DNA of 61,686 bases, taken from assembly GCA_017540505.1 (NCBI GenBank), contig JAFYAW010000023.1:1-61686 (forward strand), written 5' to 3'. The translations under genes and the position numbers were made by a program. The notes under the pieces were generated by a model. It did no database searches, was not told where the DNA came from, and saw nothing but the letters and a program-made list of their open reading frames with translations. Positions 1-61,686 of this stretch are shown piece by piece (within the stretch, counting starts at the first letter, position 1; every line of letters begins with the position of its first letter). The DNA comes from Bacteroidales bacterium. Its GTDB lineage: Bacteria; Bacteroidota; Bacteroidia; Bacteroidales; WCHB1-69.

Positions 1-830
1 AGCGGGATGCTGATGCCGAGGAAAAGTGCCGTCATGGCTATCGGGCCACAAATATACCAGTCAAAACCGCCAAGCGCAAGGTACATGATCCAAATACCCC
101 ACCAGAACAGAATCTCGCCAAAATAATTGGGATGCCGTCCGCGTTTCCATAGTCCCACATTGCAGTATTGGCCGGGGTTGGCCGCCCGGAAATCATGGAT
201 CTGTTTGTCAGCAATCAGTTGGATGGTGGCGGCGGTGAGGCATACCACGAAACCAAAGCACAAGTAAAGGGTCGTGACAAGCAGGCTGTAGTTTCCTTCG
301 CAACACAGACCATATACATCTTTTAGACCAAATCCCCATTCAAACAGTTTCAATCCGGGTAACATGGCCACAAAGACCACCAATGTGGGCACCATGTTCA
401 GGCCGAAGAAGTTGATAATGTGGAACAAGGCAGGATGCAGACTCCGATATTTGGTATAGCGCCAGTCTTCGTAAGCTATACCCTTGAAGGTGAGTATCCA
501 ATTGCGCGTGAGCCGCCAACCCCAATACCACGAGGCAATCAACAGCAGGATGACCGGCAATGACCACGTGTGGGTGTAAAAGGCCCACATCAGGAAAGCC
601 ACCGGCGGGAATACGCTCCAATACGGATCGTAAACCGACACATTCTCGTACAGCAAGCCGAACAACCATACCACAACCGTTGCCAGCACGTCCGCCAGTA
701 GCAGTGCCCAAAGAGGTGGCATAGAATTATTGGTCAGATAATTAAATAAGAACACCCCGGTCACCCCGGCAATCACATAGATGGCTGCGATTAACGCCAC
801 ACTGCCCCATTTGGAATAATTCCGTTTCAT
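1..830 (-). CDS. DUF1295 / steroid 5-alpha-reductase-like membrane protein (partial)
   Basis: Reading frame open from an ATG at 830 to the window edge, so the C-terminus is missing (276 codons present). The translation is strongly hydrophobic with about six membrane segments. It ends in the family signature region, with WKRGRHPNYFGE followed by a Trp-rich stretch, as in DUF1295 and isoprenylcysteine methyltransferase/steroid reductase relatives. Members sit in the inner membrane and probably act on lipids, but the substrate is unknown. A stop codon lies just upstream of the ATG and a TACTTTTG box lies at 871-878, which supports this start. The family assignment is fairly secure from the HPNYFGE motif; the function is not. 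Confidence 0.8.
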   Translation of the reverse strand, partial: MKRNYSKWGSVALIAAIYVIAGVTGVFLFNYLTNNSMPPLWALLLADVLATVVVWLFGLLYENVSVYDPYWSVFPPVAFLMWAFYTHTWSLPVILLLIASWYWGWRLTRNWILTFKGIAYEDWRYTKYRSLHPALFHIINFFGLNMVPTLVVFVAMLPGLKLFEWGFGLKDVYGLCCEGNYSLLVTTLYLCFGFVVCLTAATIQLIADKQIHDFRAANPGQYCNVGLWKRGRHPNYFGEILFWWGIWIMYLALGGFDWYICGPIAMTALFLGISIP

Positions 831-870
831 ATTGTTACATTGTCATTACTATATCTCTTCTTTCATCTGG

Positions 871-878
871 CAAAAGTA
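871..878 (-). promoter_or_regulatory. -7 promoter box of the DUF1295 gene
   Basis: TACTTTTG on the minus strand matches the Bacteroidota TAnnTTTG box, about 40 nt before the ATG at 830. Confidence 0.6.
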
Positions 879-888
879 CAGATAATTT

Positions 889-1248
889 TCAAACCATCTC
901 TGGATGTGGCACGGACAGCGGCAGGCCTTCCTGCGAAAGGTAGAACATGTAGAGGACAGCGGGCTTGGAGCCGCGGTTCTCGCCGTGGTGGACAGTCCCG
1001 ACCATTTCGACGACGGCCTCCCCTGCGTGGACAACTTTCTCCGTTCCGTCCTGGGCGATGATGATCAGCTCGCCTTCCACCAGCACACCGTAGTTCATCA
1101 CCGGATGGTAGTGCCAATCGAGCTTCTGCCCGACGGGAAAAACAAATTTCTTGACCACTAACTCTGGTTTGCCTTTTGGGTATTCAGGCAGTTCTGCCCC
1201 GTCCCAACTCTGCGAGGTGCGGATAAGTTCTATGCTTTGCGTGTCCAT
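889..1248 (-). CDS. small cupin-domain protein
   Basis: About 119 residues from the ATG at 1248. A longer in-frame start at 1299 exists, but it lies upstream of the promoter box at 1271-1278 and would be untranscribed from it. The body is a single cupin barrel with metal-ligand motifs of the HYHPVMNYGVLVEGE type and a later TVHHGENRG. These supply His and Glu ligands for one metal. Cupins of this size bind small molecules or act as simple dioxygenases or isomerases; nothing nearby tells the substrate. It stands alone, with its own promoter, directly upstream of the DUF1295 gene on the same strand. Confidence 0.8.
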   Translation of the reverse strand: MDTQSIELIRTSQSWDGAELPEYPKGKPELVVKKFVFPVGQKLDWHYHPVMNYGVLVEGELIIIAQDGTEKVVHAGEAVVEMVGTVHHGENRGSKPAVLYMFYLSQEGLPLSVPHPEMV

Positions 1249-1270
1249 TTCTTTGTTAGATTTTGAGCGG

Positions 1271-1278
1271 CAAAAGTA
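1271..1278 (-). promoter_or_regulatory. -7 promoter box of the cupin gene
   Basis: TACTTTTG on the minus strand. Its position favours the ATG at 1248 over the longer ORF start at 1299. Confidence 0.6.
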
Positions 1279-1295
1279 TGACGTCTGTCGTATTT

Positions 1296-1403
1296 TCACA
1301 GCCCCTTAATCTCCTCCTCTGTCAACCCTGTAATATCAGCAATATCGGCAACGGAATAGCCTTTGGTTTTCATACTGCGGACGACTTTCGCAACACTTTC
1401 TCA
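1296..1403 (-). pseudogene. C-terminal scrap of an Rpn/PD-(D/E)XK transposase-like gene
   Basis: In a frame different from the nucleotidyltransferase next to it, the minus strand reads a short peptide containing KVVRSMKTKGYSVADIAD and then a TGLTEEEIKGL ending before a TGA. This is the usual C-terminal tail of Rpn-family (recombination-promoting nuclease / putative transposase) proteins in Bacteroidota. The frame is closed upstream by a stop, so only about 33 codons remain. It overlaps the last codons of the nucleotidyltransferase gene and probably marks an old deletion. An independently translated small peptide (ATG at 1373, overlapping the previous TGA) cannot be excluded. Confidence 0.55.
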
Positions 1404-1690
1404 TAAATCAGTATTTTATCACGATTAGCTGTTTCTGCGACATACGGACGGAGCGATCCTTCTTCTACTAAATCGACCTCGCGTCCAAGCAACTCCTGAA
1501 AATCCATCAACATGCCTCCATGCGTGAAAAGCGTAAAGGGCTTGCCAGAACGGTCAGGCACGAAAAGGATATCCACATCACTTCTCGGTGTCTCCTCGCC
1601 ACGAGCGAAGGAACCGAAAAGCCATGCTTTCAGGACGGGCTGCGTCTCGAAGTAGTCGGCAATGGTTTTTTTCATCATTTCAGTGCTCAT
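1370..1690 (-). CDS. MNT-type minimal nucleotidyltransferase
   Basis: A 106-residue protein with the nucleotidyltransferase core G26-S27 in GSFARGE, the D38-x-D40 pair in SDVDI, and a third acidic residue at D73 in EVDLV. This is the complete Pol-beta-type active site. Family members (MntA) are usually the antitoxin half of HEPN/MNT pairs that AMPylate a HEPN RNase. No HEPN gene is adjacent here: the 3' side carries only an Rpn remnant, so this looks like an orphan or a survivor of a deletion. The C-terminus, ending LRKSSAV, may be abnormal because it runs through the Rpn scrap. A TATATTTG box lies at 1716-1723. Confidence 0.8.
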   Translation of the reverse strand: MSTEMMKKTIADYFETQPVLKAWLFGSFARGEETPRSDVDILFVPDRSGKPFTLFTHGGMLMDFQELLGREVDLVEEGSLRPYVAETANRDKILIYEKVLRKSSAV

Positions 1691-1715
1691 ACATTTCCGC
1701 TTTTAAAGCAAACTG

Positions 1716-1723
1716 CAAATATA
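1716..1723 (-). promoter_or_regulatory. -7 promoter box of the nucleotidyltransferase gene
   Basis: TATATTTG on the minus strand, about 25 nt before the ATG at 1690. Confidence 0.55.
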
Positions 1724-1771
1724 CACTTTATTTAATCAAACAATAATATCAAGAAAAGATTGAGGTGATTC

Positions 1772-4096
1772 CTAATTAACCCGCAGATAAGGCCCCGTAA
1801 CAGAACCCTTATCCTCCGCCATCGCCTTGGGCGTTCCCGTGAAGAGGATGTCGCCGCCCATCGCGCCGCCGCCGGGACCGAGCTCGATGAGCCAATCGCA
1901 GGATTTCAGCATCTCGATGTTGTGCTCGATGAGGAATATCGTGTTGCCCGCCTCCACCATCGTGTCGAAGAGAGCCAGAATGCGCTTGATGTCGCCTGCG
2001 TGAAGGCCGTCGGAAGGCTCGTCCATGATGAAAATTAGTGATTGGTGATTAGTGATTGGTGATTTGTGATTAGTGATTAGTGATTGGTGATTTGGAATGA
2101 GTGAGGCGTTCAGGTAAGAGGCCAGTTTGATGCGCTGCAGCTCGCCGCCGGAGAGGGTCGAAAGCGACTGGTTCAGATGGAGGTATCCGAGGCCGACTTT
2201 GCGCAACGGCTCCAATTTCTCGGCAATGACACTTCCGGCGAACAGCTCGGAGGCCTTGTTGGCGGTGAGGTCCATCACCTCGGCGATGTTGAGGCCGTTC
2301 ACCTTGTAGGATAGGACTTCCGGCGAGTAACGCAATCCGCCGCAGGCCTCGCAGGTAGTCTCGATGGCATCCATAAAAGCCATATCGTTGACGATGACGC
2401 CCTTGCCCTGACAGACGGGACAGCCGCCCTTGCCGTTGAAGGAGAAGAGGTCGGCCTTGGTCTTGTTGGTTTTGGCGAAGAGCTTGCGGATGTCGTCGGC
2501 CACGTCCAGATAGGTGGCCGGGGTGGAACGCAGGCTGATGCCGATGTTCTTTTGGCTGATATAGACAATATCTTCGGGATGCGGATAGGCATTACGGAAA
2601 CACTCCATCAACGAACTCTTGCCTGAGCCCGCCACACCGGCGATGCCGCACATCACACCCAACGGCAGTTTGACGGAAACATTCTTCAGGTTGTGCAGGT
2701 TGGCGTTTTCCAAAAGGAAGAAGTCCTTGGGCTGGCGAACATTCTCCTTTATGTTGCTCGTTGCACTGAGCATGGTGCCCGTAAGCGTCTGGCTGTGCAG
2801 CAGTTCCTCGTAAGTGCCTTCGAAGACGATTTCACCGCCTTTCATCCCCGCGCCAGGACCCATATCGATGATGTGGTCGGCGATTTTGATAATCTCTTTG
2901 TGGTGCTCCACAAGGATGACGGTGTTGCCGTGGTTCTTGAGCTTCTGCACCGACTTCTGCATCAACAGGATGTCGTGGTTGTGGAGGCCCACGCTGGGCT
3001 CGTCAAGGATGTACATCACATCGGAAAGGGGCGAATTGATGTATTTGGCGATCTTGCAACGCTGCGCCTCACCGCCGGAAAGCGTGCCGATGGCGCGGTC
3101 AAGGGTGAGGTAGCCGAGTCCGATCTCCTCCAACGCCGACAGTCGTTCGGTGGTCGCCCGCTTGATATCCTCCGCCAGCGGATTGTCGATGGTTTCCATC
3201 CATTGACGGCAGTCGCTGATGCTCATCGCCGTCACTTCGGCGATGTTGAGACCGTTGATTTTGCAGGAGCGTATCTTCTCGTTGAGGCGCGTGCCGCCGC
3301 AGTCGGGACAGGTGCCCATGGTCAGCATCGGGTTGAGCACGGAGGCGTGGAGCAGACCCTCCTCCGAGTTGATGATGCTGCGGTACATGCGCGGGATAAG
3401 TCCTTCGTATTTGGCGGTCTTGGGCCAGTTGGAAGGCGGGTTCTTCAGCTTGATCTGTGGCGAGTTGAGGAAGAGATCGAGTTCCTCGGGGGTGTAGTCC
3501 TTGATTTTCTTGTCAAGGTCGAAGAGGCCGCTGTGGGCGTAGCGTATCCAGCGCCAGCCGCCCTTGCCGAAGGCGATGTAGTGGATAGTGTCCTCGTCGT
3601 TGAGCGACTTGTCGAAATCGACCAACTTATGGATGTCCAGCTCGCGAATCTCGCCCAGTCCGCCGCAGCGCGGACAGCTGCCCGAGGGGTGATTGAACGA
3701 GAAAGCGTCGGAGTAGCCCACAAAGGGCTGCCCGATGCGCGAGAAGAGCAGTCGCAGTAGCGCGTAGATGTCGGTATAGGTGCCCACCGTAGAACGCGAG
3801 TTGGAAGTCGGCTTACGTTGCTCTATCACGATGGCGATGGGCAGGTTTTCGATCTCGCCCACGTGCGGTCGCCCGTACTTGGGCAGGTACTGCTGCGTGA
3901 AGGAGGGGAAGGTGTCATTGAGCTCCCTTCGCGACTTGGCCGCGATAGTATCCAGCACCAACGACGACTTGCCTGACCCCGACACGCCCGTCACCACGGT
4001 GATCTTCCCCTTGGGAATCCTGACGTTGACGTGCTTGAGGTTGTTCTCGGTAGCATCGCGAACAATGATGTGATTGAAATCGTTTGTATAGCTCAT
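1772..4096 (-). CDS. UvrA-like excinuclease ABC ATPase paralogue
   Basis: 774 residues with two ABC ATPase halves: Walker A motifs [10 protein letters not shown] and [10 protein letters not shown], signatures [13 protein letters not shown] and [13 protein letters not shown], and UvrA-type zinc-finger Cys clusters CPRCGGLG and CPDCGGTR in the first half and CPVCQGKG and CEACGG in the second. It is well short of canonical UvrA (about 940 residues), so it belongs to the short UvrA-paralogue group. Some members of that group confer resistance to DNA-binding drugs; whether it works with UvrB is unknown. Just before the second Walker B ([11 protein letters not shown]) an in-frame insertion of NHQSLIT-type repeats interrupts the protein. 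A -7 box lies about 118 nt upstream. Confidence 0.88.
2035..2094. repeat. in-frame short tandem repeat inside the UvrA-like gene
   Basis: About 60 bp of degenerate tandem copies of ATTAGTGATTGGTG-type units with an 11-12 nt periodicity. On the coding (minus) strand they read as repeated (S/T)-(L/P)-I-T-N-H-(Q/K). The insertion keeps frame and falls immediately upstream of the second Walker B aspartate. Low-complexity insertions of this kind are known in Bacteroidota proteins, but a position inside an ABC domain core is unusual. Confidence 0.8.
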
Positions 4097-4210
4097 TAGA
4101 GTGGTGAAAACAACTATTTTTGTGTTTTGTTCAAAAAGAATTCTAACAAGTAGGTATGATTGCTTTTACTTTCCTTAATTCTCTTTTATTCTTCTTTATT
4201 CTTCTTCCGA

Positions 4211-4241
4211 GTGCAAAGGTACAAATTTCCTTTACATGCAA
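4211..4241 (-). promoter_or_regulatory. promoter region of the UvrA-like gene, shared with the DUF1016 gene
   Basis: The minus strand has TACCTTTG at 4221-4214 with TTGCAT about 13 nt further upstream. Nearly the same 31-nt block occurs at 6188-6219 before the DUF1016 pseudogene. The predicted leader to the ATG at 4096 is about 110 nt. Confidence 0.5.
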
Positions 4242-4289
4242 AACGTGATACGGGAAATATTTTGGTTATGCGCAGTGGCTTATGGACAT

Positions 4290-4515
4290 GGGTCCGCTGG
4301 CGGGAATCGAAGCCCGTTTCGCCCAAGCCCGTCAGGGCTTCCATATCTGTAGCAATGGAGGCCGACGTGCCCCACAACCCCGTATGGGGTTGCACAATGG
4401 ATTCTCCTATGTGTTTGCAAACCGTTGATTATGAATCCCCTGACGGGGATTTGAAAATCGCACATGGCATCTGTTTTCTACAGATATGCATCCCCTATCG
4501 GGGATAGTGTAACCC
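4290..4515. repeat. cluster of short GC-rich dyad repeats
   Basis: A non-coding stretch with four small palindromes of the same design: GCCCGTCAGGGC, CCCCGTATGGGG, CCCCTGACGGGG and CCCCTATCGGGG, spaced roughly 30-80 nt apart and joined by AT-rich linkers. One flank (about 4300-4330) resembles a tRNA/tmRNA T-arm on the minus strand, but no cloverleaf can be built around it. It looks like a REP-type intergenic repeat or the remains of a mobile repeat. Confidence 0.5.
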
Positions 4516-4530
4516 AGCGTGGCGATGGAG

Positions 4531-4701
4531 TTATATCCACACTAATGTAGTTCCATCATGATCTTCGTATAGGGTTTCTCTAAAGTTGGCATGACTGTCA
4601 AAGTGCATGTGCACATCAACGGTGCCTCCAAATTCGTTCATTCTCATCATGATGTCAGTCATGTCTTTGGAATGAGTGAAATGGGCTCCCTTATCGGACA
4701 G
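4531..4701 (-). pseudogene. gene fragment, C-terminal remnant of unknown protein
   Basis: An open minus-strand frame of 56 codons ending in TAA, opened upstream only by a stop. The predicted peptide is well mixed and coding-like (MTDIMMRMNEFGG, then VDVHMHFDSHANF, ending TTLVWI), unlike random intergenic sequence, but no credible start sets it as a gene. I do not recognise the family. The remaining 200 bp up to 4902 shows nothing recognisable. Confidence 0.35.
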
Positions 4702-4902
4702 TCAACCAATATCGATGACAAACCCATGACACCCTAAACCAAAATCGCATTTTCGGTTGTTTGATCAGTCTTTGAATGCCGTTGCTGATTATGACGGCTT
4801 TCTGCTTGTTCCAAGAATATAATAATATCCTCTACGCAGCGTTAGAATAAAGTATGGTCAGAACAATGATCGAAACAAACAATTAAACAAAAACAACAGA
4901 CA

Positions 4903-5424
4903 ATGGGACAGTTAGAACCACCTATCAACAAAACAAAATCGTTCTACGGAACATTCGCACTAATCTATGTATTGCTCAACATCTTTGCATTCATTATAAT
5001 GCTGCTGACAACCAAATGGAGCATTATAGACGGTGGTGAAAAGAGCAATGTTTTTGCCGCTGGTAGTACGTTTATGGTTATTGGTGTCATAGCAGCACTG
5101 ATATGTGGCATCGGTCCAGCATTGGTACTGCACAAAGGATGGAAAAGCGGCTGGACGTATGCTTTTCCTGTCGCATTGTTCCTGATAGGTGTATCGGGTG
5201 CGCTGCTATGGAAGTTCACAAATCTGTCGGTTTTCTCTTATGCTGTATTAGTATGCACTTTGCCCGCTGCCCCAATATATAACTGTTTGGTGTTTAACCA
5301 TTCTCCTTTTTTCGACTACATGGCTAATGCATTAGTGGGCATTGCTCCTCTTCTTTACGCTTTGGTCATATATTTCACATTCCTTATTTCACGTAAACGC
5401 GCTCTGCAGACAGTTTTATCATAG
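4903..5424 (+). CDS. four-TM inner-membrane protein, unknown function
   Basis: 173 residues. Hydrophobic stretches lie at about residues 16-38, 52-75, 85-125 (probably two helices) and 142-165, with short polar loops and a basic end (SRKRALQTVLS). No enzymatic motif is visible and I do not recognise the family. It stands alone between a run of gene debris and a strong hairpin terminator at 5454-5486. The ATG follows an A-rich leader; no clear -7 box was found. Confidence 0.65.
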   Translation: MGQLEPPINKTKSFYGTFALIYVLLNIFAFIIMLLTTKWSIIDGGEKSNVFAAGSTFMVIGVIAALICGIGPALVLHKGWKSGWTYAFPVALFLIGVSGALLWKFTNLSVFSYAVLVCTLPAAPIYNCLVFNHSPFFDYMANALVGIAPLLYALVIYFTFLISRKRALQTVLS

Positions 5425-5453
5425 TTCTTTCTGTAAAAAGCAGCAATAAATAG

Positions 5454-5486
5454 AAAAACGCGGTCAAACAGCACGACCGCGTTTTT
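5454..5486 (+). terminator. hairpin terminator after the four-TM gene
   Basis: A perfect 12-bp stem (AAAAACGCGGTC pairing with GACCGCGTTTTT) around a 9-nt loop, followed by T residues. The A-run on the other side makes it usable in both directions, and it lies between convergent units. Confidence 0.8.
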
Positions 5487-5544
5487 GTTTGTCCTATGTT
5501 TTCCCTTGATAAACGACTATCTTTGCCTCCTAAAGACGAACAAC

Positions 5545-6166
5545 CTATTTCCGCCTCTCTCCTTTCCTCTGCTCCAACTCTCTCACTGTGCGGGCTACCA
5601 CCTGTTCAAACTGGTAGGTAGATACGCTAAGCGGCTTGTATATCTAAATTGTCAATGACCCGTTGACGATTTGCTATTAACATTTCGTCAGCAGGCTGCA
5701 GACTTTTATAGATCTTCAATTGGCCAGCAGGCTGCTGGCCTTTCTTCAGTGTTTCAATTTGGCCAGCAAATTGCTGGCTTTTTTCAACGACTTCTAATTG
5801 GCCACCAAGCTGGTGGCTTTTTTCGTTAGCCACTTGCTGACCTTTTATAACTCTCTCATAATAATATAAATACCACTGTTTCATGTATTTTACATTAGAG
5901 TATGAGAATCCTGCTTCATTGGGGAATGCCTGCCGCATGTCGAGAGCAAATTGTTTAACCACACCCGTTCCCCAACGCTCTTCAGCACGTAGCGCCACCA
6001 AATCACGGCCTACGCTCCAATAAAACTCCAGCATGGCGGTGTTCACTCGAACCACAGCTTTCAACTGGCTTTGGCGGAAACGCTGCTTGATGTCAGCCAT
6101 CCATTGAACATAGCCTTCATCGGCAGTCATCATATCTCGGGAAACAAATGTCGGTTTGTTAGTCAT
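5545..6166 (-). pseudogene. DUF1016 N-terminal (YhcG-type) gene, frameshifted near the 3' end
   Basis: From the ATG at 6166 the frame reads a DUF1016 N-terminal domain: the RFRQSQLKAVVRVNTAML helix, a WSVGRDLV segment, then YSNVKYMKQWYLYY. A tandem glutamine-rich linker (GQ-x-x-x-x-EKSQQFAGQ type) follows. The frame stops at 5627 after NLDIQAA. One base out of frame it continues PLSVSTYQFEQVVARTVREL to a TAG at 5545, so removing a single base near 5635 restores a continuous tail. No PD-(D/E)XK nuclease core is present. YhcG relatives are DNA-junction nucleases linked to type I R-M loci and mobile elements. This copy is broken, unless the shift is an assembly error. Confidence 0.7.
5716..5845. 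repeat. palindromic tandem repeat in the DUF1016 gene
   Basis: Four degenerate units about 39 nt apart, each centred on a dyad such as GGCCAGCAGGCTGCTGGCC, GCCAGCAAATTGCTGGC or GCCACCAAGCTGGTGGC. On the coding strand they encode the Gln-rich linker repeats. Confidence 0.65.
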
Positions 6167-6187
6167 AGTTCTATTAGGATTAGTAAA

Positions 6188-6219
6188 GTGCAAAGGTACA
6201 AAATTTCCTTTATATGCAA
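6188..6219 (-). promoter_or_regulatory. promoter of the DUF1016 gene
   Basis: TACCTTTG at 6198-6191 with GTTG about 20 nt upstream (6222-6219 on the minus strand). The block is nearly identical to the one at 4211-4241. Confidence 0.6.
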
Positions 6220-6256
6220 CCAAACCAAAAACTGTTGAAAAAAAGAAGGCCGCCAA

Positions 6257-6607
6257 TCAATCGATATACGACCAGAGGTGAAACCAAATGATAATGAATA
6301 CCACGGCAAGGAAAATGTAACATGCCGAAAACATGAGGGTGCTGAACTTCTTGAGCTTGAATTCATGGATCATATTCCAAAGATTCAAAGGAAATCCCAT
6401 GAAAATCAGCACAATAAAATTGTAAAATCCCATCACCAAACAAATTAAAAACATTTGGGAAGGATATGAAATTTGACCAACAGGAATATTCCCGTACTTA
6501 CAATACGCCTGCACGAGGGTAAGGAGAAAGGATGTATACCACACAACCATCAAAACCCACGTAATAACTATCAGGACTTTCAGTATAATGCGTAGGGTAT
6601 TGTTCAT
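6257..6607 (-). CDS. small membrane protein, unknown function
   Basis: 116 residues from the ATG at 6607 (the longer frame start at 6652 would lie before the promoter box at 6627-6634). Four hydrophobic stretches: residues about 5-30, 48-70, 72-85 and 92-113. It is rich in Phe, Ile and Trp and ends with WFHLWSYID. No motif was recognised. Its neighbours are the broken DUF1016 gene and the divergent O-acetylation operon, and nothing links it to either. Confidence 0.55.
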   Translation of the reverse strand: MNNTLRIILKVLIVITWVLMVVWYTSFLLTLVQAYCKYGNIPVGQISYPSQMFLICLVMGFYNFIVLIFMGFPLNLWNMIHEFKLKKFSTLMFSACYIFLAVVFIIIWFHLWSYID

Positions 6608-6626
6608 TAGAAATTTTATTAAAAAG

Positions 6627-6634
6627 CAAAAATA
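6627..6634 (-). promoter_or_regulatory. -7 promoter box of the small membrane protein gene
   Basis: TATTTTTG on the minus strand, 20 nt before the ATG at 6607. Confidence 0.5.
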
Positions 6635-6738
6635 AGAAAAATTCACGAACAATGTTACATTGTAACAAACTATAAATTTTATAAACCGTATTGACCTTTA
6701 ATCTATTCCAAGACCGCTCGTTGTTCTCTCTTTTTTCG

Positions 6739-6746
6739 TACTTTTG
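6739..6746 (+). promoter_or_regulatory. -7 promoter box of the O-acetylation operon
   Basis: TACTTTTG followed by CACC, about 30 nt before the ATG at 6777. The ORF start at 6744 lies inside this box and is therefore rejected. Confidence 0.65.
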
Positions 6747-6776
6747 CACCCTTTTATAAAATCACCCCATCTTAGG

Positions 6777-8204
6777 ATGAAACCGTATAAGATTTTTATA
6801 TTCATTATATTAATAATCAGCGCATTGGCTGCTTTATGCTTCTTTTTTCCGAAAGATGGCATAAAAGTCGGCAAGGCGGAGTTGCGGTTCCCATCCTTCG
6901 ATGACGTGCTGGTGGGCGACACCTTGAAGAGCGTTGAGATCAAAAAGGTGGACTCCGTGGAGCTGAAACATCTCAACGACCTAAAAGACACGCTGCAGCA
7001 ATTCCGTCAGGCGGTGACCGAGCAGAGCGGGCGTTTTTATCTCCCAAATGACGATGTATCCTTCTTTGACCGCTTCTTCGCCCGTGCGGAGCAGGCGCGC
7101 GCCAACCACGAGGTGCTGCGCATCCTCCATTACGGCGACTCGCAGATTGAGATGGACCGCATCTCCTGCAACATCCGAAGCTGGTTCCAGCGTACCTTCG
7201 GCGGCGGCGGTCCGGGCATGGTACCCGTCATCCAGACCATCCCGTCGTTTGCGGTGAGCCAGTACGCCTCCGGCGACCTGACCTTGTACTCGTCGTATGG
7301 CGACGGGGCACGCACCAACGGCAACTACGGTCTCATGGCCAAATGCTACCGGTTAGGCAGCAGCGCCACCTTCGGGGCCAATGCCTCCCGCCACAGCGAC
7401 ACCGACCCGCGCGTGAAGAAGTTCTCCAACGTCACCCTCCTGTACAACGACCGCACTGGCAACTTCACAGCCACCCTGAAGGACTGTAAAAGCCCCCATA
7501 AGGAGACCATGTCGCCCGGCCTGAAGGGCATCCACACCTGTCACTGGCTCATGGACTCCGCCACCACTTCGCTGCAAATCTCCATGCAGGGTTCCGCCGA
7601 CCTCTACGGTATCATGTTAGACGACGGCTACGGCGTGGCGGTCGATAACATCCCGCTGCGCGGCTCCTCCGGCAACCAGTTCACCCTCATCAACGACACC
7701 CTGCTGCGCAGCTGCTACCAACAGGCCAACGTGGGGATGATCATCCTCCAATTCGGCGGCAACTCCGTGCCGGTCATCTACAACGAAAAATCGCTCAACA
7801 ACTACTGCGAGAGCATCGAGCGGCAGTTCAAACGCATACGCCGCAGCTGTCCTGGCGCCACCATCCTGTTCATCGGGCCTTCCGACATGAGCACGCGCCG
7901 CGGCGGCAAGCTCGACACTTACCCCATGCTGCCACGCCTCATCGACAGCCTGCGCACCATCTCCCTGCGCAACCATGCCGCCTATTGGGACATCTACGAG
8001 GTGATGGGCGGCCAGAGCTCCATGGTGACGTGGGTGCGCAACGGCCTTGCCGGCCCCGACTACGTGCACTTCACCCCTGCCGGTGCCCGCAAAGTGGGCC
8101 AGACCTTGGCCAACAACTTTGCCACCATGTACGACTTCTACCGTACCCGCAAGAATATGCCCAAACAACAATTCGACACCCTATGGAACGCATCGGCAAA
8201 ATAG
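6777..8204 (+). CDS. SGNH/GDSL-fold protein of a surface O-acetylation operon (first copy)
   Basis: 475 residues from the ATG at 6777. An N-terminal membrane anchor (residues about 4-22) puts the rest in the periplasm. The SGNH blocks are visible: G120-D121-S122 in HYGDSQIE (candidate nucleophile S122), a GGNSV block that can supply the oxyanion Asn, and the C-terminal DYVHFTPAG with the Asp/His pair. Such proteins accept acetyl groups from a membrane MBOAT and transfer them to cell-surface polysaccharides, as AlgX/AlgJ or PatB do, or act as esterases. It overlaps the next gene by 22 nt in an operon ending with an MBOAT, which favours O-acetyl transfer. The target glycan is unknown. Confidence 0.8.
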   Translation: MKPYKIFIFIILIISALAALCFFFPKDGIKVGKAELRFPSFDDVLVGDTLKSVEIKKVDSVELKHLNDLKDTLQQFRQAVTEQSGRFYLPNDDVSFFDRFFARAEQARANHEVLRILHYGDSQIEMDRISCNIRSWFQRTFGGGGPGMVPVIQTIPSFAVSQYASGDLTLYSSYGDGARTNGNYGLMAKCYRLGSSATFGANASRHSDTDPRVKKFSNVTLLYNDRTGNFTATLKDCKSPHKETMSPGLKGIHTCHWLMDSATTSLQISMQGSADLYGIMLDDGYGVAVDNIPLRGSSGNQFTLINDTLLRSCYQQANVGMIILQFGGNSVPVIYNEKSLNNYCESIERQFKRIRRSCPGATILFIGPSDMSTRRGGKLDTYPMLPRLIDSLRTISLRNHAAYWDIYEVMGGQSSMVTWVRNGLAGPDYVHFTPAGARKVGQTLANNFATMYDFYRTRKNMPKQQFDTLWNASAK

Positions 8205-9523
8205 CACTCGCTCTCTTCTTCCTGCTCCTGCTGGGTGGCGCGCCACTTTGGGCTCAAGTGGACCTCACCGCCTCGGACTCCATCCCGGAGATTCCCACGT
8301 TCACCGACACTGTAGCGGTGGACACCATCGTTATGACCCAAGAGGAACCTGACGAGGCGGATGCCATTTCCGAGGAGACTCAGATCCAATTCGACATAGA
8401 CACACTTTATTGGGGACGCGACAGCATGGCATTGGTGCGGTTTTTCACCAAATTGGACCAACTGTTAGCTACCAAGCAGGGCAACGTGCACATCGTGCAG
8501 ATGGGCGGCTCACACGTGCAGGCGGGCACCATGACGCACCGCATACGCACGCACCTGCTGGACGAATTCGGGGAAGCACCGGCATCGCGAGGACTCATCT
8601 TCCCGTACTCCGCCACCACCAACTGCAATAACCCCTACGACTACCGGACAAGCAAAGCACAGACGTTCAATCTCATACGCAACGTTTACCAGAACTATAC
8701 CTTCCCGCTCGGGGCTGCCGGCATCGCCGTGTGGAACGCCGACGCCATGAACTCCATCACCATCAAGATGAACGCGCCGGAGTACGACTTCGTAGCCGAC
8801 ACCATCATTCTCTTGGGCAAAGCCTACGGATGGCCCATCGACCCCATCCTCAAAGAGGACACCATCTACCATTTCCCCGACAGTATCGATTTTGACAACG
8901 ACCGCTACTACTTCTATTTTGACCGGCCTGTGAAGGATTTCACCCTCTTTTTTCCGTGCAGCAAAGGCGACACATTTGTCGTGAACGGTATTCTGCTCAA
9001 GAATGGCAGACCGGGCATAACACTCTCATCTATAGGGGTGAACGGCGCACAAACATCATCCTATCTGCGCTGCAAAAACCTCACCCGCGATATGCGCCTC
9101 ATCCATCCCGACCTGGTGATTTTCAACATCGGGGTGAACGACGCCTACGGCAACACTTTCGACTCGGTGGCCTTCAAGAACAACTACCTGAAATTAGTGG
9201 CGCGCATCCGCGAGGCCAACCCCGACTGTGCCTTCATTTTTGTGTCCAACAACGACACTTGGAAGAAAGGGAAGAGAAACCGCTATTATGTGAACAAGAC
9301 CGGCCCCATGGTGCAGGATGTGATGTACCGGCTGGCCAACCTCACCGGCGGGGCCGTGTGGGACCAGTTCGCCGTGATGGGCGGCCTGAAATCCATGGAG
9401 ACCTGGCGTAAGAAGGGCTTGGCACAGAAAGACCGTGTCCATTTCACCGCCTCCGGCTACAATCTCATCGGCGACCTGTTTTGGGATGCCTTTATCCGTG
9501 AACTGAAAAAAGAGAAGAAATGA
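8183..9523 (+). CDS. SGNH/GDSL-fold protein of a surface O-acetylation operon (second copy)
   Basis: 446 residues. The ATG at 8183 is chosen because it gives a clean signal peptide (hydrophobic ALALFFLLLLGG, then APLWAQ as cleavage site); the longer frame from 7985 would run through the upstream gene. The first block reads GGSHVQAG with S110 as candidate nucleophile, so the usual GDS aspartate is replaced by Gly. Later blocks are NIGVNDAYG (oxyanion Asn) and DRVHFTASG (Asp/His). It is a diverged paralogue of the gene upstream, probably a periplasmic partner. Its stop overlaps the MBOAT start by ATGA, so translation is likely coupled. Confidence 0.8.
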   Translation: MERIGKIALALFFLLLLGGAPLWAQVDLTASDSIPEIPTFTDTVAVDTIVMTQEEPDEADAISEETQIQFDIDTLYWGRDSMALVRFFTKLDQLLATKQGNVHIVQMGGSHVQAGTMTHRIRTHLLDEFGEAPASRGLIFPYSATTNCNNPYDYRTSKAQTFNLIRNVYQNYTFPLGAAGIAVWNADAMNSITIKMNAPEYDFVADTIILLGKAYGWPIDPILKEDTIYHFPDSIDFDNDRYYFYFDRPVKDFTLFFPCSKGDTFVVNGILLKNGRPGITLSSIGVNGAQTSSYLRCKNLTRDMRLIHPDLVIFNIGVNDAYGNTFDSVAFKNNYLKLVARIREANPDCAFIFVSNNDTWKKGKRNRYYVNKTGPMVQDVMYRLANLTGGAVWDQFAVMGGLKSMETWRKKGLAQKDRVHFTASGYNLIGDLFWDAFIRELKKEKK

Positions 9524-11379
9524 ATCTGGACAGCCTTAAAATTTTCCTGACAAACCTCTTCTCGTTCAACGAGCAGTACCCGCTGTTATTCACGCAGTTC
9601 AACTTCTGGGCCTTCTTCGCGTTAGTGTTCGCCGGATTCTCGCTGTTCCACAACAAACGGCTACTACGCAACGGTTTCCTGTTTTTCGCCAGCGTATTTT
9701 TCTACTATAAAACCTCCGGCCTCTTCGTGCTCATCCTGATCTTTGACATGATTCTCGACTACTTCTTGGGAATCTTCATGGACCGTTCCAAGCGGCAGGG
9801 TACGCGTAAATTCCACATGATTGTCGGCGTGGTCATCAATCTGCTGGTACTCTTTTACTTCAAATACGCCTATTTCTTCACGGATGCCTATAACACCATC
9901 GTCGGCAGCAAATATGAGGTCATCAACTGGTTAGCGCAGTGGACCAACGACCTGAGCGGCAAGGAGTATTTTGATGCCTCCAAGATCCTGCTTCCGGTGG
10001 GCATTTCCTTCTATACCTTCCAGAATATCAGCTATCTGGTGGATGTTTATAAGGGCAAGATCCGGCACGTTTCCAACCTCTTGGATTTCGGTTTTTACGT
10101 CACCTTCTTCCCGCAGCTGGTGGCGGGTCCCATCGTGCGTGCCGACCAGTTCGTGCCACAGCTCTACAAGAAATTCTTCCTGAGCCGCCGCCAGTTCGGC
10201 ATCGCTGTGTTCTGGATTCTCAACGGTCTGGCCAAGAAGCTGATTATGAGCGACTACCTTGCCGTCAACTTCGTGGACCGCGTCTTCAACAACCCTTCGT
10301 TGTTCACGGCCTTTGAGAACTTCTCCGCTCTGTTCATCTACTCGTTGCAGGTGTATGCCGACTTCTCGGGCTACACCGACATCGCCATCGGCGTGGCCAT
10401 GCTGATGGGCTTCTACCTGCCCAAGAACTTCAACTCGCCCTACAAGGCCGACTCGCCAAGCAACTTCTGGAAGCGGTGGCACATCTCGCTCTCCAAGTGG
10501 CTGCAGGACTACCTGTACATCCCGTTGGGCGGCAACCGCAACGCCACCATCGGCACGTACCTGTGCATCCTGATGATTGGGGCGGTCATCATATTGCTGA
10601 CCAAGAACGCCGTCATCACGAGCATCATCGTCGGGTTGGCGGTCATCCTCACCATCATCTCCCTCATCAGCAAAAAGGCGCGTTTGAAGATCAGCACCAA
10701 CATCAACATGATGAACACCATGCTGTTGGGCGGCTTGTGGCACGGCGCCTCGTGGAACTTCATGATCTGGGGCGGCTTGAACGGCTTCGGCATCTTGGGG
10801 TTCAAAATCTGGCGGCACTTCAAGCAATGGCTTCGGAGCGTGGTCTCCTTCGTCATCTTCGCCGCCTTTTTCGTCTGCAACTGGTTCTGGCCCAGCCCAG
10901 TACTGATGATTTTCACCATATGGTCGGGCGTTTTCTTCGGCGGCACACTGATCCGTTGCATCTACTCGGCCATCTGGCCTAACAGGGATATCAACTGGCT
11001 GAATTTCAGTTGGAACGTCTTTATGACCTTCGTGTTCATCTCGTTCACGCGATTGTTCTTCCGGTCGGGTTCCAATTTGGATCCGGCGGTGGCCAACGAG
11101 ACGGCCTGGAACACCGCCAAGGCGATGGTGAACAGCATTGGTGGTCATTGGAACGTGGCAGCCATCCCGGAGATATTGGCCAACTATTGGATCGTATTCA
11201 CGTTGTTTGTTGTGGGCATGGTCATCCACTGGCTGCCGGAGCGTTGGAAACGCTGGTACAGGGTTAATTTCGCCTTGCTGCCCGTCTGGCTCATCGCTCT
11301 CATCGTGGTGGTGGCGGTCTTCGTACTATACCAGTTCATCACCGCCGACCTGCAGCCGTTCATCTATTTCCAGTTTTAA
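9520..11379 (+). CDS. MBOAT-family membrane O-acyltransferase (AlgI/DltB type)
   Basis: 619 residues with about ten to twelve membrane helices. The MBOAT hallmarks are present: the conserved YADFSGYTDIAIG segment, then FWKRWHISLSKWLQDYLYIP, and the invariant histidine H408 in LWHGASWNF. It moves acyl (usually acetyl) groups across the inner membrane to periplasmic acceptors. It is longer than AlgI (about 520 residues), with an extended C-terminal membrane region. Together with the two SGNH proteins encoded upstream it forms a complete export-and-transfer set for O-acetylating a surface polymer. The start is fixed by the ATGA overlap at 9520-9523. Confidence 0.92.
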   Translation: MNLDSLKIFLTNLFSFNEQYPLLFTQFNFWAFFALVFAGFSLFHNKRLLRNGFLFFASVFFYYKTSGLFVLILIFDMILDYFLGIFMDRSKRQGTRKFHMIVGVVINLLVLFYFKYAYFFTDAYNTIVGSKYEVINWLAQWTNDLSGKEYFDASKILLPVGISFYTFQNISYLVDVYKGKIRHVSNLLDFGFYVTFFPQLVAGPIVRADQFVPQLYKKFFLSRRQFGIAVFWILNGLAKKLIMSDYLAVNFVDRVFNNPSLFTAFENFSALFIYSLQVYADFSGYTDIAIGVAMLMGFYLPKNFNSPYKADSPSNFWKRWHISLSKWLQDYLYIPLGGNRNATIGTYLCILMIGAVIILLTKNAVITSIIVGLAVILTIISLISKKARLKISTNINMMNTMLLGGLWHGASWNFMIWGGLNGFGILGFKIWRHFKQWLRSVVSFVIFAAFFVCNWFWPSPVLMIFTIWSGVFFGGTLIRCIYSAIWPNRDINWLNFSWNVFMTFVFISFTRLFFRSGSNLDPAVANETAWNTAKAMVNSIGGHWNVAAIPEILANYWIVFTLFVVGMVIHWLPERWKRWYRVNFALLPVWLIALIVVVAVFVLYQFITADLQPFIYFQF

Positions 11380-11423
11380 GAGACAATGAAACGAATCAGA
11401 CGAAATGTGAAGCTATTGGCATA

Positions 11424-11503
11424 CAAATAAAAACGAGGCCTTTCAGCCCCGCTTTGGATGTTTTCACAACGGAATAATCCTTATTGTGAATTGCTTCAAA
11501 AGT
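11424..11503 (-). ncRNA. tracrRNA of the type II-C CRISPR system
   Basis: On the minus strand, downstream of a TACTTTTG box (11516-11509), comes an anti-repeat at about 11507-11484 (AACTTTTGAAGCAATTCACAA). It is complementary to the first 22 or so bases of the crRNA-sense repeat, with one bulged base. Next comes the nexus AAGGATTATTCCGTTGTG, characteristic of Bacteroidota type II-C tracrRNAs. Last is a GC-rich hairpin (CGGGGC and GCCTCG around TGAAAG) followed by TTTTTATTTG as terminator. The predicted length is about 75-80 nt. It is transcribed divergently from cas9. Confidence 0.85.
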
Positions 11504-11508
11504 TGCGG

Positions 11509-11516
11509 CAAAAGTA
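11509..11516 (-). promoter_or_regulatory. -7 promoter box of the tracrRNA
   Basis: TACTTTTG on the minus strand, with a predicted start about 6-9 nt downstream, directly at the anti-repeat. Confidence 0.65.
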
Positions 11517-11549
11517 CGATTATTTCTGACACGGGAAACATAAAATGCG

Positions 11550-11557
11550 TATTTTTG
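11550..11557 (+). promoter_or_regulatory. -7 promoter box of the cas operon
   Basis: TATTTTTG followed by CAAAA, 25 nt before the cas9 ATG at 11582. It lies about 34 bp from the divergent tracrRNA box. Confidence 0.7.
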
Positions 11558-11581
11558 CAAAATTATTAATTTCGCACAACT

Positions 11582-14500
11582 ATGAAAAAAATTCTCGGTT
11601 TAGACTTGGGTACTAATAGCATCGGCTGGGCGGTGGTGAATGCAGACAAAATAATCCGCGACAACGAAAACTCTTATTTAAAACCCACTGGAATAAGTGC
11701 AGCGGGAAGCCGGATAATTCCAATGTCTGCAGATATTTTAGGCGAGTTTGACAAGGGGAATTCGGTTTCTCAAACTGCTACTCGCACAAGCCTTCGTGGA
11801 GTACGCCGTTTACATGAACGAAATCTTCAGCGTCGGGAGCGGTTGCTACATGTGTTGAAACGGATTCGTTTTCTACCAGAGCATTTTGCAAATCAGATTG
11901 ACCGATATGGAAAGTTTATAGATGATACAGAGCCCAAACTCGCATGGGTGAAAAACGAAACGGGAAAGTATCAGTTCCTTTTCACTGATTCATTCAATGA
12001 AATGCTTGCTGATTTTTCTAAAAATCAACCACAACTCGTAGCCAATGGCAAAAAAATCCCCTACGACTGGACTATTTATTACCTACGTAAAAAGGCTTTG
12101 TCACAAAGGCTTACAAAAGAGGAACTTGCATGGGTTTTGTTGCAATTTAATCAAAAACGGGGATATTATCAGCTACGTGGTGAGGAAGAAGAACAACAAA
12201 GAGATAAATTGGTGGAATACCTTGCACAAAAAGTTGTAAGAGTTGAAGCTACTAATGAAAAAAAGGGTGATGATGTTTGGTATAACATCTATTTGGAAAA
12301 CGGAATGATTTACCGACGTACAAGCCGCATCCCTTTAGACTGGGAAGGAAAAGTCAAGGAGTTTATTGTGACTACCGATCTTGAAAAAGACGGTACACCT
12401 AAAAAAGACAAGGAAGGAAATATTAAACGTTCGTTCCGTGCTCCCAAAGAGGATGATTGGACCTTGCTTAAAAAGAAGACTGAGCTCGATATTGACAACA
12501 GCCACAAAACCGTTGGATGTTATATCTACGATTCCTTGCTTCAAAATCCTAATCAGAAAATTATCGGCAACCTCGTTCGTACTGTTGAACGCAAATACTA
12601 TAAAGAAGAATTGCAACAGATTCTTGAGATGCAAAAGTTTTTGATTCCCGAACTACAAGATGAGAATCTCTATAAATCCTGCATTGAAGAACTTTATCCA
12701 AACAACGAAGCACATCGTAATAACATCTCAAAGCCCGATTTTTCCAACTTATTCATCAATGATATTCTATTCTATCAGCGTCCGCTTAAGAGCAAAAAGT
12801 CGCAAATAAGCGATTGCCCATACGAATCACGATTTGACAAAGAGGGTAACGAACATCCAATAAAATGCATAGCCAAATCCAATCCATTATTTCAGGAGTT
12901 TCGTTTATGGCAGTTTGTACAAAATCTAAGAATTTATCAGAGAGAACGGATTCTTTCCGATGGACAAATGGATTTATTTGGCAGTGCCTCATCGGGTAAA
13001 CTTCAAACAGATGTTGACGTAACCAATGAATTTTTGAAATCGGAAGATGATTACGTGAGTCTTTTTGAGTGGCTTAACGGAAGATTGTCTATCAAGCAAG
13101 ACACCTTGCTCAATTCATACTTTAAAATCAAAAAAGAAAAAGGCAAAGACCAATATCCTTACCGCTGGAATTATGTTGAGGATAAGGAATATCCTTGCAA
13201 CGAAACACATGCCGAAATTTTGAAAGGATTGGATAAATGTAGTATCAATCCGATTCTATTGACTCATGATCAGGAAATGTCACTCTGGCACATTCTTTAT
13301 TCAGTTGAGGATAAGTTTGAAATCTGCAAGGCACTGAAAAAGTATGCAGAAAAGACCGGTCTGCCCGAATCGTTTGCCGAAGTGTTTGCAAAAATCAAAC
13401 CTTTCAAAAAGGATTATGGCTCCTATTCTGAAAAAGCAATCAAAAAGTTACTCCCATTGATGCGTATGGGCAAATACTGGAATGCCGAGGCCATTGACAA
13501 AAAAACAAAAGAACGTATTGACAAGATTGTTACGGGCGAGTATGACGAGAGCATTAAAAACCGTGTGCGTGAAAAGGCAATCAACCTAAATCGGGTTGAA
13601 AACTTCAAAGGATTGCCTGTTTGGTTGGCCTGCTATATAGTCTATGATAGGCATTCGGAAGCCAAAGAAATTGTCAAATGGGAAAAACCCGAAGATATTG
13701 ATGAATATTTGAAACATTTCAAACAGCATTCGTTGCGAAATCCAATTGTAGAGCAGGTGGTTACCGAAACGCTCCGTACTGTACGCGACATCTGGGAACA
13801 GGAAGGACATATAGATGAAATTCACCTTGAGCTTGGCCGCGAGATGAAAAATCCAGCAGACAAGCGCAAGAAGATGACCGAAAACATCTTGCAAAATGAA
13901 AACACCAACTTACGCATCAAAGCGATGCTTATGGAATTCCTGAATCCTGAAATGGGCATCGAAAACGTGCGACCGTATTCGCCTTCTCAGCAGGACATTT
14001 TGCGTATTTACGAAGAGGATGCCCTAAACAATTTATCAAAAGAAGACCCGGAATTTGATTTTGTCAGCAAAATTTCAAAATCCGCACAACCATCGAAATC
14101 TGACATTGTCCGTTACAAACTATGGCTTGAGCAGAAATACCGCTCGCCATACACAGGCGAAATGATTCCACTTGCAAAACTATTTACATCCGCTTATGAG
14201 ATAGAACATGTGATTCCGCAATCACGCTATTTTGATGATTCATTCAGCAACAAGGTGATATGCGAGGCAGAGGTGAATAAATTGAAAGACCGTCAGCTTG
14301 GCTTTGAATTTATCAAGAACCATAAGGGCGAAAAAGTTCAAATCAGTCAAGGTAAAACAGTTGAGGTTCTGTCGATTGAAGCATACGAAAAGTTTGTGAA
14401 GGAGCATTATGCCAGCAATCGTACAAAGATGAAAAAACTGTTGATGGATGATATTCCTGACGGCTTTATTGAGCGTCAGCTAAACGACAGTCGCTATATT

Positions 14501-16279
14501 AGTAAGTACATGAAAGGGTTGCTGTCGAATGTAGTGCGTGAGAAATCATCAAATGGAGAAATCGAACCAGAGGCTGTTTCCAAAAATCTGATTTCCTGCA
14601 ACGGGTCCATAACCGACTATCTGAAGAAAGACTGGGGTATGAACGATGTCTGGAATCATATCGTCCTTCCACGTTTTCAACGGTTAAACAGAATCACTGG
14701 GAAAAATTGCTTCACAGCTTTTACGCCTGAAGGTCATGAGGTACCGGCAATGCCTCTTGAACTCCAAAAGGGTTTCAACAAAAAGCGCATTGACCATCGT
14801 CACCACGCCATGGATGCCATTGTAATTGCCTGTGCAACACGTGATCATGTAAACTTGTTAAACAACGAGGCCGCCCACTCAAAACACAATGCCAACCGTT
14901 ATCAGTTGCAGAGAAAACTTCGCAGATTTGAAAATGTGCAAATAGACGGCAAAGAAAGAGCGATTGCCCGAGAATTCCTGAAACCATGGGCTTCGTTCAC
15001 TACCGATGCAAAGCAGATATTGGAGAACATTATTGTCAGCTTTAAGCAAAATCTGCGCGTTATCAACAAAACTACAAACCATATCCAGCATTTTGACAAA
15101 AATGGCAAGAAGGCGTTGGTCAAGCAAGAAAAAGGCAACAGCTGGGCCATACGTAAATCAATGCACAAGGATACTGGTTGGGGAGAAGTGAATTTACGTT
15201 TCGTTAAAGAGGTGTCTTTGAACGAGGCACTGAAAAAACCAAAGGCAATAGTCAACAAAGAATTCAAACAAAAAGTGCATGAATTGCTTGCACAAGGGTA
15301 CGATGTCAAATACATAAAGAAATATGTAGAAGACAACAAGGATGTATGGTCGGATATTGATATTAAGAAAATAGTGGTTTACTATTTAACCCAAGAGACT
15401 AAAGACCGATATTTTGCCACGCGTTTTCTTAGTGATCTCGTAACGTATTTGGGTGGATTAAAGAAATTTGAAGATGCAATCAAAAAGATTGACGGCATTA
15501 CTGATACCGGAATTCAGAAAATACTAAAAGCTCATCTGCAAGCAAAAGATAATAATCCAGAACTTGCATTTTCGCCCGATGGAATTGACGAAATGAACCG
15601 CAACATTGTAAAACTAAATGGCGGCAAACAACACAAACCTATTTATAAGGTGCGTCGTTACGAAAGTGGTAATAAGTATCCTATTGGACAAATTGGATGC
15701 AAGGCAAAGAAATTTGTAGAAGCAGATAAAGGCACAAATTTGTTCTTCGCCGTTTTCGTTTCTGATAAACTGAATAAAGAAACAGGGGAGATGGATAAAG
15801 TTCGCACATACCTGACTATTCCGCTCAATGTGATGATAGACTGCCAGAAAAAGTTTGGGGAAAAGTGGAGAAATAACATTGAAGTTTATCTGAAAGAAAA
15901 CAGATTAGTTTCAAATGATGTTCAACTGCTGTTTATTCTTTCACCGAATGACTTGGTGTATCTACCAACAAAGGAGGAATTGAAGGATGGGATAAAAATA
16001 GTGGATAAAGAGAGAATATATAAACTTGTAGACGTAAGTGGAGTTATAGCAAATTTTGTTTCGGAGACAATCGCACAAGCGATATTCTCGATGACAAAGG
16101 ATGATCAAAACAAACTATTTAAGGAATATCGCTATAACATACAAAATGAAATAGGTTTAGGCAGTCGACCGTCAAAAAGCCCTAATGCCATAACTGGAGA
16201 AATGATTAAAGAAACTTGTGTCCCCATCAAAGTAGATAGATTGGGCAACATTGTCGAACTAAACGGACAGAAACTATGA
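11582..16279 (+). CDS. cas9: Cas9 endonuclease, type II-C, long Bacteroidota form
   Basis: 1565 residues. RuvC-I is LGLDLGTNSIGWAVV with D8. The Arg-rich bridge helix (SLRGVRRLHERNLQRRERL) lies at about residues 73-91. RuvC-II is HLELGRE with E750. HNH is YEIEHVIPQSR with H876, followed by the NKVICEAEVNKLKDRQ segment. RuvC-III is DHRHHAMDAIVIA with H1075 and D1078. All nuclease residues are intact, so it should cut both strands of DNA matching the crRNA, guided by the tracrRNA encoded just upstream. It is large for type II-C (many are 1000-1100 residues), but long versions occur in Bacteroidota. Its stop overlaps the RhuM start by ATGA. The PAM cannot be read from the sequence. Confidence 0.97.
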   Translation: MKKILGLDLGTNSIGWAVVNADKIIRDNENSYLKPTGISAAGSRIIPMSADILGEFDKGNSVSQTATRTSLRGVRRLHERNLQRRERLLHVLKRIRFLPEHFANQIDRYGKFIDDTEPKLAWVKNETGKYQFLFTDSFNEMLADFSKNQPQLVANGKKIPYDWTIYYLRKKALSQRLTKEELAWVLLQFNQKRGYYQLRGEEEEQQRDKLVEYLAQKVVRVEATNEKKGDDVWYNIYLENGMIYRRTSRIPLDWEGKVKEFIVTTDLEKDGTPKKDKEGNIKRSFRAPKEDDWTLLKKKTELDIDNSHKTVGCYIYDSLLQNPNQKIIGNLVRTVERKYYKEELQQILEMQKFLIPELQDENLYKSCIEELYPNNEAHRNNISKPDFSNLFINDILFYQRPLKSKKSQISDCPYESRFDKEGNEHPIKCIAKSNPLFQEFRLWQFVQNLRIYQRERILSDGQMDLFGSASSGKLQTDVDVTNEFLKSEDDYVSLFEWLNGRLSIKQDTLLNSYFKIKKEKGKDQYPYRWNYVEDKEYPCNETHAEILKGLDKCSINPILLTHDQEMSLWHILYSVEDKFEICKALKKYAEKTGLPESFAEVFAKIKPFKKDYGSYSEKAIKKLLPLMRMGKYWNAEAIDKKTKERIDKIVTGEYDESIKNRVREKAINLNRVENFKGLPVWLACYIVYDRHSEAKEIVKWEKPEDIDEYLKHFKQHSLRNPIVEQVVTETLRTVRDIWEQEGHIDEIHLELGREMKNPADKRKKMTENILQNENTNLRIKAMLMEFLNPEMGIENVRPYSPSQQDILRIYEEDALNNLSKEDPEFDFVSKISKSAQPSKSDIVRYKLWLEQKYRSPYTGEMIPLAKLFTSAYEIEHVIPQSRYFDDSFSNKVICEAEVNKLKDRQLGFEFIKNHKGEKVQISQGKTVEVLSIEAYEKFVKEHYASNRTKMKKLLMDDIPDGFIERQLNDSRYISKYMKGLLSNVVREKSSNGEIEPEAVSKNLISCNGSITDYLKKDWGMNDVWNHIVLPRFQRLNRITGKNCFTAFTPEGHEVPAMPLELQKGFNKKRIDHRHHAMDAIVIACATRDHVNLLNNEAAHSKHNANRYQLQRKLRRFENVQIDGKERAIAREFLKPWASFTTDAKQILENIIVSFKQNLRVINKTTNHIQHFDKNGKKALVKQEKGNSWAIRKSMHKDTGWGEVNLRFVKEVSLNEALKKPKAIVNKEFKQKVHELLAQGYDVKYIKKYVEDNKDVWSDIDIKKIVVYYLTQETKDRYFATRFLSDLVTYLGGLKKFEDAIKKIDGITDTGIQKILKAHLQAKDNNPELAFSPDGIDEMNRNIVKLNGGKQHKPIYKVRRYESGNKYPIGQIGCKAKKFVEADKGTNLFFAVFVSDKLNKETGEMDKVRTYLTIPLNVMIDCQKKFGEKWRNNIEVYLKENRLVSNDVQLLFILSPNDLVYLPTKEELKDGIKIVDKERIYKLVDVSGVIANFVSETIAQAIFSMTKDDQNKLFKEYRYNIQNEIGLGSRPSKSPNAITGEMIKETCVPIKVDRLGNIVELNGQKL

Positions 16280-17327
16280 GCAACATAAAACAAAAAGAAA
16301 AGGACGAATTAGTTCCCATGGCTAATGACAATTCACAAAGCAACATCATAATCTACAACACAGTAGATGGCAAAGCCTCAGTGGCTTTGTATGCCAAGGA
16401 TGGGAAAATCTGGCTTAACCAGAAACAGATGGCGGAACTTTTTGCCACCTCAAAACAAATTATCAGTTACCACATATCCAATATATTAAAAGACAACGAA
16501 TTAAAACATAATTCAGTTGTCAAAGATTTTTTGACAACTGCAGATGATGGAAAGCACTATCATATCATCTTCTATGCATTGGAAATGATATTAGCAGTTG
16601 GATACAGAGTAAAAAGTTTGCGCGGTATCCAATTCCGCCAATGGGCCACACGACATCTGTCCGAGTATCTGGTCAAAGGATTTACAATGGACGATGAACG
16701 CCTAAAGAATCCCAATGGACTGCCCGATTACTTTGATGAACTCCTTGCACGCATTCGCGACATCCGGGCATCCGAAAAGCGCTTCTATCAGAAATTGCGC
16801 GAACTGTTTGCCCTCAGCAGCGATTATGAGGTGCGCGAAAAGGCCACACAGATGTTTTTTGCCGAAACACAAAACAAACTCCTATACGCTGTCACGCATC
16901 AAACCGCCGCCGAAATCATCACCTCCCGAGCTAACGCCAACAAGCCGAATATGGGCCTTACCTCTTGGAAAGGCAGCATTGTGCGCAAACAGGACATTGT
17001 TATTGCAAAAAACTATTTGAATGAATCCGAAATAGACCTGTTGAATCGTCTCACCACCTTGTTTTTAGATACAGCGGAATTGAGGGTGAAAGAACGGAAA
17101 GACCTTACGTTGGATTTTTGGCGTTCCACCACTGATGGGGTTCTTACATTCAATGGTAAAGATGTATTGCAAGGGAAGGGCAGCGTGTCTAATGCTGAGA
17201 TGGAGAGTATGGTTGATGTTGTATATGAAGAATTCAATGCCCGCCGCAAAGCACAGGAAGCCATTTCAGCAGATCAGGAAGATTTGATGCTTTTAGAAGA
17301 TTTCAATAATAGAGTCAAAAAATTACT

Positions 17328-17331
<4 letters not shown>
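16276..17331 (+). CDS. RhuM-family protein embedded in the cas operon
   Basis: 351 residues. The N-terminal third is a DNA-binding-like domain (WLNQKQMAELFATSKQIIS, then the alternation NSVVKDFLTTADDGKHYH). It is followed by the RhuM core (VKSLRGIQFRQWATRHLSEY, then DDERLKNPNGLPDYFDELL) and a helical C-terminal part ending in a Glu/Lys-rich helix. RhuM proteins (Virulence_RhuM family) are scattered on islands and near restriction or toxin genes; their biochemical role is not established. Here the gene overlaps both cas9 and cas1 by ATGA, so it should be co-translated with them. A role in spacer acquisition, regulation or as a backup effector is inference only. Confidence 0.88.
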
Positions 17332-18595
<1,264 letters not shown>

Positions 18596-18640
18596 TTGTT
18601 TTTCGCAAAAAACAGCATTTGGAAGTTGTGGGATAAAACA

Positions 18641-18671
18641 AAAAATCGCTTGTGTACAAGCGATTTTTTTA
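18641..18671. terminator. bidirectional terminator between cas2 and the CRISPR array
   Basis: AAAAATCGCTTG pairs with CAAGCGATTTTT around a 4-nt loop, with an A-run on the left and seven T residues on the right. It can stop the cas operon from the left and array transcripts coming from the right. The rest of 18596-18722 is the only candidate leader on this side; it is AT-rich and has no second recognisable element. Confidence 0.75.
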
Positions 18672-18722
18672 ATTCTAAAAACCTTTGCAACACCCTGATT
18701 CTTTGCGATTTTATGCCATTTA

Positions 18723-19666
18723 GTTGTTAGCGGTTGCAAAGATACAAACTTTTGAAAGCAATTCACAACTTCCATTGATAAGGTTGAACCTGCCTCTATG
18801 TTGTTAGCGGTTGCAAAGATACAAACTTTTGAAAGCAATTCACAACTGCCTCAACCGATTTACCAGCAGGGACTTAGTTGTTAGCGGTTGCAAAGATACA
18901 AACTTTTGAAAGCAATTCACAACCAGTAGTCGAAGGTAATGGAAATTTGAAGGTTGTTAGCGGTTGCAAAGATACAAACTTTTGAAAGCAATTCACAACC
19001 TCTCGATTGGTACATTTGCTACGAATTGCGTTGTTAGCGGTTGCAAAGATACAAACTTTTGAAAGCAATTCACAACCTTTTCTCATGCCGGCTATTTTTT
19101 TTTAGTGTTGTTAGCGGTTGCAAAGATACAAACTTTTGAAAGCAATTCACAACGTTAATTACTGGGTTTGTATTCTCTTTCCAGTTGTTAGCGGTTGCAA
19201 AGATACAAACTTTTGAAAGCAATTCACAACACATTGGTAAGTTGCTTATTAATCAACTTTGTTGTTAGCGGTTGCAAAGATACAAACTTTTGAAAGCAAT
19301 TCACAACATTCCGAATAGTGGTCCGATTGCTGGAGCGTTGTTAGCGGTTGCAAAGATACAAACTTTTGAAAGCAATTCACAACCTGTAGTAGTTCTTAAA
19401 GATGTCGTAATACGTTGTTAGCGGTTGCAAAGATACAAACTTTTGAAAGCAATTCACAACCCTGCCACATCTGTAAATTCGTGTCGAATGGTTGTTAGCG
19501 GTTGCAAAGATACAAACTTTTGAAAGCAATTCACAACTAATCCACTACGCTTCCGTTGTAGAATGCGTTGTTAGCGGTTGCAAAGATACAAACTTTTGAA
19601 AGCAATTCACAACTGCGCCACGATATGAACCATCTCCCTTTGAGTTGTTAGCGGTTGCAAAGATAC
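18723..19666 (-). CRISPR. type II-C CRISPR array, 12 full repeats, one half repeat, 12 spacers
   Basis: Twelve 47-bp repeats start at 18723, 18800, 18877, 18953, 19030, 19107, 19184, 19261, 19337, 19414, 19491 and 19567, identical as far as I could read. A 23-bp half repeat lies at 19644-19666. Spacers are 29 or 30 bp. On the plus strand the repeat begins GTTGTTAGCGGTTGC and ends CAATTCACAAC. The crRNA sense is the minus strand (GTTGTGAATTGCTTTC first), because that end pairs with the tracrRNA anti-repeat. Each repeat carries TATCTTTG, a perfect TAnnTTTG box, at crRNA-sense positions 26-33, with GTTG 21 nt upstream. The array lies 5 nt past the xseA stop, on the same strand. No spacer target was recognised by eye. 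Confidence 0.98.
19644..19666 (-). promoter_or_regulatory. half repeat carrying a -7 box at the xseA end of the array
   Basis: Only crRNA-sense positions 25-47 of the repeat are kept here, which is the part with TATCTTTG and the downstream tail. The tracrRNA-pairing half is missing. It would serve as promoter for the adjacent first spacer (19614-19643) without being needed as a crRNA handle. Confidence 0.6.
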
Positions 19667-19671
19667 TACAA

Positions 19672-21060
19672 TCACTCCACCCTGCTCTTCACCTCGCCCT
19701 CATACACCTGCGTGACCAGCTCGTCGCCGGGTTTCAGTTCCGAGGCTTCGGTGATGGCCTTACCCTTGTAGCGCGTGATGCTGAAGCCACGCTTGAGGAT
19801 ATTGTTCGGATGCAACAGCTGTATCTTTTCCTCTAAAACCCCCACCCTTTCACGCTGCTGCGACAAATACGCCGGAGCCAACGCCTTGACCACGTCCGAA
19901 AACCGTTCAAGGTGCTCACGGTTGGAGGCAATCCGCAACTTGCCCTGCCGGTCCAACGCACGTCCGGCCATATCTAAAACCGATTGCTGCTGGATCAACA
20001 ATTCCTTTGCTTTCAACACCATATTCTGAGACAGCTGACCAAGCAGCGTCCGATGATGAACGATCACTTTTGGGACGGCCACCTTACGGCGGGCATCCAA
20101 CTCCAACAGCAAGGCCTGCTGTTCCGCCACAATCGTCTTACCTACGGTCACAATCCGATGCTGGAGGTCCTTCACCTGCTCATCAAACGAGTGGAAACAG
20201 TCAATCAGCGAGACGGCCACATCCGTGGGCGTGATGTTATGCTTGTGAGCCACCATGTCGGTGACGCTGAGGTTGGTGGAGTGGCCGATGCCAGTGAGCA
20301 CGGGCAATGGGAACGTGGCCACGCAATGGGCCATCTCATACTCATCATAGCAACTGAGGCCCACATCACCCCCGCCGCCGCGCACAATCACCACGCAGTC
20401 AAACTCCTGCCGCCGCATCTCAATCTCCGCCAAGCGGCCCGTGATGCCCGTAATGGCTTTGTCGCCCTGCAAGATAGACGGAAACAGCTCCGTTTCAAAA
20501 CGGTAGCCATAACGGTTCCCGTTCAACGTCGTCATAAAGTCGCTGAAACCCTTGCTGGTCTCTACCGAGATGACCGCGATACGCTTAGGCAGCAACGGCA
20601 TCTCCAAACGCTTGTTGGCCGTGAACACTCCCTCCTTCTTCAAACGCTCGATGACGGCGTTGCGGTTTTTCACCATCTCGCCCAATGTATAGCTCGGCTC
20701 AATATCCTGAATATGAAGCGCCAAGCCGTGCTTCGGACTGAACTCGATATTGGCCAGACATAGGATGCTGATATTCTCCTTCAAGGGATTGCCCGTAATC
20801 TGGATAAAACGCTCGTTGATGCGCTGATAGTGGGAAGCCCAGATGATGGCCCGCATCTCCGCCTTAATGGTATTACCCTCTTTTTCAACCAGTTCAGGGT
20901 AACAGTGTCCGCTGTGAGGGTAATAATTGAGCTTCAGGATTTCCGCTTTGATATAATAGGGCTGCGGATAGGTCCGTTCCACCACCTTGTGCAGACTGAA
21001 CGCTATCTCCGACAGCGAATATACCGGATAATCCTGAAATGTCTCCCGTCGGGTTTCCAT
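19672..21060 (-). CDS. xseA: exodeoxyribonuclease VII large subunit
   Basis: 462 residues. It has an N-terminal OB-fold (VYSLSEIAFSLHKVVER, then YYIKAEILKLNYYPHSGHCYPELVEK), a catalytic domain with the LEMPLLPKRIAVIS stretch and CVVIVRGGGGDVGLSCYDEY, the TGIGHSTN motif and the NITPTDVAVSLI segment, then a long coiled coil and a C-terminal LKRGFSITRYKGKAI. With XseB it degrades single-stranded DNA from both ends. It starts 2 nt after the pyrC stop and forms an operon with it; no xseB is nearby. The CRISPR half repeat begins 5 nt past its stop, so read-through could enter the array. Confidence 0.95.
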   Translation of the reverse strand: METRRETFQDYPVYSLSEIAFSLHKVVERTYPQPYYIKAEILKLNYYPHSGHCYPELVEKEGNTIKAEMRAIIWASHYQRINERFIQITGNPLKENISILCLANIEFSPKHGLALHIQDIEPSYTLGEMVKNRNAVIERLKKEGVFTANKRLEMPLLPKRIAVISVETSKGFSDFMTTLNGNRYGYRFETELFPSILQGDKAITGITGRLAEIEMRRQEFDCVVIVRGGGGDVGLSCYDEYEMAHCVATFPLPVLTGIGHSTNLSVTDMVAHKHNITPTDVAVSLIDCFHSFDEQVKDLQHRIVTVGKTIVAEQQALLLELDARRKVAVPKVIVHHRTLLGQLSQNMVLKAKELLIQQQSVLDMAGRALDRQGKLRIASNREHLERFSDVVKALAPAYLSQQRERVGVLEEKIQLLHPNNILKRGFSITRYKGKAITEASELKPGDELVTQVYEGEVKSRVE

Positions 21061-21062
21061 CG

Positions 21063-22232
21063 CTATGCCTTATAAACCGTTTTCCCAGCTTTGATAGTCT
21101 CGAGCACGCGCCCATACACCTGCTGTCCCTCGAACGGCGTATTTTTCCCCCGTGAGGCAAACTCTTCCGAACGGATCACATAGGGAGTGGTCAGATCCAC
21201 TTTCACAAAATCGGCTCGCATTCCCACCTTGAAGCTTCCCTTGGCGACGCGCATCATCGCCGATGGCGTGGTGGACATCAGCTTCACCAATTGGTTGATA
21301 GTCAGGAAGCCGCCGCGCACCAACTTGGTGTAACAGAGCGAGAAAGCCGTCTCGATGCCGGAGATGCCGTTGGCACCGTTGGCCTTGTCCTCGGGTGTGT
21401 GCGGCGCATGGTCGGTGCTGATCGCATCTACCGTGCCGTCCTGCATGCCCTTGATGAGGGCAGCGATGTCCGCATCATTGCGGAAGGGCGGGGCCACACG
21501 GTAGTAGTTGGCCTGCTCCGCATTGAAGAAGATATGATGCGGGCACACCTCGCACGACACGCGCAAGCCCTTCGCCTTGGCCTCGGCAATGGCCGTAATG
21601 GCCTCTATCGTGCTCACATGGCAGAAATGGATGCTACCGCCCGCCTTCTCGCAAAGTTGCAGGTCACGGAACGTCATGGCATTCTCGGCCATGCGCAAAT
21701 CCTGCGGACTATAGCGGGCATCCTCCTCATGGGCCATGATCAGGAAATCCTTTTCCTTGCAGATGTTGAAAATCTCTTCCATCACATCATCGCGGTTCAC
21801 GCCCTTGCCGTCATCGGAAACGAACGGGATGGAACCAGCGGGAATCGAACGCAGATGGGAGCAGTCCTGTCCATGCTCGTTCAAGGTCATGCTCACCACT
21901 TGGTTAGCCTGTATCAGGTCCAGCTGCGCAATGCGGTCCTCCACGTCACGGGCCTGTTCCACGCTGCTGACTACCGGCAATGTGTTGGGCATCAGGTTCA
22001 CAGCAGTATAGCCGCCCCGTACGGCAGCCCTGCTCCCCGACTCCACATCCTCCTTATAGGTGAGGCCCGGATCACGGAAATGCGCGTGCAAGTCCGTGAA
22101 GGCCGGCAGATATACCGGCTGCGACGGGTCCGGTGTGCCGTCCAGAATATCAATCCGCTGTATCAGACCGTTCTCAATGACCAAGTCGGCCATAGCGTCC
22201 AGCGTGTCGTCAATGATATGGATGTTTTTCAT
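21063..22232 (-). CDS. pyrC: dihydroorotase
   Basis: About 389 residues from the ATG at 22232 (an in-frame ATG at 22244 is possible). Amidohydrolase fold with the metal motif DLHAHFRDPGLTYKED, a conserved HVSTIEAITAIAEAK segment, CEVCPHHIFF, and the late STDHAPHTPEDK motif. It catalyses ring closure of carbamoyl-aspartate to dihydroorotate in pyrimidine synthesis. Its size and motifs fit the long (class I) dihydroorotases. First gene of a pyrC-xseA transcription unit with a TACATTTG box at 22267-22274. Confidence 0.93.
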   Translation of the reverse strand: MKNIHIIDDTLDAMADLVIENGLIQRIDILDGTPDPSQPVYLPAFTDLHAHFRDPGLTYKEDVESGSRAAVRGGYTAVNLMPNTLPVVSSVEQARDVEDRIAQLDLIQANQVVSMTLNEHGQDCSHLRSIPAGSIPFVSDDGKGVNRDDVMEEIFNICKEKDFLIMAHEEDARYSPQDLRMAENAMTFRDLQLCEKAGGSIHFCHVSTIEAITAIAEAKAKGLRVSCEVCPHHIFFNAEQANYYRVAPPFRNDADIAALIKGMQDGTVDAISTDHAPHTPEDKANGANGISGIETAFSLCYTKLVRGGFLTINQLVKLMSTTPSAMMRVAKGSFKVGMRADFVKVDLTTPYVIRSEEFASRGKNTPFEGQQVYGRVLETIKAGKTVYKA

Positions 22233-22266
22233 AAATGAGTACAATATTTAAATATGTATTAGGCCG

Positions 22267-22274
22267 CAAATGTA
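22267..22274 (-). promoter_or_regulatory. -7 promoter box of pyrC-xseA
   Basis: TACATTTG on the minus strand, directly after the T-run of the mscL terminator. Confidence 0.6.
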
Positions 22275-22275
22275 C

Positions 22276-22304
22276 AAAAAAAGAGGGAACCCGACGGTCC
22301 CCTC
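22276..22304 (-). terminator. terminator of mscL
   Basis: On the minus strand, GAGGGGACC pairs with GGTTCCCTC (one mismatch) and is followed by seven T residues. It abuts the pyrC promoter. Confidence 0.65.
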
Positions 22305-22325
22305 TCCTATTGTCAGAAAACGTTT

Positions 22326-22790
22326 TTATTTCTGTTTCAAGATGTCGCGGATTTCGGTCAGCAGCGCTTCCTCCTTGGTCGGTTCGGGAGCGGGTGCGGG
22401 AGCCTCTTCCTCTTCTTTCTTGCGCATAGAAGACAGTTTGTTGATACCCTTGACCACCAAGAAGATACACAATGCCACAATGAGGAAATCGATGGTCACT
22501 TGGATGAAGTTACCATAGTTCCAGGTCACAGGATCCAGCGTTTTCTCAACGACTTGAGGGACACCATCCGGACCCGTCACTGTTTCCATCACCGTACGGG
22601 TGGGGAATTTAAGGCTCAACTTGGTGAAATCGGTACCACCGAGAAGCCAACCGATAGGAGGCATCAGGATGTCGTTCACCAAAGAGGAGACGATCTTACC
22701 GAAAGCACCGCCGATGATGACACCAATCGCCATATCCATGACATTTCCCTTCATGGCGAAGTCTTTGAACTCTTGTAAAAACTTTTTCAT
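22326..22790 (-). CDS. mscL: large-conductance mechanosensitive channel
   Basis: 154 residues from the ATG at 22790; the longer frame to 23096 runs over the neighbouring divergent gene and is rejected. It shows the classic MscL start ([33 protein letters not shown]), giving the S1 amphipathic helix and the pore-lining TM1. A periplasmic loop of about 50 residues follows, then TM2 ([16 protein letters not shown]) and a charged C-terminal helix rich in Glu and Pro. It opens on membrane stretch as an osmotic safety valve. It is a single-gene unit, divergent from the SRPBCC-lptB pair. Confidence 0.96.
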
Positions 22791-22827
22791 AATAATGCGA
22801 TTTTGGTTAATACTATTTTTTCCACCG

Positions 22828-22855
22828 CAAAAGTACAAAAAAAAGCATATCTTTG
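22828..22855. promoter_or_regulatory. divergent -7 boxes of mscL and the SRPBCC-lptB unit
   Basis: TACTTTTG on the minus strand at 22835-22828 (mscL) and TATCTTTG on the plus strand at 22848-22855, only 12 bp apart, so the two promoters probably compete for polymerase. Confidence 0.65.
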
Positions 22856-22880
22856 CACAACTTTTTTTAAGATAAAATCT

Positions 22881-23285
22881 ATGAAGCTGACAAGCAACAC
22901 GGAAACCATCGCCGCCAGTGCGATGAAGACGTACGATTTTCTCTGCCATCTGATCCAGACCACGCAGGCACCTCCCATCCCCGACATCACCGACTGGCAC
23001 GCCGATGAAGAGGGTTGTTCTTTCACCATCAAGAACATGATCACCTGCAACATGCGTCTGACCGATGCGGTTCCCTACCAATATGTCATCTATCATTTAG
23101 ATACCGACAAGAGCGTCTCGGCCAACGTGCGCTTCCAGATTGAAAGCATGGGCTCGGAGAGTTCCTTACAGGTGGAGGCGGAGGCCGACATGCCCTTCTG
23201 GATCCAGGCCATGCTCAAAGGTCCGATGGAGCAGATGATGGGCAGCGTCATGGGTAAACTGAAAGAGGTAATAGAAAGGAGTTAG
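22881..23285 (+). CDS. SRPBCC/START-like protein of unknown function
   Basis: 134 residues. The ATG at 22881 follows the promoter at 22848, so the earlier in-frame start at 22803 is rejected. It has the feel of a small helix-grip (SRPBCC) protein: N-terminal strand with NTETIAAS, alternating strands in [15 protein letters not shown] and [10 protein letters not shown], and a long C-terminal amphipathic helix ([20 protein letters not shown]). No catalytic residues are apparent. It lies one base upstream of lptB, so the pair is co-transcribed. A role near lipopolysaccharide transport is only guilt by association. Confidence 0.65.
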
Positions 23286-23286
23286 C

Positions 23287-24018
23287 ATGGAATACCACAT
23301 CCGAACGGAAAAATTAGTCAAGAAATACAAGAACAGGACGGTGGTGAACGAAGTCTCCATCGAGTTCACGCAAGGGGAGATTGTGGGGTTGCTCGGTCCG
23401 AACGGTGCCGGCAAGACCACCTCCTTCTACATGATTGTAGGACTTATCAAGCCCTATTCGGGCAGAATCTTCCTGAACGACCAGGAGATCACCGACCTGC
23501 CCATGTACCGCCGTGCGCAGTTAGGCCTCGCCTACCTGCCGCAGGAGGCCTCCGTGTTCCGCCAGCTGACCGTGGAGGACAACATCAAGGCCATCCTGGA
23601 GTTCAGCGGGAAGAGCAAAGAGGAGCAGCGGGACAAGTTGGAAAGCCTCATCTCCGAATTCAACATCCAGAAGGTGCGCAAGAACAAGGGTAACAACCTC
23701 TCCGGCGGCGAGCGCCGTCGGGTGGAGATTGCCCGTTGCTTAGCCTCCGATCCCAAGTTCATCCTCTTGGACGAGCCCTTCGCCGGCGTGGATCCCATTG
23801 CCGTGGAGGACATCCAGAATATCGTCGCCAAGCTGAAGGACAAGAACATCGGCATTGTCATCACCGACCACAACGTCCACGAGACCCTCTCCATCACCGA
23901 CCGTGCCTACCTGCTGTACGAGGGGCGTGTGCTCAAGTCGGGCACTGCGGAGGAGCTGGCCAGCGACCCGATGGTCAAGAAGGTCTATTTGGGTTCCAAT
24001 TTCGAATTGAGGAAATAA
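23287..24018 (+). CDS. lptB: LPS-export ABC transporter ATPase LptB
   Basis: 243 residues. Walker [10 protein letters not shown] with K43, a Q-loop [15 protein letters not shown], signature [14 protein letters not shown], Walker [13 protein letters not shown], and the switch His in [19 protein letters not shown]. The [11 protein letters not shown] and [15 protein letters not shown] wording is typical of LptB rather than of amino-acid importers. It powers LptFG extraction of lipopolysaccharide from the inner membrane; the outer-membrane partner lptD lies 6 kb away in this window. The operon ends at a strong bidirectional terminator. Confidence 0.94.
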
Positions 24019-24027
24019 CCATCCTCG

Positions 24028-24060
24028 CACGGTTTGCGGTTTGCGGTTTGCGGTTTGCGA
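24028..24060. repeat. short tandem repeat after lptB
   Basis: Four consecutive GGTTTGC units directly after the lptB stop, non-coding. Possibly slippage-prone. Confidence 0.7.
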
Positions 24061-24101
24061 CCTACTGTTGGTTTTTGGCATGTGCAAGCCTTTCCATACA
24101 C

Positions 24102-24134
24102 AAAAAAAGGATGACATCACGTCATCCTTTTTTT
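24102..24134. terminator. bidirectional terminator between lptB and the OmpA/PD40 gene
   Basis: A 14-bp perfect stem (AAAAAAAGGATGAC with GTCATCCTTTTTTT) around a 5-nt loop, serving two convergent units. Confidence 0.85.
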
Positions 24135-24152
24135 GTGTTCTTTCGTTGGAGC

Positions 24153-26678
24153 TTATCTGTAAATCAGCAAGCTGCGCGACTTGTCGATGGTAAAGTTGCC
24201 CCATTCGTTCTGGATGAAGCCATCGCCAATCACAAAAGCGGCGGGCAGGTTCTTCTTCACCGTCACCTTCACGTTCTCGGCATAGTCATCACCCACACGG
24301 ACCTCCTGCAGATAGAGCACCACACCGTCAATAATGCTACCGTCCTCCTGCTTGATGGCGGCGGACTTCTCCTCGAAATCATCCAAGTTGATGATGGACT
24401 CCTTCAGGAAGCGGGTGGCATCCGCATAGTTCATGAAGATCTCGTCGCTCTTATTGCCAATCACGAACTCCATCGACTTGCTGTTGGCGAAGCAGGTACC
24501 CTTCACATCATCACCGACGATGGTCACGGGTACGGTACGCTCCTGCACCAGGGCGATACCGCCACCACGACGCACGCTGTCAATGTTGTCGCTGCTGGGC
24601 ACATAGTCGTCACGCAGGATGATGAACTCCGTACGACGGTTGAGCTGGTGGGCAGCCTCCTTCTCGTTCTTCGTGGGGAAGGATTCGCAGTAGGCCTCCG
24701 TCAGCACCGTACCCTTGGCAAAGAAATATTTCTTCCCGTTATAGGTGGAGTACATGTCCTTCTCCAACTTTCTGGGAACACGCTCACCATAACCCTTGGC
24801 CACAATACGGTCGGCAGCAATGCCCATCTCATTCACGAGGAAATCGACGCAGGATTGGGCACGGTTCTGGGACAGAATGTCATTCTTCTCCTCCGTGTCA
24901 CGCGAGTCGGTGTGCGAACGCAACTCAATCACAATCGTCGGGTTCTTTACCATAATATTATATAGGTACATCAACGAGTCCTTGTACTGAGGTTTGAGGT
25001 CCCACTTGGCCAGATCATACAGAATCTCCGGCAGCAGGATCGGCTCCTTTGGAATCGGCTCCAACGTGAAGTCCTGTTTGAGGTCGGTATTCTCCGTCAA
25101 ACCGACAGTCGTCTGCTGGGCGGTGTTGCCGTTCTCCCAATAGCCGGTCTTCTTCACCTTCAAATTATACGTGGTGGATCCGAGGATCTTCGTTTTGTCG
25201 AAATGATAGTAACCTTTCACATCCGTGGTGGTCTTGTAGCTGGTTCCGTCCGAACCCTCGATCTCCACTTCCACACCGTCCATGTACTGTCCATTGTTCT
25301 TGTCACGCACATAACCGGAAATAGTATAAACCAACGGGCGAAGGAGGAAGTAGTAGATGTCGTCGCCACCACGTCCGCCAGCACGGTTGGAGGAGAAATA
25401 ACCCTTTGACAAATAGGGTGATTTGGATTTGGGATCTATCGCCTCATTCTCATCGAAGATGATGCCAAGGTCATCGCCACTGGAGTTGATGGGTACCATC
25501 AGGTTCTCAGCCTTCTGCCATGCGCCTCCCTTGTTGTAGGAGACAAACAGGTCAAGACCGCCCATGCCGGGCCAGCCGTCCGATGAGAAATAGAGTTCCT
25601 GGTCGTTGCGCAAGCTCGGGAACACCTCCTGTCCGGCCGTGTTCACATTGGGACCGAGATTGGTGATATTGGAGAACTTGGCCGATTTCTTCGTACGCGT
25701 GGCCATCCAGATGTCATAGCCACCATGTCCACCCGGTCGGTTGGAGGCGAAATAGATCGTCAGCTCGTCGCCAGAGATGAAGGGATGCACATAATTATAG
25801 GCAGAGTCTCCCAGATAGACCAGTTCGGCATCGCCCCAGGCCTTGCCCTTCTTCATCGACTTGTAGATATAGCAGCCTTGCACTTTCTTCTTGTCTTGCG
25901 GACATTTGGTGAAATAATAGACCGTTCCCTTGCGGTTGGAGGAGGCCTCGCCTTCGTTCACGCCCGTGTTCAGCGTTTCACCCTCGTCCAAGGTCGTCAC
26001 CGGAGACCACTCACCCGGCCAGTCGGTATTCTTGCTTTTCGGCTTGTTGGTCACATAAATGTCGGAGAAGTTGACACCCGTCCATTGGTCGGTGCCTTTG
26101 CCTTTGGAACCTTCGCGGTTGGAGGTGAAGATGATGGAGTTGCGTTTCTCATCATTGCCCCAGCGCGGTGCCCATTCATCCTCGCGGGTGTTGAACTTCT
26201 TGAGGTTCTCCACCTCGTAGCGGGTGGGATTCTCCATCCACATCTTGGCGTTTTTGCAGCCCTCAATACGGGCATCCGCACGCGAATCCTCGGGAGCACG
26301 TTTCTTGAAACTGTTGTAATACTTCAAGGCCTGGTCATATTCCCCACGAAGATTGTAGATGCTGCCAAGATGGAAGAGGATAATGGGATTGTCCTTCTGG
26401 TAATTCTTCTTTTCCAAACGGAGATACTGTTGCTCGGCCTTCTTCAAATCACCCATGATACGATAACATTCGGCTATCTGGAAAGTGGCACGCTGGATCT
26501 CCACACGGTTGCCCTGCAGCTTCTTTATACCTTTTTTATACTGTTCCAAGGATTTTTCATACTGGCAATCCCGGAACAGGTTGTCGGCATCACGCAGCAC
26601 AGGACCTTGCGCTGACACGGTGCAAGTAATTGTTATTAAAATAGATAAAAGAAACAGCGACAGTTTGTATAGTTTCAT
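24153..26678 (-). CDS. OmpA-family outer-membrane protein with TPR, PD40 and carboxypeptidase-regulatory-like domains
   Basis: 841 residues. Signal peptide at 1-23. TPR region at about 30-135 (KAEQQYLRLEKKNYQK, YNLRGEYDQALKYYNSFKK). WD40-like PD40 repeats at about 165-440 (IIFTSNREG, IYFASNRPGGHGGYDIWM, LYFSSDGWPGMGGLDLFV). A carboxypeptidase-regulatory-like beta domain at about 455-545. An OmpA peptidoglycan-binding domain at about 560-695 (IELRSHTDSRDTEEKN, LSQNRAQSCVDFLV, NRRTEFIIL). A further 150-residue tail of unknown fold follows. This Bacteroidota-specific architecture links the outer membrane to peptidoglycan, and some members support type IX secretion. It is monocistronic and convergent with lptB. 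Confidence 0.9.
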   Translation of the reverse strand: MKLYKLSLFLLSILITITCTVSAQGPVLRDADNLFRDCQYEKSLEQYKKGIKKLQGNRVEIQRATFQIAECYRIMGDLKKAEQQYLRLEKKNYQKDNPIILFHLGSIYNLRGEYDQALKYYNSFKKRAPEDSRADARIEGCKNAKMWMENPTRYEVENLKKFNTREDEWAPRWGNDEKRNSIIFTSNREGSKGKGTDQWTGVNFSDIYVTNKPKSKNTDWPGEWSPVTTLDEGETLNTGVNEGEASSNRKGTVYYFTKCPQDKKKVQGCYIYKSMKKGKAWGDAELVYLGDSAYNYVHPFISGDELTIYFASNRPGGHGGYDIWMATRTKKSAKFSNITNLGPNVNTAGQEVFPSLRNDQELYFSSDGWPGMGGLDLFVSYNKGGAWQKAENLMVPINSSGDDLGIIFDENEAIDPKSKSPYLSKGYFSSNRAGGRGGDDIYYFLLRPLVYTISGYVRDKNNGQYMDGVEVEIEGSDGTSYKTTTDVKGYYHFDKTKILGSTTYNLKVKKTGYWENGNTAQQTTVGLTENTDLKQDFTLEPIPKEPILLPEILYDLAKWDLKPQYKDSLMYLYNIMVKNPTIVIELRSHTDSRDTEEKNDILSQNRAQSCVDFLVNEMGIAADRIVAKGYGERVPRKLEKDMYSTYNGKKYFFAKGTVLTEAYCESFPTKNEKEAAHQLNRRTEFIILRDDYVPSSDNIDSVRRGGGIALVQERTVPVTIVGDDVKGTCFANSKSMEFVIGNKSDEIFMNYADATRFLKESIINLDDFEEKSAAIKQEDGSIIDGVVLYLQEVRVGDDYAENVKVTVKKNLPAAFVIGDGFIQNEWGNFTIDKSRSLLIYR

Positions 26679-26726
26679 CTTTAATGATTTTTTACCTTAT
26701 AATAATTGGGCCGCTAAAATAATAAA

Positions 26727-26758
26727 AATTCGGGATAGTTTTCACACCATCCCGAATT
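26727..26758. terminator. terminator after secDF
   Basis: AATTCGGGAT pairs with ATCCCGAATT around a 12-nt loop, flanked by A- and T-rich runs. It lies between the secDF stop and the OmpA-gene start. Confidence 0.75.
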
Positions 26759-26795
26759 ATTTTTTTATAAAAAATCGTCGTATAACGACCTGTTG

Positions 26796-29700
26796 TTATG
26801 CAACAGTGGTTTTGGCACGTTTCACCTTGTCGCCAGACATTCTGAAGAGGTCGAAGGCGAACGGGTTGGAAACGAGGATACCGGAGTATGTACCGATGAG
26901 GATACCCACGAACATGGCGAACACGAAACCGCGAATCACCTCGCCACCAAACAGGAAGATCACGAGCAGCGTCACCAACGTGGTGCCGGCGGTGTTGATG
27001 TTACGGCCGAGCGTCTGGTTGATGGCGTTGTTGAAGTTCTCGTAATTGGTACGCTTCGGATAGAGGGCCAGGTTCTCACGAACACGGTCGAAGATCACCA
27101 CGTTGTTGTTGATGGAGTAACCGATCACCGTCAGGATGGCGGCGATGAAGTTCTGGTCGATTTCCATGGAGAACGGCATCACCTTGTAGAGGAGGGAGAA
27201 CATACCCACCGTCAGGAAGGTGTCGTGGAACAGGGCGCACACACCCGCCACACCGAACTGCCAATTGCGGAAACGCAAGGCGATGTAGATGAATATCAAC
27301 ACCAAGGAAACCAAGACGGCCCAAACAGCCTTCATCAACAATTCCTTAGCGATGGTGGGCTGGATCTTCTGGGAAGACTGGATACCACGCACATCGTTGG
27401 TCAGGTGGGTGAAGTCATATTCGGTGAGATCCTGCTTGGCGTAGAAGCCCTTCAAACAGCTGTAGAGTTTCTTCTCGCACAGCTGGTCGTCAGCCGGATT
27501 GTTGCTTTCGATTCTGAAGTTGGTGATGATACGGATCTGGTCGTTGGCACCGAAGGTCTTGACTTCCGGGTTGCCACCGAACTCCTTGATCACAGCCGCA
27601 CGCACATCCTTGGTGGTGACATCCTTGTCGAAACGCACCACATAGCAACGGCCACCAGTGAAATCGATACCGGGTTGCAGCTTCAGGGTGAAGAAGGAAA
27701 TCGTGGAAATGGCAATCAGAACCAGAGAGATGGTGTAGAATATCTTTCTCTTGCCGAGGAAATCGATATTCGTGTTGGTGAAGGCATTCAAGGTCACGCT
27801 GTTACCCACCTCAAAGGATTTGCCTTTCTTCAGTCTGGCCTCGATGACAAGACGGGACAGGAGGATAGCGGTGAACAGGGAGGAGAGAATACCGATGATC
27901 AACGTGGTGGCGAAACCCTGGATAGGACCGGAACCGAAGATGTAAAGGACGATAGCGGTGATAAGGGTGGTCACGTTACCGTCGATGATGGCGGAGTAGG
28001 AGTGTTTGAAACCTTCGTCCACCGCGACGCGGATACCCTTGCCGGCGCGCACTTCCTCACGCACACGCTCGTAGATAATCACGTTGGCGTCAACGGCCAT
28101 ACCCAAGGTCAACACGATACCGGCGATACCAGGCAGTGTGAGCACAGCACCCATGGAGGCGAGCACACCCACGATGAAGAACACGTTGCAGAACAGGGCC
28201 AGGTCGGCAACGAGGCCGGCGCGGCTGTAGTACAAGAACATGTAGATGACCACCAGAATGAAGGCGGCAAGGAAGGAGAGCAAACCGGAACGGATGGATT
28301 CCTTACCGAGGGTAGGACCCACGATTTCGGATTGCACCACGTTGACACGGGCCTCCAAGTTACCGGAGTTCAGCACAGTGGCAAGGTCCTTGGCCTCATC
28401 CACGGTGAAATGGCCGGAGATTTCGGAGTTACCGTTGGGGATCTCGGAACGCACCGTAGGAGCGGAATAGACGAACTCGTCAAGCACGATGGCAATGGCC
28501 GTCAGCTTGGTGGCGCTGTTGTCAGCAGCCTCCTTGGTGATCTTACGCCACACGTCGGCAGCCTGATCCTCCATGGACATGTTGACAACCACGCGGTTGT
28601 TCTGATCGACATCCTGACGGGCCGTACGCACCACGCGTGCGCCGCCGATGGTCTCGGAGCTCAAGAGCGGTCCGATGCGGTCGTTCTTCTTCTTCAACGG
28701 ATAGAGCGGGAATGCATTGTTGTATTCCTTCTCAGCGGCACCCCAGTAGAAGACGACGCTGTTGTCGCCGAGGATGCGCTGCAGCTGCGGGAGCATGCTG
28801 TTGATGGCGGGCATGTCGGCCTCCTTGAAGTAGCCGATGACGAAGCTGCCGGGAACGGCAACCGCCTTGCTCATGATGGCACCCGTGGTGACATCAATGT
28901 CTTCGATTTCGTCCTCATCCTCTTCCACCTCAGCATCTGCCAGACCCAGAGCGTCAGCAACAGAATCCGTAGCGGCCGTCTCTGTGGGGTTCTCTTTCTG
29001 GTTCTTCAGCTGTTCGGCCAACTTGGCATCCGCCTCGAAGAAACGCTGCTGGATGGAGCGTCCGCCCACGATGTCGTTATAGACCTCCCAGAACTCCAGC
29101 TTGGCGGTGCTCTTCAACAGGTCGGTGACACGCTCGGGCTCCTTCACGCCGGGAAGCTCCACGAGGATACGTCCGCCCTGGAGCAGCTGCAGGTTGGGCT
29201 GAGCCACGCCGAAACGGTCGATACGGGTGCGGAGAATCTTGAACGTGCGGTCGGCAATCTCACCAGACTCTTTCTTCAACCAGGAAATGATCTGGGCGTC
29301 AGAGGCATTCTTGATGCCGGAACGCTCGCCGAAGTAGGTGCGCAGGTTCGCGTTGTTCAACTTCAGCGCACTCTTCTGCTTGTTGAAATTGTTCACAAAG
29401 ATATCGATAAAGTCGCCGTTCGTCGTGTTGGCAAACTCCTTCTCAGCCGCCTCGAAAGCCGTCTTGAACAGCTCGTCTTCCTTATTTACGGCCAAGCTTT
29501 GCACCACATCCGGCATGGAGATTTCAAGGGTGACGTTCATACCGCCCTTCAAGTCCAAACCCAAGTTCAACTCTTTGTACTTACACTTCTTGTAAGTGTT
29601 TCCCAAGAACACGGTGGAGTCGTTCATGTTGGTCAGATACTGAAGCTTCCGTGCATCAATCAAAGAATCAATCAGATGTTTCTCCAACATCAAATCACCG

Positions 29701-29858
29701 TTCGCTGCCTTCTTCACTTCTGCAATGGCGGCCTCGTTGTGCGCATACGCGTCAGCCTTCTTCTCCACACGCCACGTGACGAAGGAGAAAGACAGACAGT
29801 ACAAACAAACAAGCGCAAGGAGAATCGTAAAGAATAATACAAGTCCTTTGTTTTTCAT
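26796..29858 (-). CDS. secDF: protein translocase SecDF fusion
   Basis: 1020 residues: SecD and SecF fused, as is usual in Bacteroidota. SecD part: TM1 near the N-terminus, the conserved YKELNLGLDLKGGMNVTLEI, a large periplasmic P1 domain with an FGVAQPNLQLLQGGRILVEL segment, and TM helices with GMAVDANVIIYERVREE. SecF part from about residue 730: LQPGIDFTGGRCYVVRF and GYSINNNVVIFDRVRENL. An acidic Glu/Asp-rich insertion (VEEDEDEIEDIDV) lies at about 310-325. It uses the proton gradient to pull preproteins through SecYEG. Monocistronic, with promoter box TATATTTG at 29921-29928. Confidence 0.96.
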   Translation of the reverse strand: MKNKGLVLFFTILLALVCLYCLSFSFVTWRVEKKADAYAHNEAAIAEVKKAANGDLMLEKHLIDSLIDARKLQYLTNMNDSTVFLGNTYKKCKYKELNLGLDLKGGMNVTLEISMPDVVQSLAVNKEDELFKTAFEAAEKEFANTTNGDFIDIFVNNFNKQKSALKLNNANLRTYFGERSGIKNASDAQIISWLKKESGEIADRTFKILRTRIDRFGVAQPNLQLLQGGRILVELPGVKEPERVTDLLKSTAKLEFWEVYNDIVGGRSIQQRFFEADAKLAEQLKNQKENPTETAATDSVADALGLADAEVEEDEDEIEDIDVTTGAIMSKAVAVPGSFVIGYFKEADMPAINSMLPQLQRILGDNSVVFYWGAAEKEYNNAFPLYPLKKKNDRIGPLLSSETIGGARVVRTARQDVDQNNRVVVNMSMEDQAADVWRKITKEAADNSATKLTAIAIVLDEFVYSAPTVRSEIPNGNSEISGHFTVDEAKDLATVLNSGNLEARVNVVQSEIVGPTLGKESIRSGLLSFLAAFILVVIYMFLYYSRAGLVADLALFCNVFFIVGVLASMGAVLTLPGIAGIVLTLGMAVDANVIIYERVREEVRAGKGIRVAVDEGFKHSYSAIIDGNVTTLITAIVLYIFGSGPIQGFATTLIIGILSSLFTAILLSRLVIEARLKKGKSFEVGNSVTLNAFTNTNIDFLGKRKIFYTISLVLIAISTISFFTLKLQPGIDFTGGRCYVVRFDKDVTTKDVRAAVIKEFGGNPEVKTFGANDQIRIITNFRIESNNPADDQLCEKKLYSCLKGFYAKQDLTEYDFTHLTNDVRGIQSSQKIQPTIAKELLMKAVWAVLVSLVLIFIYIALRFRNWQFGVAGVCALFHDTFLTVGMFSLLYKVMPFSMEIDQNFIAAILTVIGYSINNNVVIFDRVRENLALYPKRTNYENFNNAINQTLGRNINTAGTTLVTLLVIFLFGGEVIRGFVFAMFVGILIGTYSGILVSNPFAFDLFRMSGDKVKRAKTTVA

Positions 29859-29920
29859 CTCTTTTATTTATTTGATTTTTAATAATTTATATAAATTTCG
29901 ACATAAAAATTTCAAGGTTG

Positions 29921-29928
29921 CAAATATA
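29921..29928 (-). promoter_or_regulatory. -7 promoter box of secDF
   Basis: TATATTTG on the minus strand, about 62 nt before the secDF ATG. Confidence 0.6.
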
Positions 29929-29996
29929 CAAAAATTGTAGCATGAAACAATCATGCCCAAACAGTTTTTTTCAACAAAAAGAAAGATAATGCTAAC

Positions 29997-32600
29997 TTAC
30001 AGATTATCACGGTAATCCTGATGCAACGGAAGTTTGAGCACATCCTTGAGCACGGCGGCCTTGACGTTGATCTGGAAAGCCCATCCCTTCCGGTATCCGA
30101 AGGGCACCCAGTTGAAGCTCATCTCCCAACAATGCATGTCGCGGTGGATGTCGATGGAGGTGTAGGAGAGGCTCTTCTGCACGAAATCGTAGCCGGTGGC
30201 GAATCCCACCCTCCATTTCTTCGTAATGTGAAAATCACCCACAATATTGATGGTATGAACCATGTTGTGCTTGTATCGGACAGTATCTATCCGCATATAA
30301 TAATATATATTGTCATTGATGCCATACGTGAAGGTGTAATTCAAGGTCAGCGACCAAGGTTGACGCTTGACATCCTCTTTCTTCTTTTTGGATTTGAAGG
30401 TATTCTGGTCCAACCGCCAGTTGAGCGCCACGCTGAAATCGGTGGACGACAGACGGAACAGACGGCGGTTCTCCTTGACCTCGAAGCGGTTGACGCGGTT
30501 GCCGTTCTCCCCGATGATGTATGGATCGAAGGCGAAATTGTAGGTCAGATAGAGCTGTTTGAAGAGTGTGCTACGACCGTTGAGGGTCAGCTTGGACCAG
30601 CGCAGCGAGTCGGCGGCGAAGTTGTAGTACATGCCCACGTTCAGGTTGTCGATCAGCGGCACCTTCTTGAAACCCGTGATCGTGTCCTTGCGCGAGCGCA
30701 CCTTGATCTCCAGATTGTTGCCGAAGTTGAGTTGCGCGAGCGCCTGCGTCTGCGTCGTGACCCCTCCGAAGATGGCGTTGTCGAACATCGAATACTCGAC
30801 CAACTCGCCCGTAATCGGGTTGAAGTACTTGTTCATGGTGCCACCCGAAAGATTCGGACGGTAGGTGAAACTCAAATTCGGGGTGATAATGTGGCGGATG
30901 GCCTGCAACCCACCCTTCTTGAAACTGTACATCACATAGATTTTCGTGGAGAGCGACGTGGAGACGTTCAGATCATGCAACGCCTTGAAACCCCGATGGA
31001 AATACTGGTTCATCGTAATGGTGGGCACATCATCCAGCGTGTCGATGGTCATATCGCGGGTGTAGGACTGCAGATACCACTTCTCCGTCAACGTGGCCGT
31101 AGTGTTCCAGTTGATGAGCTTCGCAATCTTGATGGGGATGGTGAGCGGGATCACATGGCGCATACCCACATTAATCGACTCCCACGTCTCGGGTTTCAGG
31201 AACAGCGTGTCGTAAGTGTCAATCTGCCCGGTGAGCTGGGAGCTCCACTTCAGCGAGATGTTGTCGTACCATTTCAGCATGCCCGCCTTGTTCTTCTTCC
31301 GGAAAGGATAAAACTGCACCACCGACATGTTCATATCCGGCAGCTTGAAATTCACCTCCTGCGTCCTCGTGTTCTGGGAATAGGAAAGCGTGGCATCCAA
31401 AAAGAAGATGTCGCGCGCGGAGGTGGACACGTTGATGGAGGAACTGTACTGGTTGGAGAGATAATCCTGTGTCGAGGTGAGGTTGTATTTGGAGTAATTG
31501 GAGCTGACGATATCGATATGGGCGTTGAAACGGGTGGTGGGATGGGATTTTATATCCTGCTTGTGGTCCCAATAGATTTTGAAATTGTTGGAACAGCGGT
31601 AGGTGGAGTCCAACTTGTCGCCGACGCGGGTCTGGGCGAACTCCAAATGCACGTTGCCGGCGCAGATATAGCGGAACACATAGTTGGACTTCGCCTTGAT
31701 GCCCCAGCTGCCTCGCGTATAGACATCGGCGCCGAGGAGCAAATCGATGTTGTCGTTGATGGCAAAATAATAACCAAGGTCCTGAAGATAGAAGCCGAGG
31801 TTGGAGGACTGTCCGAAGGAGGGCATCACGAAGCCGGAGCGACGACCCTTGTCCAACGGGAAGAATCCGAACGGCACCGCCAGCGGGGTGGGCACCCCCG
31901 TGAAACTCAGGTAGGCGGGCCCGATGACAATCTTGTCGTGCTGGATCAGCTTGGCCTTGGTGAAATCGATCTCGTAATGGGGATGGTCCAACTCACAGGT
32001 CGTGTATTTGCCATTCTTGAGGAAGGCCACATTGTCGCCCATCTTCTTGATCTGGTCCCCGTGAATGAAGCCCTCGTCCTGCGTGGTGATCACGTGGGTG
32101 ATTTTGCCCTTTTGGGTAGTGAAATTATATTTGATCTCGTGGGCCCGATAACGGGACTCACCCTGGATGAAGAGCGGACTTCCATGCACGTTGCCGTTGG
32201 AATCGGCCACGCCGGAGGCATACAACTCGCTGTTTTTGAAGTCTATCTCAATATAATCGGCACGGAGTTCCAGATCCTCGTATTTCACCACCGCATCCCC
32301 GAAAAGATAGGTATAGCGGCGGTTCAGGTCGTTGACAGTGGAGTCCTTGGCACTGTAGAAGACGACGGATTTCACCGCGTTATGGGATATGCGCTTGGGA
32401 TGCCGGACGACGGAATCGCGCACAACCGTATCCGATTTCACCGGCTGCTGAGAATAAACCGACGTGTCCTGCGTATGTCTAACAGGCCTTCGCCCATGCA
32501 CATCCTGGGCTGTCGCACACACTGCCAAGAGACTGAAAATGAAGAGCATAATCAATCTCCCGAAATATGAAAAAACTATTGTGTATAATTTTTCAGACAA
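29997..32600 (-). CDS. lptD: LPS-assembly outer-membrane protein LptD-like
   Basis: 867 residues. An N-terminal hydrophobic segment (LFIFSLLAVCATAQ) acts as signal peptide; a later start at 32549 would give a tighter one. A periplasmic OstA-like beta-jellyroll follows at about 90-260 (YIEIDFKNSELYASGV, then RYRAHEIKYNFTTQKGKI). From about residue 265 on there is a long beta-barrel with alternating aromatic strands, typical of LptD, after the FPLDKGRRSGFVMPSFGQ segment. LptD inserts lipopolysaccharide into the outer leaflet. It is divergent from the amidase gene. Confidence 0.88.
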   Translation of the reverse strand: MSEKLYTIVFSYFGRLIMLFIFSLLAVCATAQDVHGRRPVRHTQDTSVYSQQPVKSDTVVRDSVVRHPKRISHNAVKSVVFYSAKDSTVNDLNRRYTYLFGDAVVKYEDLELRADYIEIDFKNSELYASGVADSNGNVHGSPLFIQGESRYRAHEIKYNFTTQKGKITHVITTQDEGFIHGDQIKKMGDNVAFLKNGKYTTCELDHPHYEIDFTKAKLIQHDKIVIGPAYLSFTGVPTPLAVPFGFFPLDKGRRSGFVMPSFGQSSNLGFYLQDLGYYFAINDNIDLLLGADVYTRGSWGIKAKSNYVFRYICAGNVHLEFAQTRVGDKLDSTYRCSNNFKIYWDHKQDIKSHPTTRFNAHIDIVSSNYSKYNLTSTQDYLSNQYSSSINVSTSARDIFFLDATLSYSQNTRTQEVNFKLPDMNMSVVQFYPFRKKNKAGMLKWYDNISLKWSSQLTGQIDTYDTLFLKPETWESINVGMRHVIPLTIPIKIAKLINWNTTATLTEKWYLQSYTRDMTIDTLDDVPTITMNQYFHRGFKALHDLNVSTSLSTKIYVMYSFKKGGLQAIRHIITPNLSFTYRPNLSGGTMNKYFNPITGELVEYSMFDNAIFGGVTTQTQALAQLNFGNNLEIKVRSRKDTITGFKKVPLIDNLNVGMYYNFAADSLRWSKLTLNGRSTLFKQLYLTYNFAFDPYIIGENGNRVNRFEVKENRRLFRLSSTDFSVALNWRLDQNTFKSKKKKEDVKRQPWSLTLNYTFTYGINDNIYYYMRIDTVRYKHNMVHTINIVGDFHITKKWRVGFATGYDFVQKSLSYTSIDIHRDMHCWEMSFNWVPFGYRKGWAFQINVKAAVLKDVLKLPLHQDYRDNL

Positions 32601-32626
32601 ACCCGTTATAATAAATATAATAAAAG

Positions 32627-32657
32627 TACCTTTGCGATTTTAAAATCGGCAAAAATA
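32627..32657. promoter_or_regulatory. overlapping divergent -7 boxes of the amidase gene and lptD
   Basis: TACCTTTG on the plus strand at 32627-32634 serves the amidase. TATTTTTG on the minus strand at 32657-32650 serves lptD. Confidence 0.6.
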
Positions 32658-32672
32658 ATCAAAATCTCCAAA

Positions 32673-33893
32673 ATGATGAACTTGAAAAAACAGATATTCG
32701 TATATTTCCTCGCACTTTTTCTTGTTTCGCCCTTATGCATACAGGCGCAGGAGAAGACCTTCAAGGTGGTTATTGACGCGGGACACGGCGGTCATGACTC
32801 CGGTTGTTTGGGCAGCCACCTGAAGGAAAAAGATGTGAGCTTGGACGTCGCCCTCATGGTAGGCAAGCTCATTAGCGACCATTGTCCGGAGGTGAAGGTT
32901 ATCTACACCCGCAAGACCGACGTGTTCATCGAGTTGTACCGCCGGGCGCAGATCGCGAACTCGGAGCATGCCGATTTGTTCATCTCATTCCACTGCAACG
33001 CTTCGGAGGACCACATCGGCAACGGCATCGAGACGTGGGTGATGGGCCTGCACAAGAGCGAGGCCAACCAGGCGGTGGCGCGGGCCGAGAACGCCGCCAT
33101 GTTGAAGGAGAAGAACTACAAGAACAACTACGATGGTTTTGATCCCAACTCGCCGGAGGCCAACGTGCTCTTCTCGTTATATTCATCCGCCTATCTGAAG
33201 AACTCGGTGATGTTGGCCGACAAGGTGCAGAAGAACCTCATCGCCAGCACGCACCTCGTCAACCGCGGGGTGAAGCAGGCCGGCTTCTGGGTCCTCTACA
33301 AGGTGGCCATGCCCAGCATCCTCATCGAGATGGGATTCCTGAGCAACAAGAACGACGAAGCCTTTTTAGCCTCGACGGAAAACCGCAAGAAGGAGGCTGC
33401 CAGCATCTACAACGCTTTTGTGGACTATCTTGCCGCTGTCACCAACAGCCAGCCGCACGCACACGAGGCCGTCACACCCGCCCCCCCGAAGCCTGTGACC
33501 GTGAAAGAGAACATCCCGCAGGAGAACGTACCCACCGGAACCGTCACACCCAAACCGGAAAAGCCGGAAAAACAGGAGCTGGAGAAGGAGAAGCTGCAGA
33601 CCATCGTCGAAGAGGTGGTCCCCGACAGCAACGTCATCCGCTTCAAGGTGCAGTTCCTGGCCTCGCCGGAGAAACTCCCCCTCACCGACAGCCGCTTCCG
33701 CAACCTGCCCAAGGTGGACCGCTACTTTGAGAACAACCTCTGGAAATACACCGCCGGCAACGAGACCTCCCACGAGGCCATCCGCGAGATTCTCACCGAG
33801 GTGAAACGCAAATTCCCGGACGCTTTTGTCATCGCTTTCCAAAACGGCAAAAAAATAAGCGAGAAGGAGGCTTTGAAATTGCAGAAAAAATGA
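32673..33893 (+). CDS. N-acetylmuramoyl-L-alanine amidase with SPOR-like C-terminus
   Basis: 406 residues. Signal peptide (YFLALFLVSPLCIQAQ). Amidase_3 catalytic domain at about 29-250: DAGHGGHDSG with zinc His38, a Glu-bearing loop, SFHCNAS, and the catalytic Glu in ILIEMGFLSN. A Pro/Lys/Glu-rich linker at about 265-320 leads to a SPOR-like domain (FKVQFLASPEKLPL, then FENNLWKYTAGNETSHEA and DAFVIAFQNGKKI) that probably binds denuded septal peptidoglycan. It cleaves the muramoyl-alanine bond during cell separation. The stop is followed directly by a -7 box for the MCE gene. Confidence 0.93.
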   Translation: MMNLKKQIFVYFLALFLVSPLCIQAQEKTFKVVIDAGHGGHDSGCLGSHLKEKDVSLDVALMVGKLISDHCPEVKVIYTRKTDVFIELYRRAQIANSEHADLFISFHCNASEDHIGNGIETWVMGLHKSEANQAVARAENAAMLKEKNYKNNYDGFDPNSPEANVLFSLYSSAYLKNSVMLADKVQKNLIASTHLVNRGVKQAGFWVLYKVAMPSILIEMGFLSNKNDEAFLASTENRKKEAASIYNAFVDYLAAVTNSQPHAHEAVTPAPPKPVTVKENIPQENVPTGTVTPKPEKPEKQELEKEKLQTIVEEVVPDSNVIRFKVQFLASPEKLPLTDSRFRNLPKVDRYFENNLWKYTAGNETSHEAIREILTEVKRKFPDAFVIAFQNGKKISEKEALKLQKK

Positions 33894-33901
33894 TATTTTT
33901 G
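33894..33901 (+). promoter_or_regulatory. -7 promoter box of the MCE-DUF3127-NlpC unit
   Basis: TATTTTTG followed by CGCC, directly adjoining the amidase stop and 19 nt before the MCE ATG. Confidence 0.55.
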
Positions 33902-33920
33902 CGCCTCCAAAATATGCCGC

Positions 33921-34910
33921 ATGAGCGATAAGAAAGACAAACAGGAATATTCGGAAAAAAACATCCGCAACATGAAAGTGGCCATCTTCTGTATTACGGC
34001 CATGATCGTGTTCTACTTCGGCGCCAGCCTTCTGAAAGGCATCAACGTCTTCGGCAAAAAGACCTATTACTACGCCGTATTCGACAACATCGGAAGCCTG
34101 CACGAAAGCACCACCGTGTCCCTGAACGGATTCCCCATCGGGAAGGTGAGCCAGATCTCCATGCTGAGTTCCCGGCCCGTGCGCATCTGCGCCAAGATCC
34201 TCGTCACGGAAGACGTGGATATCCCGTCGGACTCCCGTCTTGAAGTGGTGCAGACCGACGTGCTGGGCGGCACCGGCGTCAACATCCTTTTAGGCACCTC
34301 TTCCAAGATGGCCCGCAGTGGCGACACGCTGGCCTGCTCCGTGGCGGGCGGCATGCTGGACGGTCTGGACGACATCCTCGTGCAGCTCCACAGCGTCATG
34401 GCCTCCGTGGACACTATCGGCCAGACGGTCAAGACGGCCTTCCTGCCGACCGACGACGAGAACGGTGCCCTCATGCTGAAGGCCACCCTCGTGAACCTTG
34501 AGGCCTCCACCCGCCACCTCAACCGGATCCTCGCCGCCAACGAAAGCTCCGTCAACGACATCGTCAACAAGCTGAGCACGCTGAGCAACACGCTGAGCGA
34601 CGCCTCACCGCAAATCAACGCCATCATCCAGAACCTCGACCACATCTCCGACTCAATAGCGAAAGCCAACATCAACACCCTGATGGACGATGCCGGAAAA
34701 GCCATCGCCAACGTCAACGCCATCACCGCCAAGATAGAGTCGGGTGAGGGCACCGCCGGCCAGCTGATCAACAACGACACCCTGTACTCCAACATCAGCA
34801 AGACCTTGGAAAGCCTCAACGAGCTCGTGAAAGACCTCAAGGCCCATCCGTCCAAATACATCAACGTCACCGTTTTCGGCAAAAAGGACAAGAAAAAAGA
34901 TTCACAATAA
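33921..34910 (+). CDS. MlaD/MCE-family lipid-transport protein
   Basis: 329 residues. One N-terminal membrane helix (VAIFCITAMIVFYFGASLL, about 15-33), then an MCE domain at about 45-125 (YYYAVFDNIGSLHESTTVSL, NGFPIGKVSQI, TDVLGGTGVNILLG), then a long alpha-helical tail with coiled-coil heptads (SVNDIVNKLSTLSNTLSD) and EGTAGQLINNDTLY near the end. MCE proteins form hexameric rings that ferry phospholipids between membranes. No mlaE or mlaF neighbour is present, so its ABC partner is elsewhere. Confidence 0.9.
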   Translation: MSDKKDKQEYSEKNIRNMKVAIFCITAMIVFYFGASLLKGINVFGKKTYYYAVFDNIGSLHESTTVSLNGFPIGKVSQISMLSSRPVRICAKILVTEDVDIPSDSRLEVVQTDVLGGTGVNILLGTSSKMARSGDTLACSVAGGMLDGLDDILVQLHSVMASVDTIGQTVKTAFLPTDDENGALMLKATLVNLEASTRHLNRILAANESSVNDIVNKLSTLSNTLSDASPQINAIIQNLDHISDSIAKANINTLMDDAGKAIANVNAITAKIESGEGTAGQLINNDTLYSNISKTLESLNELVKDLKAHPSKYINVTVFGKKDKKKDSQ

Positions 34911-34931
34911 CACATATTTACATTTAACAAG

Positions 34932-35381
34932 ATGTCATTAGAAATAACAGGAAAATTAATCCAAAAAATGAACCCTGTAGGTGGAACCAGTTCCAAGGGG
35001 AACACCTGGCAGAAACAGGAATTCGTCATTGAGACCGAAGACCAATATCCGAGAAAAATATGCGCCAACCTCTGGGGCGACAAGATTGACCAGCTCAACC
35101 AGTACCAAATCGGCGATCTGATCAAAGTATCCTTCGATCTGGAATCCCGGGAGTTCAACGGCAGATGGTACACGGATGTCAAGGCCTGGAAGTTAGAGCG
35201 TCCGCAAGTAGGTGCCCCTATGCCTCCCCAAGGCGGCGACTTCGCCTACCCCACCCCCCAGCCCAACTTCAACCCCGCTCCGCAGCATACGGTGAATCCC
35301 GTCAACACGCAGCTGCCTGACTTGGAGCCGGCTGGCGACACGTTCACCGACAACGGCATAGGCGACGACCTGCCGTTCTAA
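34932..35381 (+). CDS. DUF3127 protein with SSB-like C-terminal tip
   Basis: 149 residues. Residues 1-92 form the DUF3127 domain (SLEITGKLIQKMNPVGGT, WQKQEFVIETEDQYPRK, QIGDLIKVSFDLESREF), which looks like an OB-fold single-strand-binding domain. A Pro/Asn/Gln-rich disordered linker follows, and the protein ends NGIGDDLPF. The end resembles the acidic SSB tip (DDDIPF) that docks repair proteins. Its biochemical role is not established; binding to single-stranded nucleic acid is a reasonable inference. Likely co-transcribed with the MCE gene 21 nt upstream. Confidence 0.85.
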   Translation: MSLEITGKLIQKMNPVGGTSSKGNTWQKQEFVIETEDQYPRKICANLWGDKIDQLNQYQIGDLIKVSFDLESREFNGRWYTDVKAWKLERPQVGAPMPPQGGDFAYPTPQPNFNPAPQHTVNPVNTQLPDLEPAGDTFTDNGIGDDLPF

Positions 35382-35420
35382 CCCCTTCTTCTGAAAATAA
35401 TTATCCAAGAATCCGGAATT

Positions 35421-36215
35421 ATGGAACATGGTGTATGCACCCGGATGTCGGCGGCCTTGAGAGCTGAGGCCTCCCACCGTTCCGAAATGGTTTCCCAACT
35501 GCTGTTCGGCGAGACCTATTCGGTTGTGGAGTGTGCCGACGAATGGCTCAAGATCAGCACGCACGACTGCGCCTACGAAGGCTGGCTGCCCCGCAAGGAA
35601 CACACTCCGATATCAGAATCGGAGCTGGAACAACTCCAGAACGCACCCCGCTATTTTGTGCGCGACACGTTCCTGTATGTGCGCAGCACGGCCACCCATA
35701 TCGCCTTCCCGGTATGCATCGGAAGCTCCTTCCCCATGCCGGACAACGGACGGTTCACGCTGGGCGGACAATGCTTCAGCGTGGAGCTGCCCGCACCCGC
35801 CGAACCCCTCCATCATGAAGGACTCACCCCCCAACAGGATGACCTGCTCGCCTTCGCCTTCCACTACCTGAACGCCCCGTACCTGTGGGGCGGACGCACA
35901 CCCGCCGGCATCGACTGCTCCGGCTTCGTGCAGATTGTCTTCCGCAGCCTGGGCATCAACCTGCCCCGCGACGCCTCCCAGCAGATTACGCACGGCGAGG
36001 TGGTGGACTTCGTGGAAGAGGCACGCATCGGCGACGTGGCCTTCTTCGCCAACGACGAAGGCCATATCGTACACACCGGCATCGTGTGCGGACACCAGCA
36101 AATCCTCCACGCCTCCGGATTCGTCCAAATCAATACCTTAGACGAAAACGGCATATTCAACCAATCGATGGGCCGCTATACCCATACCCTTCGAATTATC
36201 AAGGGAATACTCTGA
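35421..36215 (+). CDS. NlpC/P60 cell-wall hydrolase with N-terminal SH3 domains
   Basis: 264 residues. N-terminal bacterial SH3-like region at about 1-110 (SQLLFGETYSVVECADEWLKI, then YEGWLPRKEH). C-terminal NlpC/P60 papain-like domain with C166 in GIDCSGF, H218 in HTGIV and HASGF as the third polar position. It cleaves the gamma-D-glutamyl-diaminopimelate bond in peptide stems. No signal peptide is visible, so it may be a cytosolic muropeptide-recycling dipeptidyl-peptidase VI (YkfC-like) rather than a secreted hydrolase. Last gene of the unit starting at the MCE gene. Confidence 0.9.
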   Translation: MEHGVCTRMSAALRAEASHRSEMVSQLLFGETYSVVECADEWLKISTHDCAYEGWLPRKEHTPISESELEQLQNAPRYFVRDTFLYVRSTATHIAFPVCIGSSFPMPDNGRFTLGGQCFSVELPAPAEPLHHEGLTPQQDDLLAFAFHYLNAPYLWGGRTPAGIDCSGFVQIVFRSLGINLPRDASQQITHGEVVDFVEEARIGDVAFFANDEGHIVHTGIVCGHQQILHASGFVQINTLDENGIFNQSMGRYTHTLRIIKGIL

Positions 36216-36295
36216 TTTTCAAAACCTTATCGTTAGTAACAGACATTTCATCACATTATTCCACCCAAAAATTCCGAGATAGCAATATCTTTTGT

Positions 36296-36303
36296 TATCT
36301 TTG
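36296..36303 (+). promoter_or_regulatory. -7 promoter box of the sulfonolipid/Hdr operon
   Basis: TATCTTTG followed by CAGCC, 33 nt before the VOC ATG at 36336. No other -7 box was seen before the downstream genes up to 45795. Confidence 0.65.
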
Positions 36304-36335
36304 CAGCCTAAAATTAGTAAAAGCTTTTACCATCT

Positions 36336-37421
36336 ATGAATGATTTTTTTATCTCCGGCATTCAACAAGTTGGTGTAGGAACCGTAGATATGCGGAAGTC
36401 GTGGGACTGGTACATCGACATGTTCAATATTGACATCAAGATTTTGGAAGACGACACGGTGGCGGAGCGGATGCTCCCCTACACGGGCAACCAGCCGCAG
36501 AAGCGGCATGCCTGCATTGCCGTGAACCTGCAGGGCGGCGGCGGTTTGGAGATCTGGCAGTACAGCGAGCGCACGCCCGTACCGGTGGCCTTTGACATCG
36601 CCGTGGGTGACCTTGGCATTTTCGCCGCCAAGATCAAATGCCGCAACGTGAAAGCATTTCATGCATACGCATCCTCGAAATGGCCGGACTGCGGCGCCAT
36701 ATCCGCCCTACCTGACGGAACGCCCTGCCTATACCTCCGCGACCTGTATGGCAACTACCTCCAGGTGGTGGAGCAGCCCGACATCTACATTGAGCAGCAC
36801 TGCCTCACCGGCGGCGTGACGGGCGCGGTCATCGGGGTTACCGATATGGACGCCTCCATACGCTTCTACCGCGAGGTGTTGGGCTACGAGCAGGTGATAT
36901 ACGATGAGACCGGTCGGTTCGACGACTGGCAGATGCTGCCCGGCTCCGGCGAACAATACCGTCGTGTGCTCCTCAAAGACCCCTCCAAGCCCAAAGGACC
37001 GTTATCCGAGCTTATGCCCAAAGGCTGCATCGAATTGGTGCAGGCACTGGACCGCACGCCGAGGAAAATCTACGAAGGACGCTACTGGGGCGACCCCGGA
37101 TTCATCCAATTATGCTTCGACATCACCAACATGAAGCAGTTGGGTGAGTTTTGCGCCTCCAAAGGACATCCCTTCACCGTGGACAGCTGTCCTGGCAACG
37201 AGGTCTTCGACATGGGCGACGCCTCCGGACACTTCACCTACATTGAAGACCCGGACGGCACCCTGATTGAATTTGTGGAGACGCACAAGATTCCCGTCAT
37301 CAAAAAAATCGGCTGGTTCATCGACCTGATAAACCGCAAACGCGAGAAGCCCCTGCCCCGCTTCCTGTTCAAGGCCATGGGCTTGGTTTCCCGCGAGAAA
37401 GCCAACAAATCCGACAATTAA
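36336..37421 (+). CDS. VOC-family protein, 4-hydroxyphenylpyruvate-dioxygenase-like
   Basis: 361 residues with two vicinal-oxygen-chelate modules. The first lies at about 8-145 (GVGTVDMRKSWDWYIDMF, GGGGLEIWQYSERTP) and the second at about 155-315 (GVTDMDASIRFYREVLGYEQ, then HFTYIEDPDGTLIEFVE with the late Glu ligand). The second module keeps the His/Glu metal-site pattern of dioxygenase-type VOC proteins. The C-terminal tail is basic. The reaction is unknown. Its place at the head of the sulfonolipid-type operon, 23 nt before the PLP acyltransferase, suggests a lipid or sulfonate modification step, but that is inference. Confidence 0.75.
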   Translation: MNDFFISGIQQVGVGTVDMRKSWDWYIDMFNIDIKILEDDTVAERMLPYTGNQPQKRHACIAVNLQGGGGLEIWQYSERTPVPVAFDIAVGDLGIFAAKIKCRNVKAFHAYASSKWPDCGAISALPDGTPCLYLRDLYGNYLQVVEQPDIYIEQHCLTGGVTGAVIGVTDMDASIRFYREVLGYEQVIYDETGRFDDWQMLPGSGEQYRRVLLKDPSKPKGPLSELMPKGCIELVQALDRTPRKIYEGRYWGDPGFIQLCFDITNMKQLGEFCASKGHPFTVDSCPGNEVFDMGDASGHFTYIEDPDGTLIEFVETHKIPVIKKIGWFIDLINRKREKPLPRFLFKAMGLVSREKANKSDN

Positions 37422-37444
37422 TTAACAAACCCATTTATAACATT

Positions 37445-38704
37445 ATGCAAAAAGACATTTTCGAAAGAATCAAACAATCCACGGGCGGCCCTATCGGGCA
37501 ATACCGTGATAAAGCGGAAGGCTACTTCACCTTCCCGAAACTGGAAGGCGAACTGGGTCCGCACATGCGTTTCAACGGCAAGGAAGTGCTTTGCTGGAGC
37601 CTCAACAACTACCTCGGTCTCGCCAACCATCCGGAGATCCGCAAGACCGACGCGGAGGCTGCTGCCCGCTGGGGCATGGCCTATCCGATGGGCAGCCGTA
37701 TGATGACGGGGCAAACGGCCTTGCATGAGAAGCTGGAACGCGAGCTGGCCGAGTTCGAGGGCAAAGAGGCCGCCTTCGAGTTCAATTTCGGCTACCAGGG
37801 CATTTTCTCCACCATTGATTCGTTGGTAAACCGCCACGACGTCATCGTGTATGACGCGGAGGCGCACGCCTGCCTGCTGGACGGCATCCGTCTGCATCTG
37901 GGCCACAAATACAAATTCCGCCACAACAACATCGAAGATTGTGACCGCGTGATGGCCCATGCCACCGAGGTGGCCGACCAGAACGGAGGCGGCGTGCTGC
38001 TCATCACCGAAGGCGTCTTCGGCATGACTGGCGCCTTAGGCATCCTGGACCAGATTGCGGCCCTGAAAAAGAAATACAAATTCCGCATCCTCATTGACGA
38101 CGCGCACGGCTTCGGCGTGATGGGACCCAACGGTCGCGGCACCTCCGAGCATTTCGGCGTGATGGACGACATCGACATCTACATCGGTGCCTACGCCAAG
38201 TCGATGGCCACCATCGGCGGTTTTGTCGCCACGGAGAAAGCCATCATCGACTATCTGAAATACAACATGCGTTCGCAGATGTACGCCAAATCGCTCCCGA
38301 TGCCCATCGTGGAGGGCTGTCTGAAACGTCTGGAAATCATCCGCAGTCCCGAGGGTGACGCCCGCAGAGCGCATTTGTGGGAGGTGACCCGCCGTCTGCA
38401 AAAAGGATTCCGCGACCTCGGTTACGAAATCGGACCTGCCGAAGCGTGTGTCACGCCCGTGCATCTGAAATGCGGTGTGAACCAGGCCACGAACATCGCC
38501 GTCGATCTGCGCGAGAACTACAACATCTTCTGCTCCATCGTCACCTATCCCGTCATTCCTCCCGGAATGCTGATCTTCCGCATCATCCCCACGGCGGCGC
38601 ACAGCATCGAAGACGTGGACCGCACCTTGGATGCCTTCCGCGACATCAAGGAACGTCTGGCCAAGGGCGACTACGACCACGAGATCCCCAACATGGCGCT
38701 TTAA
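37445..38704 (+). CDS. PLP-dependent acyltransferase, cysteate acyltransferase / serine palmitoyltransferase-like
   Basis: 419 residues of the alpha-oxoamine synthase family. It has CWSLNNYLGLANHPE, MMTGQTALHEKLERELA, EGVFGMTGALGILD, DDAHGFGVMGPNGRGT, and the Schiff-base lysine K252 in AYAKSMATIGGF. The family condenses an amino acid with an acyl thioester, with loss of CO2. Candidates are serine (sphingolipids), cysteate (sulfonolipids such as capnine) or glycine. The wording departs from the Bacteroides serine palmitoyltransferases that I recall. A cysteate synthase ends the same operon, so I favour cysteate:acyl transferase (CapA/SulA-like). The substrate is inferred from context, not proven. 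Confidence 0.85.
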   Translation: MQKDIFERIKQSTGGPIGQYRDKAEGYFTFPKLEGELGPHMRFNGKEVLCWSLNNYLGLANHPEIRKTDAEAAARWGMAYPMGSRMMTGQTALHEKLERELAEFEGKEAAFEFNFGYQGIFSTIDSLVNRHDVIVYDAEAHACLLDGIRLHLGHKYKFRHNNIEDCDRVMAHATEVADQNGGGVLLITEGVFGMTGALGILDQIAALKKKYKFRILIDDAHGFGVMGPNGRGTSEHFGVMDDIDIYIGAYAKSMATIGGFVATEKAIIDYLKYNMRSQMYAKSLPMPIVEGCLKRLEIIRSPEGDARRAHLWEVTRRLQKGFRDLGYEIGPAEACVTPVHLKCGVNQATNIAVDLRENYNIFCSIVTYPVIPPGMLIFRIIPTAAHSIEDVDRTLDAFRDIKERLAKGDYDHEIPNMAL

Positions 38705-38731
38705 CGGCATTTTACAAAACGAAAAAGAATC

Positions 38732-39529
38732 ATGACAGATCGAAACGGACAAGTAATCTGGATCACGGGAGGCTCCTCCGGTATCGGGGAGGCGTGTGCA
38801 TACCGCTATGCCGCGGAGCATGCCTCCCTCGTGCTGACCGCCCTCACGGCGGAGGAGTTGGAGCCGGTGGTGGCCAAGTGCCGCGACCTTGGTGCGACAG
38901 TTTACGCCCTACCCTACGACTTGCAGCATCCGGACGGCATTGAGGCACTGGCCGAAGAGGCCTGGAACGCCTTCCACCGCATCGACATCCTCTACTGTAA
39001 CGCCGGCATCAGCCAGCGCACCACGGTGGAGGACACATCCATGGGGATGATTCGCAAGCTGATGGAGATCAACTACTTCGCCCCGGTAGCTATCGCCAAG
39101 GCCGTGCTGCCGAAGATGTTAGCGGCGGGCGGCGGCCACATCGCCGTGACCACCTCCATCGCCGGAAAATTCGGATTCCCGCTGCGCTGCGGCTACTGTT
39201 CCTCCAAACACGCCCTCTATGGCTTCTTTGAGACGCTGCAGGCCGAATATTCGGACCGCAACATCCACGTCACCATCGTGTGCCCGGGGCGCGTGCGGAC
39301 CAATATCTCGCTCCATGCCTTGGACAAGGATGGCAAGCCCCACGGCAAGATGGATCCCGGCCAAGGCGGAGGGCTCTCCCCTGAGCAGGCCGCCAAGATC
39401 ATCCAGAAAGCCATCGACCGGAGCAAGCGCGAGGTGCTTGTCGGGCGCAAGGAGCTCATCATGGTCTATGTCAAGCGTTTCTTTCCGGGCCTTTGTGCCA
39501 AGATTGCCAAACGAATAAAATCGATGTAA
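38732..39529 (+). CDS. short-chain dehydrogenase/reductase, candidate 3-ketocapnine or 3-ketosphinganine reductase
   Basis: 265 residues. N-terminal Rossmann motif TGGSSGIGEAC, NAG motif at LYCNAGISQ, catalytic Ser in TTSIAGKFGF, and Y155-x3-K159 in YCSSKHALYGF. The C-terminal basic helix (VKRFFPGLCAKIAKRIKSM) looks membrane-associating, as in reductases acting on lipid ketones. Directly following the acyltransferase, it is the natural candidate for reducing the 3-keto product with NAD(P)H. Its stop is immediately followed by the HdrC-like start (no spacer), so translation is probably coupled. Confidence 0.82.
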   Translation: MTDRNGQVIWITGGSSGIGEACAYRYAAEHASLVLTALTAEELEPVVAKCRDLGATVYALPYDLQHPDGIEALAEEAWNAFHRIDILYCNAGISQRTTVEDTSMGMIRKLMEINYFAPVAIAKAVLPKMLAAGGGHIAVTTSIAGKFGFPLRCGYCSSKHALYGFFETLQAEYSDRNIHVTIVCPGRVRTNISLHALDKDGKPHGKMDPGQGGGLSPEQAAKIIQKAIDRSKREVLVGRKELIMVYVKRFFPGLCAKIAKRIKSM

Positions 39530-40243
39530 ATGAACAACGACAACAAACCTAAGAATCTGTTTGACGAACTCTGCAAGGACTACCGTTTCAAGGAGGGGTT
39601 CCACACCTGTATCAACTGCGGAACCTGCACGGCGATATGTCCGGCGGCGGAGTTCTACAAATACGACCCGCGGAAGATCGTGAACATCGTGCAAACCCGC
39701 GACGACCAGCAGATTGAGGAGCTGCTGAAGTCCGACACCATCTGGTACTGCGGCGAGTGCATGAGCTGCGTCACCCGATGTCCGCGCAAGAACGGCCCCG
39801 GACTGGTCATCATCGCCCTCCGCGACCTCAGCGCCCGTCTGGGCTATTTCACCGAATCAGAAAAAGGCCGGCAGTTGCTGCCCCTGACGCACATCATGAC
39901 CGGCAACATCCTCAACTACGGCTATTGCGTCCACCCCAAATCCTTCAAATGGGAAGACCACAAGGAATCCGGCCCCGTCTGGAAATGGCATACCGAGCAT
40001 TTAGAGCAAAGCCTCGCCCGCCAGGGTGCCAACTACATGGGCGACGGCCCCGGCATCCTGCGCAAGATCCCGCAGGAGTCCTTGGACGAGCTCAAGGCCA
40101 TCTTCGACGTTACCGGCGGCACCGAGCGCATCGCCATCGTGGAGAAATACTCCAAGGCCAAGGCTGAGGAGATGGGCATGGACTTTGAAGAATATGAGAA
40201 GCAGGCTTTCGAATACTGTTCGGACAAACATTTTAACCATTAA
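39530..40243 (+). CDS. HdrC-like iron-sulfur protein
   Basis: 237 residues with two four-cysteine motifs, CINCGTCTAICPAAEF near residue 24 and CGECMSCVTRCP near residue 73. They bind two [4Fe-4S] clusters as in heterodisulfide-reductase subunit C and related wires. The C-terminal part is longer than in classical HdrC. It passes electrons between the HdrA-like flavoprotein and the HdrB-like subunit encoded 7 nt downstream. First of the five Hdr-like genes of the operon. Confidence 0.85.
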   Translation: MNNDNKPKNLFDELCKDYRFKEGFHTCINCGTCTAICPAAEFYKYDPRKIVNIVQTRDDQQIEELLKSDTIWYCGECMSCVTRCPRKNGPGLVIIALRDLSARLGYFTESEKGRQLLPLTHIMTGNILNYGYCVHPKSFKWEDHKESGPVWKWHTEHLEQSLARQGANYMGDGPGILRKIPQESLDELKAIFDVTGGTERIAIVEKYSKAKAEEMGMDFEEYEKQAFEYCSDKHFNH

Positions 40244-40250
40244 ACCCATT

Positions 40251-41321
40251 ATGATTACCCAAGGCAAACAAAAAATATGGAGCGACTACCAGAAGGAGAT
40301 TCCCGACGACCACTGGTATTATGTCCGGAGCTGCATCCGTCAGAATTTCTTCCCCGCCAGTGAGAAGATGTTCACGGAGATCACGCGCAACGTGCTGGGC
40401 AAGGACATCTACGAGACGCCCCACCATACCACCTGCGGGGGCATCGCCTACCACTGCGACACCATCCCCCAGGAGACCGTCATGACCATTGTGGCACGGC
40501 AGTTCGCCCTGATGACGGAGGCCGGCTACGAGAACTACGTGCCCAGCTGCATCACCTCCTTCGGCAACTACTGCGAGATCTTAGAGACCTGGCACGAGTT
40601 TCCCGAACTGGAGGCCAAGATCCGCGAGAATTTGTGGAAAGCCTGCCGGCGCGAGTTCAACAAGCCCAAATACCTGGCCCACACCAGTGACCTCATCTAC
40701 CATTGGCGCAACCAGATTGCTGCCAAGGCCAAATATCACCTCGTCAACAAGGAGACGGGCGAGCCGCTGAAGATTGTGGAGCACATCGGATGCCACTACG
40801 CGAAGATGTTCCCCAGCAAGGGCGTGGGCGGCGCGGAATACCCCTACGTGCTGGCCGGCATGATTGAGAGCTGGGGCGGACAGGTGGTGGACTACCCCGA
40901 GCGGCGGCACTGCTGCGGCTACGGATTCCGTCAGTATCACGTTAAGGCCAACCGAGGCTACAGCGTCTCCAACACCCACAAGAAATTCGAATCCATGGAG
41001 CCCTTCCACCCCGATGCCATCATCACCAACTGCCCCGGATGCCCCTACTTCCTCGACCGCTGGCAATATGTCATCGCCGAGCAGACGGGCAAAACCTACG
41101 GCAAGGATGGCTACGGCATCCCCGTACTGACCTACGAGGAGCTGGCAGGCATCGTCCTCGGCTATGATCCCTGGGACCTCGGCCTGCAACTGCACCAAGT
41201 GGCCGTGGAACCCCTTTTAGACAAAATCGGCATGGAATACGACCCCAAAGCCAAGTATTTAGGCCTGAACAAAGAGGACATCCTTCGTCCGGAACTTCCC
41301 AAATCCATAAAATGTTGTTAA
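40251..41321 (+). CDS. HdrB-like protein (CCG-domain)
   Basis: 356 residues from the ATG at 40251; the longer frame to 40026 overlaps the upstream gene and is rejected. It carries CCG-type cysteine patterns: PSCITSFGNYCE in the first domain, and EHIGCHYAK, RRHCCGYGFRQYH and ITNCPGCPYFLD in the second. These bind the noncubane [4Fe-4S] clusters of HdrB-type subunits, where disulfide or sulfur substrates are reduced or oxidised. It ends in a KSIKCC dicysteine. Methanogenesis is not in question here, so the substrate must be another thiol, disulfide or persulfide. Confidence 0.85.
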   Translation: MITQGKQKIWSDYQKEIPDDHWYYVRSCIRQNFFPASEKMFTEITRNVLGKDIYETPHHTTCGGIAYHCDTIPQETVMTIVARQFALMTEAGYENYVPSCITSFGNYCEILETWHEFPELEAKIRENLWKACRREFNKPKYLAHTSDLIYHWRNQIAAKAKYHLVNKETGEPLKIVEHIGCHYAKMFPSKGVGGAEYPYVLAGMIESWGGQVVDYPERRHCCGYGFRQYHVKANRGYSVSNTHKKFESMEPFHPDAIITNCPGCPYFLDRWQYVIAEQTGKTYGKDGYGIPVLTYEELAGIVLGYDPWDLGLQLHQVAVEPLLDKIGMEYDPKAKYLGLNKEDILRPELPKSIKCC

Positions 41322-41325
41322 CGCA

Positions 41326-42339
41326 ATGAAAGAGAACATCGTAATAATCGGCGGGGGCATCGCAGGCATGGAGGCGGCCAAACAGCTGCTCATCCTCGGC
41401 TACACCCCCATCATCATCGAACAGGAGGACCACCTCGGCGGCCATGTGGCCCAATGGCACAAGCTGTTCCCCGACATGACCTCATCCCACGAACTGATTG
41501 GGAACCTGTCGGACCAGATCAAGGATGCCAATGTCTTCTTAGAAACGAAAGTAAACTCCATCAACGCATTGGGAGACAGTTATAATGTAATTTTAAACAA
41601 CGGGGTCAACATCGTGGCCAAAGCCATCCTCATTGCGGCCGGCTTCCATCTCTTTGATGCGGCCAAGAAGGAGGAGTACGGTTACGGCGTATATGACCGA
41701 GTCATCACCAATGCGGATTTGGAGGCCTGGTTCAACCACCGTGCCGACGAACGCATCCCGGAAAAGCCTAAAGCGGTAGGCTTCGTGCACTGCGTGGGCT
41801 CCCGCGACCTCAAGGCGGGCAACAGCCAATGCTCCAAGGTGTGCTGCACCACGGCCATCAAACAGGCTATTGAGATCAAAGAGATATTCCCCGAAACGGA
41901 AGTCTATTGTTTTTACATGGACCTGCGTCTTTTCGGCAAGAAATACGAGGATTTCTACATCAACGCGCAGCGTGATTTCGGCGTGCATTTCATCCGGGGC
42001 CGCGTGTCGGAGGTGGGCGAGACCATCGACAACCGCGTGCAGGTGAAGGCCGAGGACACGCTTACCGGCAAACCCCTCAAGGTCACGCTGGACCTGCTCG
42101 TGCTCATGTCGGGCATGGTGTGCAACCCGCGCACCAGCGAGCTGGCCGGGATGATCGGTCTCAACATCGACGACGACGGCTTCCTCAAGAGCAAGGACAA
42201 CGTCTATACCATCATGGAATCCAACCAGCCGGGCATCTTCTACGCCGGCGCGTGCACGGGCACCAAGACCGTGCCGGAGACCGTGGCCGAGGCCCGAGCC
42301 GCCGTGCTCAGTATTCACCATTATCTGACACAGGCATGA
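41326..42339 (+). CDS. HdrA-like FAD-dependent oxidoreductase (short form)
   Basis: 337 residues. FAD-binding GGGIAGMEAAKQL at the N-terminus, an HdrA-type segment EDHLGGHVAQWHKLFP, a second dinucleotide region with CVGSRDLKAGNSQCSKVCC, and a late FYAGACTGTKTVPETVAEARAA. It is far shorter than full HdrA (650 residues or more) and lacks its ferredoxin domains, resembling QmoA/HdrA-like cores. It should pass electrons to the neighbouring HdrC-like proteins. It overlaps the next gene by 4 nt (ATGA at 42336). Confidence 0.85.
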   Translation: MKENIVIIGGGIAGMEAAKQLLILGYTPIIIEQEDHLGGHVAQWHKLFPDMTSSHELIGNLSDQIKDANVFLETKVNSINALGDSYNVILNNGVNIVAKAILIAAGFHLFDAAKKEEYGYGVYDRVITNADLEAWFNHRADERIPEKPKAVGFVHCVGSRDLKAGNSQCSKVCCTTAIKQAIEIKEIFPETEVYCFYMDLRLFGKKYEDFYINAQRDFGVHFIRGRVSEVGETIDNRVQVKAEDTLTGKPLKVTLDLLVLMSGMVCNPRTSELAGMIGLNIDDDGFLKSKDNVYTIMESNQPGIFYAGACTGTKTVPETVAEARAAVLSIHHYLTQA

Positions 42340-42656
42340 TGGATTTCGGTTTCACCCTCAGCAAAAGCTCCACCATCAACCTCGACACGGTGGACACCAC
42401 CCTCTACAAGAAGCTCTGCGACATGGAGCCGGATGCCCGCATCTGCATGAGCTGCGGTTCTTGCAGCGCGAGCTGCACCGCCGCATCCTTCAGCGGCATG
42501 AGCCTCCGCAAGGTCATTCTCGCCCTCCAACGCGACCAGGACGTGCGCCCCATGCTGGCCAACTGCATGCTCTGCGGGAAGTGCACCATGGTCTGCCCCC
42601 GCGCCATCAACACCCGTCACCTCATTTTGACCCTTTACAGAATTTATGATCGATAG
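42336..42656 (+). CDS. small second HdrC-like ferredoxin
   Basis: 106 residues from the ATG at 42336 (a second ATG follows at once). Two [4Fe-4S] motifs: CMSCGSCSASCTAASF and CMLCGKCTMVCPRAI. It overlaps HdrA-like upstream by 4 nt and the membrane subunit downstream by 11 nt, so all three are translated together. It is probably the electron wire to the membrane subunit. The longer frame to 42120 is a shadow within the HdrA-like gene. Confidence 0.85.
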   Translation: MMDFGFTLSKSSTINLDTVDTTLYKKLCDMEPDARICMSCGSCSASCTAASFSGMSLRKVILALQRDQDVRPMLANCMLCGKCTMVCPRAINTRHLILTLYRIYDR

Positions 42657-44475
42657 AATACCCTCCGGCTTTCACCCGTTCGTGCTGCCCTTCCTGTTCG
42701 GCATGATCTTCGTGCTATCCTACTGCGTTTTCGGGATAGTGCGGATCCTGTGGCAGCTCCCCAAGCAGGATGTGCGGAAATTCCTGCTGTCGCTCATCAA
42801 CCCCAAGATAATCGTGAAGAATATTTGGGAAATATTCCGCGACTGCCTCATCCACGTCAAACTCTGGAAACGCAACAAGCTGCTGGGCTATATGCACTCC
42901 AGCATCGCCTTCGGATGGTTCATGCTGATCCTGCTCGGCCATGTTGAGGTTTTCCTCTTCGTGCCCGAACGCATCCACATGTTCTACTACCCCATCTTCT
43001 TCAACTACTTTGTGGCCGAAGGCCCGGATGTGACCCTGCAAGGCTCGCTGCTGATGTTCCTCATGGACCTCTTCCTGCTGATCGTGCTCAGCGGCATCGT
43101 GTTAGCCATAATTAAGCGGGTGCACTCCCGATTCTTCGGCATGAGGCGCACGGCACGGCCCTCCCTGCTGAACCAGATCGGCCTCTACGCCCTGTGGGCC
43201 ATCTTCCCGCTGCGACTGCTGGCCGAGAGCTTCACCGCCCACATCAGCGGCGGCTCCTTCCTGACCATCCCCGCCAACTGGATCTTCCGCCAGTTCCTCG
43301 GCAACGACCTCAACATGCTCCCCACCTGGTGGGCCTACTCCATCGCCCTCTGCGTCTTCATGTGCGTGCTACCCTTCACGCGCTACATGCACATCCCGGC
43401 GGAGATGATGCTCATACCCATGCGTAACGCCGGCATCAAGATCCGCGACTCGCGCAAAGGCTTCGCCAAGCTGCAGGTGTATAGCTGCCCCAACTGCGGG
43501 GTCTGCATCGATGCCTGCCCAATGAGCGTCAACCGGAGCCATCTGAAGGACTGCACCGTCTATCTCACCCGCCAGATGCGCCGTGGCAACGAGAAGCGCA
43601 TCGAAGAGATCTCCGACAAATGCCTCCTCTGCGGCAAGTGCCACAGCGTATGCCAAGTGCAAGTAGAAGGCCCTCAACTGCGCATCATGGAACGCTCGCG
43701 CCGCCATTACAACCTCTCCCCCGACTACTCGAACATCGACACACAGCCCCTGACCGAAACCGCCAGCCATGGCAAGGTGCTCTATTTCAGCGGCTGCATG
43801 AGCCAGCTCACCCCCGCCATCGGACAGAGCGTGGAATCCATCCTCAAGAAAGCGGGCGTGGACTATGTGTGGATGGACCGCGACGGCGGCCTCTGCTGCG
43901 GACGGCCGCTGCTGACCGCCGGACGTGCTGAAGCGGCCAAAGAGTTAGTACACAAAAACGAGGAAATCATTATAGGCAGCGGTGCCGACACCCTATTGGT
44001 AAGCTGCCCCATCTGCTACAAGATGTTCACGGAAGAATACCACCTTCCGGGCATCCGCGTGGTGCATTACAGTCACTATTTCAGTGAGTTGGTGCAACAA
44101 GACAAAATCCGCCTGGAGAAGAGCGACCTGTGCTATGTGTTCCACGATCCTTGTGAGTTGGGACGCGGATGCGGCATCTACGACGAGCCGCGGAAGCTCA
44201 TCGGCAAGTCGGCCAGCATTGCGGAAGCAGAGAAGAACCGTGAGGAGAGCATCTGCTGCGGCGGGTCGTTAGGCTCGCTCACATTGAGCTTTGCCCAGCG
44301 CGAGGAGATGACACGCGCCGCCTTGGAAAACCTATACACCAGCCGCGCCGACGCCATCGCCACCGCCTGCCCACTCTGCCTCGCCACCTTCGCCCGCTAC
44401 TCCGACCGGCCCGTACGCGACCTGGCGGAAATCATCGACGCCCAATCCTCATCCACCCAGAAAGGAAATCAATAA
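42646..44475 (+). CDS. membrane-bound HdrDE/DsrMK-like iron-sulfur protein
   Basis: 609 residues. The N-terminal half (about 1-260) has five or six membrane helices with several His residues, like the cytochrome-b/HdrE/NarI-type quinone module. Then come two [4Fe-4S] motifs (CPNCGVCIDACP, CLLCGKCHSVC). Two CCG domains follow (YFSGCMSQL with GGLCCGRPLL, and DPCELGRGCG with ESICCGGSLG), as in HdrD/DsrK. It is a fusion of a quinone-reactive membrane anchor with the disulfide/sulfur catalytic part. This predicts electron exchange between menaquinone and the Hdr-like complex. Confidence 0.87.
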   Translation: MIDRIPSGFHPFVLPFLFGMIFVLSYCVFGIVRILWQLPKQDVRKFLLSLINPKIIVKNIWEIFRDCLIHVKLWKRNKLLGYMHSSIAFGWFMLILLGHVEVFLFVPERIHMFYYPIFFNYFVAEGPDVTLQGSLLMFLMDLFLLIVLSGIVLAIIKRVHSRFFGMRRTARPSLLNQIGLYALWAIFPLRLLAESFTAHISGGSFLTIPANWIFRQFLGNDLNMLPTWWAYSIALCVFMCVLPFTRYMHIPAEMMLIPMRNAGIKIRDSRKGFAKLQVYSCPNCGVCIDACPMSVNRSHLKDCTVYLTRQMRRGNEKRIEEISDKCLLCGKCHSVCQVQVEGPQLRIMERSRRHYNLSPDYSNIDTQPLTETASHGKVLYFSGCMSQLTPAIGQSVESILKKAGVDYVWMDRDGGLCCGRPLLTAGRAEAAKELVHKNEEIIIGSGADTLLVSCPICYKMFTEEYHLPGIRVVHYSHYFSELVQQDKIRLEKSDLCYVFHDPCELGRGCGIYDEPRKLIGKSASIAEAEKNREESICCGGSLGSLTLSFAQREEMTRAALENLYTSRADAIATACPLCLATFARYSDRPVRDLAEIIDAQSSSTQKGNQ

Positions 44476-44511
44476 CCAAACCATAATTCACCCTTAAAAA
44501 ACATCACGATT

Positions 44512-45795
44512 ATGAGATTCAAACCCACGCAATACCTTCTCGTCAACGTTGAGAACGGCCATACCTTTGAAGACAAAGGCTGGACCCTGAGCGACCCCGA
44601 CGGCAAGAAACCGTCGCTGATCCGCGCCATGTATAAGAACATCCTCTTCACCCCGCGCGAGGAGCTGGATGGCATCTACCGTTATGCGGACTGGATGCCC
44701 ATCAACCGCACACTAAAGAAATCCTGCGCCCCCGTCACCTACAAGTCCAAAGGGCTGGCCAAATTTCTGGGTTTGGACAACCTGTACATCACCTTCTCCG
44801 GCTGGTGCCCGAAGATCGGGGCCAAGATGCGCACCTGCTCCTTCAAGGAGACGGAGGCCTACTCGGTGCTGGCCCGCATCAGCCGCAACGAGAACCGCAT
44901 CCTCGTGGTGCAGTCCGCCGGCAACACGGCCCGCGCCTTCGCGCAGGTGTGCTCCGACAACCGCATCCCCATCGTGCTGTGCGTGCCCTACGACAACCTC
45001 CACGACCTCTGGTTCAGCAAGAAGCTAGACAAGTGCGTCAAGTTGGTGGTCGTGCCCCACGGGTACGACTACTACGATGCCATCGCCGTTGGCGAGAAAT
45101 TGGCGGAAGACCACCGCTTTTTCTTAGAAGGCGGGGCCAAGAACGTTGCGCGACGCGACGGCATGGGCACCACCGTGCTGAGCTGTGTGGAACAGATGCA
45201 GCGCATCCCTGACGCCTATTTCCAGGCCGTAGGTTCCGGCACCGGAGCCATCGCCGCTTGGGAGAATGCCTGCCGTTTGGAGGCCGACGGACGCTTCGGC
45301 AACAACCACATGCGCGTGTATGTGGCCCAGAACAAGCCCTTTACCCTCATGTACGACGCCTGGGAAGCCCAATCGAGGGCCCTGCCCGAGCTCTCCGCCG
45401 AAGAGGGACGCCGTCAGGCCGAGGTCATCCTCGCCAAGGTACTCTCCAACCGCAAGCCGCCCTACAGCCTTGCCGGCGGCCTGTTCGACACGCTGACGGA
45501 AAGTCACGGCGACGTGTTCTTAGCCGACAACAACGACATCATGTATTGGATGATGCAATACCGCAACCTGGAGGGTTACGACCTGTTGCCCGCCGCCTGC
45601 GTGGCCGTGAGCGCGCTGGCGCAAGCCGTCAAGGAAGGAGTGGTGAAGAAGGAGGAGTATATTATGCTCAACTGCACCGGCGGCGGCTCTCTCACCGCCA
45701 TGAGCAAAGGCTTTGTCTTCAAGGAACCCGACCTCATCCTCTCGCCGGACCTGCCGTCCGAGACCATCATCGAGAAAGTGAGTGCCCTGTTCTAA
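44512..45795 (+). CDS. cysteate synthase
   Basis: 427 residues, a threonine-synthase-like PLP fold with candidate lysine K112 in CSFKETEAYSV and the phosphate-binding GSGTGAIAAWENA. The whole-length wording (WCPKIGAKMRTCSFKE, SLAGGLFDTLTESHGDVF) resembles cysteate synthases, which make L-cysteate from phosphoserine and sulfite. In archaea this enzyme feeds coenzyme M synthesis. In Bacteroidota, cysteate is the head-group precursor of sulfonolipids. It lies 36 nt after the Hdr-like membrane gene and ends the operon at a clear terminator. A diverged threonine synthase is the main alternative. Confidence 0.82.
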   Translation: MRFKPTQYLLVNVENGHTFEDKGWTLSDPDGKKPSLIRAMYKNILFTPREELDGIYRYADWMPINRTLKKSCAPVTYKSKGLAKFLGLDNLYITFSGWCPKIGAKMRTCSFKETEAYSVLARISRNENRILVVQSAGNTARAFAQVCSDNRIPIVLCVPYDNLHDLWFSKKLDKCVKLVVVPHGYDYYDAIAVGEKLAEDHRFFLEGGAKNVARRDGMGTTVLSCVEQMQRIPDAYFQAVGSGTGAIAAWENACRLEADGRFGNNHMRVYVAQNKPFTLMYDAWEAQSRALPELSAEEGRRQAEVILAKVLSNRKPPYSLAGGLFDTLTESHGDVFLADNNDIMYWMMQYRNLEGYDLLPAACVAVSALAQAVKEGVVKKEEYIMLNCTGGGSLTAMSKGFVFKEPDLILSPDLPSETIIEKVSALF

Positions 45796-45804
45796 ACTAT
45801 TTTT

Positions 45805-45832
45805 AAGGCAACGATAATCGTTGCCTTTTTCT
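45805..45832 (+). terminator. terminator of the sulfonolipid/Hdr operon
   Basis: AAGGCAACG pairs with CGTTGCCTT around ATAAT, followed by TTTCTTTTT. Confidence 0.8.
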
Positions 45833-45889
45833 TTTTCGCGAAATGCACCATTAGAACATCCCCCAAAATCCACTCTAACATAAAATCGT

Positions 45890-45897
45890 TATTTTTG
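45890..45897 (+). promoter_or_regulatory. -7 promoter box of the DUF4153 gene
   Basis: TATTTTTG. An apparent TTG start at 45895 lies within it, so the ATG at 45922 is used. Confidence 0.65.
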
Positions 45898-45921
45898 CAA
45901 AAAAACGAGAATCAAATAAAT

Positions 45922-47676
45922 ATGGAAAAGATAACGTTCAAAGAGAAAATCCAACGAGGACTGACGGCTGTGTGGGATGCCGTGAAAGCGCATCCCGTGG
46001 AGATTGTCATCCTGTTATATGTCTGCGTGGTCGGGTGTTATGGAATTTCCGATCCGGATATATTTGATGTAAAAAACGAACCGGCGCCGTGGTGGTTCCG
46101 GCCGATGTCACTGGCACCGTTTATGGTGGTGGCGGCCTATTCACTGCAACCGCTGCGCAAACGCGGCATCGGGTGGCTGCTGCTCTACCTGCTGCCGTTA
46201 GTGGGGATGATGGCCGGGTTCGCCATGCCGTTCCTCCTCGATTGGGTAGAGGTAACCACCTATTGGATTGCCGTGTTTGCGGCACTTCCGTTGTGGATGT
46301 GCGTGCGGCATTGGCTGACCGACAACGAACCGTTTGTGCAGCGCAACGTGCAGATGGCGTGGTCGTTGGCGCGTGCGTTGCTCGTCGCGGGAATCCTCTA
46401 TCTGCTGTATGCCGCCATCGCCTACACGATCACCTCCCTCTTCGATATCAGATACAAAACATGGAACGGCTGGTACGGTCAGGTGGCGTTGCTATTGTTC
46501 TGCGGGTTGGCTCCCGTGCTCTTTTTCGCCATGGAGGACCGTCCCGAATCCATCGAAATCCGCCGTTTCTGGGCCGTATTGCTGAACTGGGTACTCACGC
46601 CCGCGCTGATGATTTACACCGTGGTGCTCTATGTGTATGCCGCCAAAATCCTCTTTACATGGAACCTGCCGAAGGGCGGGGTCGCCATCATGGTGACGGT
46701 TTTCTTTGTGATCTTCTTCGCAGCCAAGATTTTGCAGATGCTCACGGAACCGCAACCACACAAGTGGTTCTATGACCATTTCAGCCTGTTCGTCTTGCCG
46801 CTTCTGGCACTCTTTTGGATAGCGGTCGCCCGTCGTTTGACGGACTACGGTCTGACCGAGTCACGCTACTACTTGCTATTGGGCGGGGTGTTGATGACCG
46901 TGTGTGTGCTGGTGTTCCTCTTCCGCAACCATCGTGGCTATTTCGCCTTGGCGGCGGGAGCGTTGGCCGTCGTGTTGCTGACGGTGCTGGTGCCGCCGCT
47001 CCGTGGCGAGCGGGTTGCGCAACGGGCCCAAATCCAACGTGTGCGCACGATTGCCAAGAAACTCAACCGCCTGAACGACGACGGCACATTGCGACTTCCC
47101 CAACCCGACAAAGCCGATACATTGCAAGTGGTGGAGCACCGCAAACTTTATCAGTCGCTCAACTATTTGTCCAACAGGAACGACACGGCGTTCTTCAAAC
47201 GTGAGTTCGGCATCGCCCGGAAATCGGACTATTTGGCATCATTGTCGGAAAGAACCTCCGGTTATGCCTCTGCGTGGTCGGAAGATAATGCCCGAGAACA
47301 GTTAGAGGATGAAGTTTTGATTGTGGAGGAAATGCAGCCAAGTGTCTATTTATCGCGCAAGAGTAACGGGCCCGTGGATGTGAGCGGCTACCGCCAGATG
47401 TACAGGACGACAAACCATATCAGAGCGGATCAATCGTTTTCCATCGGGAATGGCAAGAAAATTTCGGCAAATCAGATTTTCCGGGAGCAGTTGCAAAGGC
47501 TTGGCTGTCCGGACATGTTGCCTTCGAGGACTTGGTTAGAGGATCATGAAGAAGAATTGTTGACCTATCGCACCGACAGTTTGCTGGTCTGTTTCAACCA
47601 GTTGCGCTTGGAGCGTCAAACCTCCGACGTTGAATGGAGGGTGGAGTATTACGAATGGGTGGTGCTGGTGAAGTAA
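45922..47676 (+). CDS. DUF4153 membrane protein
   Basis: 584 residues from the ATG at 45922. Eleven or so membrane helices fill residues 25-375, with the family-typical LTPALMIYTVVLYVYAAKI in the middle, followed by a soluble C-terminal region of about 200 residues rich in charged residues (RAQIQRVRTIAKKLNRLND, YRTDSLLVCFNQLRL). DUF4153 is common in Bacteroidota; the function is unknown. It stands alone between the sulfonolipid operon and a convergent marR-type gene. Confidence 0.82.
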   Translation: MEKITFKEKIQRGLTAVWDAVKAHPVEIVILLYVCVVGCYGISDPDIFDVKNEPAPWWFRPMSLAPFMVVAAYSLQPLRKRGIGWLLLYLLPLVGMMAGFAMPFLLDWVEVTTYWIAVFAALPLWMCVRHWLTDNEPFVQRNVQMAWSLARALLVAGILYLLYAAIAYTITSLFDIRYKTWNGWYGQVALLLFCGLAPVLFFAMEDRPESIEIRRFWAVLLNWVLTPALMIYTVVLYVYAAKILFTWNLPKGGVAIMVTVFFVIFFAAKILQMLTEPQPHKWFYDHFSLFVLPLLALFWIAVARRLTDYGLTESRYYLLLGGVLMTVCVLVFLFRNHRGYFALAAGALAVVLLTVLVPPLRGERVAQRAQIQRVRTIAKKLNRLNDDGTLRLPQPDKADTLQVVEHRKLYQSLNYLSNRNDTAFFKREFGIARKSDYLASLSERTSGYASAWSEDNAREQLEDEVLIVEEMQPSVYLSRKSNGPVDVSGYRQMYRTTNHIRADQSFSIGNGKKISANQIFREQLQRLGCPDMLPSRTWLEDHEEELLTYRTDSLLVCFNQLRLERQTSDVEWRVEYYEWVVLVK

Positions 47677-47758
47677 GGGGTGATTTTTTTTGAAAACGGC
47701 ATCAACCGAGTTGGTGGTTCACTCAATCTTTGAAAAAACTTCAAGATCTTCCACAGGG

Positions 47759-48208
47759 CTATACCCCCTCCTGCGGGAGTGATTGCGACATGTTTTCCGA
47801 CAGCTTATCCAAGGTATTCAGGAAGTTGCGCAGCTCTTCCTCGCTGATGCCGGCGAGCACCTTGTCTAACATGGAGATGCCCACCTGCTTGGCCTCCTGT
47901 TTCATCTGTTCGCCTTTGGGGGTGAGCACGATGATATTGGAACGTTTGTCATTAGGGTTTTTGCGCCGGGCAATAAAGGATTTCTTTTCCAGTGCATCCA
48001 CCAGTTTGGTGACGGAGTTTTTGTCCTTCTGCATATTGTTGGCCAGGCTCTGCTGCGACATCGGGCCCTGGTTCCAGAGGATGTCCACCAGCAGGAACTG
48101 TTCGGGCGTAAGGCCCAGGTCATACTGTTTCAGCATGGCGGAGGTGTACTGTTTCAACCTACAGGCCGCCAGATTGATATACACGGCGATTTCTTTGGAC
48201 AATAGCAT
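47759..48208 (-). CDS. MarR-family transcriptional regulator
   Basis: 149 residues with a winged helix-turn-helix: FLLVDILWNQGPMSQQSLAN (helices 2-3), KDKNSVTKLVDALEKK (recognition helix) and the wing FIARRKNPNDKRSNIIVLT. The N-terminal helix (MLLSKEIAVYINLAACRLKQ) and the C-terminal helix form the dimer. MarR proteins repress nearby or distant genes and are released by small phenolic or oxidant signals. It is convergent with the DUF4153 gene and divergent from the HEPN-hsdM unit, so it could regulate the restriction locus, but no palindromic operator was evident. Promoter box TATCTTTG at 48232-48239. Confidence 0.9.
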   Translation of the reverse strand: MLLSKEIAVYINLAACRLKQYTSAMLKQYDLGLTPEQFLLVDILWNQGPMSQQSLANNMQKDKNSVTKLVDALEKKSFIARRKNPNDKRSNIIVLTPKGEQMKQEAKQVGISMLDKVLAGISEEELRNFLNTLDKLSENMSQSLPQEGV

Positions 48209-48231
48209 GATTCGACACGAATAAGAGGTGG

Positions 48232-48239
48232 CAAAGATA
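48232..48239 (-). promoter_or_regulatory. -7 promoter box of the marR-type gene
   Basis: GTATCTTTGCC on the minus strand: the same GTATCTTTGC decamer that occurs inside every CRISPR repeat. Confidence 0.6.
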
Positions 48240-48363
48240 CGGAAAATTCCGTTAACCGTCAGCTATCGGCTTTAGGGGATTGGAGTTGGATGTTGGGGCT
48301 CTTAGTTCCTTAACTTCTTTCTTAAAATGTGCCATTTCCAGCAGATTATGTGGGGGAAATTGT

Positions 48364-48371
48364 TATTTTTG
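48364..48371 (+). promoter_or_regulatory. -7 promoter box of the HEPN-hsdM unit
   Basis: TATTTTTG followed by CAGAG, 37 nt before the ATG at 48408. This rejects the longer frame start at 48327. Confidence 0.65.
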
Positions 48372-48407
48372 CAGAGTGAAATATGCACTATAACGGCAAC
48401 CATAAAA

Positions 48408-49142
48408 ATGACAAACGAATTTGACAATAGTCCATACGCGCAGATTTGCAACCATCGCTATGAGCGTTGGTTTCGAGAGTTTCAACATAACGGTAACAAA
48501 CTTGATGCTACCGCGAAGAAAGAATTTGTGGAAATCCTAGATGAAACAATTTTTAGTTTTTCGGAGGGTTTGCCAATTCTGAAAGAAACTCTTGAGCAAA
48601 TAAAAGATATGCACAATGCATACCATGATGCCTATAGGGTTGTTGTTTCAGTTGCGCAGTTTACCGCGATAACCATGACGGACTGTTTGGTTATTAGCAA
48701 ATACTTCATTTTGTCCGACAAAGATTATGATCGTCGGTTTATGCGTGGAAAAATGAAAGTTATTCTCAACGAGGGATTCAAGAAACTATATGGCTTTGAT
48801 GAAAAATCACATAAAAAATCAGAATGGAACAGACTTGTCCCAATTCTGAAATTCTTTCCAAAGGACATTCAAAATCAGTATAAACAGTTGTCTTCTTTGC
48901 TTGAAGAACATTCCAAATCTTCCTCGTGGTGGAAAGATGAGCGCAATGTGGAGACCCATCTTGATATTGAGAAGCTCTATGAGTCAAGATGCGAGGAGGT
49001 TGTTGAGAGTAAAGTGATGATGGATTCTTTAAAACTGTACAACACCCTCTATGCTGTAAATCTTTTTCTGACCAATGCGCATTCTTGTTTTTATAATTAT
49101 CTTTTAACCAAGTATAAGCAAGGAGAATTAAAAGAGAAATAG
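48408..49142 (+). CDS. HEPN-motif protein of unknown function, upstream of hsdM
   Basis: 244 residues from the ATG at 48408. All-helical, charged and AT-rich, unlike hsdM. It contains R179-N180-x3-H184 in ERNVETHLD, which fits the R-polar-x3-H signature of HEPN ribonucleases. The spacing and helical context, with a Glu/Lys-rich helix on each side, support but do not prove this. HEPN proteins are frequent RNase effectors in abortive-infection systems. It lies 29 nt upstream of hsdM and shares its only visible promoter, so it is part of the restriction locus. No full-length family was recognised. Confidence 0.5.
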   Translation: MTNEFDNSPYAQICNHRYERWFREFQHNGNKLDATAKKEFVEILDETIFSFSEGLPILKETLEQIKDMHNAYHDAYRVVVSVAQFTAITMTDCLVISKYFILSDKDYDRRFMRGKMKVILNEGFKKLYGFDEKSHKKSEWNRLVPILKFFPKDIQNQYKQLSSLLEEHSKSSSWWKDERNVETHLDIEKLYESRCEEVVESKVMMDSLKLYNTLYAVNLFLTNAHSCFYNYLLTKYKQGELKEK

Positions 49143-49171
49143 ACGTTATACCTGTTATCAAACAATCATTT

Positions 49172-50740
49172 ATGCCAAAAACAGCTAAACCCAATAAGAA
49201 ACAGGAGAAATCCATGGAATCGGCCCTATGGGAGTCGGCCAACAAACTGCGCGGTGCCGTGGAGCCAGCCGAATACAAGCACGTTGTGCTGTCGCTCATC
49301 TTCCTCAAGTATGCCGGCGACCGCTTCGAGCAGCGTAAACGGGAGCTGATGGACCAGGGACTGAAAGAGTATGTCGATACGGTGGAGTTCTACACGGCGG
49401 AGAATGTGTTTTACCTGCCCGAGAACTGCCGCTGGTCGTACATTATGGAGAACGCCAAACAGCCCAACATCTTCCAGATCATTGACGATGCTTTAAGCAA
49501 TATTGAGAAGAAAAACAAGCAGCTGGCAGGCGCGTTGCCCAACAACTACTACTCCAACCTTGGGTTGGACAAAACCAAGTTCGCTTCGTTGTTAGACGAA
49601 ATCAACAAACTGGACACCATTGCGGATTCGGAGAACGACCTTATCGGGCGGGTGTATGAGTATTTCCTGGGCAAGTTCGCCATTGCGGAAGGCAAGGGCA
49701 AGGGGGAATATTACACGCCGAAATCCATCGTGAATCTCATTGCCGAACTCATTGAGCCATACGATGGCAAGATTTATGACCCCTGTTGCGGCTCAGGTGG
49801 CATGTTCGTGCAGTCGGTGAAGTTTGTGAAGGCGCACCACGGGAACCAGAAGAACGTGAGCGTGTATGGGCAGGAGAACACCAACACCACCTTCAAGCTG
49901 GCGCGCATGAACCTCGCCATCCGTGGCATTTCGGCCGACATCCGGCAGGGCGACACTTTCCACAACGACCAGCACAAGGATCTCAAGGCCGACTACATCA
50001 TGGCCAATCCGCCGTTCAACCAGAAGGCCTGGCGTGAGGAAAACGAGCTCACCGACGACGCCCGCTGGAGCGGCTACGACACGCCGCCGACCTCCAACGC
50101 CAACTACGGCTGGATATTGAACATCCTCGCCAAGCTCTCCACCAACGGAGTGGCGGGCTTCCTGTTGGCCAACGGGGCTTTGAGCGCTGACGGCACGGAG
50201 CATGCCATCCGGAAGAAACTCCTTGAGAACGATAAAGTGGAGGCCATTCTCATTCTGCCGAGAAACCTTTTCTACTCCACCGACATCAGCGTGACGTTGT
50301 GGATTCTGAACAACAACAAGAAAGCGCGGGTGGTGACCAAGAACGGACAGGAAATCCATTACCGCGACCGCGAGGGGGAAGTGCTCTTTATGGATCTCCG
50401 CCAAAAAGGCAATCCTTTTGAGAAGAAATATGTGGAACTCGACCCTGACACGCGAGACACTGTGACCCGCACCTACCACATTTGGCAACAGGAGGGTTTT
50501 GAGGAGAACTACCACGACGAGCCCGAATACTGCTATTCCGCCACGTTAGACGAAATACGGAAGAAGGGCTGGAGTTTGGTGCCCAGCAAGTACATCGAGT
50601 TCAAGAATCGAGACGAACAGATCGATTACGATACGAAGATGCGGGAACTGCAAGGTGAGTTGCGAGAGTTGTTGAAGCAGGAAGAGGAGAACAAGAAGGA
50701 ACTGAAGGGGTTATTTGAGAAGTTGGGGTATAAACTGTGA
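49172..50740 (+). CDS. hsdM: type I restriction-modification DNA methyltransferase (M subunit)
   Basis: 522 residues. N-terminal helical HsdM domain (SALWESANKLRGAVEPAEYK), then the SAM-binding GEYYTPKSIVNLIAELIEPY with DPCCGSGGMFVQ, and catalytic N279-P-P-F in MANPPFNQKAW, the motif of adenine-N6 methylases. Together with HsdS it methylates the recognition sequence; with HsdR it restricts unmodified DNA. The next restriction gene, hsdS, is displaced by an inserted Fic gene flanked by direct repeats. Confidence 0.96.
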   Translation: MPKTAKPNKKQEKSMESALWESANKLRGAVEPAEYKHVVLSLIFLKYAGDRFEQRKRELMDQGLKEYVDTVEFYTAENVFYLPENCRWSYIMENAKQPNIFQIIDDALSNIEKKNKQLAGALPNNYYSNLGLDKTKFASLLDEINKLDTIADSENDLIGRVYEYFLGKFAIAEGKGKGEYYTPKSIVNLIAELIEPYDGKIYDPCCGSGGMFVQSVKFVKAHHGNQKNVSVYGQENTNTTFKLARMNLAIRGISADIRQGDTFHNDQHKDLKADYIMANPPFNQKAWREENELTDDARWSGYDTPPTSNANYGWILNILAKLSTNGVAGFLLANGALSADGTEHAIRKKLLENDKVEAILILPRNLFYSTDISVTLWILNNNKKARVVTKNGQEIHYRDREGEVLFMDLRQKGNPFEKKYVELDPDTRDTVTRTYHIWQQEGFEENYHDEPEYCYSATLDEIRKKGWSLVPSKYIEFKNRDEQIDYDTKMRELQGELRELLKQEEENKKELKGLFEKLGYKL

Positions 50741-50779
50741 AATTCTTTCCAATGTTTGAAGAATTGGAAAGAATTGGAA
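50741..50779. repeat. 39-bp direct repeat with internal hairpin, left copy
   Basis: Begins AATTCTTTCCAATGTTTG directly after the hsdM stop. Identical to 52128-52166. The first 13 bp and the following AATTGGAAAGAATT form an inverted repeat around GTTTGAAG. Confidence 0.9.
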
Positions 50780-50786
50780 TATTTTT

Positions 50787-50794
50787 TATTTTTG
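50787..50794 (+). promoter_or_regulatory. -7 promoter box of the fic gene
   Basis: TATTTTTG followed by CAAC, 28 nt before the fic ATG, so the gene can be expressed independently. Confidence 0.6.
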
Positions 50795-50821
50795 CAACTT
50801 TGAAAAAAATATCGTATAAAA

Positions 50822-52129
50822 ATGGAAAAGCCGCCTAAAATAAAAGAAGAAAATCTTCTCGAGACTATTGTAAACCCTCCTCAAGAAGAGATTGTTTCTA
50901 TTGTTGACAAGATAAATGATTCGTATGAGTATTGGGACTCTGTGAAGTATAAGAAATGTCCGGAGGGTTGTTCTCCAATAAAATTGTGGACATACGTGAA
51001 AGCTTCAAGAATGAAGATTTTGACATCTGCATGGGAGAAGTACAGAATTGTTTTGGGCATAACAAATCAGATGCAACGCATGTGTCATGAGTTCGACATG
51101 AATTTTGGCGGATTTTGGGGTGCAAGTTCCATTATCCCGGGTGACAGTAAGGAGCGGTATCTGGTCAGTTCGTTGATGGAGGAGGCCATTTTCTCCAGTC
51201 AAATGGAAGGAGCTGTCACCACACGAAAGGTGGCAAAAGAGATGCTACGGAAGAAAATAACGCCCAAGGACAAGTCTCAACAAATGATAGCCAACAACTA
51301 CCAAACGATTCAGTTTGTCGTGCAAAATCAAGATACTCCGCTTACGGTGGAGCTTTTGCAACATATACATCGGCTGATGACTGAACACACTTTGGATAAT
51401 CCACAAGATGCAGGACGTTTCCGTACTAATGATGATGTGGTTGTTGAAAATGGCATCACTCATGAGATAGTACACTTTCCTCCTTCCTACACTGAAATAC
51501 CTGAATTTGTAAAAGACCTGTGCAAATTTTTCAACGAAGAAAAGCCAAAGGTTTTTATCCATCCTATCATTCGTGGCATCATCATCCACTTTATGATAGC
51601 GTATATGCACCCGTTTGTGGATGGTAACGGACGAACGGCACGAGCCCTTTTCTATTGGTATATGCTGAAGCAGAAGTATTGGCTGACAGAATATTTGTCC
51701 ATATCAAGAGTTATTGCCAAATCCAAGAAATCGTACGAAAAGTCATTTCAATATACAGAGGCTGATGGTAATGATATGGGTTATTTTGTGGCTTATAATT
51801 TACGCGTGTTAGATCTCTCATTCAAACAGCTACAAGGTTATTTGAGAAGAAAGCAGGAGGAAAAGAAAGCTGCAAACACATTCTTGCAATTAGGTGATAT
51901 TAACGACCGTCAGGCCCAGATAATCAAAATGTTTGTTGACAATCCCAAGGAAGTCATTACGGTTAAAGACATCCAAAACAAGTTCTTCATCAGTGCAACA
52001 ACGGCAAAGAGTGACATTATGGGATTGGTAAATCGTGAGCTTGTCAATGAGTTTGCGTTTAACAAAGTAAAGAAGGGCTATGTCAGAAGCGAAAACTTCG
52101 AGATTGCTGTAAAACCTTTTTTGAAATAA
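50822..52129 (+). CDS. Fic-domain AMP-transferase with N-terminal inhibitory helix
   Basis: 435 residues. The Fic motif HPFVDGNGRTAR is complete, with catalytic H263. Upstream, S125-x3-E129-G130 in SSQMEG matches the inhibitory motif of class II Fic proteins, where the Glu blocks ATP binding until relieved. A C-terminal winged-helix region (DRQAQIIKMFVDNPKEVITV, then FFISATTAKSDIMGLVNREL) probably binds DNA or partners. Fic proteins AMPylate target proteins such as gyrase or GTPases. It sits between hsdM and hsdS with its own promoter and is bounded by 39-bp direct repeats, so it looks like an inserted cargo gene. Confidence 0.93.
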   Translation: MEKPPKIKEENLLETIVNPPQEEIVSIVDKINDSYEYWDSVKYKKCPEGCSPIKLWTYVKASRMKILTSAWEKYRIVLGITNQMQRMCHEFDMNFGGFWGASSIIPGDSKERYLVSSLMEEAIFSSQMEGAVTTRKVAKEMLRKKITPKDKSQQMIANNYQTIQFVVQNQDTPLTVELLQHIHRLMTEHTLDNPQDAGRFRTNDDVVVENGITHEIVHFPPSYTEIPEFVKDLCKFFNEEKPKVFIHPIIRGIIIHFMIAYMHPFVDGNGRTARALFYWYMLKQKYWLTEYLSISRVIAKSKKSYEKSFQYTEADGNDMGYFVAYNLRVLDLSFKQLQGYLRRKQEEKKAANTFLQLGDINDRQAQIIKMFVDNPKEVITVKDIQNKFFISATTAKSDIMGLVNRELVNEFAFNKVKKGYVRSENFEIAVKPFLK

Positions 52130-52166
52130 TTCTTTCCAATGTTTGAAGAATTGGAAAGAATTGGAA
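52128..52166. repeat. 39-bp direct repeat with internal hairpin, right copy
   Basis: Identical to 50741-50779. It overlaps the last bases of the fic stop and lies just before hsdS. Confidence 0.9.
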
Positions 52167-52188
52167 AGAAAAGAACAGGACAGAGACT

Positions 52189-53337
52189 ATGTATAGTAGT
52201 GACTATCAGCGTTTAGGCGACTATATCAGGGAAGTGAACGTCCGTAACCGTGAATTGAAGGTGACGAACTTGCTGGGAATGAGCATATCGAAGATTTTTA
52301 TTCCTTCGATCGCCAACACCATTGGCACAGATATGTCCACCTACAAAATCATCAAAAGGAATCAGTTTGCCTACGTGCCTGTCACCTCACGCAATGGAGA
52401 GAAAATCACTATTGCTTTGTTGGATTGCGCTGACGAGGCCATCATTTCGCAAGCATACACTGTTTTTGAGATTATTAACCAAGAACAATTGTTACCCGAA
52501 TACCTGATGATGTGGTTTCGCCGTCCGGAATTTGACCGTTATGCCCGTTTCCATTCACACGGAAGTGCACGTGAGGTGTTTGATTGGGAAGAACTTTGTA
52601 ATGTGATGCTTCCCATTCCCGACATTGCCCGCCAGCGCGAAATCGTGGCGGAATACGAGACGTTGACGCGCCGCATTCGCCTCAACGAGCAGATGATAGA
52701 GAAATTGGAAGCCACCGCGCAGGCACTTTATCGGAAGATGTTTGTGGACGGGGTTGATAAGGAGAATTTGCCGGAAGGGTGGAGAAGAGGGACGATTGAA
52801 GAGTTCTGTAAAGCGATGAAATCAGGTGGGACACCAAGCAGAAATAATATTGAGTATTGGAATAAGAATGACTATCCATGGCTCAAAACAGGTGAAGTTC
52901 AAAATAATGTTATTATAGATGTTGAAGAATATATTAGTGAAAAAGGATTGAAAAATAGTTCGGCAAAAATAATTCCTCGTGGTTCTATAATAATGGCAAT
53001 GTATGGAGGTGGTACTGTTAGCAATGTGGCGTATTTAGATTGCGAGACAACGACAAACCAGGCTTGCTGCAATATGATTTGTAAAAACAAAGAAGATTCT
53101 GCCTTTTTATTCTTCCATTTGTTGTTTTATCAAGAAGATATTAAAAGGCTTGCAAATGGTGGGGCACAGGAAAATTTAAGCCAAGAATTGATAGCACAAC
53201 AGCCCATTCTTCTTTTTGATGATAATGAAAAGAAGTCTATGTTTGTGCCTATACTTGACAACCTCATTGTCAAATATAGAGAAAACTCGAAATTAACAGA
53301 ATTACAGTCTTTGCTTTTGGCGAGGATTGGGAAATAA
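52189..53337 (+). CDS. hsdS: type I restriction specificity subunit (S)
   Basis: 382 residues with two target-recognition domains. TRD1 lies at about 5-155 (YQRLGDYIREVNVRNRELK start, MLPIPDIARQREIVAEYETL central helix). TRD2 lies at about 195-370 (GWRRGTIEEFCKAMKSGGT, then the C-terminal ELTELQSLL-type helix). The central conserved helices keep the two half-site readers apart. It sets the methylated/cut sequence. Codon use drops in GC within TRD2, as expected for shuffled recognition domains. No second hsdS or recombinase is visible in the window. Confidence 0.93.
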   Translation: MYSSDYQRLGDYIREVNVRNRELKVTNLLGMSISKIFIPSIANTIGTDMSTYKIIKRNQFAYVPVTSRNGEKITIALLDCADEAIISQAYTVFEIINQEQLLPEYLMMWFRRPEFDRYARFHSHGSAREVFDWEELCNVMLPIPDIARQREIVAEYETLTRRIRLNEQMIEKLEATAQALYRKMFVDGVDKENLPEGWRRGTIEEFCKAMKSGGTPSRNNIEYWNKNDYPWLKTGEVQNNVIIDVEEYISEKGLKNSSAKIIPRGSIIMAMYGGGTVSNVAYLDCETTTNQACCNMICKNKEDSAFLFFHLLFYQEDIKRLANGGAQENLSQELIAQQPILLFDDNEKKSMFVPILDNLIVKYRENSKLTELQSLLLARIGK

Positions 53338-53351
53338 AAATAGTGAATAAC

Positions 53352-56300
53352 ATGAAGAATGATGATGATAATAAGAAAGAAGATGTGTATCCTAGGTTTT
53401 TAGATAATAAACCATGTGAACAAGATTTGTTTGAAGGAAAATCACATGACGCGATTGCTCAGAATATTGCAAATTTACTTGTCAATAATGACGCGAAGAT
53501 TATTGGAATAGATGGAGGTTGGGGGGCTGGAAAATCTAATATGGTATATTTGATAAAAAACAAATTAGACCGTAACAAGTTTCATTTTTTCATATATGAT
53601 GCATGGGGGCATCAAACGGATTTCCAAAGGCGTTCAATATTGGAAAACTTGACAGGTTTCCTTGTAGATGATGCAAAAATTTTAGACAAGGAAAAATGGA
53701 ATTCAAAACTTCTACAACTATTGTCAAGAAAGCGTAGTGTTGGTTCAAAGATAGTTAAAGAGTTGAGTGCAGTTGCTAAAGTAAGCGCCGTCGTTGCATT
53801 GGCTATGCCTCTATTGATGTTGATTAATGGTTATATTAATAATAATACGGGAAGGATTGTTTATTGGGTAGCTGTCTTTGTAGTTGCATTGGCTTGTTTA
53901 GTTGCTTTCCAAATTAAAAACATGAAGAAATACGGGCAACATATAACTTTTTTGAACATTATAAGTGAATTGTTTTTGTCGTACATGGACTATACCCATG
54001 AAAAAAACAAAGATAGTATAGAACAATCCATAAAGTATGAGACAATATATGATGAGGAACCATCTACTCGCGATTTTAAAAATTGGATGAAAGAGATTGA
54101 TAAGGACATCAATAATCATACATTAATCATTGTGTTTGACAACATGGACAGACTACCTCAAGAAAAAGTTCAAGAATTATGGTCTGCCATTCATACTTTT
54201 TTTGCTGAAAAGAAATACAATAACATCCATGTAATTGTCCCCTTTGATAGAGAACACATAAAATCTGCGTTCAAATCCGAGGATATTATTACTTATCAAA
54301 GGTCAAGTGAAAAAGGAAGTGGAGGAAATAACAATGTTAACAACAAAAAAGTATGTTTTGGGAACGATTTCATAAATAAAACGTTTGATGCTGTTTATCG
54401 TGTGTCTCCTCCTATTATGTCTGAATGGAAATCCTATTTTGCTAATCAGTGGAAAGATGCTTTTGGAATTGAAGTGGACAACAGAATTACTCAAATCTAT
54501 GACCTCCTTTCGGAAACAATTACTCCTCGTGAAATCATAGCATTCATTAATGAAATAGTAGCTATAAAACAAATATCTGACAATTCGATTCCAAATGAAT
54601 ATATCGCATTGTTTGTTAAGGGTAAGGAAATTATATCGGCTTGTCCTGACGAGGAGATACTTCATCCTTCTTATTTAGGAGCATTGGATTTTATGTATAA
54701 AAACGATACGGAATTACCTAAATACATATCCGCTTTATACTACCAATTACCTGTTGACAAAGCATTGGATATTATCTATACTGACAATCTAAAAAGAGCA
54801 TTAGATAATGGAGATGAAGAACAAATAAAATCTATTCAAAGTAATCCACATCTGTTTTTCCTTGTTTTGGAAAATGCAATAACAAAAATTACAAATATTT
54901 CTAATGCTGTGAAGGTCTTAGACGTATGTTTGTCAAAAGACAGTTCTCTGCAAGAACAAATGATTTGGGACTGCATATGTGAAAACATCAAACAACAACC
55001 AATATATTATTCTCTGCAAGAGTATCAGAGAATATTATTAAAAAGAATTACTGAAAAGGATGAATATTTGCAAACGATTGTTTCAGCTCTTTGTGATGAT
55101 CCAGATATTGATGTGCTTGGATATTATAATAGTATAAGACTTTTATCAGAAGATGGTTTTGATCCATTCACTTATCTTCATGAAAAAGAATATAGTCCTG
55201 AATCTTTCATATACTTTGTTGAACAAGCAAAAGGTGATTATAAACGATATAAGATAATATGTGATCAAAAAGAATTGGATAAATACCTATCTAAGCTTGA
55301 TGTCAAGGAGTTAGACACTTTAAGCGCTATTCCATATATTAAAAACGACTATGGTTTATCACCATATTTAAACCATCTTGAAACTTTGGTCGATTCAAGT
55401 AAAAACAACAAGGAAAATATTGCGGTTTTATATACTAGGTTAAAAGAGTTGGAGCGTCCTGTGTCGAAAAAGCTCCCAGATGTCCTAATACAAGTCTTTT
55501 TTAATCAAATAAAGGACACAGAAGTTTTTTATTATGATTTAATCTGCATGCGCATATCGCGTTTGAACAACTTCACAGCAAATCTTCGACCAGCATTTAA
55601 AGCCGTATTGGATCGCAAAGATGATGAGTTTGTTGAAAGGGTGGCTGAAAGGATTGAGTACTATATTAGCTATGGCGACATTTTATTGAATGTCGATACG
55701 ATAAGTTCTCCTCTATATTTGGAAGTCGCAAAGAAGCTAACAGAAAAGAGTTATGGGCAGTCAACCATGGATGTTGTAGCTATTATTCAAAAATATGATA
55801 CTATAAAAAGCACTTTGGGAATAACTCCAGATTTGTTAATTAATCGGATTGATTCTTGGAGCGATGATCTCCAAACAAGAATTACAGAAGATATGATTGC
55901 TTCTATTTCTGTTGAGTTTTTCAAAGATATCAAAACTATTGATAGTAATGTGTCCTCATGTTGTATTAAGGCTGCTAAAGGTTACTTGAATTCGAAATCA
56001 AAAGAAGAATGGAAGCAATCAATACTTGCAGGAAATTATGAATATCAGTTGCTTATGATTATAAAACTAAATATTCAGGCCTGTTTTGATGCTTTTAAAG
56101 AACTCCTCGTTGAGAATGCCCAATCAGTTAAAAGTGCTTTTACGAAACTAAAATGCGACCAATTAATTAAACTTTTAGAAAATAATGGAAGGAACATGCT
56201 TAGTGCATTTAATACTGTTAGAGATCGTTTTTGCGATGGGGCCTGTGCCATGACTACAGATAAGTTTGATTTTTATGGTGAATGGCTATTGAAGTATGCC

Positions 56301-56570
56301 AAATTGGAAGATAAGTCATCTGCATTAAGAACTATTTTTATATCTTCTGTCCTTGATAAAAAAGAAAATATTCAAATAGTTCTTAAGTACCAAGACAAAA
56401 TGATTAAAATTGTGGAAATAGCGAAAGAAGAGAACAAAGATTTTAAAGATAAGATTAGATTTTTGCTAGATAGGGTGTATAAAGATGATACAGCGTTTGA
56501 AAGTTTTGCAAAAAAAATAGGCGTTAACAAGTCTATTATAAACAAACTCAAGGATAGTGTAGTTGTTTAA
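53352..56570 (+). CDS. KAP-family P-loop NTPase with transmembrane insertion
   Basis: About 1072 residues from the ATG at 53352 (a GTG at 53343 is also possible). Walker A is GGWGAGKSN with K61. Two membrane helices follow at about 150-200 (VSAVVALAMPLLMLINGY and YWVAVFVVALACLVAF), inserted within the NTPase domain as in KAP proteins. Walker B is TLIIVFDNMDRLP, followed by a sensor-like FDREHIKSAF. The remaining 700 residues are helical repeats with no recognised domain. KAP NTPases occur in phage-defence and membrane-remodelling contexts. AT-rich and foreign-looking, between hsdS and hsdR genes; a defence role is inferred. Confidence 0.85.
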   Translation: MKNDDDNKKEDVYPRFLDNKPCEQDLFEGKSHDAIAQNIANLLVNNDAKIIGIDGGWGAGKSNMVYLIKNKLDRNKFHFFIYDAWGHQTDFQRRSILENLTGFLVDDAKILDKEKWNSKLLQLLSRKRSVGSKIVKELSAVAKVSAVVALAMPLLMLINGYINNNTGRIVYWVAVFVVALACLVAFQIKNMKKYGQHITFLNIISELFLSYMDYTHEKNKDSIEQSIKYETIYDEEPSTRDFKNWMKEIDKDINNHTLIIVFDNMDRLPQEKVQELWSAIHTFFAEKKYNNIHVIVPFDREHIKSAFKSEDIITYQRSSEKGSGGNNNVNNKKVCFGNDFINKTFDAVYRVSPPIMSEWKSYFANQWKDAFGIEVDNRITQIYDLLSETITPREIIAFINEIVAIKQISDNSIPNEYIALFVKGKEIISACPDEEILHPSYLGALDFMYKNDTELPKYISALYYQLPVDKALDIIYTDNLKRALDNGDEEQIKSIQSNPHLFFLVLENAITKITNISNAVKVLDVCLSKDSSLQEQMIWDCICENIKQQPIYYSLQEYQRILLKRITEKDEYLQTIVSALCDDPDIDVLGYYNSIRLLSEDGFDPFTYLHEKEYSPESFIYFVEQAKGDYKRYKIICDQKELDKYLSKLDVKELDTLSAIPYIKNDYGLSPYLNHLETLVDSSKNNKENIAVLYTRLKELERPVSKKLPDVLIQVFFNQIKDTEVFYYDLICMRISRLNNFTANLRPAFKAVLDRKDDEFVERVAERIEYYISYGDILLNVDTISSPLYLEVAKKLTEKSYGQSTMDVVAIIQKYDTIKSTLGITPDLLINRIDSWSDDLQTRITEDMIASISVEFFKDIKTIDSNVSSCCIKAAKGYLNSKSKEEWKQSILAGNYEYQLLMIIKLNIQACFDAFKELLVENAQSVKSAFTKLKCDQLIKLLENNGRNMLSAFNTVRDRFCDGACAMTTDKFDFYGEWLLKYAKLEDKSSALRTIFISSVLDKKENIQIVLKYQDKMIKIVEIAKEENKDFKDKIRFLLDRVYKDDTAFESFAKKIGVNKSIINKLKDSVVV

Positions 56571-56724
56571 TAATTATAGACGGAACTATTAACTGCAACA
56601 ATGATATAGATAAATTACACTCAAGAATGATTGTTAAACGAGAATGTTGATTTTTTCAAATATAGAAATCATCCATAAATCCAGTGAAATTTCAAGTCAA
56701 TTAATAAGAATTAACTCTTAATAT

Positions 56725-56940
56725 ATGAAAGGCTCCGCATCGCATCTTTTAGAGTTTCTGGAAGGTTCCAGAAAACGGTTTATCATTCCGATCTATCAGC
56801 GCAACTATGACTGGAAACAGGAAATCGGGGACTGGAACAAGATGTCCATCCTGAAGAACCTGTTCAAAGTCTATCAGATTGACGAAGATGATCTTGTGTT
56901 TGGGGTTGCGCCGATAAAAGAAGAGAACAATGAAGAATAG
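56725..56940 (+). pseudogene. DUF262 (GmrSD-type) N-terminal remnant
   Basis: A 71-codon frame. The first 35 residues (SHLLEFLEGSRKRFIIPIYQRNYDWKQ cut into SHLLEFLEGS and RFIIPIYQRNYDW) are the DUF262 start with its nuclease-linked QR motif. After GDWNKM the sequence changes to an unrelated-looking LKNLFKVYQIDEDDLVFGVAP tail. DUF262 proteins are normally 500 or more residues, so this is a deletion remnant fused to another scrap. The 155 bp before it (56571-56724) are AT-rich and show nothing else. Confidence 0.6.
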
Positions 56941-57026
56941 CAACCACCTAAAGAAACTTCTATTCTTTGAATTTGCATAAAAATGTACAATTTTAAAAAT
57001 AAAATCACACCATATTGATTTTTTTG

Positions 57027-57034
57027 TATTTTTG
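57027..57034 (+). promoter_or_regulatory. -7 promoter box of the RloA/RloB pair
   Basis: TATTTTTG followed by CATCC, 22 nt before the RloA-like ATG. Confidence 0.6.
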
Positions 57035-57055
57035 CATCCCCAAAAATAGAGCGAT

Positions 57056-58336
57056 ATGATACAAGAGATAAAGATAAAAAACTTCCTGTCGTTCAAGGAT
57101 GAAGTAACCTTCAGCTTTGAGGCGACAAAGGATACTTTTGCGGAAGAGTCTCAAGTAGTAAAGATCAATGACAACACGAGGTTGTTGCGCTTCGCGGTTG
57201 TTTATGGCTATAATGCATCGGGAAAGTCAAATTTACTCTATGCTTTTGATTTTCTGCCTCGCTTCTGGAGTTATAAGCCAGAGAGCATGGATGATCCAAC
57301 TGGGGTTATCCCTTTCAAACTTGATGCCGCATCACCAAACGAGCCATCCTGCTTTGAACTGGTATTTTTTGTGGGCAATATGAAATATTGGTATCAGTTA
57401 GAGTTGGATAAAAAGCAGGTTTATTTGGAGAAACTTTCGTGTTATAAGAGCATACAGCCCACCTTGCTTTTTGAAAGGAAACTAGTAGATGGACAGTCTG
57501 TGGTGGAAATCAATCCAAAAGGAGATAAAATTAGTCCTTCTGCAAAGAATCTGATTAATGGATATTGCTTGAAGAATCTTTCGTTTTTTGTGGCTCGTAA
57601 TCAAGTAAATGCAAACCTACCCTTGATTGATGCAGCCAAGAACTGGATGAGAAATCAGACAATGCCTGCCGTGTTTCCAACAACTTATCTTACGGACTAT
57701 GCGCAGCGAAAAACAGCAGAGAACAATGACTTGACTCGACATCTCGTTAGTTTCCTTCATGAGGCTGATTTCAACATTACAAATATATCTTCGGACATTG
57801 TATATAGGCCCATATCTGACGAAGAAGTTAAGTTCAGGACTTCTGACGAAAGCATTCCAAAGGATGAAAGGGAAAGGATCAGAAAGGAGAAAACTATCCC
57901 TCTACTACATACTAGTTTTGAGCATACCGTTGAGAATGAAAACGGGCAAGAGACATATCAAATGAACAGAAGTGATGAGTCAACAGGAACACTTCGCACC
58001 TTTGGCATAGAGACGGTCTTGTTCGAGGCACTTGGTAGTAATGCCTTCTTGCCCATCGATGAAATTGAGACTTCGCAGCATCCAAAATTGTTGGAAAAGA
58101 TATTGTTCGAGTACTTGAAGACCAATTCAAGGTCTCAGATTTTAGTGACAACTCATAATGATGGTTTGCTGGATTTAGTGGATGATTTGATAAGGAAAGA
58201 CTCTGTGTGGTTTACGGAGAAAGACAAAGCAGGTGTGACTGATTTGTATAAACTGACGGATTTTAGAGGCATCAACCGTCTTTCTTCTATCAGAGAGGCA
58301 TATCGCAACAAACGGTTTGGCGCTACAATGAAGTAA
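57056..58336 (+). CDS. RloA/AbiLi-like AAA ATPase
   Basis: 426 residues. SMC/OLD-like start IKNFLSFKDEVTFSFEA, Walker A YGYNASGKSNLL, and a C-terminal half with an ABC-like signature region (NRSDESTGTLRTFGIETVLF), Walker B FLPIDEIETSQHP and a following LVTTHNDGLL. These are the marks of the AAA15/RloA group, which pairs with RloB-type effectors and is often found inside type I restriction loci. It probably senses phage and licenses the partner. It lies 2 nt upstream of the RloB-like gene. Confidence 0.88.
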   Translation: MIQEIKIKNFLSFKDEVTFSFEATKDTFAEESQVVKINDNTRLLRFAVVYGYNASGKSNLLYAFDFLPRFWSYKPESMDDPTGVIPFKLDAASPNEPSCFELVFFVGNMKYWYQLELDKKQVYLEKLSCYKSIQPTLLFERKLVDGQSVVEINPKGDKISPSAKNLINGYCLKNLSFFVARNQVNANLPLIDAAKNWMRNQTMPAVFPTTYLTDYAQRKTAENNDLTRHLVSFLHEADFNITNISSDIVYRPISDEEVKFRTSDESIPKDERERIRKEKTIPLLHTSFEHTVENENGQETYQMNRSDESTGTLRTFGIETVLFEALGSNAFLPIDEIETSQHPKLLEKILFEYLKTNSRSQILVTTHNDGLLDLVDDLIRKDSVWFTEKDKAGVTDLYKLTDFRGINRLSSIREAYRNKRFGATMK

Positions 58337-58338
58337 AT

Positions 58339-59007
58339 ATGGCGAAAAGGAAGTTAGCGACGGAAATAAAGCCGAAGAAACATTTTAGAACCTTGAAAGA
58401 TTCTTCACAAAGGGATGTGGGGACAAGGGAGATGGGATTATACCCCTTTGTTATTAGTGGTGGAAAGAACACAGAACATTTTTATTTCAAACATATCAGC
58501 GAAATAACTGATTACAAATTCATAATTAAGCCTGAGTATTTTGGTGGTGAGTCTAATTATACTAAAGTTTTTCCAAAAAGAATAACCAAAATATTAGACA
58601 GAAATAACAATGCAAAAATATTCTGTGTCTTTGATTGGGATACCGTTCGTGGAAATAAAAAAAATCTTGAGAAACACGAAGCTTTTGTCAACCAATTTAA
58701 AAACGAAATTGACAATGGAACTGTTGTCGTTTGCCCAAGTATGCCCTGTATTGAGTATTGGTTTCTTCTTCATTTTAATAATTCAACAAGATTAGTAGGA
58801 ACATGTGAAGAAATCAGCAAGATATTAAAGCCTTATATGAAAGCCTACTTTCCCCAAAAAAACATTAATATGTTTGAGGTGTTGAAAGACAAGGACTGTT
58901 TAGAAAAAAAACTTGGGTTGAAAAACTATGTGCTGATGGAAAGTTGGATGCTGCTATTAAACGAGCAGAAGATAACATCAATGCTGCAAATAATGCTGTT
59001 GAATTAG
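58339..59007 (+). CDS. RloB-like effector, frameshifted near the C-terminus
   Basis: The frame as read gives 222 residues: a basic start, then GLYPFVISGGKNTEHFYFKH, the acidic core IFCVFDWDTVRG, and CIEYWFLLHF, which match RloB/TOPRIM-like nucleases paired with RloA. After an A8 run at 58904-58911 the frame becomes unlike the family. Shifting by one base there gives a sensible continuation (WVEKLCADGKLDAAIKRAE, ending KVFKNVK) to a TAG at 59055-59057, 3 nt before hsdR. So one A is missing relative to the expected frame. This is either a mutation, a sequencing error or a slippage site. The short version may lose the C-terminal helix. Confidence 0.8.
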   Translation: MAKRKLATEIKPKKHFRTLKDSSQRDVGTREMGLYPFVISGGKNTEHFYFKHISEITDYKFIIKPEYFGGESNYTKVFPKRITKILDRNNNAKIFCVFDWDTVRGNKKNLEKHEAFVNQFKNEIDNGTVVVCPSMPCIEYWFLLHFNNSTRLVGTCEEISKILKPYMKAYFPQKNINMFEVLKDKDCLEKKLGLKNYVLMESWMLLLNEQKITSMLQIMLLN

Positions 59008-59060
59008 ACAATCAATCTTATTCGTACGTGTATAAAGTGTTTAAAAATGTGAAATAGTCT

Positions 59061-61686
59061 ATGTTTCTATTCAACGAAAGCCTATTGGAACAATCCGTCA
59101 TCTCCCTGCTGAAAGAGCAGGGTTATGATTATGTCAAAGGCGAGGAAATCACCCGCGACCTCGACGAGGTTGTGCTGCGCGATGATCTGGCAGAATATCT
59201 GCACAACCGTTACAAGAACGACGGCATCACCGACCAGGAGGTGGAGAATGCCATCCGCATCATCACGCAGAAACAGGGCGGCACACTCTACGCTGAGAAC
59301 AAACACACCCTCAACCTGCTGATGGACGGATTCTCGCTGAAACGCGAAGACCCCGCCAAGCAGAACCTGTACATCTATCCCATCGCTTTCGACGAAGCTA
59401 ACCAGAAACACAACATCTTCAAGGTGGTGAACCAGTTCGACATCACCGAAATCGAGCACCGCATACCCGACATCATCATCTTTGTCAACGGTCTGCCCGT
59501 GGTGGTGTTCGAGTTGAAGAGTGCCACCAAGCAAGACACCACTATCGAGGATGCTTACAAACAGCTCACCATCCGCTACCGCCGCGACATACCTTCCTTG
59601 TTCAAATACACGGCTTTCATTGTGGTCTCCGATGGCGTGAACAGTAAATTCGGCACCCTTTACACCCCATACGAATTTTTCTACGCTTGGCGCAAAGTGA
59701 ACGCCAAAGACAAGGCCTGCGACGGCATCAACTCACTCAAGACGATGATTGCCGGAATGTTCCGCAAAGACCGGCTCATCGATGTGATTCACAACTTCGT
59801 CTATTTTCCTGACACCTCCAAAGACGAAAAGAAGTTCATCTGCCGTTATCCGCAATATTTCGCCGCCCGCTCGCTTTTTCAGAATATATTGAACCACAGC
59901 AAACTCAACGCGGGAGGCGACGGCAAAGGCGGCACCTATTTCGGCGCTACGGGTTGCGGGAAGTCGCTGACGATGCTCTTCCTGTCGCGTCTGCTGATGA
60001 AAAGCAAAGCCTTGTGCAGTCCTACCATCATTTTGATCACCGACCGTACTGATTTGGACGACCAGCTCTCGCGTCTGCTGCTCAACGCCAAGCAGTTCGT
60101 GGGCGACAGCGTAATAGAGCAGGTGGAGAGTCGCGAGGATTTGAAAGCCAAACTGCAAGGCCGTACCAGCGGAGGTGTGTTCCTTACCACCATACAGAAA
60201 TTCTCAAAGGACATCAATTTGCTTTCCAACCGTGCTAATATCGTCTGCATCAGCGATGAAGCGCACCGTACGCAGACCAATTTGGAGGAAAAGTTGGCCA
60301 TTACGGAGGCCGGCGTGAAACGCTCGTTTGGTTTTGCCAAGTATCTGCGCGATTCGTTACCGAATGCCACCTACGTGGGTTTTACCGGCACGCCGATAGA
60401 TTCTACGATGGAGGTCTTTGGCGCTGTTGTGGATGAATATTCCATGATAGAAGCCGTGGAGGACGGTATCACCAAATCCATCCTCTACGAAGGCCGAGCG
60501 TCGCGTGTTATTGCCGACAGCGAGCTTATCAAGCAAATTGAAGCCTACTACGACCAATGCGCGGAGGAGGGTTCGTCGGAATACCAGATTGAGGAGAGCA
60601 AGCGGGCGATGACGCAAATGAGCATTTTGCTCAACAGTCCCGACCTCATTCACCGTCTGGCTGTGGATTTTGTGCAGCACTACGAACGTCGTGTGGAAGA
60701 AGGCGGTACGGTCAAGGGCAAGGCCATGATTGTCTGTGCCACCCGTGAAATCGGTTTTGCCATCTACAAAGAGATTGTCGCCATGCGGCCAGAGTGGGCA
60801 GAGGTGAGAATCTGCGGCGATGGCGAAGAACTGACCAAAGAAGAAGCGGAAAAGATCAAGCCCATCGAGAAAATCAAGTTGGTCTGCATCCGTCAGAAAG
60901 ATGACAATCCCGAACTGTACAAGCTGCTGGGCACCGACGAAGAGCGCAAGAAACTCGATTTGCAATTCAAGGAGGAGAAGTCAAACTTCAAGATTGCCAT
61001 CGTGGTGGACATGTGGATTACGGGCTTCGATGTGCCTTGTTTGGATACCATGTACTGCTTCAAACCGTTGCAAATGCATACGCTGATACAGACCATCAGT
61101 CGTGTAAACAGAAACTATCCGGGCAAGGATAAAGGTTTGATTGTCGATTATTTAGGCATCAAGAAGAAGTTCAACCAGGCGATGAAAAAATATGCCAATG
61201 GCGGACAGAACGAGACACCGGTGGAAACCATCGACAATGCCGTGAAGCTGTTCAAAGACGAGTTGGATCTGCTTAGACGTATGTTTACGGGTTTTGAGTA
61301 CAGCAGGTTCTTTATGGGTACACCGTTGGAACAATTGAATGCCCTGCAGATGTCTGCCGAATACATCCAGCAAACCGAAGAGACCGAGAAGCGCTTTATG
61401 AAGCACACCCTTATCATGAAGTCGGCTTACAATATGTGCAATAATGACGAACGAATCACAAAGGAGGAGATTGACGATGTGCATTTTTTCACGGCTGTTC
61501 GTTCCATCATATTCAAGACCACCACGGGTGTGTCGCCCGATGCCACGCAGATGAACCGCCATGTGTTGAAGTTGGTCAACGAGGCCTTGATTTCGGAAGA
61601 GGTGGTGGCCATCAACAACCTGCAGCTCAACGATGCCAAGCAGATTGACTTGCTGGCATCACAGTATATGGACAAGTTGAAAAACC
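59061..61686 (+). CDS. hsdR: type I restriction endonuclease subunit R (partial)
   Basis: Open from the ATG at 59061 to the window edge (875 codons; the C-terminus is missing). N-terminal PD-(D/E)XK nuclease with D137 in HRIPDIIIFV and E151-x-K153 in VVFELKS. Helicase motor: Walker A GATGCGKSLT at 295-304, D399-E-A-H in CISDEAHRTQ, motif III VGFTGTPI and a later DMWITGFDVP segment. It translocates and cuts unmodified DNA as part of the HsdR2M2S complex. Its start lies 3 nt after the restored end of the RloB-like frame, so it is probably transcribed from the RloA promoter or by read-through. Confidence 0.95.
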   Translation, partial: MFLFNESLLEQSVISLLKEQGYDYVKGEEITRDLDEVVLRDDLAEYLHNRYKNDGITDQEVENAIRIITQKQGGTLYAENKHTLNLLMDGFSLKREDPAKQNLYIYPIAFDEANQKHNIFKVVNQFDITEIEHRIPDIIIFVNGLPVVVFELKSATKQDTTIEDAYKQLTIRYRRDIPSLFKYTAFIVVSDGVNSKFGTLYTPYEFFYAWRKVNAKDKACDGINSLKTMIAGMFRKDRLIDVIHNFVYFPDTSKDEKKFICRYPQYFAARSLFQNILNHSKLNAGGDGKGGTYFGATGCGKSLTMLFLSRLLMKSKALCSPTIILITDRTDLDDQLSRLLLNAKQFVGDSVIEQVESREDLKAKLQGRTSGGVFLTTIQKFSKDINLLSNRANIVCISDEAHRTQTNLEEKLAITEAGVKRSFGFAKYLRDSLPNATYVGFTGTPIDSTMEVFGAVVDEYSMIEAVEDGITKSILYEGRASRVIADSELIKQIEAYYDQCAEEGSSEYQIEESKRAMTQMSILLNSPDLIHRLAVDFVQHYERRVEEGGTVKGKAMIVCATREIGFAIYKEIVAMRPEWAEVRICGDGEELTKEEAEKIKPIEKIKLVCIRQKDDNPELYKLLGTDEERKKLDLQFKEEKSNFKIAIVVDMWITGFDVPCLDTMYCFKPLQMHTLIQTISRVNRNYPGKDKGLIVDYLGIKKKFNQAMKKYANGGQNETPVETIDNAVKLFKDELDLLRRMFTGFEYSRFFMGTPLEQLNALQMSAEYIQQTEETEKRFMKHTLIMKSAYNMCNNDERITKEEIDDVHFFTAVRSIIFKTTTGVSPDATQMNRHVLKLVNEALISEEVVAINNLQLNDAKQIDLLASQYMDKLKN

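Follow-up and report, generated by a model that had tools for sequence, protein, structure and literature searches.

The window analysed here is the 61,686-nucleotide stretch at positions 1 to 61,686 of contig JAFYAW010000023.1, from a Bacteroidales assembly (GCA_017540505.1). Between positions 36336 and 45795 it carries nine co-directed open reading frames, all open on the + strand and each with an ATG start, spaced from 5′ to 3′ by 23, 27, 0, 7, 4, -1, -11 and 36 nt. Their order is VOC, CapA, SDR, five Hdr-like proteins (HdrC1-B1-A-C2-DE) and CysS, followed by a terminator:

36296..36303, + strand: possible operon promoter, -7 box TATCTTTG, 32 nt 5′ of the first ATG
36336..37421, + strand: VOC (glyoxalase-superfamily) protein, 361 aa; Pfam PF00903
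37445..38704, + strand: CapA, cysteate C-fatty-acyltransferase, 419 aa; best PDB matches 7u7h and 28eh
38732..39529, + strand: SDR, candidate 3-ketocapnine reductase, 265 aa; Pfam adh_short and NF004825
39530..40243, + strand: HdrC1-like protein, 237 aa; two 4Fe-4S motifs
40251..41321, + strand: HdrB1-like protein, 356 aa; PDB 9sfi_C and 5odc_B matches
41326..42339, + strand: HdrA-like flavoprotein, short form, 337 aa; matches to PDB 6tjr and the methanogen HdrA core
42339..42656, + strand: HdrC2-like protein, 105 aa; two 4Fe-4S motifs; alignment of 81 sequences
42646..44475, + strand: HdrDE/B2-like fusion, 609 aa; two 4Fe-4S motifs and two complete CCG sites
44512..45795, + strand: CysS, cysteate synthase, 427 aa; TIGR03844 and PDB 9k3c
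45805-45827, + strand: intrinsic terminator, 10-pair stem with a T-run
47759..48208, - strand: MarR-family regulator, Pfam MarR at 67.7 bits; neighbour outside the operon

The first-pass annotation had described a same-strand row of nine genes closed by a terminator at 45805, and this is borne out by the coordinates, start codons, spacing and stem. A scan of the window returned 11 terminator-like sites where 9.7 are expected by chance, and the stem at 45805-45827 is the longest of them and lies directly 3′ of the last gene. A single promoter had also been proposed for the row: the box at 36296 is present, and we take TATCTTTG to be a -7 promoter box of the Bacteroidetes type. The window, however, contains 73 copies of TANNTTTG against 33.6 expected (a repeat array accounts for part of the excess), and inspection by eye did not show a TTG before TATCTTTG where a -33 element would usually stand, so that one promoter for the whole row is no more than plausible.

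Cysteate synthase forms cysteate from sulfite and O-phosphoserine, and CysS, the sole PALP-family match found in the source genome, scores 421 bits against TIGR03844 (cut-off 324.9) and 470 bits against PDB 9k3c ('Cysteate synthase'). CapA matches PDB 7u7h at 568 bits and 28eh ('Cysteate-C-fatty acyltransferase') at 545 bits; the runner-up, a serine palmitoyltransferase, reaches 220 bits, and CapA is thus scored apart from that family. The SDR exceeds the cut-off of NF004825 (SDR family oxidoreductase), and its gene position makes it a candidate 3-ketocapnine reductase. The VOC gene is also found near CapA and SDR in four further loci (L053, L163, L165 and L232). The row thus resembles the capnine-type sulfonolipid pathway in having CysS and CapA clearly related to solved enzymes, together with an SDR. 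It differs in arrangement: the reductase genes of A. finegoldii and C. gleum are reported not to cluster with cfat and Cys (PMC11211663), whereas here all three enzyme kinds share one gene row with the Hdr-like and VOC genes.

Hdr-like proteins and their relatives

The Hdr-like assignments derive from Pfam, NCBIfam and PDB matches, and none of the five proteins reaches an NCBIfam Hdr cut-off; HdrA, for example, scores 240, 183 and 164 bits against HdrA-type profiles with cut-offs of 1100, 1400 and 1300. The cysteines are nonetheless strongly conserved. In HdrC1 the eight motif cysteines and C133 are invariant among 91 aligned sequences, and in HdrB1 the C-terminal CCG site is complete (C181, C221, C222, C261, C264) and the N-terminal site is reduced to C28, C62 and C100, all eight being invariant among 115 sequences. 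(The predicted HdrB1 structure, built on a shallow alignment with a mean pLDDT of 56.9, was used in no search.) HdrA C156, C169, C173 and C174 are invariant among 113 sequences, and HdrA also retains Glu133 and Lys179; counted by hand along the alignment, these correspond to 5odc_A residues 356 and 409, positions that we take to have a role in bifurcation. The N-terminal part of HdrDE is hydrophobic with a conserved histidine, and although Pfam and NCBIfam searches gave neither a NarI-type match nor an HdrE profile match, HdrDE is the putative membrane (menaquinone) link of the module.

Several known systems bear comparison. HdrA aligns almost end to end with PDB 6tjr, the sHdrA of Hyphomicrobium (residues 4-329 on 3-335 of 349), and the module has CCG and 4Fe-4S subunits in the order C1-B1-A-C2-B2, with the fusion as counterpart of B2. 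The published sHdr order is hdrC1B1A-hyp-hdrC2B2 (PMC6335251, PMC12345210). The system is reported to release sulfite, LbpA is reported to be essential to it, and such complexes have so far been reported in dissimilatory sulfur oxidisers. The Bacteroidales module, by contrast, sits among biosynthetic genes in gut Bacteroidales, replaces B2 with the putative membrane fusion, and has no hyp gene (the HdrA and HdrC2 reading frames overlap by 1 nt, leaving no room for one) and no LbpA or lip genes seen alongside. Its HdrA keeps Lys179 where 6tjr has an asparagine, and may therefore work otherwise than that of sHdr. With these differences, the sequence comparisons support an sHdr-like module. Methanogen HdrABC and HdrDE share the HdrB C-terminal CCG site, the FAD/4Fe-4S core of HdrA and the HdrD-type double CCG, but their HdrA is far longer (643-671 aa in the matched PDB chains, against 337 aa here, which also falls far below the NCBIfam cut-offs), and the N-terminal site of HdrB1 is reduced here. 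A plasmid cluster of Picosynechococcus sp. PCC 7003 (NZ_CP016476.1) has the C1-B1-A-C2-B2 order, with 42-48% identity for C1, B1 and A; it differs in having a separate B2 (290 aa) followed by an FAD oxidoreductase, and none of its 19 listed features is named as a cysteate or sulfonolipid gene.

Linkage and co-occurrence with sulfonolipid genes

A search for the same synteny in relatives, suggested at first pass, found it widely. Among named loci of close Bacteroidales relatives whose flanks are long enough to tell, the HdrC1-B1-A-C2-DE block adjoins CysS in 67 of 72, and CapA also adjoins it in 26 of 73. One genome with the Hdr-CysS block is 'Muribaculum sp. An289' (L142), whose record is not marked as a metagenome assembly. 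In a second HdrB lineage the module lies beside CapA and a different PALP (PLP) enzyme (L053, L163, L164, L165, L232), the CapA-linked PALP protein of L163 and L164 being of a zinc-ribbon kind, and in L239 it adjoins CapA, with cysteate synthase not seen there. Of the 89 HdrB-bearing genomes of the order whose locus was fetched, 8 show the linkage, where about 0.8 would be expected. A quick HdrB tree implies six linkage changes, gains and losses together. Within the source genus, a single HdrB gene and a single cysteate-synthase-like gene, each of the linked type, are present in the source genome and in G079, G092 and G093. In the remaining 29 sampled members of the genus that carry HdrB, it is of the 60-66% type; the two gene types change together. 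Our literature search found no publication on linkage of an Hdr-like module with sulfonolipid genes.

Co-occurrence extends beyond physical linkage. In a sample of the order (n=295), CapA is present in 86 of 92 HdrB genomes and in 123 of 203 without HdrB (p 9e-10); in a family sample (n=99) it is present in 62 of 70 HdrB genomes, and HdrB is present in none of the 48 listed genomes of 18 CapA-less families. CapA does not depend on the module, since an HdrB match is lacking in 123 of the 209 CapA genomes of the order sample. In a phylum-wide sample cysteate synthase occurs in 9 of 395 genomes, the source genome and eight of one family outside the order. The conserved block, the linkage in a second lineage and the near-restriction to CapA genomes together support, from comparative genomics, an association of the Hdr-like genes with those for cysteate and sulfonolipid.

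Other neighbours of the module vary among families, and a constant sulfur-carrier or LbpA partner, which we considered, was not found. We scanned 65 of the 87 operonic neighbours in other genomes with Pfam (the 22 omitted being labelled sulfonolipid genes and short or doubtful reading frames); among the 25 listed of the 57 families returned there were no LbpA or lip genes, and no thiosulfate-specific gene was noticed. Neighbours seen in single genomes are SulP (L063), PHO4/CysP-like (L228, L176), TauE (L233) and TusA (L177), the L176 transporter being of the sulfate-permease type by Pfam family only; we count these neighbours in favour of the sulfite-supply reading given below.

Proposed sulfite supply and alternative roles

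A link between inflammation and the sulfonolipids made by human-associated bacteria is discussed in PMC11211663. That paper does not take up where the sulfite for these lipids comes from, and the word 'sulfite' is absent from its main text. The first-pass annotation had proposed that the Hdr-like module, with its quinone-linked membrane subunit, may supply or balance this sulfite; the linkage with cysteate and sulfonolipid genes and the sHdr-like character of the module favour this, while the CysH comparison described below and the presence of CysD, CysN and CysH in the source genome count against a simple version of it. That a membrane-anchored sHdr-like complex supplies sulfite for cysteate, toward a capnine-type sulfonolipid, is a reading we favour tentatively, at a little under even chances. 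It starts from gene content, conserved linkage and motif conservation, from which we infer sulfite as the product, the direction, the electron acceptor and the sulfur donor. The five proteins would be a membrane-anchored relative of sHdr that forms sulfite in an anaerobic cell: the CCG iron-sulfur sites in HdrB1/HdrDE would oxidise sulfane sulfur, present as a persulfide or bound to a carrier, with electrons passing through HdrA (FAD) and HdrC1/C2 to HdrDE and menaquinone. The sulfite would pass to cysteate synthase to give cysteate with O-phosphoserine; CapA would then join the cysteate to an acyl group by condensation, and reduction of the ketone by the SDR would yield the capnine-type sulfonolipid.

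A broader proposal is possible but more doubtful: an anabolic, menaquinone-linked and membrane-fused sHdr with which gut and rumen Bacteroidales would turn reduced sulfur into sulfite whenever sulfonolipid synthesis calls for it, needing no oxygen and, in certain lineages, no sulfate assimilation either. Against sulfite supply by the module stands a second sulfite route in the source genome, which carries CysD, CysN and CysH. The CapA genomes that have no HdrB, the loci with no sulfonolipid gene in the stretch fetched, the lack of an LbpA gene seen beside the module and the Lys179 of HdrA also weigh on that side. In the discovery set of CapA genomes, CysH is absent from 18/42 with Hdr and 3/38 without, and CysH and CysD are both absent from 18/42 and 0/38 respectively. 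In the predeclared validation set, scored for CysH alone, the figures are 12/40 and 7/40 (p 0.29), and of the within-family contrasts five lie in the expected direction, four in the opposite one and eight are ties. We therefore rejected the notion that Hdr replaces sulfate assimilation, and keep the anticorrelation as weak support. Combined, CysH is absent from 30/82 Hdr-bearing and 10/78 other CapA genomes, a difference carried by genomes below 3 Mb (22/33 against 4/19) rather than larger ones (8/49 against 6/59). Presence in the discovery and validation sets means a match at E 1e-8, under which G586 (53 bits) counts as present; in the family sample it means a match over the curated cut-off.

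The complex might instead help sulfonolipid makers in some other way, for example by re-reducing a pathway disulfide or carrier, or as an electron sink in lipid synthesis. The near-restriction to CapA genomes leaves the step unnamed, the CysH anticorrelation is weak, and L239 has the module beside CapA with cysteate synthase not seen; but the constant neighbour in the window lineage is CysS (67/72) and not CapA (26/73), and we know of no step in the capnine pathway that requires a disulfide reductase, so that we regard such a role as unlikely. Rather unlikely, too, is operation in the opposite direction, in which the complex would release sulfite by reductive cleavage of the S-SO3 bond of thiosulfate or an S-sulfonate, the other product being a thiol or sulfide and the electrons coming from menaquinol or flavin-based coupling. 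The CCG sites of heterodisulfide reductase cleave S-S bonds, and HdrDE keeps two complete ones; the retention of Glu133 and Lys179 in HdrA and the sulfate-permease-type transporters beside the module in L063, L228 and, by Pfam family only, L176 would also suit it, whereas the gene order and short HdrA match the oxidative sHdr, and the families listed among the neighbours offer no thiosulfate-specific gene.

A general menaquinone-linked Hdr complex, co-regulated by happenstance with membrane-lipid genes in some lineages, would account for the regulators, Pst-like and housekeeping genes among the module's neighbours, and for the 81 of 89 fetched order genomes in which neither CapA nor CysS nor an alternative PALP gene was seen within the fetched stretch. 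The absence of HdrB from the 48 listed genomes of CapA-less families, the two linked HdrB lineages, and the joint switching of HdrB and cysteate synthase types in the source genus make this improbable. A chance neighbourhood or assembly artefact could be entertained because the source assembly is a draft (51 contigs, 91% complete), but recurrence of the Hdr-CysS block across many separate assemblies makes this extremely improbable. Should sulfite supply prove correct, an sHdr-like complex would have been turned from dissimilatory sulfur oxidation to biosynthesis in anaerobes, and gut sulfur chemistry would be tied to a host-active lipid with a genetic handle on it.

Outside the row, the neighbouring MarR-family protein, with a conserved Cys16, is a candidate regulator. 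Its relatives come from 18 fetched loci, with certain genomes represented twice, and Cys16 is kept in 17 of the 19 aligned rows.

Organisation of the nine-gene row

Nine ATG-started genes occupy the plus strand of the window at 36336–45795, in the order VOC, CapA (cysteate C-fatty acyltransferase), SDR, HdrC1, HdrB1, HdrA, HdrC2, HdrDE (a putative membrane fusion standing in for HdrB2) and CysS (cysteate synthase), with successive gaps of 23, 27, 0, 7, 4, -1, -11 and 36 nt. Two features flank them:

36296, + strand: TATCTTTG box, upstream of the VOC gene
45805, + strand: terminator, a 10-pair stem after CysS

The first-pass annotation described closely spaced same-strand genes with this terminator and one promoter at 36296; the gaps (-11 to 36 nt) and the stem bear out the former, and the box is indeed present, but because this motif occurs often across the window (73 observed, 33.6 expected) it does not establish a single promoter, which is plausible with the box as candidate. 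We note also that an array of about 12 units at 18720–19666 (47-nt repeat, spacers of about 30 nt) resembles a CRISPR array, and its repeats contain TATCTTTG boxes on the minus strand. The assembly containing the window comprises 2.5 Mb in 51 contigs and is 91% complete.

CapA scores 568 bits against PDB 7u7h and 545 bits against 28eh, which is named cysteate-C-fatty acyltransferase, as compared with 220 bits against serine palmitoyltransferase (SPT). CysS lies above the curated cysteate synthase cut-off, also matches PDB 9k3c, and is the sole match to the PLP-enzyme family PALP found in its genome. By position only, the SDR is a fitting candidate for 3-ketocapnine reductase; in the available excerpt of one report, genes for this reductase do not cluster with cfat and Cys in either A. 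finegoldii or C. gleum (PMC11211663). The VOC protein is a possible step of the lipid pathway. Its gene (36336–37421) accompanies CapA and SDR in four other fetched loci too (L053, L163, L165 and L232).

Linkage and co-occurrence in the Bacteroidales

Among the matches listed, the named close relatives of the window HdrB are Bacteroidales, many from rumen or animal gut samples. The synteny recurs in these relatives: in 80 named loci (the best 80 of at least 570 HdrB relatives, at 82–95% identity, and thus near relatives that are not independent), CysS adjoins the module in 67, is absent beside five and has too little flank in eight, and CapA adjoins it in 26, is absent beside 47 and has too short a flank in seven. 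In a quick tree of HdrB sequences (131 rows), the window falls inside one well-supported clade linked with CysS, and another clade has CapA and a zinc-ribbon PALP enzyme adjoining the module, with a differing gene order in L053, L163 and L232; the linked state changes six times, gains and losses combined.

Of 295 genomes sampled across the order, all drafts in which absences are soft, 92 have HdrB, 81 have CysS (80 above the cut-off) and 33 have both. The HdrB locus was fetched for 89 of the 92, the window included (G023, G503 and G553 were left out); all five module genes are present in 81, the C1-B1 pair only in three, and part of the module in five, three of which sit at contig ends. CapA, CysS or the alternative PALP gene lies within the fetched stretch in eight (the window, G499, G710, G571, G672, G597, G532 and G629), against about 0.8 expected if two targets were placed at random in genomes of 3.5 Mb. 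CapA, counted only where clearly above the SPT-type group at E 1e-100 or better, is present in 209 of the 295, comprising 86 of 92 genomes with HdrB versus 123 of 203 without (p 9e-10); four of the six exceptions (G513, G644, G652, G713, G722 and G734) are 76–82% complete. Across 18 families that lack CapA, not one of the 48 genomes listed has HdrB.

The 99 genomes sampled from the window's family include 70 with HdrB, 73 with CapA and 62 with both. The window's genus contributes 33 HdrB-bearing genomes, 29 of them with HdrB at 60–66% identity. The other four (the window genome, G079, G092 and G093) combine the second HdrB type with the high-scoring CysS and lack any weaker PALP match, as though HdrB and CysS had been replaced jointly.

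The zinc-ribbon PALP gene lies beside CapA in three fetched loci:

L163, 14450–15670
L164, 11412–12641
L053, 15055–16242

These proteins score 108–120 bits with the cysteate synthase model TIGR03844 and 149–184 bits with the best threonine synthase model, all below cut-offs. By coordinates, the gene also adjoins CapA in family-sample genomes such as G013, G073 and G040, and the arrangement occurs in several families. We infer that the enzyme is a candidate alternative, second type of cysteate synthase.

HdrC1-HdrB1 pairs without HdrA, HdrC2 and HdrDE, often as a second copy, occur at L064, L073, L077, L080, L184, L187, L191, L204, L215, L217, L219 and L226; they group in one 15-row tree clade alongside two full modules (L169 and L179), and their neighbours look, by sequence, unlike those of the full module.

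The Hdr-like module as a possible source of sulfite

Profile comparison placed none of the five Hdr-like proteins above any NCBIfam Hdr cut-off. HdrA (337 aa) nonetheless aligns nearly end to end with PDB 6tjr (349 aa), which we take to be sHdrA of Hyphomicrobium, and with the core of methanogen HdrA. In sequence sets that include close relatives and some genomes twice, HdrA Cys 156, 169, 173 and 174 are invariant (113 sequences), the C-terminal CCG site of HdrB1 is complete and its N-terminal site reduced to C28, C62 and C100 (115 sequences), and HdrDE has two 4Fe-4S motifs and two full CCG sites conserved at 0.99–1.00 (107 sequences), with a conserved His in its hydrophobic N-part; HdrC1 and HdrC2 have two 4Fe-4S motifs each. 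HdrA retains Glu133 and Lys179, aligned by counting to residues 356 and 409 of 5odc_A, positions linked to bifurcation; 6tjr has Asn at the Lys179 position.

CysS consumes sulfite, and sulfite as the currency of the row is suggested by the constancy of CysS as a neighbour and by the module's likeness to the sulfur-oxidising sHdr system. In the available portions of four reports, sHdr clusters have the order hdrC1B1A-hyp-hdrC2B2 and yield sulfite (PMC6335251, PMC12345210, PMC12423496, PMC10332631); the window module shares the order C1-B1-A-C2-B2 but lacks hyp, and its B2 counterpart carries a fused, putatively membrane-embedded portion. A Picosynechococcus sp. PCC 7003 plasmid (NZ_CP016476.1; L242, 7068–12808) shares the order with the window, at 42–48% identity for C1, B1 and A. 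The module would oxidise sulfane sulfur to sulfite with menaquinone as electron acceptor, a reading to which we give somewhat less than an even chance; its main rival on direction, in which thiosulfate or S-sulfonates are split reductively to free sulfite, seems to us rather unlikely. A literature search, with most subscription papers and all of bioRxiv outside its scope, yielded no report linking an Hdr module with sulfonolipid genes.

The supply of sulfite for cysteate, as first proposed, draws support from the CysS linkage and sHdr-like make-up, but sulfate assimilation gives a mixed picture. Among 80 CapA genomes, CysH is absent from 18 of 42 with Hdr versus 3 of 38 without, CysD from 18 of 42 versus 2 of 38, and both from 18 of 42 versus 0 of 38. 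The prediction set beforehand for 80 further CapA genomes did not reach significance (CysH absent from 12 of 40 versus 7 of 40, p 0.29); the combined sets (30 of 82 versus 10 of 78, p 0.0005) are driven by genomes below 3 Mb. CysH is absent in the window's family from 46 of 62 CapA genomes with Hdr versus 3 of 11 without (p 0.004), and of 17 families in the order with both Hdr states, five behave as expected, four oppositely and eight tie. The pattern weakly supports a sulfite role. In the window genome itself, CysD, CysN and CysH come after a set of Pst-type permease genes, and the module would therefore be an additional source of sulfite in this organism.

Neighbours of the module elsewhere

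Of 87 operonic neighbours from 45 fetched loci, 65 were Pfam-scanned, and the families described here are among the 25 listed out of 57. Sulfur-related neighbours each occur in one or two genomes among these: a SulP-type sulfate permease that follows CysS in L063, PHO4-family permeases (L228 and L176), one of them nearest the CysP sulfate permease model though below cut-off, and a TauE-family protein (L233). In one Bacteroidales genome (L177, 34–6634), TusA, two HdrA-like genes and one HdrC-like gene directly precede the module, the HdrA/HdrC-like genes resembling Qmo, and a Cys/Met-metabolism enzyme is also a neighbour. The remainder comprise two-component regulators, Pst-like ABC parts and housekeeping genes. 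Relatives of one MarR-family protein, whose Cys16 is conserved, occur at 18 of the loci fetched, with some genomes represented twice:

47759–48208 of the window: MarR-family protein gene; its relative in L063 lies directly before HdrC1
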